NCBI GenBank assembly: GCA_938009745.1
Contig: CALLII010000150.1
Coordinates: 1 to 50,248, forward strand
Direction: 5' to 3'
DNA: 50,248 nucleotides
Origin: an uncultured Flavobacteriales bacterium
GTDB taxonomy: Bacteria; Bacteroidota; Bacteroidia; Flavobacteriales_D; CAJJDF01
The translations under genes and the position numbers were made by a program. How positions within the stretch are numbered: the first letter of the stretch is position 1; each line of letters starts with the position of its first letter. Of the stretch, positions 1 through 50,248 are shown piece by piece. Below the pieces are notes generated by a model that was given only the letters and a program-made list of their open reading frames with translations, searched no databases and had not been told where the DNA came from.

Positions 1-1
1 G

Positions 2-244
2 GTAGAAGAATTAATAGCTTTTGCAACTGAAAACAAATTGGAATATAACGAGGAAGAATATAAAGAAGCAGAAGAAGCGATTACTATAAGACTAAAAGCA
101 ATGATTGCTCAAAATTATTATGGGTTTAGTGAGTTTTATGAAATTTTTAACGAGTTAAATCCAATTTACAAAGAGGGAATAGAATTACTTCAAAATGGAG
201 ACTATAAAAAATTGAAACTAGCTAGAGAAGGAATATTTAAATAA
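2..244 (+). CDS. C-terminal end of S41 family carboxy-terminal processing protease (partial)
   Basis: The reading frame is open from the left window edge, so the gene starts outside the window; only the last 80 residues are seen. The stretch with RLKAMIAQNYYG followed by an acidic and hydrophobic tail resembles the C-terminal helical extension I remember from Bacteroidota S41 (Ctp/Prc, tail-specific) proteases, which cleave envelope proteins in the periplasm. No catalytic residue lies in this fragment, so the family call rests on the tail alone. A TTG at 38 could be mistaken for a start, but the frame continues upstream of it. The envelope DUF1573 genes that follow fit a periplasmic protease, but this is weak support. 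Confidence 0.5.
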   Translation, partial: VEELIAFATENKLEYNEEEYKEAEEAITIRLKAMIAQNYYGFSEFYEIFNELNPIYKEGIELLQNGDYKKLKLAREGIFK

Positions 245-277
245 AAAGGAACAAGCGACTAAAAATTAATATTTTTT

Positions 278-285
278 TATATTTG
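278..285 (+). promoter_or_regulatory. -7 promoter element TATATTTG upstream of the DUF1573 gene
   Basis: TATATTTG matches the Bacteroidota -7 consensus TAnnTTTG exactly and lies 30 bases before the ATG at 315. No clear -33 TTG is seen at the usual distance. The last G is also the first base of a GTG that opens the same frame as the gene, which argues that the GTG at 285 is promoter sequence and not a start codon. Confidence 0.5.
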
Positions 286-314
286 TGTTCCAAAACAAAA
301 ACATATTTATAACC

Positions 315-920
315 ATGAAAAAAGAAAACATAATAATAGGAGCAATTGCCGTAATAGGAGCACTTACTTTATTCAACACTTATTCTATTTTTAATAAAAA
401 GACTAGAGTTGTTGCAACACCATCATCTCAAGTTAATAATGTAGGTGACGTTAATTCAGGAGTACTTCCTGCAACAAATGATTTTGCAACCAATGCAAAT
501 CAACCTCAACAACCACAAATTCAGGAGCCAGCTGCTCCAGCAGGTCCTTTAACTTCAATAAACTTTAAAACACCAAAGAAAGATTTTGGAAAAGTTTTAT
601 CTACTTCTGCAAACAAGCACACATTTACGTTTACTAATACAGGAACTGAGCCTTTGATTATTTCAAACGCAAAAGGATCTTGTGGATGTACAGTGCCAAA
701 ATGGCCAAAAGAACCAATTGCTCCAGGAGAAACAGGAGAAATTGCAGTTGAATACAAGCCAGCTGGACAATCAGGTGTTCAAACTAAGTATGTAACGATT
801 ACAGCTAATACGTCACCTGCAACCACTCAATTAACTATTACAGGAGATATTCAGGCAGACCCTAATGCACCTCAGCAACCAGCTCAGCCAATTGCACCAG
901 AAGGAGTAAATATCCAATAA
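315..920 (+). CDS. DUF1573 domain-containing membrane-anchored protein
   Basis: This 201-residue protein begins with a hydrophobic segment (about residues 5-24) that would anchor it in the inner membrane or act as an uncleaved signal. A Pro/Gln/Ala-rich linker follows. A DUF1573 immunoglobulin-like domain occupies about residues 80-180, with the family hallmarks FDFG-type start, HTFTFTNTG, GSCGCTVP and a beta-strand-rich end. The tail is again Pro/Gln-rich. The molecular function of DUF1573 is unknown; such domains are common in exported Bacteroidota proteins. I chose ATG 315 over the in-frame GTG at 285 because the GTG sits in a -7 promoter box. The next gene, 8 bases downstream, encodes a second DUF1573 protein, so the two probably form an operon. 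Confidence 0.85.
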   Translation: MKKENIIIGAIAVIGALTLFNTYSIFNKKTRVVATPSSQVNNVGDVNSGVLPATNDFATNANQPQQPQIQEPAAPAGPLTSINFKTPKKDFGKVLSTSANKHTFTFTNTGTEPLIISNAKGSCGCTVPKWPKEPIAPGETGEIAVEYKPAGQSGVQTKYVTITANTSPATTQLTITGDIQADPNAPQQPAQPIAPEGVNIQ

Positions 921-928
921 CATAAGTA

Positions 929-1441
929 ATGCAGTTAAAACACATTGCATTTATATTTTTAGCTCTCAGTATTTCTTCTTGTGTAAGCAAGAAGAAATAT
1001 AATGAGCTTGGTCAATATTACGAGAATATTGAGAACGATCTTGTAAAAGCGCAAAAAGAAATTGCTGAATTAAAACAGGAGCTAGCTTTGAGAACAGCCC
1101 TTGGTTCTGATGAAAAAGAATTACCAATTACTACATACAAGTTTGATAAAATCAATCATGATTTTGGTTTTATAGCCATAGGTTATGAATACAAACATAC
1201 ATTTACCTTTACAAATACCGGAACTGAAAAGCTAGTTTTTACTAGTGTAAAAGGTTCGTGTAGCTGTACTGTTCCTGAATATACCAAAGAAGCAGTTGAA
1301 CCAGGAAAAACAGGAACAATTACTGTTAAGTTTACTCCAGGAATGCCACTTGGAGAGCAAACTAAATACGTTACTGTTACTGCTAATACTAAGCGAAAAA
1401 TTGCCGTGATTAGTGTGACTGGAACGATCAGAAACAACTAA
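929..1441 (+). CDS. DUF1573 domain lipoprotein
   Basis: This 170-residue protein has a lipoprotein signal peptide with a lipobox ending at Cys18 (SISSC), so it should be lipidated and held in an envelope membrane. Residues about 25-60 are rich in Glu, Lys and Leu and are predicted to form a coiled coil. A DUF1573 domain fills about residues 68-168, with FDFG-like start, HTFTFTNTG and GSCSCTVP, almost identical in plan to the upstream neighbour. The two genes look like a duplicated pair in one operon, one anchored by a transmembrane helix and one by lipid. Exact role unknown. Confidence 0.85.
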   Translation: MQLKHIAFIFLALSISSCVSKKKYNELGQYYENIENDLVKAQKEIAELKQELALRTALGSDEKELPITTYKFDKINHDFGFIAIGYEYKHTFTFTNTGTEKLVFTSVKGSCSCTVPEYTKEAVEPGKTGTITVKFTPGMPLGEQTKYVTVTANTKRKIAVISVTGTIRNN

Positions 1442-1518
1442 TTCAATATTATCATATCCGGCTTGAAAGGATACGATTACTAGTATGGTCATATATATAC
1501 ATTCCGTTTGAATTACGT

Positions 1519-2016
1519 ATGAAAAACAAGCCCCAATTTAATGTCATTTACAAGGATTATGCTAAATTGGTGTACAACCTATCCCTTCATTATTTACACA
1601 ATACCGAGGATGCTCAAGAAGCAACTCAGGATGTTTTTGTAAAAATTTACCAAAAGATAGAAGGATTTAATAATAAATCTAGTCTAAAAACATGGATCTA
1701 CAGAATAACTATAAATCATTGTTTGGATGTTATAAAATCTAAGAACAGAAAGTTAAGAGTTCTGTTTTCAAGAGAATATGAGGATAATGACAAGATAGAC
1801 TTTGATCATCCAGGGATAAAAATAGAAACCAAAGAAGCAGTTGAGAAAATAATGGGAGAACTTAATAAGCTTCCTGAGAATCAGAAAACTGCTCTAATAC
1901 TTAAAGGAATAGAAGGGTTATCGCAAAAGGAAATTGCTAGTATATTAAAAATAAAAGAGAAAGCTTTAGAATCATTGTTGTCAAGAGCGAGAAAAAATCT
2001 TAAAAAGAGACTATAA
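1519..2016 (+). CDS. RNA polymerase sigma factor, ECF (sigma-70) family
   Basis: The 165-residue protein has the two-domain layout of extracytoplasmic-function sigma factors. Region 2 lies at about residues 8-75, with YAKLVYNLSLHYL, the acidic AQEATQDVF motif and SSLKTWIYRITINHCLD for -10 recognition. Region 4 lies at about residues 110-163, with LPENQKTALIL and a helix-turn-helix GLSQKEIASILKI for -35 binding. It opens an operon with four envelope genes and is followed after 3 bases by a small single-pass membrane protein, the usual place for an anti-sigma factor. Such sigma factors often activate their own operon; I cannot identify the target promoter from sequence. Confidence 0.92.
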   Translation: MKNKPQFNVIYKDYAKLVYNLSLHYLHNTEDAQEATQDVFVKIYQKIEGFNNKSSLKTWIYRITINHCLDVIKSKNRKLRVLFSREYEDNDKIDFDHPGIKIETKEAVEKIMGELNKLPENQKTALILKGIEGLSQKEIASILKIKEKALESLLSRARKNLKKRL

Positions 2017-2019
2017 AAA

Positions 2020-2274
2020 ATGGAAAAACAGTTATTACATAAAGAACAGTTTAGTTCTGTTGAGATTCCGGACTTTTTATTGGATAAAATAAAAAATAAA
2101 ATTGAACAAGAAGAAAAGAAATCAAGTATGCAGACTAAGCTTTTATTAGCTGCTGCCATAATAACTCTTTTTGTAAATATTGGAATTATTGGGCAACAAA
2201 AGTTACAAAGCAATACTGAGGTTGAAGCAGAATTTAACCCTTACACCACTTTAAATTATTCCTATTATGAATAA
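2020..2274 (+). CDS. Small single-pass membrane protein, candidate anti-sigma factor
   Basis: This 84-residue protein has an N-terminal charged cytoplasmic-type segment (about 1-40) with a short helix resembling the peptide-like N-termini of anti-sigma factors, one transmembrane helix at about 43-60 (LLLAAAIITLFVNIGIIG) and a short tail. It starts 3 bases after the ECF sigma gene and overlaps the next gene by 8 bases, so translation is probably coupled. No zinc-binding HxxxCxxC motif is present, so it is not a classical ZAS anti-sigma factor. The anti-sigma role is inferred from position and topology only. Confidence 0.6.
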   Translation: MEKQLLHKEQFSSVEIPDFLLDKIKNKIEQEEKKSSMQTKLLLAAAIITLFVNIGIIGQQKLQSNTEVEAEFNPYTTLNYSYYE

Positions 2275-2725
2275 GAAAACTAAAATTATTATTGCTCTTT
2301 TAATAGTTTCGAATTTGATACTAATTGGATTTCTATATTTTGGAAAGCCTAAAAACAATCATTCTAAACCACCAATGAAAATGATTATTGAAAGGTTAGA
2401 TTTTGATGAACCTCAAAAAGCAGAATTTGCTAAATTAATAGAGGTCCACAGGAATGATATTGAAAATACTCATAAAAGAATAACTAAGGCTAAAAATAAT
2501 ATTTATAAGGATTTAAAGAGCGAAACACCATCACTTAACGATTCGTTAATTCAGGTTATAGCTACAGAAGTTAAGCAAATAGAAGGACTTCATTTCAATC
2601 ACTTTAAGGACATTAAAAACATTTGTAACGACAAACAAAAAGAAGAATTTAACAAACTAGCAGACGAATTAGGAACAGTTTTTCAGCCTAATAAACGACC
2701 AAAAAACAAACGACATGATAAGTAA
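2267..2725 (+). CDS. Spy/CpxP-like periplasmic helical protein
   Basis: The 152-residue protein has an N-terminal signal or anchor helix (about residues 4-25) and an otherwise helical, highly charged exported domain. LDFDEPQKAEFAKLI, repeated Lys/Glu heptads and DKQKEEFNKLADEL follow the LTxxQ-type pattern of the Spy/CpxP/heavy-metal-resistance (CnrX-like) group, which binds unfolded proteins or metal ions in the periplasm. The tail is Lys/Asn-rich. It overlaps its upstream neighbour by 8 bases and its downstream neighbour by 11, so it is within the ECF sigma operon and may be the periplasmic sensor. Family membership is moderately sure; the ligand is unknown. Confidence 0.65.
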   Translation: MNKKTKIIIALLIVSNLILIGFLYFGKPKNNHSKPPMKMIIERLDFDEPQKAEFAKLIEVHRNDIENTHKRITKAKNNIYKDLKSETPSLNDSLIQVIATEVKQIEGLHFNHFKDIKNICNDKQKEEFNKLADELGTVFQPNKRPKNKRHDK

Positions 2726-3713
2726 ACTAACAAAATCAATAGTTTTAATTGCTTCTATTTCGATAGCAATTATTTCTTGCAAAAAAGACGACCCAGAAGT
2801 AGTTGAATGTACTACAACAGGAACAATAATTCCAGTTGACACTTGTACAACCGACCAGGTTTTGGATGGGTCTAGAGGACCTTGTGGAGAAACCTTATCG
2901 TTTACGCCTCAATATTCCGAGTCAGTTTCTGGAACTACCAGAACAATTACATCAAATTCAATTCCAAGCCACATGGTAGGAAAGTTTGGAGGAGGTATGG
3001 GTTCACTTAATCCCAATGCTATTTCTCAGCAATCAGAAACTTATGCAATAACAACTACCCCATCTGCTGCAGCAAGCTTTACCGCTTTACTTTCTTCAAC
3101 AGGAACGGGACCAAATGTTGGGCCTCAATATTCTTTTGGAGTGTTAAAAAATGGAGTAGAATTAGATCCAGTTGCTGCTGAGCCTTTCCCACACACAAGC
3201 AGAATGGACCCAAATGTGAATTGGCTATGGAACCTAGAAGCATTAAATGTAAATCTTGGTTTGGATTGTAACAGTGCACATGTTCAACCAACAGGAAAAT
3301 ACCATTATCATGGCTCGCCAACTTTGTATTTGCAAAGCTTGTCAATTTCTTCATCAGCAATGACTATGATTGGCTATGCTGCAGATGGGTTTCCAATTTA
3401 TTATAAATATGCTTACTCAACAGCTACCGATAATACATCTTCAGTTGCTGAAATGACATCTAGTTATAGATTAAAATCAGGAAAAAGAGGAGGAGATGGA
3501 GTAACTGCTCCTTGTGATGTTTATAACGGAATTTACAGCAATGATTACGAATATGTATCTGGATTAGGAACTTTAGACGAAGCAAATGGAAGAACTGGAG
3601 TAACTCCAGAATTTCCTTCTGGAACTTATTATTATGTAATTACAGATGCATTCCCAAGCATCCCAAGATATTTTAGAGGAACACCTTCACAAGATTTCAA
3701 AATAGGACCTTGA
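2715..3713 (+). CDS. YHYH domain lipoprotein
   Basis: This 332-residue protein has a lipoprotein signal peptide ending in Cys22 (AIISC) followed by charged residues. The central and C-terminal part is a YHYH domain: GKYHYHGSP with His197 and His199, then GYAADGFPIYYKY, a conserved Cys-Asp-x-Tyr-Asn-Gly segment, a glycine-rich turn, FPSGTYYYVITDAFP and PRYFRGTP. The function of YHYH proteins is not established; the histidine-rich core suggests metal binding, which is my inference. The gene overlaps both neighbours in the ECF sigma operon, so its expression is likely tied to an envelope signal. Confidence 0.85.
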   Translation: MISKLTKSIVLIASISIAIISCKKDDPEVVECTTTGTIIPVDTCTTDQVLDGSRGPCGETLSFTPQYSESVSGTTRTITSNSIPSHMVGKFGGGMGSLNPNAISQQSETYAITTTPSAAASFTALLSSTGTGPNVGPQYSFGVLKNGVELDPVAAEPFPHTSRMDPNVNWLWNLEALNVNLGLDCNSAHVQPTGKYHYHGSPTLYLQSLSISSSAMTMIGYAADGFPIYYKYAYSTATDNTSSVAEMTSSYRLKSGKRGGDGVTAPCDVYNGIYSNDYEYVSGLGTLDEANGRTGVTPEFPSGTYYYVITDAFPSIPRYFRGTPSQDFKIGP

Positions 3714-4270
3714 GACAAGTTCTAATAATACTAGGTTTAATCTTTTCATTAAACCCAATACTTGCACATTCACCCAATGAAGTGTCTTTTTCGATTTACG
3801 AAAAAGACACTTTTATTTTGGTAGATGCAGAGTTTCCTTGGTCTCTTAGGAATGCGGTTTTTATGTTTGACTCTACTTTAAATAAAGAATCTACGTTTCA
3901 AGACATTCAAAACTCCTTGTTCTTATATATCCAGGTGAATTTAATTTTAACAGATGAGGCTGGAGAAAAATTAGAGCTACTTAAAGTAACCGATCAAAAA
4001 GGGCAATCTCACCATGAGGAATATCAAATAACTTTTGAAAAAAGACCAATACAAAAAATTAGAAACACATTACTTTTCAACTTTAGTAGCAAACAAAAGA
4101 ACTTTCATTTGTTAGAAATAAATGGAGGAAAAACAGAGTTTGTATTAACAAAAGATAAGCCTGAAATAGCTTTTAAAAGCGAAAAACCCTTCAAGTATTT
4201 ATTTTACTTCTTTGGAGTTTTAATTGTTATTTTTGGATACTTATTATACCAAAAATCTAAGGCTTTCTAA
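3710..4270 (+). CDS. Exported protein with C-terminal membrane anchor, last gene of the ECF operon
   Basis: The 186-residue protein starts at a TTG whose last two bases begin the stop codon of the previous gene (TTGA overlap), which couples the two. A signal peptide covers residues 1-20 and is followed directly by a His (AHS). A beta-rich exported domain follows, and one transmembrane helix lies near the C-terminus (about 162-180, YLFYFFGVLIVIFGYLLY) with a short basic tail, so most of the protein should face the periplasm. I do not recognise the family firmly; it loosely recalls small exported DUF6702-type proteins. The 3' end overlaps the convergent minus-strand gene by 14 bases. Confidence 0.65.
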   Translation: MRQVLIILGLIFSLNPILAHSPNEVSFSIYEKDTFILVDAEFPWSLRNAVFMFDSTLNKESTFQDIQNSLFLYIQVNLILTDEAGEKLELLKVTDQKGQSHHEEYQITFEKRPIQKIRNTLLFNFSSKQKNFHLLEINGGKTEFVLTKDKPEIAFKSEKPFKYLFYFFGVLIVIFGYLLYQKSKAF

Positions 4271-5780
4271 TCATTACAATCCTAAACCCTGTAAATGGAT
4301 TAGCTTGTTTGTTCCATTCCTCTTTGGAGTTAATTTGCAAATAATAGCTTTTACTTTTCCAAGAGCCCCCTTTGGTATAATTTGAATCCAGAACCATTTC
4401 GGCTACATTCCCAGCCATATTATATAATCCGTAATCATTAGGGAAATAAGAATCTACAGGAGCAATTACTGCTTCGCCATCATAATCGTGTAAATCGGTA
4501 AAATGAGTTTGAAAAAAGTTATTGAGCGATAAGGTATCGTATCCATTCACATTTTCATCTTCGCTCATTTTTGGGTTAAAATTGGCTAAGTAATTTCCTT
4601 TGCTATTTCTTAAATAAGGACCAAACCAAGGGTAAGGTTTTCCTTCATCACCTCCAGAAGAAGCCAGTTGCCACTCTTGTTCTGTGGGTAGGCGGATTTC
4701 TACTTTTTCATTAAAAATTTCAAAATAAACATCCTTAAACCACCTGCAAAAAACTTCAGCATCCGTTAAATCAACATTTACAACTGGATAATTATAAAAA
4801 TCTGGATGAGAATTATAATTATTCATCCACAACTGACTGTATGGGAAAAGACTTTCCCATTGAGTACATTTATATTCTCGATTAGGAACCTGAACTTTAG
4901 CAACAGAAATCATTTGTTGAAAAAGTTCATTTGTCACCTCATATTTTCCAACTAAAAGCGTATCATTTATCTCAACAAAATACTTTTTAAAGAAGTTTTT
5001 ATTCAACACAATTGGTTTTGGTTGTTTTTTAGGCTGAGGTAATTCTACAATCTCCACCACATACCTAAACCCCACTTCTGGTGAGGCAGAATAAACATAT
5101 TGTTGTTTATCAATTCTTAAATAATCCGATCGGTTTTTCCAGCTTCCACCTTTTACTAGTCCTTTTTCTGCTACCATTTCGCTTACATTTCCACTCATGT
5201 TGTACAATCCAAAATCATTTGGCCAATAGGAAAAAACGGGAGCAGTGATGTCATATTTATCGGCCATTGTTATCCCTTTTCTTAATACAAAATTTGCCTG
5301 TAATTGCCCCTTATACTTTCCCTCTTCCACTCTCATAGATTGAGTTCCCCAAGGATAAATAGCAAAATCATTTCCAGCTTTTGCAGCAAATTCCCATTCC
5401 TTTTCGGTTGGCAAACGAACGAGTACTTTTTGATAAAGAAAATTTTGATTTAACTTTTGTGTTAACCAGTTGCAATAGTTTACAGTATTTTCATAAGTAA
5501 TATTAACTACAGGATAATCTTGGTAGGCAGGATGGCGAAAGTATTCCTCTACAGAATAAGGTTCTCCATACCGATATTCTTTTCTCCACTTAACTTCAAC
5601 TGGATAATTCTTTAAACTGTCTTCTTCTGAAACAGAAGACAAAAAATCTCGATAAAACTGATTACTTACTTCTGTTTTGCTCATAAATAAATATTCCCCT
5701 CTAATTGGCTCGCAATTTGGAATTTGACCAAAACTAGTCAATACAAAACAGTAAAATATTAAGATGAAAATAAAACGCAT
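4257..5780 (-). CDS. Exported protein with two tandem SUMF1 (FGE-sulfatase-fold) domains
   Basis: This 507-residue protein has a signal peptide (about 1-18) and two copies of the SUMF1/formylglycine-generating-enzyme fold, about residues 28-245 and 265-505. Each copy has a KTEVSN or KYEVTN start, YPVVN, a CNW/CRW helix, RLPTEKEWE or RLPTEQEWQ, PWG/PWF, NDFGLYNMSGNVSEMV or NDYGLYNMAGNVAEMV, KGGSWK and GFR. The catalytic cysteine pair of true FGE, expected after the GGSF/W motif and before the final R, is missing in both copies. It is therefore unlikely to convert cysteine in sulfatases and is more like the structural members (GldJ/GldK type). It is longer than GldK and has no lipobox. No gliding or secretion genes adjoin it. 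Confidence 0.8.
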   Translation of the reverse strand: MRFIFILIFYCFVLTSFGQIPNCEPIRGEYLFMSKTEVSNQFYRDFLSSVSEEDSLKNYPVEVKWRKEYRYGEPYSVEEYFRHPAYQDYPVVNITYENTVNYCNWLTQKLNQNFLYQKVLVRLPTEKEWEFAAKAGNDFAIYPWGTQSMRVEEGKYKGQLQANFVLRKGITMADKYDITAPVFSYWPNDFGLYNMSGNVSEMVAEKGLVKGGSWKNRSDYLRIDKQQYVYSASPEVGFRYVVEIVELPQPKKQPKPIVLNKNFFKKYFVEINDTLLVGKYEVTNELFQQMISVAKVQVPNREYKCTQWESLFPYSQLWMNNYNSHPDFYNYPVVNVDLTDAEVFCRWFKDVYFEIFNEKVEIRLPTEQEWQLASSGGDEGKPYPWFGPYLRNSKGNYLANFNPKMSEDENVNGYDTLSLNNFFQTHFTDLHDYDGEAVIAPVDSYFPNDYGLYNMAGNVAEMVLDSNYTKGGSWKSKSYYLQINSKEEWNKQANPFTGFRIVMIRKP

Positions 5781-5916
5781 AAATCTCTTTTTGTCTTTAG
5801 TAACCGCTAATATAAATTTGGTTACAATACTTTAACAACAAATAATAGGTTTTTATTGGAGATACTCCCGCCAAACTCTTATTTTTATCCTTTATCAAGA
5901 AAAAAATCTAATTCCT

Positions 5917-7086
5917 ATGACCAAAATTCTCGTAATTGATGACGAAAGACCAATAAGAAGTGTACTAAAAGAGATTTTAGAAAACGAAAAATACGAAGTA
6001 GATGTAGCAGAAAACGGGAAAGTTGGATTTGATTTGGCGTCCAAAAACAAGTATGATGTAATTTTATGCGACATCAAAATGCCAGAAATGGACGGAGTTG
6101 AGGTATTAGAAAAATTACAATCAACCGGAGTAGATTCTCCTGTAATTATGATTTCTGGTCACGGAACTATCGATACGGCTGTAGAATGTCTTCAAAAAGG
6201 AGCTTACGATTTTATTCAAAAACCTCTGGACTTAAACAGAACTTTAGTGAGCATAAGAAATGCTTTTGAAAGAAGCGATTTGGTGGAAGAAACCAAAGTG
6301 TTAAAACGAAAAATTCATAAGGGAAAAACAACCGAAATTATTGGTGAATCCAAAGAGATTGCTGCCATTAAAGAAATGATTTCCAAAGTTGCCCCTTCTG
6401 ATGCAAGAGTACTAATTACAGGGGGTAACGGAAGCGGAAAAGAGCTAGTAGCTAGGCAATTGCACGAACAAAGTTCACGAGTAAAATCTCCATTTATAGA
6501 AGTAAACTGTGCGGCTATTCCTGCAGAATTAATTGAAAGCGAGCTATTTGGTCACGAAAAAGGAGCATTTACTTCTGCTATTAAACAAAGAAAAGGAAAG
6601 TTTGAACAAGCCGAAGGCGGAACGATATTTTTGGATGAAATAGGAGACATGAGTCTTTCTGCACAGGCAAAAGTACTAAGAGCGCTTCAAGAAAATAAAA
6701 TTACCCGAGTTGGAGGAGACAAAGACATTAAAGTAAACGTTAGAGTATTAGCTGCAACCAACAAAAATCTAAAAGAAGAAATTTCGGAAAAGAAATTCCG
6801 TGAAGATTTATATCATAGATTAGCCGTAATTTTGATTCACGTTCCTTCTTTAAATGAGCGTAGAGATGACATTCCAATGCTGGCAGAACATTTTATAGGA
6901 ATGATTTGTGAAGAGCAAGGAATCCCCAAAAAGACATTTTCAAAAGATGCTTTAGATGAAATGAAAAAAATTGACTGGACTGGAAATATAAGAGAGTTAA
7001 GAAATATAGTAGAAAGACTAGTAATCTTGTGTGGAAACGAGATCAAAGGAGAGGAAATTAAATTATACGCAAATCCAACAAAATAA
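5917..7086 (+). CDS. NtrC-family sigma-54 activator: receiver plus AAA+ ATPase, no DNA-binding domain
   Basis: The 389-residue protein has a receiver domain (about 1-120) with acidic pair Asp8-Asp9, phospho-acceptor Asp52 in LCDIKMPEMDG and the QKP lysine. A sigma-54-interacting AAA+ domain follows (about 140-380), with a Walker A variant GGNGSGKE, the sigma-54 contact loop GAFTSA at 216-221, Walker B GGTIFLDEIGDM and arginine-finger region REDLYHRL. The protein ends at the AAA+ lid (NIRELRNIVERLV) plus a short tail, so the usual Fis-type helix-turn-helix is absent. It should activate rpoN-dependent transcription by ATP hydrolysis after phosphorylation, perhaps from solution. rpoN lies at 37261-38709. 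No histidine kinase adjoins. Confidence 0.92.
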   Translation: MTKILVIDDERPIRSVLKEILENEKYEVDVAENGKVGFDLASKNKYDVILCDIKMPEMDGVEVLEKLQSTGVDSPVIMISGHGTIDTAVECLQKGAYDFIQKPLDLNRTLVSIRNAFERSDLVEETKVLKRKIHKGKTTEIIGESKEIAAIKEMISKVAPSDARVLITGGNGSGKELVARQLHEQSSRVKSPFIEVNCAAIPAELIESELFGHEKGAFTSAIKQRKGKFEQAEGGTIFLDEIGDMSLSAQAKVLRALQENKITRVGGDKDIKVNVRVLAATNKNLKEEISEKKFREDLYHRLAVILIHVPSLNERRDDIPMLAEHFIGMICEEQGIPKKTFSKDALDEMKKIDWTGNIRELRNIVERLVILCGNEIKGEEIKLYANPTK

Positions 7087-7761
7087 ATGAATCAAAAAAA
7101 AGCAAGCATATTTTCCATAATTAAGAAGTTCTTTTTTGAATTTCTTATAGTTACTCTTGGAATTTTAACCGCTTTTAATATTAATAAATGGGACGAAAAT
7201 CAAAAGCTTGCTTCCGAAGAAATTCAATCTTATAAAACCATAAAGAGCGATTTAAAGTCAGACCTTTACGTGCTCAATTTTTATAAAGAAAGGTTTGAAA
7301 AAAACAAAAAATACTTAACTCCAATTAATGAAAGAAATTATGGAAGGATTGACTCTGTTGAGATGTATTTAGAAAACAGTTTTGATTTACAAGAGGGAAA
7401 TGCAACATACATTAACCTAAAGTATAGTGGTAAATTAGGAGTTTTTAAAAATGACACCTTGAGAAGAGGTCTGGTAATGTATTACGAAACTTATTATCAA
7501 GGTCTAGAGACAATGTCTAACACACACAAAGAGCTTGTAGCTACAAATATCACTCCATATTTAATTAAAAACATGAATTATGAGGGGTCACCAAGTTCTG
7601 AATATATTTTAACAATGTTGAAAAACCATGAGTTTCGAAACATAATAAAATATCAATTATTAATGTCGGTTTATAACCTTTCGGTAATTGAGAAAACAGA
7701 GAAGCTTGCCAATAAAATTATTGAAAGAATAGACATAGAATTAGGAATAAATGAAGAATAA
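7087..7761 (+). CDS. DUF6090-like membrane protein
   Basis: The 224-residue protein starts directly after the stop codon of the sigma-54 activator. Its N-terminus has a short basic stretch, one transmembrane helix (about residues 13-30, FFFEFLIVTLGILTAFNI) and the sequence NKWDENQK, which closely follows the N-terminal hallmark of Bacteroidota DUF6090 proteins (GILIALQINNWNE). The rest is helical and presumably periplasmic, without recognisable catalytic motifs. Function is unknown. The last 11 bases overlap the start of ispG, so translation is likely coupled, although no functional link to isoprenoid synthesis is apparent. Confidence 0.6.
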   Translation: MNQKKASIFSIIKKFFFEFLIVTLGILTAFNINKWDENQKLASEEIQSYKTIKSDLKSDLYVLNFYKERFEKNKKYLTPINERNYGRIDSVEMYLENSFDLQEGNATYINLKYSGKLGVFKNDTLRRGLVMYYETYYQGLETMSNTHKELVATNITPYLIKNMNYEGSPSSEYILTMLKNHEFRNIIKYQLLMSVYNLSVIEKTEKLANKIIERIDIELGINEE

Positions 7762-9691
7762 TAAACCATACTGCGATAGCATCACTCATTATTCTCGAAT
7801 GAAAACTCGAGAGGTAAAAGTTGGAGAGGTTGGAATTGGAGGCGATAATCCAATTAGGATTCAATCTATGACTACTGCAGACACAATGAATACCGAAAAA
7901 TCGGTAGAGGAAACTATTAGCTTAGCTAAAGTAGGTTGTGAAATTGTTAGGTTAACTGCCCCAAGTAAAAAAGACGCAGAAAACTTAAGAGAAATTAAGC
8001 GATTAGTTCGTGAAGCTGGATACAATGTTCCTTTGGTTGCCGATATTCATTTTACTCCAAATGCTGCTGAGGTTGCTGCTGGAATTGTAGAAAAAGTGAG
8101 AGTGAACCCAGGAAATTATGCTGATAAAAAACAATTTAACGAATACGAATATACTGATGAATCTTACCAAGAAGAATTGGAAAGAATAAGAAGTAAATTT
8201 ACTCCTCTGGTCCTTTTATGTAAAGAGAATGGAGTGGCAATGCGAATTGGAACAAACCACGGTTCTTTGTCTGACAGGATATTGAGCAGATACGGAGATA
8301 CACCATTAGGAATGGTAGAATCTGCAATGGAATTTATTCGAATTTGTAGAGATCATGAGTATCACGAATTAGTGCTTTCTATGAAAGCTAGTAATCCAAA
8401 AGTGATGGTGCAAGCCTACAGATTATTAGTGGCAACAATGCTAGAGCAGGGAATGAATTATCCGCTTCATTTAGGTGTAACCGAGGCCGGAGAAGCCGAA
8501 GAAGGAAGAATAAAATCAGCAGTAGGAATAGGAGCCTTGTTAGAAGATGGAATTGGCGACACAATAAGAGTTTCATTAACCGAAAAAGCAGAAGCAGAAA
8601 TTCCTGTAGCTCAAAAAATAGTAGCGAGATACGAGAACAGAGCCAAGCACAAAGAGTTTGCCTTGGATTTCCCTAACTACATTAGCCCATTTGAATATTC
8701 GCACAGAGAATCAACTAAAGTTCAGAATATTGGAGGAGGAAACGTGCCAATTGTAATGGCAGATTTTTCTTTGAAAAAAGAGATAAAACCTGCAAATTTA
8801 TTTGCTTTGGGATACAATTACTCGGTACAATTAGATAAATGGAATTTAACCGATCAAGCATGTGATTACATCTTTTTGAATAAAAACACAATTGATTTTG
8901 AAATCCCCGGAACTTTGGGGTTAGTATACGAATACGAAACTTGGAAAGTGAATAAAGCCAAACCTCGTTCGTATCCTTTTATGGATGCAAAATTATATTT
9001 AACAGATACTGAAAAGCACTATAAAATCAATTTCATTTACACGCTTTTAACAGATTTAACCGAAGAATTTGCTACTAAAATAAAGAACGATTCTACAGCA
9101 GTTTTAGTTATCGATACGTATAACGAACACGGAATGGCTGAGCAAAGGCAATTGTTCAATGGATTATTCCATTATGGATGTAAAACGCCAGTCGTAATAG
9201 GTAGAGCATACAAAGATTTAGAACCAGAACAATTACAAATTGATGCTTCGGTAGATATGGGAAGTTTGCTGGTAGATGGATTAGGTGATGGTGTTTTTAT
9301 CGCAGCAGAAAACTGTGGAGGAGATAAGTTTATGAACGAAGTTGGTTTTGGAATCCTTCAAGCAACACGAACTCGTATTTCTAAAACAGAATATATTTCT
9401 TGCCCATCATGCGGAAGAACATTATTTGATTTACAAGAAACAACTGCAAAAATAAGAGCAAAAACTAGTCACCTAAAAGGCCTAAAAATCGGAATTATGG
9501 GTTGTATTGTAAATGGACCAGGCGAAATGGCGGATGCCGATTATGGATATGTAGGAACTGGAAAAGGAAAAATCACGCTTTACAAAGAGAAGACCGTAGT
9601 TCAGAAAAACATTCCTGAAGAAAAAGCACTAGACGAATTAATTGGATTGATAAAAGAACATGGGGATTGGGTGGATGTAAAAGCTAACTAG
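7751..9691 (+). CDS. ispG: 4-hydroxy-3-methylbut-2-enyl-diphosphate synthase, long form (GcpE)
   Basis: IspG reductively converts methylerythritol cyclodiphosphate to HMBPP in the non-mevalonate isoprenoid pathway, using a 4Fe-4S cluster. The 646-residue protein has the TIM-barrel N-terminus (VGGDNPIRIQSMT-type motif, VPLVADIHF, RVNPGN, RIGTNHGSLS) and the C-terminal reductase domain with the cluster cysteines at 551, 554 (CPSCGRT) and 585 (GCIVNGPGE). A central insertion of about 230 residues separates them, making the protein much longer than the roughly 370-residue E. coli enzyme; this long form is known in Bacteroidota, Chlamydiae and plants. Its start overlaps the DUF6090-like gene by 11 bases. 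Confidence 0.96.
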   Translation: MKNNKPYCDSITHYSRMKTREVKVGEVGIGGDNPIRIQSMTTADTMNTEKSVEETISLAKVGCEIVRLTAPSKKDAENLREIKRLVREAGYNVPLVADIHFTPNAAEVAAGIVEKVRVNPGNYADKKQFNEYEYTDESYQEELERIRSKFTPLVLLCKENGVAMRIGTNHGSLSDRILSRYGDTPLGMVESAMEFIRICRDHEYHELVLSMKASNPKVMVQAYRLLVATMLEQGMNYPLHLGVTEAGEAEEGRIKSAVGIGALLEDGIGDTIRVSLTEKAEAEIPVAQKIVARYENRAKHKEFALDFPNYISPFEYSHRESTKVQNIGGGNVPIVMADFSLKKEIKPANLFALGYNYSVQLDKWNLTDQACDYIFLNKNTIDFEIPGTLGLVYEYETWKVNKAKPRSYPFMDAKLYLTDTEKHYKINFIYTLLTDLTEEFATKIKNDSTAVLVIDTYNEHGMAEQRQLFNGLFHYGCKTPVVIGRAYKDLEPEQLQIDASVDMGSLLVDGLGDGVFIAAENCGGDKFMNEVGFGILQATRTRISKTEYISCPSCGRTLFDLQETTAKIRAKTSHLKGLKIGIMGCIVNGPGEMADADYGYVGTGKGKITLYKEKTVVQKNIPEEKALDELIGLIKEHGDWVDVKAN

Positions 9692-9745
9692 TCGCCATTA
9701 ACTCAATTATAACCCTTGTTTTAATGCAATTGTGAACAATTACAC

Positions 9746-9753
9746 TACCTTTG
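9746..9753 (+). promoter_or_regulatory. -7 promoter element TACCTTTG upstream of typA
   Basis: TACCTTTG matches TAnnTTTG exactly and sits 21 bases before the ATG of typA at 9774. No -33 TTG lies at the canonical 17-23 base spacing; the nearest, at 9730-9732, is 13 bases away. The element falls inside the open frame that begins at the GTG 9732, so it supports the downstream ATG as the true start. Confidence 0.5.
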
Positions 9754-9773
9754 CACAAAATTTAATTGATTTT

Positions 9774-11576
9774 ATGTCACAAGAAATAAAAAATATCGCA
9801 ATCATTGCCCACGTAGATCACGGGAAAACTACACTAGTAGATAAAATGATTTTAGCAGGAAAATTGTTTTCTGATCACGAAACTCCAGGGGAATTAATCA
9901 TGGATAGTAATGATTTAGAGAGAGAAAGAGGGATTACGATTTTAGCAAAAAACGTATCGGTAAACTATAAAGGTGTTAAGATTAACATTATTGATACTCC
10001 AGGCCACAGTGATTTTGGAGGAGAAGTTGAGCGTGTAATGAACATGGCTGATGGAGTTTTACTATTAGTAGATGCTTTTGAAGGACCAATGCCACAGACA
10101 AGATTTGTAATGCAAAAAGCTGTTGAAGCTGGACTTAAACCAATTGTAGTTGTAAACAAAGTAGATAAAGAAAACTGTACACCAGAAATCGCTTACGAAA
10201 ACGTATTTGATTTAATGTTTAGTGTTGGAGCTAGTGAAGAACAATTAGATTTTCCAGTAATATATGGTTCGGCAAAGAACGGATGGATGAGTACAGATTG
10301 GCAAAAGCCAACTGAAGACATTACTCCATTATTGGATTGTGTGTTGGAACATATTCCAACTCCAGTATTTGACGAAGGTAACACTCAGTTATTAATTACT
10401 TCTCTTGATTATTCTGCTTACGTAGGAAGAATTGCGGTAGGAAGATTACAGAGAGGAACGATAGTTGAAGGACAAAACGTTTCTTTGGTAAAAAGAGATG
10501 GAAGTATCGTAAAATCTAAAGTGAAAGAAATTTTTGTATTCGAAGGAATGGGGAAATTAAAAGTAACTGAAGTTCAAACAGGAGATATTTGTGGTATTGT
10601 AGGAGTAGAAGGATTTGAAATTGGTGATACAATTGCAGATTTTGAAAACCCAGAAGCTTTACAAACGATTAAGATTGATGAGCCAACAATGAGTATGATG
10701 TTTACGATTAACAACTCTCCATTTTTTGGTAAAGAGGGGAAATATGTAACATCACGTCACATTAAAGATAGATTGGACAAAGAGCTAGAGAAAAACTTGG
10801 CTCTAAAAGTAGAAGACACTGGTTCTGCTGATTCATTCATGGTATTTGGAAGAGGAATTCTTCACTTATCTGTATTGATTGAAACAATGAGAAGAGAAGG
10901 ATACGAGCTTCAAATTGGACAACCACAGGTAATTATCAAAGAAATTGACGGAAAAAAACACGAACCAATAGAAGAATTAACAATTGATTTACCAGAAGTA
11001 GTTTCTGGGAAAGCAATTGAAATGGTATCAATGAGAAAAGGAGAAATGTTGAACATGGTTCCTAAAGGAGATAGAGTTACTATTGATTTCATTATTCCAT
11101 CAAGAGGAATTATTGGACTTAGAAATTACTTATTAACTGCAACTGCTGGTGAAGCTATTATGAATCACAGATTCAAAGAATTTGCACCACACAGAGGAGA
11201 AATTCCTGGAAGGTCTGCAGGGTCATTAATTTCTTTAGAAATGGGGAAAGCAATTCCATTCTCATTAAACAACCTACAAGATAGAGGTAAGTTTTTCGTA
11301 AAGTCAAACGAAGAAATATACGCAGGTCAAGTAATTGGAGAAAACTCTAGAGACAATGATTTAACAGTGAATGTAACTAAGACAAAGAAAATGTCTAACA
11401 TGCGTTCTTCAGGTGCTGATGATAAAGTAAAGTTAGCTCCACCAATTATTTTCTCTTTAGAAGAGGCTTTGGAATATATCCAGGAAGATGAATTAGTGGA
11501 AGTAACTCCATTAAACATTAGATTAAGAAAAATCTTATTGAGCGAATCTGAAAGAAAAAGAGCTGGTAGAAACTAG
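9774..11576 (+). CDS. typA: Ribosome-associated translational GTPase TypA/BipA
   Basis: This 600-residue protein is full length for BipA, which binds ribosomes and assists assembly and stress growth. The N-terminal GTPase domain has all G motifs: AHVDHGKTT (P loop), RERGITI (switch I), [11 protein letters not shown] (G3), NKVD (G4) and a G5 SAK-type segment. EF-Tu-like domain II, two EF-G-like domains and the BipA-specific C-terminal domain follow, with [18 protein letters not shown] and [10 protein letters not shown] use ATG 9774 because the protein then begins [17 protein letters not shown], as in homologues; the GTG at 9732 lies upstream of a promoter box. A strong terminator follows the gene. 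Confidence 0.97.
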
Positions 11577-11600
11577 TCAACTATTATATTAAAATTTAAA

Positions 11601-11632
11601 AGAGCCGTTTTTATTAAACGGCTCTTTTTTTA
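11601..11632 (+). terminator. Rho-independent terminator after typA
   Basis: A perfect 10-bp inverted repeat (AGAGCCGTTT and AAACGGCTCT) around a 5-base loop TTATT is followed by a run of T residues. It begins 25 bases after the typA stop codon and marks the end of that transcript. Confidence 0.92.
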
Positions 11633-11701
11633 TGCAAAAATTCATGTTTTATTTAAAACGAATCATTTTATGTGTCTTTATTTGTTATTTTTATGGTTAG
11701 C

Positions 11702-12115
11702 ATGAGCAAAACTGTACTACTTACTGAGTTTGAATATGATTTTAAACTAATTGGGATTAGCACGCATTCCAAAGACTACAGGCTTTGCTGGGAGATTAAT
11801 AAAAAGTTTGGTGTGCAACTGTACAAAGAGAAAGATGTGTTGTTTTCTAGTAAAAAAGGAGATACTGCCAATTTTTCAATGTACTTTTATCAAAACGAGA
11901 TGGAGGAAAAAGATTTGAGGCTAATTAGCAACAAATCAAGGGGAAGATTACTTGTTCCAGAATCCAAACCATCAGATTTTTTCTTAATATTTTATGATTA
12001 CGATAATTTCGAAATTAGTGAAATGCTGAGAGAGATAAGAAAAATTAATATTGTCTTAACAGCCTTTGAAGTGGAAGTATCTACCTTAAAATCTAAAGAT
12101 AATTTACTATTTTAA
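11702..12115 (+). CDS. IPExxxVDY family protein
   Basis: The 137-residue protein matches the Bacteroidota-specific IPExxxVDY family in layout: an N-terminal FDFKLIGISTHSKDYRL segment, a middle region with NFSMYFY and an SKGRLL-like part, KPSDFFLIFYDYD near residues 100-112, and the characteristic end TAFEVEVSTLKSKDNLLF. Function is unknown; it is cytoplasmic with no signal or membrane segment. ATG 11702 gives the usual MSKTVLL start; an in-frame GTG at 11672 would add ten unlikely residues. It ends 8 bases before pyk, a pairing I recall as common in this phylum, so the two are likely cotranscribed. Confidence 0.85.
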   Translation: MSKTVLLTEFEYDFKLIGISTHSKDYRLCWEINKKFGVQLYKEKDVLFSSKKGDTANFSMYFYQNEMEEKDLRLISNKSRGRLLVPESKPSDFFLIFYDYDNFEISEMLREIRKINIVLTAFEVEVSTLKSKDNLLF

Positions 12116-12123
12116 TAACAAGA

Positions 12124-13542
12124 ATGAGAAAAACTAAAATAATAGCAACAATAGGTCCAGCAACAGAATCTAAAGAGAACCTAGAAAAAATAATAAAGGC
12201 AGGTGTAAATGTATGCCGTCTTAATTTTTCGCATGGAACTCATGAGGACCACTTAAAAGTGATTAAAAATATTGCTGAGATTAACAAGGAGCAAGGAATT
12301 CACATAGCAACTTTAGGAGATTTACAAGGGCCTAAATTAAGGGTTGGTAAAATGGAAGAAAACACCCTTTTGGTTAGTGGAAATGAAATAACTTTTACCA
12401 GTGAAGATTGTATAGGAAACACTGAGAAAGTTTACATGAATTATGAAAACTTTGCTAAAGATGTAAAGGCAGGTGAATTCATTAGACTTGATGACGGTAA
12501 ACTTGAGATGCAAATTCTTGAAACAAACGGAAAAGATACGGTAAGAGCTAAAGTTACTCAAGGAGGGATTTTAAAATCCAACAAAGGAGTTAACTTACCA
12601 AACACGGTAATTTCTTTACCCTCTTTAACAGAAAAAGATTTAATTGATTTAGATTTTGCCTTAGAGCACAATTTAGATTGGATAGGGTTATCCTTTGTTC
12701 GTTCAGCAAGAGACATTATTGAGCTAAAAGGAATGATATCTGCCAAAAACAAAAAAGCTAGAGTAATAGCTAAAGTCGAAAAACCAGAAGCGGTAGATAA
12801 CATAGATGAAATTATAAAAGAAGCAGATGCAATAATGGTTGCCAGAGGTGATTTAGGAGTTGAGATTCCTATGGAAAAAGTACCAATTGTACAAAAAATG
12901 ATTGTGGAAAAATGCATTAAATTCTCTAAACCAGTTGTTATTGCTACCCAAATGATGGAGAGTATGATAGAGTCATCTACTCCAACAAGAGCCGAAGTAA
13001 ATGATGTTGCAAATGCGGTATTGGATGGAGCTGATGCAGTTATGCTTAGTGGAGAAACTTCGGTTGGAAAATTTCCTATTTATGTGATTGAGGCAATGGT
13101 AAAAATTCTTCAAGAAACAGGAGATTTTAGATTAAAAGAAAGGCCTGAAGATAAAAATCCTGAACGAAGTCCAGAAAGATTCATCACAGATTCAATATGT
13201 TTTAATGCCAGTAATTTGGCTGATAAAACACAAGCAAAGGCAATTGTAACAATGACTTTCTCGGGATATACTGCATTTAAAATTTCTAGTAAAAGACCAA
13301 AAGCTCACATTTTTGTTTTCTCAGGAAATAAAGAACTACTTACTAAACTTAGTTTGGTTTGGGGTGTTACAACATTTTACTACGATAAAATGGTAAGTAC
13401 TGACCACACAATTGCTGACATTCATTACATGCTTAAAAAAGGAGGACATGTAAAAGAAGGGGATTTAATAATTAACACAGCTAGTATTCCATTAGAAGAA
13501 AGTGGAAAAACTAACATGCTTAAATTAAGCTATATTGATTAA
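12124..13542 (+). CDS. pyk: Pyruvate kinase
   Basis: Pyruvate kinase transfers phosphate from phosphoenolpyruvate to ADP in the last step of glycolysis. The 472-residue protein is full length. It starts with KIIATIGPA, has the barrel motifs NFSHG and GPKLRVG, the signature VIAKVEKPEAVDN with the catalytic lysine and glutamate, MVARGDLGVEIP, and VIATQMMESMI followed by PTRAEVNDVANAV and DAVMLSGETSVG. The C-terminal domain (about 350-472) is complete. It lies 8 bases after the IPExxxVDY gene; the secreted nuclease gene starts 4 bases after its stop. Confidence 0.98.
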   Translation: MRKTKIIATIGPATESKENLEKIIKAGVNVCRLNFSHGTHEDHLKVIKNIAEINKEQGIHIATLGDLQGPKLRVGKMEENTLLVSGNEITFTSEDCIGNTEKVYMNYENFAKDVKAGEFIRLDDGKLEMQILETNGKDTVRAKVTQGGILKSNKGVNLPNTVISLPSLTEKDLIDLDFALEHNLDWIGLSFVRSARDIIELKGMISAKNKKARVIAKVEKPEAVDNIDEIIKEADAIMVARGDLGVEIPMEKVPIVQKMIVEKCIKFSKPVVIATQMMESMIESSTPTRAEVNDVANAVLDGADAVMLSGETSVGKFPIYVIEAMVKILQETGDFRLKERPEDKNPERSPERFITDSICFNASNLADKTQAKAIVTMTFSGYTAFKISSKRPKAHIFVFSGNKELLTKLSLVWGVTTFYYDKMVSTDHTIADIHYMLKKGGHVKEGDLIINTASIPLEESGKTNMLKLSYID

Positions 13543-13546
13543 TACT

Positions 13547-14617
13547 ATGAAACATTTATTACTGCTAATTACTCTATTTGTTTGTCTTGATGGAATTTCA
13601 CAAATCCCACCAGGGTATTACGATTCTACCATTGGAAAAACAGGTTACGTACTTAAAACAGCCCTTAATAAAATTATTACTAACGGGCACATTGATAGAG
13701 GGTATGGAAGTTTGTATGGAGGTTATATGACTACTGATACAGATAAATTTTACGACAATGACAGTACTGTTTTAGATATGTATTCGGAAAACCCCGCAGG
13801 ACCAGACAATTATTTTTACAGTCATAATACTAGAAATTGCGGAAACTATAACTCGGAAAACGACTGTTATAATAGAGAGCATTTGTTCCCTCAGAGTGGA
13901 TTTGGAAGAGGTTATCCAATGAGAACTGATATTCACCATGTAGTTCCTTCGGATGGATATGTAAATGGGCAAAGAGGAAGTTTTCCCTTCGGAGAAGTAT
14001 CTTCTACTACTTGGACGAGTATGAATGGATCTAAAAAAGGACCATCAGCCTCTCCTGGATATCAAAACATTGTATTCGAACCAATTGACGAATTTAAAGG
14101 AGACATAGCAAGATGTATGTTATATTTTGCAACAAGGTATGAGACACAAGTTGCTTCATGGCCTTGGGCACAACTAAACGGAACATCTACTCAAGTTTAC
14201 GACCAATGGTTTTTGAATGTATTAATTTCTTGGCATCTGCAAGACACTGTGAACCAGAGAGAAATAGTAAGGAATAATGGGTCGTACGCGTATCAAGGAA
14301 ATAGAAATCCATTTATTGATCACCCAGAATGGGTAACACAAATATGGGGATTACCAACTTATACGAGTATTGAAGAAAATAAATTAGAATCGGTATCGCT
14401 ATACCCAAACCCAACAGCCGATAATTCTGTAACTATAGAGAATACATTTGCAATAAATTCTGTTGAGGTTTACTCTACCTTAGGAGCAATAATTCAATCT
14501 CAATCTCCAGAAAATGAAGGAAAAAAAATAGTTTTATCTGATTTGCCAAAAGGTGTTTTGTTGATTAAAATTACTAGTGGAGAAAACTCTGTCGTGAAGA
14601 AATTGGTAGTGCAGTGA
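13547..14617 (+). CDS. Secreted endonuclease I with type IX secretion sorting domain
   Basis: The 356-residue protein has a signal peptide (about 1-19) and an endonuclease I (EndA/NucM) domain at about residues 20-265. The ββα-metal motif includes DCYNREHLFPQS and the IHHVVPSDGYVNGQRGS segment with catalytic His and metal-binding Asn. The last 75 residues form a type A C-terminal sorting domain (LYPNPTADNSVTIE, SVEVYSTLGAI, LSDLPKGVLLIKI, KKLVVQ), so the enzyme should leave the cell through the type IX system and degrade external DNA for nutrients. ATG 13547 yields the signal peptide directly; the TTG at 13535 overlapping pyk adds four residues and is less likely. Confidence 0.93.
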   Translation: MKHLLLLITLFVCLDGISQIPPGYYDSTIGKTGYVLKTALNKIITNGHIDRGYGSLYGGYMTTDTDKFYDNDSTVLDMYSENPAGPDNYFYSHNTRNCGNYNSENDCYNREHLFPQSGFGRGYPMRTDIHHVVPSDGYVNGQRGSFPFGEVSSTTWTSMNGSKKGPSASPGYQNIVFEPIDEFKGDIARCMLYFATRYETQVASWPWAQLNGTSTQVYDQWFLNVLISWHLQDTVNQREIVRNNGSYAYQGNRNPFIDHPEWVTQIWGLPTYTSIEENKLESVSLYPNPTADNSVTIENTFAINSVEVYSTLGAIIQSQSPENEGKKIVLSDLPKGVLLIKITSGENSVVKKLVVQ

Positions 14618-14640
14618 TAATATTGCACAGTACAATAGAC

Positions 14641-14819
14641 ATGAAAATGCTTTTCTTGGCATTTATTGTTTTAGGTATTATAGGGATATTTGCTACATTG
14701 ATTTATGCTTTTGTTATAAGTTTTCACCCTTATAAAAAGTTAAACCAAAAGACGTTATAGTAATTATAGGAACATCAATTGTGGCAACATTGACTTGGAT
14801 TGTTCTGGGTTCGTTTTAA
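14641..14819 (+). pseudogene. Small two-helix membrane protein gene with apparent -1 frameshift
   Basis: An ATG at 14641 opens a 39-codon frame that encodes one transmembrane helix (MLFLAFIVLGIIGIF and beyond) and FHPYKKLNQK before a stop at 14758-14760. In another frame, from 14751 to the TAA at 14817-14819, a second hydrophobic helix follows without interruption (DVIVIIGTSIVATLTWIVLG). Adding one A to the AAAA run at 14747-14750 joins them into a single 59-residue, two-helix protein. This could be a real disabled gene, a sequencing error in a homopolymer, or slippage. The gene is too short for family assignment. It ends one base before the convergent epimerase gene. Confidence 0.5.
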
Positions 14820-14820
14820 A

Positions 14821-15231
14821 TTAATCTTCCGCAACAATCTCCTGACACAACTCAACCAACACCCCATTAGTAGATTTTGGATGAAGAAATGCCACCAATT
14901 TATTGTCAGCTCCTTTTTTAGGTTCTTTAGTTATTATTTTAAACCCTTCTTTTTCTAATCTCTTTAGCTCTGCATGAATATCGGTTACATCAAAAGCAAT
15001 GTGATGAATTCCTTCGCCTTTTTTCTCGATAAACTTTGCAATAGCACTGTCTTCGTGAGTAGCTTGTAACAACTCTATTTTAGACTCTCCAGTTTGAAAA
15101 AATGAAGTTAGTACGTTTTCAGATTTAACCTCTTCTTGTTTGTATGGCTCCTTATTGAATAAAGAGCTAAATAATTTGTTAGATTTTTCAATGTCTTTTA
15201 CCGCTATTCCAATGTGCTCAATTTTATTCAT
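14821..15231 (-). CDS. mce: Methylmalonyl-CoA epimerase
   Basis: This enzyme interconverts the 2R and 2S forms of methylmalonyl-CoA between propionyl-CoA metabolism and succinyl-CoA. The 136-residue protein is a vicinal-oxygen-chelate fold with two repeats. It starts IEHIGIAVKDIEKS, with His6 as a metal ligand, then shows SKIELLQ, GEGIHHIAFDV with the second metal His, and ends LHPKSTNGVLVELCQ with the metal Glu. Length and motif order match the family. It stands alone on the minus strand, without methylmalonyl-CoA mutase nearby. Confidence 0.93.
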   Translation of the reverse strand: MNKIEHIGIAVKDIEKSNKLFSSLFNKEPYKQEEVKSENVLTSFFQTGESKIELLQATHEDSAIAKFIEKKGEGIHHIAFDVTDIHAELKRLEKEGFKIITKEPKKGADNKLVAFLHPKSTNGVLVELCQEIVAED

Positions 15232-15324
15232 ATCAATTCTATATTAAAGGTAAATGCTGTTTATTTGATTAATTTTTTTGTATTTTTATGTAAACACAAA
15301 GTAAAACAAAATTACAATTAAATT

Positions 15325-15846
15325 ATGCTAAACAAAAGAGTAGAAGAAGCACTAAATTCACAATTAATAGTCGAAGCCTATTCGTCACATTATTATTTGG
15401 CAGTAGCATCTTGGGCAGAGGTAAACGGATTAGGAGGAACTTCGGAGTTTTTTTATGAGCAATCTGATGAAGAAAGAATGCACATGCTAAGGCTTGTAAA
15501 GTTCATTAACGAAAGAGGAGGTAAGGCAGTTATTCCTAGAATTGAAATGCCGCAAAACGACTTTAAATCATTAAGACAAGTATTCGAAGATTTTTTAAAA
15601 CACGAATTAGCAGTATCAGCTAAAGTAAATGAGGTGGTAGGAATTTGCCATGAAGAAAAAGATTTTCCAACAATGAACTTTATGCAATGGTATGTTTCCG
15701 AACAAATTGAAGAAGAAGCTGTAGTAAGAACAATCTTGGACCAGCTTAATTTAATAGGAGACGATAAAAGTGGATTGTACCACTTTGATAGAGATTTGAA
15801 AAACATCAAAACTCCACAGATTACAATTAATAACACAGCCAATTAA
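15325..15846 (+). CDS. ftnA: Non-heme bacterial ferritin
   Basis: Ferritin oxidises Fe(II) and stores iron as a mineral inside a 24-subunit shell. The 173-residue four-helix protein keeps the E. coli FtnA metal ligands at identical numbers: Glu17, Glu50 and His53 (site A), Glu94 and Glu130 with Gln127 (site B), and Glu49, Glu126 and Glu129 (site C). Motifs seen are EAYSSHYYL, DEERMHML and SEQIEEEAV. No heme-ligand Met marks it as bacterioferritin. The gene starts 93 bases from the divergent epimerase gene and lies 12 bases before the SPFH gene, so those two may be cotranscribed. Confidence 0.95.
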   Translation: MLNKRVEEALNSQLIVEAYSSHYYLAVASWAEVNGLGGTSEFFYEQSDEERMHMLRLVKFINERGGKAVIPRIEMPQNDFKSLRQVFEDFLKHELAVSAKVNEVVGICHEEKDFPTMNFMQWYVSEQIEEEAVVRTILDQLNLIGDDKSGLYHFDRDLKNIKTPQITINNTAN

Positions 15847-15858
15847 AAAACAAAAATT

Positions 15859-16815
15859 ATGATTTTATTAGCCGCATCAGCACCATCACCAGGAATGATT
15901 ATTCTTGTAGTATTAGCAGTTATTTTTCTTGTAATGTCGATTGTAATCGTCCCAGAAAAATCTGCGAAGGTGATACAAAGACTTGGAAAATTTAACAGAA
16001 TTGCTTTCTCTGGTTTAAGTTTTAAAATCCCAATTATTGATTCTGTAACAGGAACAGTAAACTTAAGAGTATTACAACTTGATGTACATGTAGAAACAAA
16101 AACAAAAGATAATGTATTTGTAAATATGCAGGCTTCAGTTCAATATAAAGTAATAAGAACCAAAACAAAAGAATCTTTTTACAGTCTAGATGATTCTGCA
16201 AGACAGATTTCTTCATTTATTTTTGATGTAATTCGTGCAGAAGTTCCAAAGCTCGAGTTAGATGATGTATTCTCGAGAAAAGATGATATTGCAAATGCAG
16301 TAAACAGTAGTCTTTCTACTTCTATGGATGATTATGGTTTTGAGATTATTAAAACATTAATTACGGATATTGACCCTGATAAGAATGTAAAAGAATCTAT
16401 GAACAGAATTAATGCAGCTAAAAGAGATAAAGAAGCAGCATTAGAGGAAGCAGAAGCAACCAAAATTACAATTGTAAAGGAAGCAGAAGCAGATGCAGAA
16501 AGTAAGAGATTGCAAGGGGAGGGAGTTGCCGCACAAAGAATTGCAATTGTGAAAGGTTTTAAAGAATCTATTGAAGATTTTAAAGATTCATTGGATGAAA
16601 TTAACTCAACTGAGGTAATGCAGTTTGTTCTACTTACTCAATACTTCGATACATTGAATAGTATAGGAACCAAAGAAGGTAACAACACAATTTTAGTTCC
16701 TCATTCTCCAGGAGGCATGAAAGACTTTCAGCAACAAATAATGGAAGGTACTTTTGTAGGTCAAAAGTTAACTGAACCGGCAAAGGCAAAACCTAGGGCT
16801 AAAAAAGCAGAATAA
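15859..16815 (+). CDS. SPFH/band 7 family membrane protein (stomatin-like)
   Basis: The 318-residue protein has an N-terminal membrane helix (about residues 10-28) followed by VPEKSAKVIQRLGKF, the start of the SPFH (prohibitin-homology) domain, through about residue 185. The region 185-235 is rich in Ala, Glu and Lys (AAKRDKEAALEEAEATK, EAEADAESKRLQGEG) and forms the usual long coiled coil. The tail is basic. Bacterial SPFH proteins (QmcA/stomatin type) form membrane-bound oligomers or cages, often with proteases. No NfeD-type partner gene adjoins. It follows ftnA by 12 bases and precedes the cyclase gene by 45. Confidence 0.9.
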   Translation: MILLAASAPSPGMIILVVLAVIFLVMSIVIVPEKSAKVIQRLGKFNRIAFSGLSFKIPIIDSVTGTVNLRVLQLDVHVETKTKDNVFVNMQASVQYKVIRTKTKESFYSLDDSARQISSFIFDVIRAEVPKLELDDVFSRKDDIANAVNSSLSTSMDDYGFEIIKTLITDIDPDKNVKESMNRINAAKRDKEAALEEAEATKITIVKEAEADAESKRLQGEGVAAQRIAIVKGFKESIEDFKDSLDEINSTEVMQFVLLTQYFDTLNSIGTKEGNNTILVPHSPGGMKDFQQQIMEGTFVGQKLTEPAKAKPRAKKAE

Positions 16816-16860
16816 GTTTCTGTTTAAATTAGGCTAGTTTACTAATAAATTCATTAAAAA

Positions 16861-18411
16861 ATGATTCCATTTTCATTCATAGCATCTTTATCTATGACAG
16901 GAGAATGGAATTTTTTTGTTCCAATATTAGCCCAAAGTAACTTCTTTGGATTATTGTTTTGGCAACTTATTTCCGTGGTTTTAGCCATAGGAGTTGGAGT
17001 TATTTTTCTATTTGGAAAAAAACAAAGGAACAACATGCGGGAGTTTATGGAGAGGAGAACAGAAACAATTTTAATACAAAAATCAAAAATTGAAGAACAG
17101 AACTCTTTATTAGAAATAGAACATAAAAAATCGGACGAATTACTTCAGGATATATTCCCCAAAAAAATCATTAAAATACTCAAGAATAAAGGAACTTTAA
17201 CTCCTGACTATTACAAAGAGGCTACAATTTTATTTGCTGATGTAGTGTCTTTTTCTAAAATAACTCCAAATATTGGTGCCGAAGAATTGGTGGATAAATT
17301 AACCATTTATTTTCGTGCTTTTGATAAAATCATAACTGAAAATAAATTGATTTTAATAAAAACAATAGGGGATTGTTATTTTGCTGTTGGAGGTGTTCCA
17401 AAAAAATCATTTAAGAGCCCTATACTAAGTGTTTTATCAGCATTACAGATGCAGGAGGCAGTTTCTATGATTAATCATATTGATGAATCTGGTTGGAAGA
17501 TAAGAATTGGATTAAACACGGGAGAGATAGTAGCAGGAGTTCTTGATACTAAGCGACCAATGTTTGACGTGTGGGGAAGCTCAGTAAATGTGGCAAGTAG
17601 AGTTCAAGAGGCAGGTTTTCCTGGAAAAGTAAATATATCTGAGGCAACTTACCTTAAAATATACCCTTATTTTGATTGTGAAGAACGAGGAGAGATTAAA
17701 ACAAAGAATGTAGGCAACATACCTATGTATTTTGTGAATAGAATTAAACCAGAATTATCTGCTAATGCAGAAGGAACAGAGCCAAATAAAATATTTTGGC
17801 AATACGCTAATAATCTTAAAAGCATAAAGCAAGATTATGTTCGAATGACTAGAGATGTGATTAAATTATTAAAAGATAAGTTACCTGAAGGTATCTTTTA
17901 TCACACAGAAAACCATGCTTTAAACATAATGAATGCAGTAGAGTTTATTGGTTTTGGCGAAGAAATATATAACGAAGATATTTTACTACTGAAAACAGCA
18001 GCATTGTTTCATGATGTTGGATTTATTGAACAATACCATGCTAATGAGATAATTGGCGCAAAATATGCCAAAGAAATGATGCCTAACTACGGCTTTAATA
18101 TTGATCAAATTAATAAAGTTGAAGCTTTAATTTTAGCAACCGACATTCATCATGAACCAAAAAATTTACTTGAGGAAATAATAAGAGATGCCGATTTAGA
18201 TTACCTTGGACGAGGAGACTTCAAAGACATTAGTGAAAAACTTAAGAAGGAGTATTTAATTAATGGTATAGTTAGCTCAGAGAAAGAGTTTCACGCCAAG
18301 CAAGTTAAATTTTTGAAAACACATACGTTTTTTACTGATACAGCAAAAACTACACGAATTGAAAAGAAAAAAGAGAATATTAAAATAGCTGAAGAACTAT
18401 ATAATTCTTAA
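16861..18411 (+). CDS. Class III adenylyl cyclase fused to an HD phosphohydrolase domain
   Basis: The 516-residue protein has one N-terminal transmembrane helix (about 30-51), a coiled-coil linker (55-95), a class III cyclase domain (about 115-295) and an HD domain (about 330-500). The cyclase has metal Asp127 (FADVVSF) and Asp171, the adenine-selecting pair Lys167 (KTIGD) and Asp236 (FDVW), and transition-state Asn243 and Arg247 (NVASR), so it should be active and make cAMP from ATP. The HD part has His348, His352, His384-Asp385 (LFHDVGF), His430-His431 and the DADLDYLG motif, so it may hydrolyse a phosphoester. The substrate is unknown. The 3' end overlaps the convergent SpoIIE gene by 15 bases. 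Confidence 0.9.
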   Translation: MIPFSFIASLSMTGEWNFFVPILAQSNFFGLLFWQLISVVLAIGVGVIFLFGKKQRNNMREFMERRTETILIQKSKIEEQNSLLEIEHKKSDELLQDIFPKKIIKILKNKGTLTPDYYKEATILFADVVSFSKITPNIGAEELVDKLTIYFRAFDKIITENKLILIKTIGDCYFAVGGVPKKSFKSPILSVLSALQMQEAVSMINHIDESGWKIRIGLNTGEIVAGVLDTKRPMFDVWGSSVNVASRVQEAGFPGKVNISEATYLKIYPYFDCEERGEIKTKNVGNIPMYFVNRIKPELSANAEGTEPNKIFWQYANNLKSIKQDYVRMTRDVIKLLKDKLPEGIFYHTENHALNIMNAVEFIGFGEEIYNEDILLLKTAALFHDVGFIEQYHANEIIGAKYAKEMMPNYGFNIDQINKVEALILATDIHHEPKNLLEEIIRDADLDYLGRGDFKDISEKLKKEYLINGIVSSEKEFHAKQVKFLKTHTFFTDTAKTTRIEKKKENIKIAEELYNS

Positions 18412-19620
18412 GCTCAATAGCGCAGTATCGTCAGGAAATTCGTTATCACCTCTGAATTTATTTACGTCACGAAATAGCGCCTTATTCATCTCATTCATAT
18501 TAAGATAACTATTTGCAACAATACTTTTTGATAATCTTTCGGATTCGAATTGTTCTTCGTTTTCGTTTTCAACCTCAACCATTCCATCAGTATAGCAAAC
18601 AATTATTGTATTCGATTCAATTTCAATAATTTTACTCTCAAGAGAAGGAAGTTCCTCAAATATACCAAGCGGAGTGCAACCTGTTTGTAATTCCTGAATT
18701 TTTCCTTTATGAAAAAGGATAGGGAAATTATGACCGGCATTTACATACTTTAGCTTACGATTTGTTTCGTTATAATATCCTATGAAAAAAGTAATAAATT
18801 TTTCTCCTTTAGCAGCATTTATAACACTTGTATTTAACTCAGACACAAGTTCTTTTAGTGTTAAATTCTCATGGTTATACTTAACATTTGCTCGCAGTGT
18901 GGCTTGAAAGTTTGACATAAGCATTGCAGCTGAAGTACCTTTTCCTGAAACATCTGCAATACAGAAGATATACTCATTTTTATTAATACGAATAAAGTCG
19001 TAGTAATCTCCACTAACCATGTTTTTAGCAATATAGGTACCTGCTATATCAATTAAATGATTGGAAGGTAAGTTGGCAGGAAGAAGTAATTTCTGCATTT
19101 CTGCAGCAATTTTCATGTCTTTTTCTTCTAGTTTTTTATTTATTAACTCTTTAGCAAGAGTTTTAGTCTCAATAGCAACAGAAACAACATTTGCAAGAGT
19201 TTGTACAAATCCAAGATGGGTTTCAATAAACGGCATCATTTCATCCTCTTCAATTCCTCCAAGAAGCAAATAAGAAAGGGCTTTTTCTTTATGAAAAACG
19301 GGCATGATTATATTGAATTGCTCAAAAACATGCTTTTCATTTTTATCAATAATAAGTGTCCCGTCAATTTTTAGGAGCTCTTTAATTTTTAAATCATTAC
19401 AATGGTTTTTAACCCCATAGTTTAGTATACATTTCCACGAATCTTTCTTATTTACAAAAGCTAACTTTTTAATTCCAATATAGTTTTGCATTACATTTTC
19501 GAACTGAACAATTAGCTCAGCTACCTTGTAGTTTTTGTTTACTGCATTGGTAATTTCAAGTAAAGCGTTTAGCTTTTGCCTCTCAATCAATAGTTTATCT
19601 TTGTTTTCTAATAATGCCAT
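18397..19620 (-). CDS. GAF-like sensor plus SpoIIE/PP2C serine phosphatase
   Basis: The 407-residue protein has an N-terminal helix, a GAF-like domain (about 20-160), a short coiled coil with EMQKLLLP and a C-terminal PP2C-type SpoIIE domain (about 190-405). The phosphatase motifs are MVSGDYYDF and CIADVSGKGTSAAM for metal binding, NAGHN, CYTDGMVE and the final DDTALL metal Asp pair. Such RsbU-like enzymes dephosphorylate anti-anti-sigma proteins in partner-switching pathways or other signal proteins. No STAS or anti-sigma kinase gene is adjacent. It follows fadE by 44 bases on the same strand; a weak hairpin (TTAAGA/TCTTAA) in between may separate it from the fad operon. Its 3' end overlaps the cyclase gene. 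Confidence 0.9.
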   Translation of the reverse strand: MALLENKDKLLIERQKLNALLEITNAVNKNYKVAELIVQFENVMQNYIGIKKLAFVNKKDSWKCILNYGVKNHCNDLKIKELLKIDGTLIIDKNEKHVFEQFNIIMPVFHKEKALSYLLLGGIEEDEMMPFIETHLGFVQTLANVVSVAIETKTLAKELINKKLEEKDMKIAAEMQKLLLPANLPSNHLIDIAGTYIAKNMVSGDYYDFIRINKNEYIFCIADVSGKGTSAAMLMSNFQATLRANVKYNHENLTLKELVSELNTSVINAAKGEKFITFFIGYYNETNRKLKYVNAGHNFPILFHKGKIQELQTGCTPLGIFEELPSLESKIIEIESNTIIVCYTDGMVEVENENEEQFESERLSKSIVANSYLNMNEMNKALFRDVNKFRGDNEFPDDTALLSLRII

Positions 19621-19664
19621 TATTTTACATCAAGTTTTCACCATTAAATTAAGATTTTTTAGTC

Positions 19665-21440
19665 TTAAAAACAATATTCGTTCTCGTCAATAATTTTAAT
19701 TGCAATAGCCTGATAAGCCTCTTTAATGTTAAACGGCTCATGCTTAGTGAATCGCTTTAATCCCATCAACATCATTTTTAATTCGTCTCCTTCGGCAAAA
19801 GAATTTAACGCGTCTGTAGCCGATTTATTGATTCGGTATGATGCTTCGTAAAAGAATGCTTTTACCATAGCAATTTGCTCTTGGCAAGCTTCTTCTCCTT
19901 TCATTGCAACTAACTTTTCTACTCTTAGCATAATTGATTCTGCCAAATACGTATCAATAATCATATCAGCATTATTCATCAATATTTCCTGCTCCTTGGC
20001 CATAGTTGCCATCAATTTTTGCACGGCTGATCCAGCTACCATTAATACGGCTTTTTTAAACCCTTGTAATGATTTTTTTTGAGCCGCAAATAATCCTTCT
20101 TCTCCTTCTTCAAAACTAGGAACCGACATTAATTCGTCTGCTACTTTCATTGCAGGACCCATTAAATCCAATTCTCCTTTCATTCCTTTTTTCAGAATCA
20201 TGTTTACCAAAAGGAGTCTGTTGATTTCGTTTGTTCCTTCAAAAATCTTGTTTATACGGGCATCACGGTAAGCTCTTTCAACCAATGTTTCAGCAGAATA
20301 TCCCATTCCTCCGTGAATTTGAACTCCTTCATCCACCACTAAATCCAAACAATCAGACCCTACAACTTTTAACAAAGCACATTCAGGAGCAAATTGCTCA
20401 ATCCCTTTCAATGTCGCTTGCTCTTTGGTCATTCCTCCATCAACTAATGCTTTAATTGCATCATCAATGTTTTGTGCAGCTCTATAGTTTGCTGATTCAC
20501 TTGCAAAAATAGAAACAGCCATTTTTCCAATTTTGTTTCTTATTGCACCATATTTAGCAATTGGTCTTCCAAATTGTTCTCTTTCGTTAGCATATTGAAC
20601 AGAAGTAGAAACAGTTTCTTTGGCTGCTCCAGTTGTTCCGATAGATAATTTAATTCTTCCAATATTCAAGATATTCAGAGCAATTTTAAATCCATTTTCT
20701 CTTTCCGACAGCATATTTTCAACTGGTACTTTTACTTTGTTGTAAAATACCTGACGAGTAGACGAACCTTTTATTCCCATCTTTTTTTCCTCAGCATTCA
20801 AAGTAATTCCTTCGCTATCCGCTTCAATTAAGAAAGCGGTTAACTTATCGTCATCATCAATCTTTGCAAACACAGTATGCAAATTGGCGAATCCTGCATT
20901 GGTAATCCACATTTTTTGACCAGTAATTTCATAGTATTTTCCGTCATCAGAAAGAACAGCTTTTGTCTTACCAGAATTGGCATCACTTCCTGCACTTGGT
21001 TCCGTCAAACAATAAGAAGCTTTCCATTCTCCCGAAGCTAATTTTGGAATGTACTTCGCTTTTTGTTCCGCATTTCCGTAATATAATAGGGGTAAAGTTC
21101 CAATACCCGTATGTGCTCCGTAAGCTACCGAGAAAGAGTAACTTCCTCCAAGCGCTTCGGTTGCTAGCATACTTGTTTTAAAATCCATTTCCATCCCTCC
21201 TAAGCTTTCAGGAATTGAGATAGACAACAAACCTAATTCTCCAGCTTTTTCCATCAAAGCAGGCATAAATCCTTCTTCCATAGAATCCATTCTATCCAAA
21301 TGGGGCATAATTTCGGTTTTAATAAAATCCTTACACATGTCGGCAAGCATTTTTTGCTCTTCCGTCCATTCTTCTGGGATAAATATTTCGCTTGCTTTTG
21401 TGTCTCTGATGATAAATTCACCTCCTTTTATTGCTTCCAT
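19665..21440 (-). CDS. fadE: Acyl-CoA dehydrogenase, FadE type
   Basis: This FAD enzyme makes trans-2-enoyl-CoA from fatty acyl-CoA, the first step of beta-oxidation. The 591-residue length matches the long FadE of the Bacillus fadNAE operon. The N-terminal helical domain, the signature YCLTEPSAGSDANS (about 142-155), the middle beta-domain (KMWITNAGFA) and the C-terminal helices with QIHGGMGYSAE and EGTNEINR are all present. An extra C-terminal domain of about 150 residues follows, as usual for this long subtype. The gene lies 23 bases after fadA. An electron-transfer flavoprotein would be needed and is not in the window. Confidence 0.93.
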   Translation of the reverse strand: MEAIKGGEFIIRDTKASEIFIPEEWTEEQKMLADMCKDFIKTEIMPHLDRMDSMEEGFMPALMEKAGELGLLSISIPESLGGMEMDFKTSMLATEALGGSYSFSVAYGAHTGIGTLPLLYYGNAEQKAKYIPKLASGEWKASYCLTEPSAGSDANSGKTKAVLSDDGKYYEITGQKMWITNAGFANLHTVFAKIDDDDKLTAFLIEADSEGITLNAEEKKMGIKGSSTRQVFYNKVKVPVENMLSERENGFKIALNILNIGRIKLSIGTTGAAKETVSTSVQYANEREQFGRPIAKYGAIRNKIGKMAVSIFASESANYRAAQNIDDAIKALVDGGMTKEQATLKGIEQFAPECALLKVVGSDCLDLVVDEGVQIHGGMGYSAETLVERAYRDARINKIFEGTNEINRLLLVNMILKKGMKGELDLMGPAMKVADELMSVPSFEEGEEGLFAAQKKSLQGFKKAVLMVAGSAVQKLMATMAKEQEILMNNADMIIDTYLAESIMLRVEKLVAMKGEEACQEQIAMVKAFFYEASYRINKSATDALNSFAEGDELKMMLMGLKRFTKHEPFNIKEAYQAIAIKIIDENEYCF

Positions 21441-21463
21441 TGTATTTAGATTTAAAGTTCTTA

Positions 21464-22642
21464 TTATAATAATTCATATATCCCTGCAGCTCCTTGACCA
21501 GTTCCTACACACATAGTTACTGCACCATATTTCTGTCCTCTTTTTCTCATTTCGTTAAATAGTTGAACAGATAATTTTGCTCCAGTACATCCTAGTGGGT
21601 GACCGAGTGCAATTGCTCCTCCGTTTACATTTACGATATCTGGGTTTAAGTTCAATTCATTCATCACAGCTACAGATTGTGAAGCAAATGCTTCGTTCAA
21701 TTCTATTTGCTCAATGTCATTCATTGTAAGTCCGGCTTGTTTCAGTGCTTTTGGCATTGCATACAAAGGTCCCATTCCCATTATTCTTGGTTCTAAACCA
21801 GCTACCGAATAAGACATTAACCTTGCGATTGGCGTTAAGTTATTTTCTTTCAAAAATTTCTCAGAAACAACCATTACAAAAGCAGCCCCATCCGAAGTTT
21901 GTGACGCATTCCCCGCAGTAACCGAACCTCTCGCGTCAAACACAGGTCTTAATCTCGCCAAGCCTTCCATATTCGTCCCTCTTCTCACTCCTTCATCTGT
22001 TTCGCAAATGATTTGTCTAGTCTGTTGCTTTTCGTTTTCGTCTAGGTAAGTCTCATCAATCAATATTGGAACAATATCATCTTGAAATCTTCCGCTATCA
22101 ATTGCTTTTTCTGCCTTGGCGTGAGAGTTTACAGCAAATTCATCTTGCATTTCTCTTGTTACACCATATTGGTTGGCAACTGCTTCTGCAGTTAATCCCA
22201 TTCCCCAATACCATTCTTGGCTTTTCTTAGAAACACTAGCGTTAGGAACCAATCTCCAACCTCCAAAAGGAATTGGCGACATAGTTTCTACTCCACCCGC
22301 AATGATACAATCAGCCATTCCGCTATTGATTTTTGCTGAGGCAATTGCAATCGTTTCCAATCCTGAAGAACAATATCTGTTCACAGTCATTCCTGGTACT
22401 TTTTCAGAATCTAATCCCATCAAAGAAACCATTCTTCCAATATTTAGTCCTTGCTCTGCTTCCGGAGTTGCGTTTCCTACAATTACATCATCAATTTGAT
22501 CTGCAGCTACATTCGGTACATTTTTCATCAAATGTCTGATAACATCTGCCGACAAATCATCTGCTCTATAGAAATTAAACATCCCTCTAGGCGCTTTCCC
22601 TACTGCTGTTCTAAATCCTGCTACTATATATGAATCTTTCAT
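21464..22642 (-). CDS. fadA: Acetyl-CoA C-acyltransferase (3-ketoacyl-CoA thiolase)
   Basis: Thiolase cleaves 3-ketoacyl-CoA with CoA to acetyl-CoA and a shortened acyl-CoA, closing the beta-oxidation cycle. The 392-residue protein has the active-site Cys in VNRYCSSGLETI (near residue 91), NEAFASQSVAV, the catalytic His in NGGAIALGHPLGCTGAK and the second Cys in VTMCVGTGQGAA. Start MKDSYIVAGFRTAVGK is the normal thiolase N-terminus. It sits between fadN (31 bases upstream) and fadE (23 bases downstream). Confidence 0.96.
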   Translation of the reverse strand: MKDSYIVAGFRTAVGKAPRGMFNFYRADDLSADVIRHLMKNVPNVAADQIDDVIVGNATPEAEQGLNIGRMVSLMGLDSEKVPGMTVNRYCSSGLETIAIASAKINSGMADCIIAGGVETMSPIPFGGWRLVPNASVSKKSQEWYWGMGLTAEAVANQYGVTREMQDEFAVNSHAKAEKAIDSGRFQDDIVPILIDETYLDENEKQQTRQIICETDEGVRRGTNMEGLARLRPVFDARGSVTAGNASQTSDGAAFVMVVSEKFLKENNLTPIARLMSYSVAGLEPRIMGMGPLYAMPKALKQAGLTMNDIEQIELNEAFASQSVAVMNELNLNPDIVNVNGGAIALGHPLGCTGAKLSVQLFNEMRKRGQKYGAVTMCVGTGQGAAGIYELL

Positions 22643-22673
22643 TTTAATTTTTTTAGTTAGTTATTGAATAAGA

Positions 22674-25061
22674 TTAGTTTCTAAGAACTTTTCCTGTTTT
22701 CAAGATGCTTTCAATTCGCTTAAGCGTCTTTTCTTGCATACATAATTCTAAGAAAGTCTTTCTTTCTAAATCCAATAAATATTGTTCAGATACTTTAGTT
22801 CTTTTCGATAATTCACCTCCGCACATTACAGTTCCCAATTTCTCAGAAATTAATTGATCGTGGTCAGAAATGTAATTACCAGCTCTCATTGAATGAGCTC
22901 CCACATATACAATTCCAATTCCTTCGTTCCCCATTACTTCAATGTCGGTTCTTTGTGGTTTTTCCACATAACCTTTAGCATCCATCAAAATAACTTGTTG
23001 TTTTGCATACCCAATTTGGTGTGCTCTACTCACAATTACTTCATCCGTTCCTTCTCTCAAATAACCTAGTTCAAACGCTTCTTTTCCTGAAGTAGAAACT
23101 TTGGCTTGACCAATTGTCAAAAATCTATTTCTTAATTGATTTGTTCTGATGTCTCCGTCTTTTAATTCATCATTCAAACGAACAACAAATTCTTTGGTTC
23201 CACCACCACCAGGAATTAATCCAACTCCAAATTCTACAAGACCCATATAAGTTTCTGCGTTTGCAATTACTTTGTCTGCGTGCAAGCAAATTTCGCAACC
23301 ACCACCAAGCGCCATTCCGTGAGGAGCAGCAACAACTGGGATTGAAGAATACCTCAATCGCATCATTGTATTTTGGAAAGCTTTGATAGAAAAGTTTAGT
23401 TCGTCCCAATCTTGCTCAATTGCCATCATAAATATCATTCCTACATTGGCACCAGCCGAGAAGTTTTGACCTTCATTGGCAATTACAATTCCTTTCCATT
23501 GCGGATCAGTTTCTGCCAAATCAATGGCTTTGTTCAATCCTTGAAGGATTTCACTACCAATTGTATTCATCTTAGTATGGAATTCTACATTCAATACTCC
23601 ATCTCCCAAATCTATAATATGAACTCCAGCATTTTTCCATACTGTTTTAGTTTCTCTTAAGTTTTCTAGTGAAATTAAGTTCTCAGTTCCAGGAATTACT
23701 TTGTACGATTTACTTGGAATATCATAATACAAACGAGTTCCGTTTTCTACTTTGTAAAACGTTTCGTTTCCAGCTTCAACCATATCATAAATCCACTGAG
23801 CAGGTTTTGCATCCCCTTTTTCCATATGTTTGATAGCTGCCTTCACTCCAATTGCATCCCAAGATTCAAAAGGGCCAAGTTCCCAGCCAAAACCAGCTTT
23901 TAACCCATCATCAATTCTATATAATTCATCTGATATCTCAGGAATACGGTTCGAGACATATTGGAATACTCCATTGAATGATTTTTTGTAAAATTCACCC
24001 GCTTTGTCCATTCCATTGTACAACATTTTTGTTCTGTCTTTCAAATTATCGACAGATTTTGTCATTTCAAGAGTTGGAAAGTTTCCTCTAGTTTTAGTCT
24101 GGTATTCTAATGTTTTTAGGTTTAGTTCAAGAATTTCACTTTTACCTTCGGCATTTTTTACTTTTTTATAAAACCCTTGTTTCGATTTACTTCCAAGCCA
24201 TCCATTTTCCACCATTTTGGAAACGTAACTCGGGATTTCAAATAAATCTCTTCTTTCATCATTTGGGCAATTGTCTTTCACTCCGTTTGCTACGTGAACC
24301 AAAGTATCTAGTCCCACCACATCACAAGTACGGAAAGTGGCCGATTTTGGTCTTCCCATAACTGGTCCAGTCAATTTATCTACTTCACCTACCGTAAGTC
24401 CCATTTCCTCAACCGTATGAAATAACGCTTGAATAGAAAATACACCCACTCTATTTGCAATAAATGCAGGAGTATCTTTGGCCAAAACAGTAGTTTTTCC
24501 TAATATTTTAGAGCCATATTCCATCAAGAAATCGACCACAGCTGGGTCGGTTTTTGGAGTAGGAATTACTTCAAATAATTTTAAATACCTTGGCGGATTA
24601 AAAAAGTGAGTTCCTAAGAAGTGTTTCTGGAAATCTTCGCTTCTTCCTGCCAACATCATGTGAATAGGAATTCCTGAAGTATTGGAAGAAATAATAGTTC
24701 CCGGTTTTCTGTGTTTTTCAATATTGCCAAACACAATTTGTTTGATATCTAGCCTTTCAACTACAACTTCAATAATCCAATCGGCCTTAGACACCAAATG
24801 AATATCGTCTTCTAAATTTCCTGTAGTAATTCTACTTGCGTAAGATTTGCTGTAAATTGGCGAAGGGTTCGACTTCAATGCCGAAGTCAATGCGTCATTT
24901 ACAATTTTATCTCGGGCATATTTGTCTTTAGATTCCTTTGCTTCGTTCGGCACAATGTCCAATAACAAAACATCCAATCCGACATTGGCAAAATGACAAG
25001 CAATACGAGATCCCATAACTCCGGAACCGATTACCGCTACTCTTTTGATGTTTCTTTTCAT
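22674..25061 (-). CDS. fadN: 3-hydroxyacyl-CoA dehydrogenase / enoyl-CoA hydratase fusion
   Basis: The 795-residue bifunctional protein hydrates enoyl-CoA and oxidises the 3-hydroxyacyl-CoA with NAD. The dehydrogenase half comes first: Rossmann GSGVMGSRIA at residues 12-21, SSNTSGIP, HFFNPPRYLKL with the catalytic His, and a second C-terminal dehydrogenase domain. The crotonase half follows (about 480-700), with NFSAGANVG and GMALGGGCEICL for the oxyanion hole and an acidic residue in LIPGGGG. This domain order, with dehydrogenase first, is that of Bacillus FadN and opposite to E. coli FadB. It lies 10 bases after the MarR gene and leads into fadA. Confidence 0.94.
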   Translation of the reverse strand: MKRNIKRVAVIGSGVMGSRIACHFANVGLDVLLLDIVPNEAKESKDKYARDKIVNDALTSALKSNPSPIYSKSYASRITTGNLEDDIHLVSKADWIIEVVVERLDIKQIVFGNIEKHRKPGTIISSNTSGIPIHMMLAGRSEDFQKHFLGTHFFNPPRYLKLFEVIPTPKTDPAVVDFLMEYGSKILGKTTVLAKDTPAFIANRVGVFSIQALFHTVEEMGLTVGEVDKLTGPVMGRPKSATFRTCDVVGLDTLVHVANGVKDNCPNDERRDLFEIPSYVSKMVENGWLGSKSKQGFYKKVKNAEGKSEILELNLKTLEYQTKTRGNFPTLEMTKSVDNLKDRTKMLYNGMDKAGEFYKKSFNGVFQYVSNRIPEISDELYRIDDGLKAGFGWELGPFESWDAIGVKAAIKHMEKGDAKPAQWIYDMVEAGNETFYKVENGTRLYYDIPSKSYKVIPGTENLISLENLRETKTVWKNAGVHIIDLGDGVLNVEFHTKMNTIGSEILQGLNKAIDLAETDPQWKGIVIANEGQNFSAGANVGMIFMMAIEQDWDELNFSIKAFQNTMMRLRYSSIPVVAAPHGMALGGGCEICLHADKVIANAETYMGLVEFGVGLIPGGGGTKEFVVRLNDELKDGDIRTNQLRNRFLTIGQAKVSTSGKEAFELGYLREGTDEVIVSRAHQIGYAKQQVILMDAKGYVEKPQRTDIEVMGNEGIGIVYVGAHSMRAGNYISDHDQLISEKLGTVMCGGELSKRTKVSEQYLLDLERKTFLELCMQEKTLKRIESILKTGKVLRN

Positions 25062-25071
25062 TTTTATTCTT

Positions 25072-25512
25072 TTAAAATATGTTGTTTTCGTCTATCAACT
25101 CATTTATTCCTCCCATTACTTTAAAAAAGACTTCTAAGTCCTTATCTTTTATATTATTCCTTAAATGAGTATTAAATTTTATTACTTTTTCTTTCGAAAG
25201 GTCTCGTTTTTCTATTCCAAGCTCTGTTAGAAAAATCCTAACCATTCTTTTGTCTTTTTTATCTGGTTGGCGATAAATAATTTTTTCGTCTTCTAGGTTT
25301 TTTAGTGTTCTTGTTAAACTCCTTGACTCCATTCCCATCTTTGGGCCTAGACTAGTAGAGGGAGTTCCTTCCTTTAAATCTATGTTTAATAAAACCATAC
25401 CTGTAGCCATACTAACTCCATGCTCAGCTGCTTGAATGTTGTACATTCTTGAGATTTTATGCCAAGTTGAGCGTATATTAAAGTCTATAGTATCTTCTGG
25501 TTTCATTTTCAT
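25072..25512 (-). CDS. MarR family transcriptional regulator of the fad operon
   Basis: The 146-residue protein has the MarR winged-helix layout: dimerisation helix (TWHKISRMYNIQ), a helix-turn-helix region with GTPSTSLGPKMGMESRSLTRTLKNLEDEKII, and the wing with RQPDKKDKRMVRIFLTELG. I start it at the ATG of MKMKPED because the upstream in-frame TTG at 25554 lies inside an inverted repeat that looks like the operator. It is the first gene of the marR-fadN-fadA-fadE set, with 10 bases to fadN, so it probably represses its own operon and may respond to acyl-CoA. The ligand is my inference. Confidence 0.9.
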   Translation of the reverse strand: MKMKPEDTIDFNIRSTWHKISRMYNIQAAEHGVSMATGMVLLNIDLKEGTPSTSLGPKMGMESRSLTRTLKNLEDEKIIYRQPDKKDKRMVRIFLTELGIEKRDLSKEKVIKFNTHLRNNIKDKDLEVFFKVMGGINELIDENNIF

Positions 25513-25531
25513 GGTTAACGAATATAGTAAA

Positions 25532-25557
25532 AATTTGTTATGCACGCATAACAAATT
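25532..25557 (-). promoter_or_regulatory. Palindromic operator, probable MarR binding site at the fad operon
   Basis: Perfect 12-base arms AATTTGTTATGC and GCATAACAAATT flank a 2-base centre, 20 bases before the regulator's ATG. On the minus strand the palindrome overlaps a -7-like TAATTTG, and a TTG 22 bases further upstream could be the -33 element, so a bound dimer would block transcription. Size and symmetry suit a MarR dimer. Confidence 0.7.
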
Positions 25558-25634
25558 ACAATTATTTTATTCTTTCCTTTCAATTTGTTGAATTTGTGTA
25601 AATTGTGAATTATAATCTATAAGAGTCTACTATA

Positions 25635-26513
25635 ATGATAAAATACGAACCCAAATTTTGGTTTAAACATATATTTACTTTCCACAAAAGCGACACGATA
25701 GTTGTGATGTGGAAAGAGTTGATTTACATGGGTTTATTTACTCTTGGTTTAGCTTATTTAGAAATTAATTTTATTGAAGATGAAGCAGATTTAAAAACTC
25801 TAGGCAAGTTAAAAGATGTATTTGCATTAATAGGGTTTGTACTTTCTTTGTTACTTGTTTTTAGAACAAACTCTGCTTATGATAGGTGGTGGGAAGGAAG
25901 AAAAAAGTGGGGAGAGCTAATCAACAACTCTAGAAATTTAGCTATAAAAATTGATACTATGACTGCTGACAGTAGTTACCATAGTTTTTTCTCTAGGATG
26001 ATTCCAAATTATGCATATGCTATGAAAGAGCATTTGAGATTAGGAGTAAAAATTGAAGAACTTGATTTAACAGAAGCTGAGATTGAAGAAATAAACAAGA
26101 AAGACCATAAGACGAGTTACATTGCGCAAAAGATGTATTGGAAATTGAATGAAATGAAGAAAAACAAAGAGCTTTCGGAAGAGGAGTTCTTATCTATAGA
26201 TGTCAACTTAAAAACATTTTCGGACATAACTGGAGCTTGCGAAAGAATAAAAAATACGCCAATGCCCTATTCTTACAGTTCGTTTTTAAAGAAATTTATT
26301 TTTGTTTTCGTTAGTACAATTCCCCTTTCGTTTGTTGCAAGTTTTGGTTACTATTCAGCTTTAATTGCTGTTTTTATTTTCTATGTACTTGTTAGTATGG
26401 AAATTCTTGCCGAAGAAATTGAAGATCCTTTTGGGATTGATGAAAATGATTTGCCTACAGATGAACTCTGTCAAAAGATTAAAGAAAACGTGAATGAGAT
26501 TTTAGAGTATTAA
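25635..26513 (+). CDS. Bestrophin-like anion channel family protein
   Basis: The 292-residue protein matches the bacterial bestrophin/UPF0187 family, pentameric channels of the inner membrane. It has hydrophobic helices near residues 25-45 and 60-80, the conserved FRTNSAYDRWWEGRKKWGELINNSRNLA segment that lines the pore, a long amphipathic cytoplasmic region with TGACERIKNTPMPYSYS, and two more membrane helices at about 220-255. The end EEIEDPFGIDENDLP is also typical. Ion specificity cannot be read from sequence. It is divergent from the marR-fad operon, with the palindrome in the 122-base spacer, so co-regulation is possible but unproven. Confidence 0.88.
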   Translation: MIKYEPKFWFKHIFTFHKSDTIVVMWKELIYMGLFTLGLAYLEINFIEDEADLKTLGKLKDVFALIGFVLSLLLVFRTNSAYDRWWEGRKKWGELINNSRNLAIKIDTMTADSSYHSFFSRMIPNYAYAMKEHLRLGVKIEELDLTEAEIEEINKKDHKTSYIAQKMYWKLNEMKKNKELSEEEFLSIDVNLKTFSDITGACERIKNTPMPYSYSSFLKKFIFVFVSTIPLSFVASFGYYSALIAVFIFYVLVSMEILAEEIEDPFGIDENDLPTDELCQKIKENVNEILEY

Positions 26514-26530
26514 TACTTTTTAGTTATTCA

Positions 26531-26561
26531 TTGCAATACAAGCCAAATTTCTGTAATTTTG
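26531..26561 (+). promoter_or_regulatory. Bacteroidota-type promoter upstream of sufE
   Basis: A -7 element TAATTTTG at 26554-26561 fits TAnnTTTG, and a TTG at 26531-26533 lies 20 bases upstream, within the usual 17-23 base spacing. The -7 box ends 17 bases before the sufE ATG. Confidence 0.6.
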
Positions 26562-26578
26562 AATCAAAATAAATAAGG

Positions 26579-26998
26579 ATGACAATTTCTGAAATTGAAA
26601 ATGAAATTATTGAGGAATTTTCCATGTTTGACGACTGGATGGAGAAGTACGAGCACTTAATTGAGCTAGGAAAAGATTTGCCAATAATTGACGATTCACA
26701 AAAAACAGCAGAAAACATCATTAAAGGATGCCAATCAAGAGTGTGGCTACATGCAGATAATGAAAATGGAGTAATAGCTTACTCTGCTGATAGTGACGCA
26801 ATTATTACCAAAGGAATTATTGCTTTATTAATAAGAGTAATGAATAACCAAGACCCTAAAGAAATTGTGGATGCAAAGCTTGGATTCATTGATGAAATAG
26901 GATTAAAAGAACATTTGTCGCCTACTCGCTCCAATGGATTGGTAAGTATGGTAAAACAGATGAAAATATATGCTTTGTTGATGCAACAAGCTTCATAA
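26579..26998 (+). CDS. sufE: Cysteine desulfuration protein SufE
   Basis: SufE accepts persulfide sulfur from the desulfurase SufS and passes it to the SufBCD scaffold in Fe-S cluster assembly. The 139-residue protein keeps the active cysteine at position 51 in GCQSRVW, the same number as in E. coli SufE. Other family motifs are YEHLIELGKDLP, DSDAIITKGIIALLI and LSPTRSNGLVSMV. It is followed after 8 bases by a DUF59 protein and then a DUF2007 protein, which together form a small Fe-S operon; sufBCDS are not in the window. Confidence 0.95.
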   Translation: MTISEIENEIIEEFSMFDDWMEKYEHLIELGKDLPIIDDSQKTAENIIKGCQSRVWLHADNENGVIAYSADSDAIITKGIIALLIRVMNNQDPKEIVDAKLGFIDEIGLKEHLSPTRSNGLVSMVKQMKIYALLMQQAS

Positions 26999-27006
26999 AA
27001 GAGAGA

Positions 27007-27318
27007 ATGAAAAAGAAAAAATTAGAGGACGTTATTATTGCTACAATCAAAACTATTTTTGATCCAGAAATTCCTGTAGATATCTACGAGTTAGGATTAA
27101 TCTATGATGTAAGAATTGATAAGGATAACAATGTAGATGTTGATATGACACTAACCTCTCCTTCATGCCCTGTGGCCGAAACTTTGCCTGTAGAGGTAGA
27201 GGATAAAATTAGAGGAATAGAAGCAGTAAAATCGGCTAAAGTACAAGTAGTATTTGATCCAACCTGGACCAAAGACATGATGAGTGAAGAGGCTCAACTT
27301 GATTTAGGATTTATGTAA
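27007..27318 (+). CDS. SUF-associated DUF59 (MIP18 family) Fe-S assembly protein
   Basis: The 103-residue protein is a single DUF59/MIP18 domain, with the signature IFDPEIPVDIYELGLIYDV near the start and the conserved cysteine in LTSPSCPVAETLP at about residue 56. It ends with VVFDPTWTKDMMSEEA. Proteins of this type occur in SUF loci and assist Fe-S cluster assembly or delivery. Position directly after sufE supports this role. It lacks the N-terminal extension of the longer SufT proteins, so I give no symbol. Confidence 0.9.
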   Translation: MKKKKLEDVIIATIKTIFDPEIPVDIYELGLIYDVRIDKDNNVDVDMTLTSPSCPVAETLPVEVEDKIRGIEAVKSAKVQVVFDPTWTKDMMSEEAQLDLGFM

Positions 27319-27329
27319 AAATCAAAATC

Positions 27330-27542
27330 ATGAAAACAGTAGGGGTTTATTTTCATTTACATGAGTCTTATCTTGATAAGGCAGCTCTTGATCTGGAAGG
27401 AATTGAGTCGTTTGTAGCTAATGAAAATACTTTTACAATTCATGCAGATGGGTACAAACCAAATCTTAAATTACAAGTAAGCGATTCTGATTTTGAAGAA
27501 GCGCTCAAAATCCTTCAAGAATTAAGAGATGAAGAAGAATAA
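27330..27542 (+). CDS. DUF2007-like small protein
   Basis: The 70-residue protein fits the DUF2007 pattern: a beta strand, a helix with KAALDLEGIESFVANEN, and a strand-helix end KLQVSDSDFEEALKIL. The family has been called putative signal-transducing, without an established function. It lies 11 bases after the DUF59 gene and closes the sufE operon. It is acidic and has no membrane segment. Confidence 0.7.
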   Translation: MKTVGVYFHLHESYLDKAALDLEGIESFVANENTFTIHADGYKPNLKLQVSDSDFEEALKILQELRDEEE

Positions 27543-27608
27543 GTTTTGTTAAAAAAACACCCTTAATATCTTACTCAAATCTTACTACAAACCAAGCAAT
27601 TATTCCGT

Positions 27609-27616
27609 TAAATTTG
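27609..27616 (+). promoter_or_regulatory. -7 promoter element TAAATTTG upstream of the AsmA-like gene
   Basis: TAAATTTG fits TAnnTTTG exactly, 43 bases before the ATG at 27660. No TTG lies 17-23 bases upstream. The resulting leader would contain a 7-codon mini-ORF (27637-27660) that ends on the start codon. Confidence 0.45.
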
Positions 27617-27659
27617 CGTTTAACTCAAATGCAAATATGCCAGTAATGGTGAACAATTA

Positions 27660-30356
27660 ATGGAAGAACAAACCCTTATATCTCCCCAACCTAAAAAGAA
27701 ATTCAGAAAACTCAAAAGAGCTTTCTTCATTTTGCTATCTCTTTTTTTTGTGGTAATTATTTCGGGAATTGTTTTGGCAAATGTTTATGAGAAAGAAATA
27801 AAGCGTTACGCAATTGATGAAATAAACACTCATCTAAAGGCTAAATTAAAGATTAACGAAGACAATGTTTCTTTTTCCTTTTTCAAAAAATTTCCTAGTG
27901 CAAGCCTAAATTTTGCTGATATTCTTATTGAAGATGAAAACAAAAAAGACACAATTTTATTTGCCCAAAACTTTTCTTTGGAATTTGGCTTAGGAGCAAT
28001 ATTTTCTGGAGATTACAGTGTAAAAGAAATGGACCTGGATAATGCAAGAGTTAACCTTCATGTGGATGAAAAAGGAAATGAAAACTATATTTTTTGGAAA
28101 GAAGTTGAATCTAAAGATACCACTGACACGAAATTTAACTTTGCACTGAAACAACTAAATTTAAATGATGTTTCTCTTATTTACCAAAACGATAAAAGTA
28201 AAGTTTTAGTTGATTTAACTATTAATGAAACAACATTTGGAGGTAATTTTTCTAGCGACACATCAGATTTAACTATTGTTTCAGACCACTTTATTAATCA
28301 AGTTAGTTCGGATAGCACTATTTATTTTAAAGATAAAAACTCATTATTATCGATCGAAAAGGGAATGTTTACTTCGGATTATATTTCATTATCTAAGGGG
28401 CAAATTTCTATTGAAGAAATGGAACTAGATGTAAACGGAAATTTTGATTTAAAGAAGGATAATTCAAATATAGCTGCACTGGCTCGAAATGTAGAAATTT
28501 CACAAATATTTTCTTTGATGCCCGAGAGCTTTAGAGATAAACTAAAAGAATACCGCACTAAAGGAAACATAAACGGAAGTGTAGTAATTGAGAATAACAA
28601 AAAATGGAGTAGCCCTAAAATTGAGGCAAAGTTTTTGGTTAAAGAAGGAACTATTACTGAGCAAAACTCTGGAGTAGAGCTTAAAGACTTAAACTTAAGC
28701 GGGAATTTTGAGTCTAGCCAATCTAGCCAAAGAATTGAATTATTTGACGGAGGTGGGAATCTAAGTGGAGGAAAGTTCTCTATAAAAGGTAAAATGATTG
28801 GTAAAAACACTCAAACTATTTTTAGTGAAATTAACGGAGATTTTGACTTACAAAAACTAGGTGAATTTTTGAATCTTGAGGGAATAGAAAAAATGTCAGG
28901 TTCACTTAATTTGAACAATGAATTTAGAGGCACAATTAATCAAAATGGAAACATGAGAGTTTCGGAGTTCCTTGGAAAAGCATTGCTAAAAGATGCCTTA
29001 TTAAAACTTGAAGGTGCTGAAGGACAATTTCAGGAATTTACGGGAGAAGTTAACTTTAATAGGTTTAACTCAAGCGCAACAGCAACCGGTAAATATGGCA
29101 ATTCAGATTTAAACGTTAGTACTCAATTCACCAATTTTATTCCCTACTTGATAAATAACGAAGAAATGACAGCCAATATTTATTTGCAATCCGAATTATT
29201 GGAATTGGATAAACTATTAGCAAATGAAAAAAAGGAAGTAGAAAGCGGAATAGATACTAATGGAGTAGAATTCCCTAAAAGAGTAAAAGCTAATTTAAGA
29301 ACAAAAATTTCTAAATTAACTTATCAAAATCATGAGCTTACTAATGTATCAGGAGAGGTTGAGGTTATGGAGAATCAAGTGAGGACCTCCAACTTAATTT
29401 TTAATTCAAATTCGGGTAATTATAGTTTATCTGGCGATTTAAAAAAGAAAGCTGAAGGATTTACACTAGCATCAAAAATTATTTGCGGACAAGTTGATAT
29501 CAGTGATTTACTTAAAAAGTTCAACAATTTTGGTCAAACTACTTTACGTCACGACCATCTTAGCGGAAGAGCAAATGCTATTATTAGTTTTAACTCTAAA
29601 ACTTCTAAACACTTGGAGTTAGATTTAAACTCACTGGAAGCAGACATGGAGTTTTCTATTGCCGAAGGTGTGTTACGTAACCTGGAGTTATTTGACGAAA
29701 TAGGAGATTATCTGAAAGGGAATGTAATTTCAAGAAATATTATTAAAGTAGATGATCTTGCCAAAAAGTTAAAAACTGTCGAGTTTTCTAAGTTCACAAA
29801 TACCATCAACATAAAAAACAGGATGATAACAATTCCCTCAATGAGTTTGAGCACATCAGCAATGGATATTGGAATTTACGGAACACAAAGTTTTGATTAT
29901 GACATTAATTACGGAATGAACCTGAGGTTAAAAGATATTTTAACCAAAAAGAAAGACACTGAATACGGTTATATTGTTGATGATGGAGAAGGAGTAAGAC
30001 TTTTTTTATTAATGACAGGAACAATTGATGAACCAGAATTTAAACTGGATAAAGCAGGTAAAAAGGAATATCAAGAAAAACAAAGAGAAGCTGAAAAGCA
30101 AAATGTTAAAGGAATATTAAAGGATGAATTTGGCTTGTTTGGTAAAGATTCTACAGCAAAAAAAGCTGCAGAACAACAAAAAGCTAAACCAAAATTTGAA
30201 GTAGATTGGGGAGAAGAAGGTGATGATAAATCTGGCGATAAGACCGATAAAAAAGAAGAGGAAAAGCCAGAGAAAGAAAAAAAGAAGCGAAAATGGCTGG
30301 ATAAGTTGAAAGGAAACGAAGAAAAGAAAGACGAAGTTAACTTCGAAGTAGAGTAA
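27660..30356 (+). CDS. AsmA family envelope protein
   Basis: The 898-residue protein has an N-terminal transmembrane helix (about residues 21-42) after a basic segment, then a long beta-rich periplasmic region. It starts with the AsmA-type pattern of short repeats (FADILIEDE, LDNARVNLHVDEKGNENY, LNDVSLIYQN) and ends near residues 680-800 with the AsmA C-terminal motif region (MSLSTSAMDIGIYGTQSFDYDINYGMNLRLKDIL). The tail of about 90 residues is very rich in Lys and Glu. AsmA-like proteins are thought to bridge the envelope and move lipid or modulate outer-membrane assembly. It is much shorter than TamB. Confidence 0.85.
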   Translation: MEEQTLISPQPKKKFRKLKRAFFILLSLFFVVIISGIVLANVYEKEIKRYAIDEINTHLKAKLKINEDNVSFSFFKKFPSASLNFADILIEDENKKDTILFAQNFSLEFGLGAIFSGDYSVKEMDLDNARVNLHVDEKGNENYIFWKEVESKDTTDTKFNFALKQLNLNDVSLIYQNDKSKVLVDLTINETTFGGNFSSDTSDLTIVSDHFINQVSSDSTIYFKDKNSLLSIEKGMFTSDYISLSKGQISIEEMELDVNGNFDLKKDNSNIAALARNVEISQIFSLMPESFRDKLKEYRTKGNINGSVVIENNKKWSSPKIEAKFLVKEGTITEQNSGVELKDLNLSGNFESSQSSQRIELFDGGGNLSGGKFSIKGKMIGKNTQTIFSEINGDFDLQKLGEFLNLEGIEKMSGSLNLNNEFRGTINQNGNMRVSEFLGKALLKDALLKLEGAEGQFQEFTGEVNFNRFNSSATATGKYGNSDLNVSTQFTNFIPYLINNEEMTANIYLQSELLELDKLLANEKKEVESGIDTNGVEFPKRVKANLRTKISKLTYQNHELTNVSGEVEVMENQVRTSNLIFNSNSGNYSLSGDLKKKAEGFTLASKIICGQVDISDLLKKFNNFGQTTLRHDHLSGRANAIISFNSKTSKHLELDLNSLEADMEFSIAEGVLRNLELFDEIGDYLKGNVISRNIIKVDDLAKKLKTVEFSKFTNTINIKNRMITIPSMSLSTSAMDIGIYGTQSFDYDINYGMNLRLKDILTKKKDTEYGYIVDDGEGVRLFLLMTGTIDEPEFKLDKAGKKEYQEKQREAEKQNVKGILKDEFGLFGKDSTAKKAAEQQKAKPKFEVDWGEEGDDKSGDKTDKKEEEKPEKEKKKRKWLDKLKGNEEKKDEVNFEVE

Positions 30357-30423
30357 CTTTATAGATTTATTCTCGAATACTATTGAAAAAAATTATCTTT
30401 ACTGATAGTAAAAATGACTCATT

Positions 30424-32949
30424 ATGATTAAAAAGGCGCTAACCACACTGTTTTTAGTAATTATAGCTACTCTTAGCTTTTCTCAGATATATGATCCTGT
30501 AGAGTGGACTTACTCAGTGGAACAAAACGGAAAAGAAGCAACTTTAATTTTTACAGCTTCAATTGAAGAAGGATGGCACGTTTATTCTCAGGTACTTGAG
30601 AGTGATGACGGACCAGTTGCAACTAGAGTTATTTTAGAGCCAAGTGCTAATTACGAATTAATTGGTAAAGCATCAGAGTCTAAAACCTACAAAGAATACG
30701 ATCCAAATTTTGAAATGAATTTGACTTTCTTTAAAACGAAAGCTGTTCTTAAACAAAAGATTAAAATTAAAACAGAAGAACCTTTTAAAATTAAAGGAGG
30801 TGTTGATTTTATGGTTTGTAATGAGGCAATGTGTTTACCACCATCACTGGAAGAGCATGAGTTTGAACTAAATAACAAAAGTGGAGTTAAGATAATTGAG
30901 GTTGAAGTAGAAAATGAAGGAACTGAAGAAACTGAATTAATTATTTCTAATGCAAGCGTAACAGTTTCTGGAGGAGAGAGTATGGAAATTGAAAGTTCTA
31001 ACGAAAGTTCACAAAGTTCAGGTTTAGAAGACCCTTTAGATTGGGAGTTTAGCTCTAAAAAAATAGGAGAAAATCTTTTTGAAATTACTGCAAAAGCCAA
31101 ATTAGACGAGCACTGGCATATTTATGCTAACCGTCAAGTTAGCGACATGATTATCCCGACTGAATTTTACATTGCTGATACAATGGGAAATTTAAAAGGA
31201 GAAATTAAAGAAATTGGTGAAATACACGAAGTCTATGAAGAAGTTAACGAAGCAGACAGCAGATACTATGAAAATGAAGTTACTTTTATTCAAGTTGTTG
31301 AAGCAAAACCTGGTTTAAAGACTTTTACAGCAGAAATAACTTACATGGTATGCGACACGAGTCACTGTTTGGCGCCAACTTACGAAGAAATTAATATTGA
31401 TGTAGCTACAGGAAATATCATAAAAAAACAACAATCTAGCTCTGATAATAGTTCTGCAATGGGAATTTTACCAGCAATGGAAAATTTTGATTTAGATAAT
31501 CCAGTTGCAGATTGTGGAGGAGAGTCGACAAACTCCGAGGAAAAAAAAGGCCTTTGGGTTCTTTTTTTACTAGGAATAGGTGGTGGTTTATTTGCAATTT
31601 TAACACCTTGTGTTTACCCAATGATACCACTAACTGTTAGTTTTTTTACTAAAGGAGGTCAAGATGCTAAAGGAGGATTTGGTAAAGCTGCATTGTATGG
31701 GTTATTTATTTTTCTAATCTATACCTCACTTAGCCTACCCTTTTGGTTCACAGATGCAGACCCACAAGTACTAAATGGAATAGCAACACATCCAATTTTG
31801 AACTTAGTTTTCTTTGCAGTATTTGTATTCTTTGCATTTTCTTTCTTAGGGTATTATGAACTTACATTACCAAGTAAATGGAGTAACAAAGTAGATTCTG
31901 CTTCCAATGTGGGAGGGATTATAGGGATTGCATTAATGGCTCTTACTTTAGCTTTAGTTTCTTTTTCTTGTACAGGACCAATACTTGGATCTGTATTAGC
32001 AGGAGTGCTTAAAGATGGTCCTTTACCACTTACAGTAGCTTTAGCAGGATTCGGTTTAGCACTTGGATTGCCATTTGCTATTTTTGCAGCATTCCCGAGT
32101 TTAATGAAAAAACTTCCACAGTCAGGAGGTTGGTTAAACTCAGTGAAAGTAGTTTTAGGATTCTTAGAATTAGCTCTAGCTATTAAATTCTTATCTAATG
32201 CCGATTTGGTAATGCAATGGGGATTAATAAAAAGAGAGGTATTCTTTGCCTTATGGATTTTAATAGGGTTAGGATTAGTAGCTTATTTATTTGGGCTTAT
32301 CAAATTTCCTCACGACCATGGCAAAACAAAACTTACTTTTCCAAGAGTATCATTTGCGCTATTGATATTAGCTTTTGTAATTTATTTAGTTCCAGGATTA
32401 ACTTGTGGAGAAAATGCAAACAGAAAACTAGTAAGTGGATTTCCACCACCAATGCATTACAGTTACTGTGGAGGAGAAATGTTCCATGCCTATAAAGATT
32501 ACGAAGAAGGAATGCAAGCAGCAATTGCTCAGGGGAAACCAATGTTAGTTGATTTTACCGGATGGGCATGTGTAAATTGTAGAGAAGTAGAAGAAAATAT
32601 TTGGCCAGACGAAGAAGTAATGAAGTTAATTTCTGAAGAGTTTATTTTAGTTTCTTTATACGTAGATGAAGACATTGAACTACCAAAAGAAGAACAAGGA
32701 GAAGTTGATATTACTTACGAAACAGGAAAGGTTAAGAAGAAAAAAATCAGAACTGTAGGAGACAAATGGTTCACTTTTGAAACATTAGTATTTAAGAATA
32801 ATGCTCAACCAAGATACATTCTTCTTTCTGATGATGGAGTTCTACTTAATAATCCAATTAGTTATTCTGATATTAAAAAAGGAGGAGGAGCACCATTTTA
32901 TGCAGATTTCTTAAAATGTGGATTAGAAGCATACAAAACAATAAAGTAG
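30424..32949 (+). CDS. dsbD: Thiol:disulfide interchange protein DsbD with duplicated N-terminal domain
   Basis: DsbD carries electrons from cytoplasmic thioredoxin to periplasmic thiols. The 841-residue protein has a signal peptide (1-20), two copies of the N-terminal immunoglobulin-like domain (about 22-155 and 200-325), each with its cysteine pair (MVCNEAMCLPP and MVCDTSHCLAP), then eight or so membrane helices (about 375-665) with redox cysteines in LTPCVYPMIP and SFSCTGPIL. The C-terminal thioredoxin domain has the CVNC active site (GWACVNCREVEE, about residue 717). E. coli DsbD has only one N-terminal domain. It is 67 bases after the AsmA-like gene and 23 before the M23 gene. Confidence 0.95.
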   Translation: MIKKALTTLFLVIIATLSFSQIYDPVEWTYSVEQNGKEATLIFTASIEEGWHVYSQVLESDDGPVATRVILEPSANYELIGKASESKTYKEYDPNFEMNLTFFKTKAVLKQKIKIKTEEPFKIKGGVDFMVCNEAMCLPPSLEEHEFELNNKSGVKIIEVEVENEGTEETELIISNASVTVSGGESMEIESSNESSQSSGLEDPLDWEFSSKKIGENLFEITAKAKLDEHWHIYANRQVSDMIIPTEFYIADTMGNLKGEIKEIGEIHEVYEEVNEADSRYYENEVTFIQVVEAKPGLKTFTAEITYMVCDTSHCLAPTYEEINIDVATGNIIKKQQSSSDNSSAMGILPAMENFDLDNPVADCGGESTNSEEKKGLWVLFLLGIGGGLFAILTPCVYPMIPLTVSFFTKGGQDAKGGFGKAALYGLFIFLIYTSLSLPFWFTDADPQVLNGIATHPILNLVFFAVFVFFAFSFLGYYELTLPSKWSNKVDSASNVGGIIGIALMALTLALVSFSCTGPILGSVLAGVLKDGPLPLTVALAGFGLALGLPFAIFAAFPSLMKKLPQSGGWLNSVKVVLGFLELALAIKFLSNADLVMQWGLIKREVFFALWILIGLGLVAYLFGLIKFPHDHGKTKLTFPRVSFALLILAFVIYLVPGLTCGENANRKLVSGFPPPMHYSYCGGEMFHAYKDYEEGMQAAIAQGKPMLVDFTGWACVNCREVEENIWPDEEVMKLISEEFILVSLYVDEDIELPKEEQGEVDITYETGKVKKKKIRTVGDKWFTFETLVFKNNAQPRYILLSDDGVLLNNPISYSDIKKGGGAPFYADFLKCGLEAYKTIK

Positions 32950-32972
32950 CCAATAAAAAGAAGTAACAGTTA

Positions 32973-34283
32973 ATGAGAAACATAAAGATTGTATTGATGC
33001 TACTTGCAGTATCAGTTATAGTATTCTCTTGTGATGGGGAAGAAAGAAGGAAGAAGAAGGCTAAAAAAGAGGTTATCACCCCAACTGACATTCGTTATGG
33101 GTATGATTTCGAAAAGTATGATGTACATTCGGGTCAAGTTGAAAAAGATTGGACATTAAGCCATCTTTTTGCAAAATATGATGTTTCACAGGCAGAGATT
33201 AATGAAGCCTACTTAATTTCTAGAGATAGTTTAAACCTTAATTACATTACTCCAGGCAATGATTTTTATATGCTTTGCACTCCAGATGAAGATACAATTC
33301 ATAATTTGGAGTATGCTATTTATGTAAAAAATGCAGTGGAGTATTTCATTTTCGATTTTAGAGATACAGTAAAAGTAATAGCTAAAAGAAAGAAAGTTGA
33401 TACTGAAATAAAGGAGATTGCTGCTCGAATAAAAAAAGGTGGAAACCTTTCTTTTGCTATAGACAGGCAAGTTCAAAATACTGCTATATCATTCCCAATG
33501 ATAGATGAAATCGCTAATATTTATTCTTGGTCTATCGATTTCTTTCACTTGCAGATAGACGACAAGATTAAAATCTTGTACGAAGAACGCTCAGTAGAAG
33601 GAGAAGCAATAGGAATAGGAGATATAAAAGCAATTTTATTCAATCATAAAGACAGAGATTTTTATGCCTTTTTATACCAAACAGATTCCTCTACAAACTT
33701 TTATACCGAAGAAGGTAAAAGCATGAAAAGTATGTTTTTGTCTGCACCACTTAAGTATTCACGTATGAGTTCTGGGTATAACTTAAAAAGAAGAATTAGG
33801 CAGTACGGATACAGAATTAAACCTCACCTTGGAACCGATTATGCAGCACCTTACGGAACACCAATTTGGTCCACTGCGGACGGAACAATTTCTAAAGCTG
33901 GTTATGGAAGAGGGAACGGGAATTACGTAAAAGTAAAGCACAACAAGCAATACTCAACTCAGTATTTGCACATGTCCAAAATAGGCGAAGGAATAAAAGT
34001 AGGTAAATACGTGAAACAAGGAGATATAATTGGATATGTAGGAAGTACAGGTTCTTCCTCGGGAAATCATGTGTGTTACCGATTTTGGAAAGATGGAAAG
34101 CAAGTAGATTCGCGAAAGCAAAAGTTTAATAATGCTAAGCCAATGGATACCACTTACGTTCCTGCATATCTTAAATATGTAGATTCCGTAAAACCAATGT
34201 TGGATAGAATAATCTACCCAGTTTTTGATACTATTCCAGAGGAAATAGACACAAACGACATTATGTTTGAAGATAGTTTGTAA
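32973..34283 (+). CDS. M23 family peptidase-like lipoprotein (Cys in place of a zinc-ligand His)
   Basis: The 436-residue protein has a lipoprotein signal ending at Cys20 (IVFSC) followed by a basic segment, a helical and beta-rich middle region, and a LytM/M23 domain at about residues 265-380. Zinc ligands His285 and Asp289 (HLGTD) are present, with the active-site-supporting YLHMSK. At the usual HxH position the sequence is His366-Val-Cys368 (NHVCYRFWKDGKQVD), so the third ligand would be a cysteine. It may still bind zinc and cut peptidoglycan cross-links, or may act as an EnvC-like regulator. It lies 23 bases after dsbD. Confidence 0.88.
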   Translation: MRNIKIVLMLLAVSVIVFSCDGEERRKKKAKKEVITPTDIRYGYDFEKYDVHSGQVEKDWTLSHLFAKYDVSQAEINEAYLISRDSLNLNYITPGNDFYMLCTPDEDTIHNLEYAIYVKNAVEYFIFDFRDTVKVIAKRKKVDTEIKEIAARIKKGGNLSFAIDRQVQNTAISFPMIDEIANIYSWSIDFFHLQIDDKIKILYEERSVEGEAIGIGDIKAILFNHKDRDFYAFLYQTDSSTNFYTEEGKSMKSMFLSAPLKYSRMSSGYNLKRRIRQYGYRIKPHLGTDYAAPYGTPIWSTADGTISKAGYGRGNGNYVKVKHNKQYSTQYLHMSKIGEGIKVGKYVKQGDIIGYVGSTGSSSGNHVCYRFWKDGKQVDSRKQKFNNAKPMDTTYVPAYLKYVDSVKPMLDRIIYPVFDTIPEEIDTNDIMFEDSL

Positions 34284-34338
34284 ATGTTAAAAGGCACTTT
34301 AACTTCTTGATTATGATAATTTTCACTAAGTTTAGGTA

Positions 34339-35076
34339 ATGAAAAAACTACTCTTACTTTTAACTCTTTTCCTATTTACTCAATTCGGGTTTTCTCAAAT
34401 TATTTCGGACAGTTCAATTTTACGAAATGTAGAAGTATATTTTTCACCTTTTCAAACAAGGCTAGGTGGATTTGAATATGACAAAACCATCACTAACAAA
34501 GAAAATTGGTTTGATGTTCAAACGGACGCAAACAGATTAATAGTTAATGACATAGAAGTAGGTTTAAATTATCTTTTCAAAATTAAAAAATTAAACTTTG
34601 GAGCTGGTATTTCTTATTACACGGATGATTTCAAGTTTTTTATAATCACTGAGCTTCATAATAAAATTTATAGAATTAATAGAAAGGGATTGTCTTTGAA
34701 TTTGTTTTATCGTCAAAGAATATTTAGTGGAACAACTTTAGATTTAGGCTTAAATACACGATTTAATGTGATTAGCTGGAGGGTTAATTTTAATGATTAC
34801 AACCAGTCTTCACAAGTTTCTTCCACCAGGAATGTATTAGTTTTTGAGGATTGGACTTTCGGAGGTTCATTTATTCAGTTTATACCAAGCATTCAGTTTA
34901 ATTCAGTTATTTATAAAAGTTTTTATGTTAAGTACGGAATACTTGCAAAATTCTGGGGTAATGAGTTTTATTCCGCTAGGGCAACTGAAAAATATGGAAA
35001 CAAAGATACTCTGCTTGATTTTAGCATGAATGAATCAAGTTTCAAAGCTACTTTTTCAATAGGTTATTCATTTTAA
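34339..35076 (+). CDS. Exported beta-rich protein, probable outer membrane barrel
   Basis: The 245-residue protein has a signal peptide (about 1-19, FTQFGFSQ cleavage region). The rest alternates hydrophobic and polar residues with many aromatic ends (FGAGISYYTDDF, LDLGLNTRFNV, FKATFSIGYSF), and it ends in a C-terminal Phe, which is the pattern of outer-membrane beta-barrel proteins. No family is recognised. The next gene, 10 bases downstream, encodes a protein with a similar layout, so these may be a diverged duplicate pair in one operon. Confidence 0.6.
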   Translation: MKKLLLLLTLFLFTQFGFSQIISDSSILRNVEVYFSPFQTRLGGFEYDKTITNKENWFDVQTDANRLIVNDIEVGLNYLFKIKKLNFGAGISYYTDDFKFFIITELHNKIYRINRKGLSLNLFYRQRIFSGTTLDLGLNTRFNVISWRVNFNDYNQSSQVSSTRNVLVFEDWTFGGSFIQFIPSIQFNSVIYKSFYVKYGILAKFWGNEFYSARATEKYGNKDTLLDFSMNESSFKATFSIGYSF

Positions 35077-35086
35077 AATTTAGACT

Positions 35087-35869
35087 ATGAAATTCTTTCA
35101 ACTATGTTTCTTGCTGATATTCTTATTTTCATTTAATGGGTATTCGCAAAAGGAAAAAAGCAACTTCGAGATTCAGGTCTATGGAATTCCTTATTACAAA
35201 TTATCAAACTATAATTACGAGAATAAAATGCAGTTTAAGTCTGATTACTTTAAGCTAGATTATTCCGAAAGAATAAACCAAGAAATGGGACTGAATTTTA
35301 AGTATAAACTTAACAAATGGAAATTTGGATTAGGTTTAACTTACAACACGTTTAACTTCGATCACACGTTTTATATGGTTGATTTTGAAAGTTATGGTTG
35401 GAATAACATCTGGTTATTAACCCATCAAGAATTAAGTATTACTACTTTGGGAGTAGGATTAATGGTAGAAAGGCAAATTGCAAAGACAATCAACATAGGG
35501 ATGAAACTTTCTGTAAATAGTAGTGTTAAAAATGAGTTATCACAACCTACAAGAACATACACTTTTGAAAATGGAGAACTTGATTTTGAAGAAAAACATA
35601 ACGAAGGGGTAAAAACATTTGTTATACCTGAGATTTATGTTTCGAAAACTATTTACAAAGGTTTGGATTTGATAATGGGGTATAAGCTAGGGTTTTTTCG
35701 AAGATATGAACTTCTTAATCCTATAATTTATAGTATTAATGTGAGTAGTAATTACGGTCGAGGAGAGACACTTTACAGTTATCAAATAGAGAATCGCCAA
35801 ACAGGCTTTTATTTTGGAGCAAGCTACACCTTTAAATTACCTAAAGTAAGAAAACCAAAACAGGACTAG
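35087..35869 (+). CDS. Exported beta-rich protein, probable outer membrane barrel (paralogue-like)
   Basis: The 260-residue protein has a signal peptide (about 1-20, ending FNGYSQ) and an aromatic-rich, amphipathic strand pattern (WKFGLGLTYNTFNF, INIGMKLSVNSS, GLDLIMGYKLGFF, TGFYFGASYTF). It ends with a basic tail KVRKPKQD after the last strand. The function is unknown. Its order of features parallels the upstream gene, though direct similarity is weak by eye. Confidence 0.6.
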   Translation: MKFFQLCFLLIFLFSFNGYSQKEKSNFEIQVYGIPYYKLSNYNYENKMQFKSDYFKLDYSERINQEMGLNFKYKLNKWKFGLGLTYNTFNFDHTFYMVDFESYGWNNIWLLTHQELSITTLGVGLMVERQIAKTINIGMKLSVNSSVKNELSQPTRTYTFENGELDFEEKHNEGVKTFVIPEIYVSKTIYKGLDLIMGYKLGFFRRYELLNPIIYSINVSSNYGRGETLYSYQIENRQTGFYFGASYTFKLPKVRKPKQD

Positions 35870-35891
35870 CATACTTATTGGTTAATTCCTC

Positions 35892-35905
35892 AATTAACGT
35901 TAATT
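35892..35905. repeat. 14-base palindrome upstream of tyrS
   Basis: AATTAACGTTAATT is a perfect palindrome located 29 bases before the tyrS ATG. It could be a dimeric regulator site or chance in AT-rich DNA. It is not followed by a T run, so it is not a terminator on either strand. Confidence 0.25.
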
Positions 35906-35933
35906 TTAACCAGCCATAAAAAACGGTTGAAAG

Positions 35934-37214
35934 ATGAACTTGATAGAAGAATTAACTTGGAGAGGGATGATACACGATATCATGCCAGGAACTGAAGAAC
36001 AATTAGCAAAAGAAATTACTTCTGGGTATGTGGGATTTGACCCAACTGCCGATTCTTTACACATAGGAAATTTAGTTCCTGTTATGCTGCTTAAATTTTT
36101 ACAATTATCAGGCAATAAGCCAATTGCATTGGTTGGTGGAGCTACCGGAATGATTGGTGATCCAAGTGGAAAATCTGCTGAGAGACAATTACTTTCTTTA
36201 GATGACATAAACCATAACCTGAATTGCCAGAAGAAACAACTAGAACAATTTCTTGATTTTGATTGTGGCGAAAACTCAGCTGAAATTGTAAATAATTACG
36301 ATTGGTTTAAGGATATAAATTTATTAGATTTTATCCGTGATACTGGAAAACACATTACTGTAAGTTACATGATGAGTAAGGATTCGGTAAAATCGAGATT
36401 AGAATCTGGAATGAGCTTTACTGAGTTTACTTACCAATTAATTCAAGGATATGATTTTTTGCATTTGTATGAAAACAAAAACTGCAAAATTCAAATGGGA
36501 GGTAGCGACCAGTGGGGAAACATTGTAACAGGAACCGAGTTAATAAGAAGAAAAGCTAGAGGAGAAGCATTTGCATTAACTGCACCTTTGATTAAAAAAG
36601 CGGACGGAACTAAATTTGGAAAATCGGAAGGTGGAAATATTTGGCTGGATGCTGAAAAAACTTCTCCGTATAAGTTTTACCAATATTGGTTAAACTCAAG
36701 TGATGAAGATGTAGAAAAATTCATTAAAATATTTACTCTTTTTGATGAAGCAACAGTAAATAAATTAATTGCTGAACACAAAGAAGCTCCTCACGAAAGA
36801 AAATTACAAAAAGTTTTAGCAGAAGATGTTACAACTAGAGTTCACTCTAGAGAAGATTATGAAAATGCGGTAAAAGCATCTGAAATTTTATTTAAAAAAG
36901 GACAAGAAGCAGTAGATGGTTTAAAATCATTGTCAGCTAATTTGATTCAAGATATTTTTGAAGGAGTACCACAAGCGAGTTTTAGCAAAGCAGATTTGGC
37001 AAATGGTATAGATATTGTATCTGCTTTGGCAGAAAAAGGAGGGTTTTTAAAATCGAACGGAGAGGCACGAAGAGAGTTAAAACAAAATTCGATAAGTGTA
37101 AACAAAGCAAAAGTAACAGATAACAAAGTACTTACAGAGGAAGACTTGATAGGAGGGAAGTACATTTTGTTGCAAAAAGGCAAGAAGAATAATTTTTTGG
37201 TAACGGTAGAATAA
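35934..37214 (+). CDS. tyrS: Tyrosine-tRNA ligase
   Basis: TyrS charges tRNA-Tyr with tyrosine for translation. The 426-residue class I synthetase has [15 protein letters not shown] with the HIGH-type motif at residue 43, tyrosine-binding [12 protein letters not shown] and GGSDQWGNI, the KMSKS-type motif KFGKSEGG (near residue 227) and a C-terminal S4-like RNA-binding domain (about 360-425) with [16 protein letters not shown]. The length is typical of the TyrRS-like bacterial form. Confidence 0.97.
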
Positions 37215-37260
37215 GAAATTTCTGACCGAAACTTTTATTATATTTAAGAAAAAGTAGGCA

Positions 37261-38709
37261 ATGTTAAAACAATATTTATCACAAAAGCTTTCGCAAAAGC
37301 TTTCGCCACAACAGATTCAGCTAATGAAACTGTTGCAGGTGCCTACGGTTGAACTGGAGCAAAGAATAAAAGACGAAATTGAAGAAAACCCAGCACTAGA
37401 AGAGGGAATTCAGAAAGAAGAGGATGATTATGAGAACGAAGATTATGCAGAGGATTTAACAGACTCTCGTGATGATTTTGATGTAAGCGATTATCTTGAT
37501 AGCGAATCACATTACTCTACAAAATCGAATAATTATGCCGATCCAGAGCAAGAAACAAACATTCCAATTTCTGGAGGAAAGACTTTTCAAGAAAGACTGA
37601 CTTCGCAAATCTCATTGAGGTTGAGAGAAGAAAGAAAACTTACGATTGCCCAAAACATTATTGGTAACCTAGATGAATCGGGTTATTTACGAAGAGAATT
37701 AATTAATATTTCAGATGATTTGGCTTTTATGTTCAACATAATGGCTGAGGAGGATGAAATTGAAGAAGTTTTATACCAAGTTCAGGATTTAGACCCAGCA
37801 GGAGTTGGAGCAAGAGATTTAAAAGAGTGTTTGCTTATACAACTCGAGAGAAAACAAATGCTGCATGAAGAAGAGCCTGGAGTACTTGCTGATGCAATTA
37901 ATTTAATTGAGCATCAATTCGAAGCATTTACAAAAAAGCATTATTCTAAAATTTTAGAAAGGTTAAGCTTTACAGAAGAAAGGCTAAAAGCAACTATTGA
38001 GGTTGTTACCAAGTTAAATCCTAAACCAGCAGGTTCTATAAAAGAGTCTTCTGTACCAGCTCAGCACATCATTCCAGACTATATTTTAACTGAAGATGAT
38101 GGTGAGCTAAACTTGACTCTAAACTCAAGAAATGCTCCACAACTTAATGTAAGCAGAACGTATCACAATATGCTGGAGACTTACGATAAGAGTAAGAAAA
38201 CAAAGCAGGATAAAGAAGCTGTGATGTTTATTAAGCAAAAGCTAGATGCAGCATCTTGGTTTATTGATGCAATAAAACAAAGGCAACACACCATGATGAG
38301 CACCATGGAAACTATATTAAAATACCAAAGAGAGTATTTTTTGAGTGGAGATGAAACAAAACTTCGCCCAATGATACTGAAAGATATTGCTGATGTGGTT
38401 GAGCTTGATATTTCTACAGTTTCTAGGGTTACAAACTCTAAATATATTCAAACTCCTTTTGGTACATTTTTATTAAAGTCTTTCTTTTCAGAATCACTTT
38501 CTACCGATTCGGGTGAAGATGTTTCTACCCGTGAGGTAAAGAAAATATTGCAGAATATTGTTGAAGACGAAAACAAGAAAAAGCCTTTGACAGATGGAGT
38601 GTTAACTGAATTATTGAAAGATAAAGGGTACAACATTGCTCGAAGAACTATTGCTAAATACCGAGAACAATTGGGGATTCCAGTAGCTCGATTAAGAAAA
38701 GAACTCTAA
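37261..38709 (+). CDS. rpoN: RNA polymerase sigma-54 factor
   Basis: Sigma-54 directs RNA polymerase to -24/-12 promoters and needs an AAA+ activator. The 482-residue protein has the Gln/Leu-rich activator-binding region I (QKLSPQQIQLMKLLQVP), an acidic region II (about 55-105), the core-binding domain (about 110-300) with DLDPAGVGARDLKECL, a helix-turn-helix region (LDISTVSRVTNSKY) and the RpoN box (ARRTIAKYRE) near the end. It is the expected partner of the activator at 5917-7086. It is 46 bases after tyrS and 5 bases before a PAP2-like gene. Confidence 0.97.
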   Translation: MLKQYLSQKLSQKLSPQQIQLMKLLQVPTVELEQRIKDEIEENPALEEGIQKEEDDYENEDYAEDLTDSRDDFDVSDYLDSESHYSTKSNNYADPEQETNIPISGGKTFQERLTSQISLRLREERKLTIAQNIIGNLDESGYLRRELINISDDLAFMFNIMAEEDEIEEVLYQVQDLDPAGVGARDLKECLLIQLERKQMLHEEEPGVLADAINLIEHQFEAFTKKHYSKILERLSFTEERLKATIEVVTKLNPKPAGSIKESSVPAQHIIPDYILTEDDGELNLTLNSRNAPQLNVSRTYHNMLETYDKSKKTKQDKEAVMFIKQKLDAASWFIDAIKQRQHTMMSTMETILKYQREYFLSGDETKLRPMILKDIADVVELDISTVSRVTNSKYIQTPFGTFLLKSFFSESLSTDSGEDVSTREVKKILQNIVEDENKKKPLTDGVLTELLKDKGYNIARRTIAKYREQLGIPVARLRKEL

Positions 38710-38714
38710 TCATT

Positions 38715-39338
38715 TTGAAGCAACTTGCCCAAGTAATTTCCTTTATACTTAACCCATTCATTATGCCTTTTTTGGGTGTAGTTTTGGTGTTAAAGTATCA
38801 TTCTTTGTTTTCGATAATCTACCGATCCGATTTCACAAATTCTCTCGTGATTCTGGCATTTTTGCTGACTATTATATTCCCTTTGCTCTCTATTTTTGTG
38901 CTCTTTAAATCGGGAATGGTTTCGGATATTAATTTATCTAAAAAAGAAGACAGAACAATACCGACAATAATCACGCTATGTTATTACATGGCTTTTTACT
39001 ACTTTATTGCTAGGATTGATGGTATAAGCTCATCTATACTTGCAGGTTACCTTGGAGGTTGTGCAGCATTGCTTATAGCAGCTTTTATAACTCCTAAGTG
39101 GAAAATAAGTTTACACTCACAAGGAATTTCTTCTTTAGCAGGATTATTTATTGGAATCACTCAAGTTTCATTCGTAAATCACCAAGGAATGATAATCGCC
39201 CTTTTAGTTTGCATGGGATTAGTTGGTACAAGCAGATTAATACTCAATAAACATACTCCAGCACAAGTTTATGCAGGAGCAGTGCTAGGATTTACAGTTC
39301 CTTATTTGTTTACCATTTTTGATTTGGCAATATATTAA
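38715..39338 (+). CDS. PAP2-like integral membrane protein
   Basis: The 207-residue protein starts with TTG, 5 bases after the rpoN stop, and has about six membrane helices. SLHSQGISSLAG (about residues 132-143) and SRLILNKHTPAQVYAG (about 178-193) follow the second and third motifs of the PAP2 phosphatase superfamily; the KKEDRTIP segment at about 75-82 may stand for the first. If active, it would dephosphorylate a lipid phosphate such as undecaprenyl diphosphate or phosphatidylglycerol phosphate, but the incomplete motifs leave this open. The stop codon overlaps that of the convergent gene. Confidence 0.65.
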   Translation: MKQLAQVISFILNPFIMPFLGVVLVLKYHSLFSIIYRSDFTNSLVILAFLLTIIFPLLSIFVLFKSGMVSDINLSKKEDRTIPTIITLCYYMAFYYFIARIDGISSSILAGYLGGCAALLIAAFITPKWKISLHSQGISSLAGLFIGITQVSFVNHQGMIIALLVCMGLVGTSRLILNKHTPAQVYAGAVLGFTVPYLFTIFDLAIY

Positions 39339-40456
39339 TCATATTCATAAAACGAAGAATAAGTTTTCTTTTTGTAAGTAGTTGTTTGCTTTGTTAGTAA
39401 ACCTTTACTATTATATTCATAAACTTGAGTAGAATTAACTTTACCGTTATACGAACTTTGTTGTTTAACCAAAACTTGCTCATTGTTATACGAGTAGGTT
39501 GTTTTACTAATCGATTTACCTTTTCTTGAATACGATTGTTCGATAAGTTTTTTGTCTCTAAACTTTTTCTCACTTCTCCATCTTTCTTTTCCTTTAGTGG
39601 TATAATCTATATTAATTTCAGAAGTATCTGTTGTTTCATACAAATGAATTTTTTTGTTTTTTTCATTATAACTTTCTGTTCTAAACACTTTTTTAGAATC
39701 ACCAACATAAGTGGTTTTATACTTTTTGGTATTACCATTATTATCAGTAAACTCTATTACTAAAATCTTGTTTCCAGCTTTGTCAAACTCAACATTTTTG
39801 CATGATTTAGATGCTTTCACCTTTTTCTCTACTTCTCCAAGTGGCTCACAATCGTACTTTCGTATTTGTTTTAATTTACCTTTTTCGTATGATTTTGTTT
39901 CAATCATTTTATTATCCTTGTAGGTATAATGCGTTACTGTGGTAGGCTCTATACTTTTCTTATAATAAAAGTGAGAAGAATCTACCAAACCGCTTTCGTT
40001 CCAGAAATACTCCAGCCTAGACACCAATTTATTTTTCCAAATTATAATCTTAGATTTTAAATATTGTTCGCCTTTAATTGTAATGTAGGTATTGTATTGA
40101 GAATTATTATTTCCCCATGTTTTCCAATGAAAAGCTTTATGGTTATTAGAAGATAATTTCGATTTAAAAAACACTTTTCGTTCAGAGAGTTTATTTATTG
40201 TAAATGAATTATCATTATCAAAACTCGTTACAGATTCCAGAACTTTATTCCCTTTTTTATCAAGGATGTAGGTTTTTTTAGTTCCTACCCTATTTTGTTT
40301 TATTAATGAATCCTGAATTGTTTCAATAGCATTATAACTATAAGTCATGTAGGCCCATGGTTCTCCTTCATTGTAATAAGGTTTAAAGTTTTCTTTTTGT
40401 GCTACTCCCGACAAGAGTATTGCCAGTAAAATTGTGGTTAGGGTTAAATTTTTCAT
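39335..40456 (-). CDS. Exported protein with YD/RHS-like beta repeats, unknown function
   Basis: The 373-residue protein has a signal peptide (about 1-19). The mature part is a series of short strands with Tyr-rich, basic repeats of roughly 15-25 residues (YSYNNEQVLVKQ, YEYNSKGLLTKQ, TTYVGDSKKVFR), resembling the YD repeats of RHS-type and MORN-like surface proteins. No catalytic domain is seen. It is the third of three exported minus-strand genes. It ends convergent with the PAP2-like gene, overlapping it by 4 bases. Confidence 0.6.
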   Translation of the reverse strand: MKNLTLTTILLAILLSGVAQKENFKPYYNEGEPWAYMTYSYNAIETIQDSLIKQNRVGTKKTYILDKKGNKVLESVTSFDNDNSFTINKLSERKVFFKSKLSSNNHKAFHWKTWGNNNSQYNTYITIKGEQYLKSKIIIWKNKLVSRLEYFWNESGLVDSSHFYYKKSIEPTTVTHYTYKDNKMIETKSYEKGKLKQIRKYDCEPLGEVEKKVKASKSCKNVEFDKAGNKILVIEFTDNNGNTKKYKTTYVGDSKKVFRTESYNEKNKKIHLYETTDTSEINIDYTTKGKERWRSEKKFRDKKLIEQSYSRKGKSISKTTYSYNNEQVLVKQQSSYNGKVNSTQVYEYNSKGLLTKQTTTYKKKTYSSFYEYD

Positions 40457-40547
40457 AAAGTTTCTTTTTATGAATAACCCTAAAAAACCGATTGGTTACA
40501 CCATTTTGGTGTTAATTTTTGAAAAAACAGGGGTTTATTTAACTTTT

Positions 40548-41291
40548 TTAAAGATTTTGGTTCTCAACAGTAATCCCTGGAGAGGATATTGTAGTTCCAT
40601 TATAAAACACATTAATGGTATTTTTTTGTCCATTTTCCATAAAGCTAAATGTGGCATAAATAGAATCAAAACCTTTGTCATTACCAATTTTGTAGGCATT
40701 ATTTACATAATTGTATAAAGTTTTGGTGGCCTCCATTGCAGTTTTATTAGGATTGTTAGTCACATGCACTTTTTTCATTTCGTCATATGATTTGTTTATT
40801 AAATTTTTGATAAACAATTTTCGAGCTTTTTTGTTGATGTCATCCTTGTACCAACCTTCCCAAAACCATTCATTGCTCTTTTCTTTCATGTTTTTAGGGA
40901 TGTAAAGCAAAGTATCAGGCAAAGGCAATTCTATCAATAGAGTTCTACTAACCACCTTCCCATCTTTCATGGAGTCAATTTTTTCGGATCTAATAATGTC
41001 ACTTGGTCTGTAACCTAGCTCAGTAATAAACGACAGTGTTATCTGTTTGTTTTCGTTTCCTAATCCCAGGTAATTACCATCTACCTTTAGGTTTCCTGTT
41101 TGGCGAACAATAATATTATCTCTTATTGAAATTTTATTCCCCGAAATTAATCTACCCATATCAACAGTAGATTTTTGCACTTCAATTGTACTTCCACCTC
41201 CACCCATCCAATTGCATGTTTTTATATTCAAAACAATAAGTAATAGGATAACAAGCGAAGCAAATAATAATATTCTTCTGGTAAGTTTCAT
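40548..41291 (-). CDS. Membrane-anchored protein of unknown function
   Basis: The 247-residue protein has an N-terminal transmembrane helix (about residues 7-22, ILLFASLVILLLIVLN) with a basic start, then a short glycine patch and a soluble mixed alpha/beta part that should lie in the periplasm. I see no known motif; a DUF4230-like layout (membrane anchor, beta region with IELPLP, then a helical region KKARKLFIKNLI) is possible but weak. It starts 21 bases after the upstream gene and is likely cotranscribed with it. Confidence 0.5.
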   Translation of the reverse strand: MKLTRRILLFASLVILLLIVLNIKTCNWMGGGGSTIEVQKSTVDMGRLISGNKISIRDNIIVRQTGNLKVDGNYLGLGNENKQITLSFITELGYRPSDIIRSEKIDSMKDGKVVSRTLLIELPLPDTLLYIPKNMKEKSNEWFWEGWYKDDINKKARKLFIKNLINKSYDEMKKVHVTNNPNKTAMEATKTLYNYVNNAYKIGNDKGFDSIYATFSFMENGQKNTINVFYNGTTISSPGITVENQNL

Positions 41292-41312
41292 TTTGTTGGA
41301 TTAAGACTTTAA

Positions 41313-42872
41313 TTAAAATTGAAAAGACACTATTTTTTCATCCCCATTTTTTGATTTCATAATTCCAATAAGTGAGTTTTCGTTTATTTGATTTGAAAAT
41401 GAAGTGATTAAAAAGCCAGTATAAGTACTATATGATGCCAAAACATCTCTGCTCATGTAGCCACTTTCGTTTATGAAATAAACCGATAGAGCAAATTCAT
41501 TTTTGTTTCGAGTCATGTTTTGTGTTCTTTCATTATCAGGCATGTGGTTATCAATGTTATCATTAAACACAAAGTACAGTCCTTTATTTGATTGCACGAC
41601 ATTATAGGAGATTAACCACTCTGAGCCAGTGTTTTTTTGGGATTTAGGAATTTTTTTCTCCCAAAGCACATCTCCGTTTTTATCCATGGCAATAACAAGT
41701 ATATCTAAAAAAGCAAATTCATCCCCTTTAGCTCTTTTGTTATTAGCGTATTTAACTGTATTACCATCAATTCTTTGGTGCTCAGCAATTAGTATAGCTC
41801 CACCGTTTATTCCTTTTAGTAAATCAGTTATTACAAAGTATTTATCAATTCCAAGCTTTTGTTTTTTCTCAGCTTTTTTATACGTTTTTTTCTGGATAAT
41901 TTCACTTTCATCATGTAAGAGTAAAGCAATAGGAATTTGCGTATTTGTTTTTACTATGGGCGATAAATCTGTTGGACTATAAGTATTATAAAAAGTTCCT
42001 TTTCTATTGCCGTTAAATTCATTTCCATCATAAATACCTACAAGAGCAATGTTTCCGTTATCCAATATAGTAAGCTTCATGTCCATGTATGGACTTTCCT
42101 TTTTTTCAATAATCTTATGAACGAGCTTAGATTCTCGTTTATTAGAAACCAAAACCAAACTCCTTTCAATATTTTTAGATTCACTTTCAATTAATAAAAC
42201 AACCTCTTCTTTTTGTGAATAAACTCCATCTCTTATTCTTAAATCCTCAGAAGAGGATAAAGGAATGTTTTTCTGCCATTTAGAAGTTAAATCAGAATCA
42301 AAACAACCAACACTTAGCTGATACGAATTGCTTAAGTTGTTCTTTCTGTGCAAGCTGTAAACTACAATTCCGTTAGGAGTTAATAGTGTTTTTAGCTGAG
42401 TATCTTTATTATTTTGGTGCTTGTTCTGAGTTGATAATTCTAGTTTTTCAGGGTTTATTTTTAATGTAGACAAGTCAATTTTTCTTGCGTAAAAAGTAAT
42501 CTTTCTTGAGTCTCCGCTATTTTGAGAAAATAATAAATAACTGGTTTCTCCTATTTTTTTGGTACCAACAAATGTTTCTCCAAATTGATTGTTGTAAAGA
42601 GTAGATTCTTTTATCAAATTAAGTTCATCACCAAATTTTGCGATTTTTATTACTTCACTTGTTCCTCTTCCTTCTGTCCAAACAGAAAAAATAAAATCAT
42701 TGTGAGTTATTGCTTTTTCGAAATTCCTAGGCGAATTAATTTCTTGAAAAGTATAATTTTTTTGTTTTGTTTCAATCTTTCCCTGAGAAAACAAGTTGAA
42801 TGTAAAAGTCAACAATAGGATAAATAAAAGCCCATTCGAAATTGGGTTTTGAAGAATAGAAGTTGTTTTCAT
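41313..42872 (-). CDS. Exported protein, possibly beta-propeller, unknown function
   Basis: The 519-residue protein has a long N-region and signal peptide (about 1-29, ending TFNLFSQ). The mature protein is a succession of beta strands with short turns (IFSVWTEG, YLLFSQNS, VVYSLHRKN, VLLIESES, IALVGIYDG, LLLHDESE, GLYFVFND), which is compatible with a propeller-like fold, but no repeat signature is clear. Its enzymatic role is unknown. It is first in the minus-strand run 41313, 40548, 39335. Confidence 0.5.
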   Translation of the reverse strand: MKTTSILQNPISNGLLFILLLTFTFNLFSQGKIETKQKNYTFQEINSPRNFEKAITHNDFIFSVWTEGRGTSEVIKIAKFGDELNLIKESTLYNNQFGETFVGTKKIGETSYLLFSQNSGDSRKITFYARKIDLSTLKINPEKLELSTQNKHQNNKDTQLKTLLTPNGIVVYSLHRKNNLSNSYQLSVGCFDSDLTSKWQKNIPLSSSEDLRIRDGVYSQKEEVVLLIESESKNIERSLVLVSNKRESKLVHKIIEKKESPYMDMKLTILDNGNIALVGIYDGNEFNGNRKGTFYNTYSPTDLSPIVKTNTQIPIALLLHDESEIIQKKTYKKAEKKQKLGIDKYFVITDLLKGINGGAILIAEHQRIDGNTVKYANNKRAKGDEFAFLDILVIAMDKNGDVLWEKKIPKSQKNTGSEWLISYNVVQSNKGLYFVFNDNIDNHMPDNERTQNMTRNKNEFALSVYFINESGYMSRDVLASYSTYTGFLITSFSNQINENSLIGIMKSKNGDEKIVSFQF

Positions 42873-42951
42873 TAAAGTCTTATTTCAATTACTTAATAGT
42901 AAAGATACTTGATTTAATGGCATCTTTTTAAAAAGGAAAGTTAAACAAATG

Positions 42952-42986
42952 AAAAACCCCCTTTCTCCAATCGAGAAAGGGGGTTT
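42952..42986 (-). terminator. Rho-independent terminator downstream of ssb
   Basis: On the minus strand a perfect 14-bp stem (AAACCCCCTTTCTC and GAGAAAGGGGGTTT, 5-base loop) ends in a T run (TTTTTC) and lies about 21 bases after the ssb stop. No T run follows on the plus strand, so it serves the minus-strand ssb transcript. Confidence 0.9.
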
Positions 42987-43007
42987 GAATTCATAAATCA
43001 CCTTCTG

Positions 43008-43391
43008 TTAGAAAGGCAAATCATCTTCTTTTTTCTTACTTGTTTTAGAATCGTTAGGCTTACCTCCCATCATTAATAATTCGTTCACGAGTACCTCAGT
43101 AGTATATCTTTTATTCCCTTCTTTGTCATCCCAAGTTCGTGTAGTAAGCTTTCCTTCAATTGCTATTTCATTTCCTTTTTTTACGTATTTTTCAATTATT
43201 TCAGCAGTTTTTCCCCAGGCAACTAAGTTGTGCCATTCGGTATTTTCTATTAGTTCGCCTTTAGCATTTTTATATTTATCGTTTGTAGCAAGGCTAAAGT
43301 TAGCAACTGTTTTACCAGAGGTTAAGTGTTTTACATCTGGGTTTTGACCTAATCTTCCAATTAATTGTACTTTGTTTCTTAAATTATTCAT
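43008..43391 (-). CDS. ssb: Single-stranded DNA-binding protein
   Basis: SSB coats single-stranded DNA in replication and repair. The 127-residue protein starts MNNLRNKVQLIGRLGQNPD and carries the OB-fold motifs KTVANFSLATND and TEWHNLVAWGKTAEII with GNEIAIEGKLTTR. It ends in the conserved acidic tip DDLPF that recruits partner proteins. ATG 43391 was chosen because it yields the standard N-terminus; the frame upstream only adds eight unlikely residues. A strong terminator follows. Upstream lies a divergent region with phased repeats. Confidence 0.96.
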   Translation of the reverse strand: MNNLRNKVQLIGRLGQNPDVKHLTSGKTVANFSLATNDKYKNAKGELIENTEWHNLVAWGKTAEIIEKYVKKGNEIAIEGKLTTRTWDDKEGNKRYTTEVLVNELLMMGGKPNDSKTSKKKEDDLPF

Positions 43392-43500
43392 AATGTATTG
43401 TGTTTTCTTCCGCACTTAAGCAGGTTCGTTTTAGTTGTCGTCAAACCGAGTTGTTTGTTTCGACAGTGCAAATATGCGACAGTATCAAAAGTTTATTCGG

Positions 43501-43560
43501 TTGGTAACCGCTTGTTTTCGTTTACTTTCGCTTGTAAATGTTTGTAGTCGTTTGTAATTG
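43501..43560. repeat. 10-bp phased degenerate repeats in the ssb / MepA-like intergenic region
   Basis: Six consecutive 10-base units share the pattern YTTGTANTCG: TTGGTAACCG, CTTGTTTTCG, TTTACTTTCG, CTTGTAAATG, TTTGTAGTCG and TTTGTAATTG. A 10-base period places the units on one face of the helix, suiting cooperative protein binding or DNA bending. The last unit holds the -33 TTTG of the promoter for the gene at 43607. Confidence 0.55.
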
Positions 43561-43580
43561 AATATATAGTTGTATATTTG
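43551..43580 (+). promoter_or_regulatory. Bacteroidota-type promoter for the MepA-like gene
   Basis: TTTG at 43551-43554 and TATATTTG (TAnnTTTG) at 43573-43580 are separated by 18 bases, within the normal spacing. The start codon follows 26 bases later. The -33 box is the last unit of the phased repeats, so a protein bound there would affect this promoter. Confidence 0.65.
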
Positions 43581-43606
43581 ATAGTTACAAATTCAATAAA
43601 TTTTGA

Positions 43607-44407
43607 ATGAAAAAGATTTTTAAGATAGGATTAACCGTTTTTTTGTTTCTGTTTCTCACTGGGCTTACTCAAATAGGTGGAGTTTTGTATTTAGTTTGTA
43701 TCTTAATTACAAAAAAATGGAAGCCTCTCCCTCGATTTAATTTGCCAATACTATTTGCAGTTCTTTACCTGGGATTTACTTTTTTAATCATCCCTTTTAT
43801 AGCTCCAATATTTGGAAGAGAAAAAGTGAAACATACCGGTACAATTAATCCAACAAATTATTTCACTGTTATCCTTAATAGAAATTATGTTCGCCCAGAA
43901 TTGAACAATCTTCTACTTGAAACTGAAACTAAATTAATAGGAACAGGAATCAAGATTAATTACCTAGATGCCAATTTTCCATTTATAAATAGATTTCCAC
44001 TACCACCACATTTAAGCCATAATGATGGAAGGAAATTAGATTTAAGTTTAGTTTTTGAAAATGATAAAGGTGATATTTCATCTAAACAAAAATCTATGAG
44101 TGGGTATGGAGTTTTTGAAAACCCAAATATTGGAGAAGAAAATCAAATAGAAAAATGCTTAACTAGCAGGTATTTTCAATATGATTATTCAAAGTATCTC
44201 AGTTTTGGGAGTATTAATAGTGATTTAATTTTTTCTGAAGAAGGAAACAGAAAGTTGATAAACGCCATACTTGATAATATTAAGTTGCAAAAGATATTTA
44301 TTGAACCTCACTTAAAACAAAGAATGAAATTAACTGATGATAAAATAAGGTATCATGGTTGTCGTGCTGTAAGGCATGATGATCACATTCACATTCAAAT
44401 TAACTAA
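43607..44407 (+). CDS. Membrane-anchored MepA-like (LAS-type) metallopeptidase candidate
   Basis: The 266-residue protein has two N-terminal transmembrane helices (about residues 8-32 and 46-68) and a periplasmic domain. That domain carries His138-x6-Asp145 (SHNDGRKLDLS) and a C-terminal HDDHIHIQI with His260-x-His262, which is the zinc-ligand and catalytic pattern of LAS peptidases and closely follows the E. coli MepA end GHDDHFHVRL. A conserved-looking FIEPHL segment precedes it. It may cut DD- or LD-cross-links in peptidoglycan. E. coli MepA is soluble and periplasmic, so two anchoring helices are unusual. The downstream zinc-ribbon gene starts 7 bases after its stop. Confidence 0.65.
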   Translation: MKKIFKIGLTVFLFLFLTGLTQIGGVLYLVCILITKKWKPLPRFNLPILFAVLYLGFTFLIIPFIAPIFGREKVKHTGTINPTNYFTVILNRNYVRPELNNLLLETETKLIGTGIKINYLDANFPFINRFPLPPHLSHNDGRKLDLSLVFENDKGDISSKQKSMSGYGVFENPNIGEENQIEKCLTSRYFQYDYSKYLSFGSINSDLIFSEEGNRKLINAILDNIKLQKIFIEPHLKQRMKLTDDKIRYHGCRAVRHDDHIHIQIN

Positions 44408-44414
44408 TATAAAT

Positions 44415-44765
44415 ATGGAAAAATTATGCTTAGAGTGCCAAGACCCTGTAAAGGGAAGAGCTGATAAAAAATTCTGTTCGGATTATTGCCGAAATAGCTA
44501 CAACAATAAGCTTGATGTTGGCGATAAAAATTTGATTAGAAACATTAATAATCGACTAAAGAAAAATTACAAAATACTGTGTGAACTGAATAAAGGAGAG
44601 AAATCTAAAACACACAGAGATAAGTTAATAGCTATGAATTTTGATTTTAAATACTTTACTAGTATTTATACTACCAAAAAGGGAACTGTCTATTATTTTG
44701 TATACAATCAGGGCTATCTTGAGCTAGAAAACGGATTCTATATGCTAGTAAAACAATATGATTAA
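44415..44765 (+). CDS. Small zinc-ribbon protein (DUF2116-like)
   Basis: The 116-residue protein starts with a treble-clef or zinc-ribbon motif: CLECQDPVKGRADKKFCSDYC holds Cys-x2-Cys (4 and 7 by register) and Cys-x3-Cys ligands. The rest (NNRLKKNYKILCELN, KTHRDKLIAMNFDFKYFTSIYTTKKG, GYLELENGFYMLV) matches a conserved family of unknown function that I recall from Bacteroidota. Possible nucleic-acid binding is inference. I used the ATG at 44415 because the earlier in-frame start at 44376 lies within the MepA-like gene and adds an unlikely leader. Confidence 0.75.
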   Translation: MEKLCLECQDPVKGRADKKFCSDYCRNSYNNKLDVGDKNLIRNINNRLKKNYKILCELNKGEKSKTHRDKLIAMNFDFKYFTSIYTTKKGTVYYFVYNQGYLELENGFYMLVKQYD

Positions 44766-44857
44766 TTATATAACACTTCAAGGGATTTTTGTTAGAATTC
44801 AATAATCTTCCTCTAATTTTAATTACCTTAATTGCTTATTAATAAAAAATTTAATCA

Positions 44858-45709
44858 ATGAAAAAAACACAGTTAACGATAGGAAAGTATGTAATGCTTT
44901 CATTTTTAGCACTTGGACTTACAATATCTAGTTGTAAAAAAGAGGAGGAAACTCCGGTAACACCTGAACCAACACCAGTAGCAGAACCTAGTTATAGTGC
45001 GCATGCACAAGTACAAGTACCAATTGTATTAAAAGAAACAGGAGAATTATGTGGCCCATGTGGATCTTGGGGATGGACAGCTTGGACTGATGTTATAGAT
45101 GCTTTGGAAGGAGATGCTTTTCTTTGGTCTAACTACAGTGATTATTTTGTTTCAAATTCATTCTTTGTAAACCAAGAAATGGATCCAGCTAATTCTGTAA
45201 TGAATGCTTTTCAGGCCAACTTTCCTTATGGAGGATCAAAACCATTATTTTACGTAAATGGAGTTGAGTCTACTAGTTCAACAGCTTCTGTTACTGATGC
45301 TAACACATCTATTTCTACAGATGCTTCTTCGGTAAATGTTTCTGCTGCTTACAAAATTAAGTGGAATGGAGATAAAATCACTGTTGATGTACAAGCTAAA
45401 TTATACAATAACTTAACTGGTAAGTACCATGTAGGTGTTTATCTTGTAGAAGATAAAGTTTTAGCAACTCAGTCAGGACAAAACGGAATTGTTGAACACC
45501 ACTTAGCTATGAGAGGTTCAGTGCAAGGTGGAGTTTGGGGTTATGAATTCATTAATGGAACTGCAACTGCTGGACAAACTTTTGAAAAATCATTTGAAAC
45601 GACCATTCCTTCTACTTACAAAAAAGAGAACATTACAGTTGGTGTTATCATTTGGAGAAAACAGGGGATTAAGTATTTTTACGAAAATGCTGCTACAAAC
45701 CAAAAATAG
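44858..45709 (+). CDS. Omp28-related outer membrane lipoprotein
   Basis: The 283-residue protein has a lipoprotein signal ending at Cys26 (TISSC), a Pro/Glu-rich linker, and a thioredoxin-like part with CGPC at residues 65-68 (TGELCGPCGSWGW), as in the Omp28 family of Bacteroidota. A beta-sandwich C-terminal half follows (about 150-280), with KYHVGVYLVED, QNGIVEHHLAMRGS and a final VGVIIWRK strand. Known members are surface lipoproteins; a redox function of the CxxC is inference. It is 92 bases after the zinc-ribbon gene and converges with the TPM-domain gene. Confidence 0.88.
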   Translation: MKKTQLTIGKYVMLSFLALGLTISSCKKEEETPVTPEPTPVAEPSYSAHAQVQVPIVLKETGELCGPCGSWGWTAWTDVIDALEGDAFLWSNYSDYFVSNSFFVNQEMDPANSVMNAFQANFPYGGSKPLFYVNGVESTSSTASVTDANTSISTDASSVNVSAAYKIKWNGDKITVDVQAKLYNNLTGKYHVGVYLVEDKVLATQSGQNGIVEHHLAMRGSVQGGVWGYEFINGTATAGQTFEKSFETTIPSTYKKENITVGVIIWRKQGIKYFYENAATNQK

Positions 45710-45722
45710 ATTTAACTATATT

Positions 45723-46262
45723 TTATTTAAAGTACTCCGAAATTTTTAAAATAGCGCTCTTAATTCCTTCAAAGTATTTTTCTTCCTTAAATCTTGGAAT
45801 TATTTGATTATCAATAATTTTTTTTGCTTCTAATGAAGAAAACTTTGATAGTATATCATTGTTAATTTCAATTCTCATTTCTCGATATTTAGTGCTAAAT
45901 GAAATGACAACCTCAGTTGTATTAGTAGGGTATGTTTTGTTCCAATAGTTAGCCAATGCAATACTGTAATTCTTGAAAGAAGCTCCTATGATGGTATCTA
46001 AACTAATTACCACCAATCTATTTTCAGTATAAATTTCAAAATCAGTTATTAGCTCTTGAAGACTTATCTTTTCTTCATCAGAAAATATTTTTTCTAAATC
46101 AATTACAATTCCTTCTTTTGGAGGAAAATTTGGATTAATCTCTTTGGAAGAAAGTTCAATTAAATTTTTACCAGATTCTTTATTGACATTCTTTTTAGAC
46201 TTGTTTGCAACACAAGAAAGAAATAGGCAACATAAAAGAAGAATTAGAGCTTTAAAACGCAT
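45723..46262 (-). CDS. TPM-domain lipoprotein (YgcG/Psb32-like)
   Basis: The 179-residue protein has a lipoprotein signal ending at Cys17 (LFLSC), a basic linker and a TPM domain (about residues 40-178). It has VIDLEKIFSDEEKISLQELI, the RLVVISLDT strand, NYWNKTYP and VVISFSTKYREMRIEIN, and ends with a helix. TPM domains occur in envelope proteins linked to photosystem repair in plants and to unknown roles in bacteria; some have phosphatase activity. The gene lies 13 bases after the DUF4249 gene and may belong to the same transcript. Confidence 0.75.
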   Translation of the reverse strand: MRFKALILLLCCLFLSCVANKSKKNVNKESGKNLIELSSKEINPNFPPKEGIVIDLEKIFSDEEKISLQELITDFEIYTENRLVVISLDTIIGASFKNYSIALANYWNKTYPTNTTEVVISFSTKYREMRIEINNDILSKFSSLEAKKIIDNQIIPRFKEEKYFEGIKSAILKISEYFK

Positions 46263-46275
46263 ATTTTACTATCGT

Positions 46276-47076
46276 TTATGGAATAATAACAGTAGATTTT
46301 TTTGCAACAGCATAAACACTAAAATTACCTAAAGCTCCATTATTAAAATTACCATCAGGGTTGGCTGGTGGTGCACCATTTCCTCCTCCTAGTACCTCAT
46401 CAACACCTTCTAAATAAGTAAGCGTGTTTTCATCACAAGAATGAAGTTCCATTGTAATAGTGTCAAAAGCTTGTGCAACATCTGCAGCAAATAAAGGAAA
46501 TTCAATCCTGTTGCCATCTAAAAACCCATCATCTAAAAGAATTAAGTTTTCTATATCTCCAAATAATTCATCTTGGATTGTAAGAAATAAACGATAAAAA
46601 TTCTCTTCTCCTGCAGGATCTTGAAACTCAATTTGAGTTAAGTAACCTTCGTCTGTAAAGGTACTTTGTGGTAAAAACACGTAGGTTACTGTATCAATTG
46701 GAACTAATGCTGGCATTGTTGCTTTGGCTTCGAAGTTATTTCCATTTTCGTTTACAACAAGAGTATATTCAGTTCCCGAAATTGCAGTAAATGCCGGTAA
46801 AATGTACCTTCCATTTCCTGTGTGTGATATAGGATAACTAGTTGTTCCGTCATCTAATGTAACTGTTGCATTAGTAATTACCTCTAAGGAGTTGTCTCCA
46901 AAAAAGTTGCCAGTTTTAGTTATTTTAACCGAAAAGTCATTTGTTCCTTCGTAAAGTTCGGCCTGAATTACAGTAGTTTGGTCAGCTTCTTCTTGTTCAA
47001 TATCAATAATTTTTCTACAAGAACTAAGTGATAGTGTTAAGACTGAAAGTATAAGTAAAGGAATTAATTTTTTCAT
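46276..47076 (-). CDS. DUF4249 lipoprotein, TonB receptor partner
   Basis: The 266-residue protein has a lipoprotein signal ending at Cys20 (SLSSC) and a DUF4249 domain. TTVIQAELYEGTNDFSVKITKTGNFF is followed by a carboxypeptidase-like beta-sandwich (ATVTLDDGTTSYPISHTGNGRY) and EAKATMPALVPIDTV. The family is usually encoded next to a TonB-dependent receptor and probably sits on the cell surface as a substrate-binding partner, like SusD. Here the receptor gene lies 42 bases upstream on the same strand. Confidence 0.88.
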   Translation of the reverse strand: MKKLIPLLILSVLTLSLSSCRKIIDIEQEEADQTTVIQAELYEGTNDFSVKITKTGNFFGDNSLEVITNATVTLDDGTTSYPISHTGNGRYILPAFTAISGTEYTLVVNENGNNFEAKATMPALVPIDTVTYVFLPQSTFTDEGYLTQIEFQDPAGEENFYRLFLTIQDELFGDIENLILLDDGFLDGNRIEFPLFAADVAQAFDTITMELHSCDENTLTYLEGVDEVLGGGNGAPPANPDGNFNNGALGNFSVYAVAKKSTVIIP

Positions 47077-47118
47077 AATTAAGTTGTATTAATGAGTAAC
47101 TAAAAACTATATAATTGG

Positions 47119-49434
47119 TTAAAATTTAAAGTTATATGTTACCGAAGGAATTATTTTAAATAACGAAGTTTGTTCAGCAACAGTTTGCCCAGGGTTGTTT
47201 TCATCTTCAATAAAAGCAATAGAGAAAGTATTTTCTCTTCCATAAAGGTTATAAATTGAGAAATTCCAGTTTGACTCAAACTTGTCTGTTTTTTTATTGT
47301 ACCAAGTTACACCTACATCCATTCTGTGGTAATCTGGAAACCTAGATTGGTTTCTGCCTGAGTAAAAAGGAACGGTTACTCCTTCTACCTGATACCCACC
47401 CGATGGGAATGTTACTGCTAATCCTGTAGTGTATACAAAACTCGCAGAAGCCACCCATTTTTCAGTGAATTTGTAAATCCCTACTACAGATATGTCATGA
47501 ATTAAATCCTGACGAGCTGGGTAGTATTCTCCATCATTAATTGCATCAAATTGCCTTAAAGACCTTGAATAAGTATAACTCAACCAACCAGATAATTTTC
47601 CTTTAGTCTTTTTTAGATAAAACTCAGCTCCATAAGCTATTCCTCTTCCAAAAGTAAGTTCTTTTTCTACATCACCATTTAAAAATAATTCTGCTCCGTT
47701 TTTGTAGTCTATTTGGTTTTGTAAATTTTTAAAATAACCTTCTACTGAAAACTCAAACATATTGTCTTTAAAGTTTCTAAAATACCCCAAGGCCACTTGG
47801 TCAATAATTTGAGGCTTAACATTGTTAGAACTTGGCACCCATGAGTCGGTAGGTGACGAAGCAGTTGCATTGGATAATAAATGAATATACTGATAGTTTC
47901 TGTTAAAAGATGCTTTTACAGAAGAAGACTCACTTAGCATATATTTGGCAGCTAATCTTGGTTCAAACCCACCATAAAACTGAACTGTTTCGTGTCTGTT
48001 ATAGAATTGAGTTTGGGTAACATCACCAGCTGTATTGTATGTTTTTACATCATCTGAGTTCCCTAAATAATTAAAAAACGAATACCTTAATCCATATTGG
48101 ATACTGAATAATTCAGAAAATTTTTGTTCATTTTGTAGGTAAACAGCACTTTCTGTTGCTAATAAATCATTTAAATCAATTGGAGTAAAGCTTTCAATTT
48201 CAGAAAGAAGTTGCCCTGGATCAAAAGTATGGTATATTACATTAACTCCAAATTTGACAGTGTTTTTATCGTTTAAAAAGTAAGAGAAGTCTTGTTTGAT
48301 ATTGTAGTCTAAAATAGATGCTTTAAAACCAAATGATTCATCACCTCCACCAATAATAAATTCGTAATCGTAGTTACTTACAATTAAAGAAGTGTTAGAG
48401 AAAAGTTTGTCGCTAAACAAATGATTCCATCTTAATGTTCCGGTTGCATTTCCCCAATTAAAACCAAAATCAGTCCCAACTCCTAGTACATCTCTTCCAA
48501 AATAACCTGAAAGAAATAATCTGTTTTTATCATTAATCTTGTAGTTTGCTTTAAGATTTAAATCATAGAAATATAATTTAGTATCATTAAAATCGGGATT
48601 AGGAGAAAGCTTTAAGAACAAATCGGCATAACTTCTTCTTCCAGAAACTATAAACGAACCTTTGTCTTTTACAATTGGTCCCTCAAGCGTTAATCTAGAT
48701 GAGATTACTCCTAAACCACCAGAAGCACCAAATTTTTTGCTGTTTCCGTCCTTCATTGTAATATCCATTACAGAAGAACCTCTTCCTCCATATTGTGCCG
48801 GCATACCTCCTTTATATAAAGAAACATCTTTTATTGCGTCTGAATTAAAAACTGAAAAAAACCCTAGTAGGTGCGAAGCATTATAAACTACTGCTTCATC
48901 CAATAATACTAGGTTTTGATCAACTCCTCCTCCTCTTACAAAAAAACCACCTGTTCCTTCACCACCACTTTTTATTCCAGGCATAAGGGTAAATGTTTTG
49001 ATAATATCTTTCTCTCCTAATAGTACAGGAATAACCTCAATACTTTTAGGATCAAGCTTTTCAACCCCCATTTCTGTTGATGATACATTTTCATCTTCAA
49101 TTTCTCCTGTTACATTAAACTCCTCAAACTCTATTGAAGAAACTTCTAATTCAATATTAAATTTTTTGTTTTCGGTTAAAGCTATTTTTTGCTCCTGCGG
49201 CTTGAAACCAAGTGAGTTAAATACAATTGTGTAGTCTCCTTTTGGAAGAGATAAAGAGAAAAATCCATATACATTGGTAATAGCACCAACTGAAGGAAGC
49301 TCTTTTACTTTAATAGTTGCTCCAATTAAATCTTCTCCATTGGATGCATCTTTTATAGTTCCACTAATTGTGAAGTCTTGCGAAATTGTAATGCTTGATA
49401 TGAATATCAAAGCAACAAAAATGAGGTTTTTCAT
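47119..49434 (-). CDS. TonB-dependent outer membrane receptor with carboxypeptidase-like N-domain
   Basis: The 771-residue protein has a signal peptide (about 1-18) and a carboxypeptidase regulatory-like domain (about 20-100, TISGTIKDASNGEDLIGATIKVK). A plug domain follows, with GGEGTGGFFVRGGGVDQNLV and SVFNSDAIKDVSLYKGGMPAQYGGRGSSVMDITM, then a 22-strand barrel that ends in the aromatic TYNFKF. It imports a nutrient or complex too large for porins, using TonB energy; the substrate cannot be read. The DUF4249 gene 42 bases downstream is probably its partner. Confidence 0.95.
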   Translation of the reverse strand: MKNLIFVALIFISSITISQDFTISGTIKDASNGEDLIGATIKVKELPSVGAITNVYGFFSLSLPKGDYTIVFNSLGFKPQEQKIALTENKKFNIELEVSSIEFEEFNVTGEIEDENVSSTEMGVEKLDPKSIEVIPVLLGEKDIIKTFTLMPGIKSGGEGTGGFFVRGGGVDQNLVLLDEAVVYNASHLLGFFSVFNSDAIKDVSLYKGGMPAQYGGRGSSVMDITMKDGNSKKFGASGGLGVISSRLTLEGPIVKDKGSFIVSGRRSYADLFLKLSPNPDFNDTKLYFYDLNLKANYKINDKNRLFLSGYFGRDVLGVGTDFGFNWGNATGTLRWNHLFSDKLFSNTSLIVSNYDYEFIIGGGDESFGFKASILDYNIKQDFSYFLNDKNTVKFGVNVIYHTFDPGQLLSEIESFTPIDLNDLLATESAVYLQNEQKFSELFSIQYGLRYSFFNYLGNSDDVKTYNTAGDVTQTQFYNRHETVQFYGGFEPRLAAKYMLSESSSVKASFNRNYQYIHLLSNATASSPTDSWVPSSNNVKPQIIDQVALGYFRNFKDNMFEFSVEGYFKNLQNQIDYKNGAELFLNGDVEKELTFGRGIAYGAEFYLKKTKGKLSGWLSYTYSRSLRQFDAINDGEYYPARQDLIHDISVVGIYKFTEKWVASASFVYTTGLAVTFPSGGYQVEGVTVPFYSGRNQSRFPDYHRMDVGVTWYNKKTDKFESNWNFSIYNLYGRENTFSIAFIEDENNPGQTVAEQTSLFKIIPSVTYNFKF

Positions 49435-49449
49435 TATTTTTTATTTTTA

Positions 49450-49457
49450 CAAATTTA
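49450..49457 (-). promoter_or_regulatory. -7 promoter element of the TonB-receptor operon
   Basis: On the minus strand TAAATTTG fits TAnnTTTG, 15 bases before the receptor ATG. No -33 TTG is seen at the usual distance. It is preceded by AT-rich sequence in the 135-base gap to the ABC-F gene, which holds no gene that I can support. Confidence 0.45.
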
Positions 49458-49569
49458 GAACAAAATGAAATATTAGTTCGTTAAATTATTTAATAGGAAT
49501 AATTTAGGGATGATTGGTTTACATCTGTGACAATCTTATACCTCTTAAACCCTATTTTTTAAATAGAAA

Positions 49570-50248
49570 TTATCCTAACAATTCAACTGCCTTTTCCCAT
49601 TCTCCTTCTTTTTTAGAAAGAGAATCTTTAAGATTCTTGTATTCTTCGATAATCGCATTGGCTTTTTCTTCGTCAGAGTAATCAAGTGAGGCCATTGTTA
49701 CATCATATTCCTTGATTTTCTTTTCCAAACTTTCAATGTCTTTCTCTAGCTTTTGAACTTTATTTTCGAGTTTTTTCAACTCTTTTTGCTCTTCGTAGCT
49801 CAGTTTATTTTCTTCTACTTTTTTCTCTTCCTTTTTTGGAGTAGATTTTTTCTTTCCAGTGTTCTCAAATAAAGCAATACTCTCCTTCTTTTTTCTTTTC
49901 AAGAAACTCACTACATCTTCATGATGAACACTAATTTGCTCATCTTTAATTTCAAAAATTCTGTTAGTCAACATATCCAAGAAATCTCTATCGTGAGACA
50001 CTACCAATAGAGTTCCATCAAACTTCATCAAGGCATCTTTTAATACGTTTTTAGACGCAATATCTAAGTGGTTTGTTGGCTCATCTAGAACCAAAAAGTT
50101 GTGTGGTTCAAGTAATAATTTACACAAAGCCAATCTTGTTTTTTCTCCTCCAGAGAGCACTTTTACTTTCTTGTCTTGGTCTTCGCCACTAAATAGGAAT
50201 GAACCTAAGATATTACGCACTTTAGTTCGCATGTCGCCAGTTGCAATA
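49570..50248 (-). CDS. ABC-F family ATPase, C-terminal part (cut by window edge)
   Basis: The frame continues past the right window edge (IATGD before MRTK), so this is the C-terminal 225 residues of the protein. The second ATPase domain shows the signature LSGGEKTRLAL, Walker B LVLDEPTNHLD and the switch VVSHDRDF. A charged linker and a C-terminal coiled coil (KKLENKVQKLEKDIESLEKK) follow, as in Uup/YheS-type ABC-F proteins. These have no membrane domain and act on the ribosome in translation or antibiotic resistance. The first ATPase domain is outside the window. Confidence 0.93.
   Translation of the reverse strand, partial: IATGDMRTKVRNILGSFLFSGEDQDKKVKVLSGGEKTRLALCKLLLEPHNFLVLDEPTNHLDIASKNVLKDALMKFDGTLLVVSHDRDFLDMLTNRIFEIKDEQISVHHEDVVSFLKRKKKESIALFENTGKKKSTPKKEEKKVEENKLSYEEQKELKKLENKVQKLEKDIESLEKKIKEYDVTMASLDYSDEEKANAIIEEYKNLKDSLSKKEGEWEKAVELLG

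Follow-up and report, generated by a model that had tools for sequence, protein, structure and literature searches.

A class III adenylyl cyclase and an HD domain are joined in one membrane protein of 516 aa, encoded at positions 16861–18411 (+) of the window, the whole stretch of 50,248 nucleotides from an uncultured Flavobacteriales bacterium that was analysed. Judging from its residues, the modelled fold of its HD domain and the steady company that this domain's family keeps with class III cyclases in Bacteroidota, the protein is probably a membrane-anchored bifunctional adenylyl cyclase/cAMP phosphodiesterase, which would set the cAMP level from both sides. Each of the two parts is of a known kind; their combination is common in Bacteroidota and, as an enzyme system, undescribed in the open literature searched.

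Apart from a single table row, no described cyclase-HD enzyme was found in the open-licence literature, in which an older description could be missed, and no assay of the cyclase-associated HD family was apparent there. The row in question concerns two genes with HSW locus tags, which we take to be those of Hymenobacter. It lists a cyclase and an HD gene as neighbours (HSW_3800/HSW_3799; Table 2, 2016, PMC4886424) and is the one exception to the statement of an earlier note that cyclases with such HD domains fit no described pathway, which otherwise agrees with the open literature.

Layout of the fusion protein and its cyclase

The gene starts with ATG and consists of a single unbroken frame; the minus strand of the same interval, read in register, contains many stops. 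A short N-terminus is followed by a membrane helix, a long signalling helix reaching to about residue 98, the cyclase and the HD domain. The single transmembrane helix and the coiled-coil/signalling helix occupy 16942–17154 (+): from sequence, a hydrophobic helix at residues ~28–52 is the sole membrane segment of the protein, the predicted model contains a helix at residues 29–98, and in relatives Reg_prop and Y_Y_Y domains precede the same segment. The cyclase catalytic domain (17209–17739, +; residues 117–293) was recognised as PF00211 (Guanylate_cyc) with 145.8 bits against a cut-off of 21.9 (1.4e-42), and in a six-frame search with 2.3e-43. The HD domain (17809–18408, +; residues 317–516) matches PF01966 (HD) at residues 356–445 with 27.8 bits against a cut-off of 22 (3.3e-6), and the profile of a Bacteroidota cyclase-associated HD family covers residues 317–516 (1.2e-77); the structural model and Foldseek matches to class I phosphodiesterases (PDEs) agree with this assignment. 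The reading frame, the Pfam matches and the membrane helix thus bear out the earlier description of a class III cyclase joined to an HD domain in one membrane protein.

A check by position located the adenine-selecting set Lys167/Asp236 and the transition-state pair Asn243/Arg247 where the earlier note had placed them, and the metal residues are Asp127 and Asp171. With a score above the PF00211 cut-off and a complete catalytic residue set, the protein is a predicted class III adenylyl cyclase, and it was the only class III cyclase found in the source genome, which is ~90% complete. The His/Asp set of the HD domain, previously called intact, was likewise present (His348, His352, His384-Asp385 and Asp443), and the catalytic residues of both domains are conserved, with few exceptions, in 43 fused relatives. 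Class III adenylyl cyclases (Rv1625c/Cya type; soluble and receptor forms) have in common with the fusion the domain, its fold and catalytic residues, and a membrane anchor with signalling helix; the fusion differs from them by its added C-terminal HD domain, its single membrane helix and relatives that carry a sensor propeller.

The HD domain between class I phosphodiesterases and YpgQ-type hydrolases

The H...HD...D metal ligands, the all-helical fold of the model and the PF01966 score place the domain in the HD superfamily. Among 169 HD family members there is little or no variation at His348, His352, His384, Asp385, Glu396, Asp443, Asp445 and Glu464. The class I PDE signature is H(X)3H(X)25-35D/E, and two such motifs are spoken of (PMC4222275); the HD domain carries it once, as His348-X3-His352-X32-Asp385, the X32 spacing being kept in 143 of the 169 members. 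An identity as an HD-GYP c-di-GMP phosphodiesterase was rejected, since the fusion protein has no GYP motif and PF13487 was not reported for its HD domain.

The domain stays below the cut-off of Pfam PDEase_I (PF00233; 10.9 bits against 24.8, E 0.38), and 13 out of 40 HD family members showed weak matches to that model. Weak matches of the HD profile were also obtained with PDE5, PDE9, PDE8, PDE7 and PDE10, spanning the H-X3-H...HD stretch. The AlphaFold2 model of the HD domain was confident (pLDDT 96.3, pTM 0.90), and Foldseek returned for it, in this order, 2pq7 (an uncharacterised HD hydrolase), PDE5, YpgQ and many PDE4/PDE10/PDE2 entries. Human PDE5, PDE4, PDE10 and PDE2 were among the nearest solved structures, with YpgQ in the same range; the matches to class I PDEs had modest E-values of 1e-3 to 1e-2 (TM ~0.65 by query length, 0.42–0.50 by target length), and their number is inflated by the wealth of PDE entries in the PDB. 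Class I PDEs (PF00233; PDE4, PDE5, PDE10) and the HD domain have the H-X3-H-Xn-HD-D site and, judging from the model, an all-helical HD fold in common, besides the Foldseek matches and the weak profile similarity; the HD domain is different in having ~200 residues, not 320, in scoring below the Pfam cut-off and in its activity being putative. On this sequence and model evidence it resembles a class I PDE in the testable traits, yet falls outside PF00233 by formal membership.

It should be added that, by sequence, the solved structures closest to the HD profile were 2pq7, 3djb, 3b57, yedJ and YpgQ, i.e. YpgQ/YedJ-type hydrolases, which are like the HD domain in size and fold as well. YpgQ is a nucleotide pyrophosphohydrolase, and an HD domain of this type, acting as a pyrophosphohydrolase or nucleotidase, might remove by-products, tune ATP/dNTP or act on (p)ppGpp, so that its link to the cyclase would be metabolic and not signal-erasing. 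Fusions of distant family members to polyphosphate kinase speak for such a role. We nevertheless hold it to be distinctly unlikely, as class I PDEs were level with YpgQ in the fold search, the family co-occurs and forms operons with cyclases, and its fusions include a cNMP-binding domain. In comparison with the YpgQ/YedJ type, moreover, the family has conserved Glu396, Asp445 and Glu464, a DADLDYLGR block and the tie to class III cyclases.

Relatives, genome context and gene neighbourhood

The cyclase-HD fusion is real and old. Searching for the domain pair in other genomes, as the earlier note had proposed, revealed it in three congeneric genomes (63–67% identity) and in ~100 further loci of other Bacteroidota, and because of this recurrence neither chance nor misassembly explains it; an assembly artefact was ruled out by the identical fusion and gene order in the congeners. 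Some 30 genomes carried the fusion when 60 relatives were searched. At least 548 HD relatives came out of a profile scan of named genomes; the 80 top-scoring ones were mostly Bacteroidota fusions, with a few labelled Chlorobi.

Most orthologues are longer (~1250–1340 aa) and bear a propeller (Reg_prop) of ~800 residues together with Y_Y_Y ahead of the membrane helix; a second group has a receiver domain in front, and others have neither propeller nor receiver. The HD tree, whose supports are modest in places, groups the window genus as sister with members of the same family that have the long sensor. Short forms occupy at least two other places in it, which argues for more than one loss of the propeller. 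From these sequences, the N-terminal helix segment in the window genus is best understood as the remnant left after loss of a periplasmic sensor propeller.

Members of this HD domain's family are found in the company of class III cyclases, either fused to them, as the next gene downstream, or simply in the same genome. In Chryseobacterium (e.g. C. formosus, L136), Edaphocola, Dyadobacter (e.g. L154) and others, an HD gene immediately follows a class III cyclase gene on the same strand, at gaps of -61 to 148 bp. Among the free-standing HD genes of the profile-scan set, 9 out of 14 had a cyclase within 150 bp, which in 8 cases was immediately upstream on the same strand; in a set of more distant relatives only 3 of 30 had a cyclase within that distance. 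Co-occurrence was assessed in 70 Bacteroidia genomes for which at least 95% completeness was asked (the source genome has 90%), counting PF00211 proteins as cyclases and matches with E <= 1e-8 as HD family. All 39 cyclase-positive genomes had the HD family, and 27 of 31 cyclase-negative genomes lacked it (Fisher 1.7e-15; 1.4e-10 with one genome per family). A stricter HD cut of 170 bits, chosen afterwards, left none of the 31 cyclase-free genomes positive and removed 3 of the 39 cyclase genomes. The association persists at this cut when genomes with a fused copy are excluded (HD in 19/22 cyclase-positive versus 0/31 cyclase-negative genomes).

Further partners of the family were found by fusion. 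HD domains are joined to cNMP_binding and SpoIIE (L184, L185), occur with divergent cyclases at the opposite end of the protein (L186, L198), and are fused to a YitT/DUF2179 membrane protein (L165, 12686–14146; L166, 5153–6610), the gene in L166 being operonic with a class III cyclase. Distant members are fused ahead of a complete polyphosphate kinase (PPK1; L187, 4808–7498; L188, 3820–7266) or to a PrmC-like methyltransferase, and for this reason not every family member need act on cNMPs. A protein of 880 residues (L164, 6099–8741), with a TIR-like start, a TolB-like and TPR region and a C-terminal HD domain, is encoded convergently with a cyclase gene.

Fusions to PycTM, a Pycsar effector domain, are common in Bacteroidota (L052, L056, L057, L066, L067, L177–L179, L190, L192 and L196), and such an HD-PycTM protein may be a self-limiting effector. 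The known ligands of PycTM are cyclic pyrimidine nucleotides. These fusions raise another reading, in which cGMP, cUMP or cCMP, and not cAMP, is the substrate of the HD domain or the product of the cyclase, and the protein is a cNMP switch. The distribution of Gln481 appears to favour it, as this residue is almost invariant in cyclase-linked HD copies and mostly replaced in PycTM-fused ones; the difference, however, follows the tree and gains no support from independent pairs, and the idea that Gln481 corresponds to the glutamine with which class I PDEs recognise the base was rejected on the same grounds. Given also that the cyclase retains adenine-selecting Lys167/Asp236 and that the surroundings of the fusion contain no PycTM gene, we consider a switch for another cNMP unlikely. 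Membership of a Pycsar defence system was itself rejected: neither PycTM nor another Pycsar effector gene is found near the fusion, whose neighbours are Band 7, ferritin, SpoIIE and acyl-CoA dehydrogenase genes, and the match of the PycC profile to the cyclase domain is weak (1.3e-9, over the common cyclase fold). The resemblance to Pycsar (PycC cyclase, PycTM effector) consists in HD relatives fused to PycTM and in that weak score, and is offset by adenylyl-type residues and a vertically kept chromosomal locus without nearby PycTM.

Upstream of the fusion, on the same strand, are a ferritin gene (15325–15846, +; PF00210 1.8e-38), a conserved neighbour, and an SPFH/Band 7 gene (15859–16815, +; PF01145 6.3e-35) that ends 45 bp before it. 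A gene for a SpoIIE-type PP2C phosphatase (18397–19620, -; PF07228 4.6e-41) is convergent and overlaps the fusion by 15 bp. The Band 7 and SpoIIE positions are kept in the genus: of the three congeners (G001–G003), G002 and G003 have, one after another, thiolase, acyl-CoA dehydrogenase, SpoIIE phosphatase (convergent), cyclase-HD, Band 7 and ferritin, and in G001 the SpoIIE side is kept and the contig stops inside the cyclase-HD gene. The fusion protein and the SpoIIE phosphatase encoded convergently to it (16861–19620) are each ~60–68% identical across the genus, versus ~87–96% for flanking proteins, i.e. the two evolve unusually fast together. SpoIIE phosphatase recurs elsewhere: its gene immediately precedes the HD gene in L041, and the two domains are fused in L184/L185. 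A universal stress protein gene stands no more than 1.5 kb from 30/103 fused and 16/77 free-standing HD copies, and may be convergent, divergent or operonic with them (L083, L137, L152, L199, L200, L202, L203 and many fused loci). Rv1636 is a cAMP-binding example of such a protein (PMC11107214).

No conserved neighbour accompanies the fusion more often than ferritin, which in many distant relatives is the adjacent upstream gene, mostly ~0–100 bp away (L102, L107, L109, L140 and others); at the source locus the Band 7 gene stands between the two. Among 82 fused genes with upstream sequence, 24 had ferritin within 300 bp upstream on the same strand and 8 more had it farther upstream. HD sites commonly hold iron, and the frequent position of ferritin just ahead of the fusion would suit an HD domain that is non-catalytic and binds cAMP or a metal, e.g. 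iron, as an allosteric regulator of the cyclase. Such a regulator seems highly improbable, because hardly any of 169 members, free-standing ones included, has lost a metal ligand or the putative general acid, a degree of conservation beyond what binding would require.

Proposed mechanism and implications

Genome context, fold and motif together favour a cyclic-nucleotide phosphodiesterase among the alternatives raised in the earlier note, and leave an HD domain acting on a different signal molecule as the less favoured one. In the proposed bifunctional enzyme, the cyclase domain would work as a homodimer, kept together by the coiled coil, and make cAMP from ATP, as its intact residue set suggests. 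The HD domain would hydrolyse the cyclic nucleotide at its bimetal site, with His348 as the presumptive general acid, as in class I PDEs, and synthesis and hydrolysis may be under opposite control. In most relatives, the periplasmic propeller (Reg_prop/Y_Y_Y) or the receiver domain would set the balance between synthesis and breakdown; since the propeller is lost in the window genus, the enzyme there could, speculatively, be regulated through the membrane, by its neighbours or by the nucleotides that it handles. Ten cNMP-binding proteins scored above cut-off in the source genome, and its CRP-like regulators are the likely targets of cAMP.

The logic is that of GGDEF-EAL c-di-GMP enzymes, where one messenger is made and broken down in one sensor protein, although the folds differ and the messenger is probably a different one (cAMP). 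The parallel extends to members with one degenerate half: the cyclase half is degenerate, with its first metal motif altered, in a fused protein of L040 (5309–6691), and the HD half, with His384 changed to Tyr, in one of L131 (10498–12375).

An established route of cAMP breakdown in Bacteroidota was not found in the open literature. Class II PDEs were present in 3/70 Bacteroidia genomes and PF00233 in 0/70, so that a cAMP-degrading enzyme is otherwise wanting within a search that covered classes I and II, and a CpdA-type (class III) enzyme may be present; the PF00233 absence is weak, as its control also matched in no genome. We see an even chance that the small HD family is a cyclic-nucleotide phosphodiesterase class of the Bacteroidota's own, separate from the cAMP phosphodiesterases known in bacteria. 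Its members are fused to class III cyclases or share operons with them, and have further partners in universal stress proteins, ferritin, cNMP-binding/SpoIIE modules and the Pycsar effector domain. The fusion would then be the cAMP counterpart of GGDEF-EAL, and the PycTM-fused copies may erase cyclic pyrimidine nucleotides.

If this is true, the HD family could be the missing off switch of cAMP signalling in Bacteroidota, and the fusion offers a one-protein system in which the making and erasing of cAMP can be tested at once. Furthermore, the ferritin neighbour suggests iron storage as a physiological output, and the link to PycTM points to a possible source of a brake for cyclic-nucleotide immunity.
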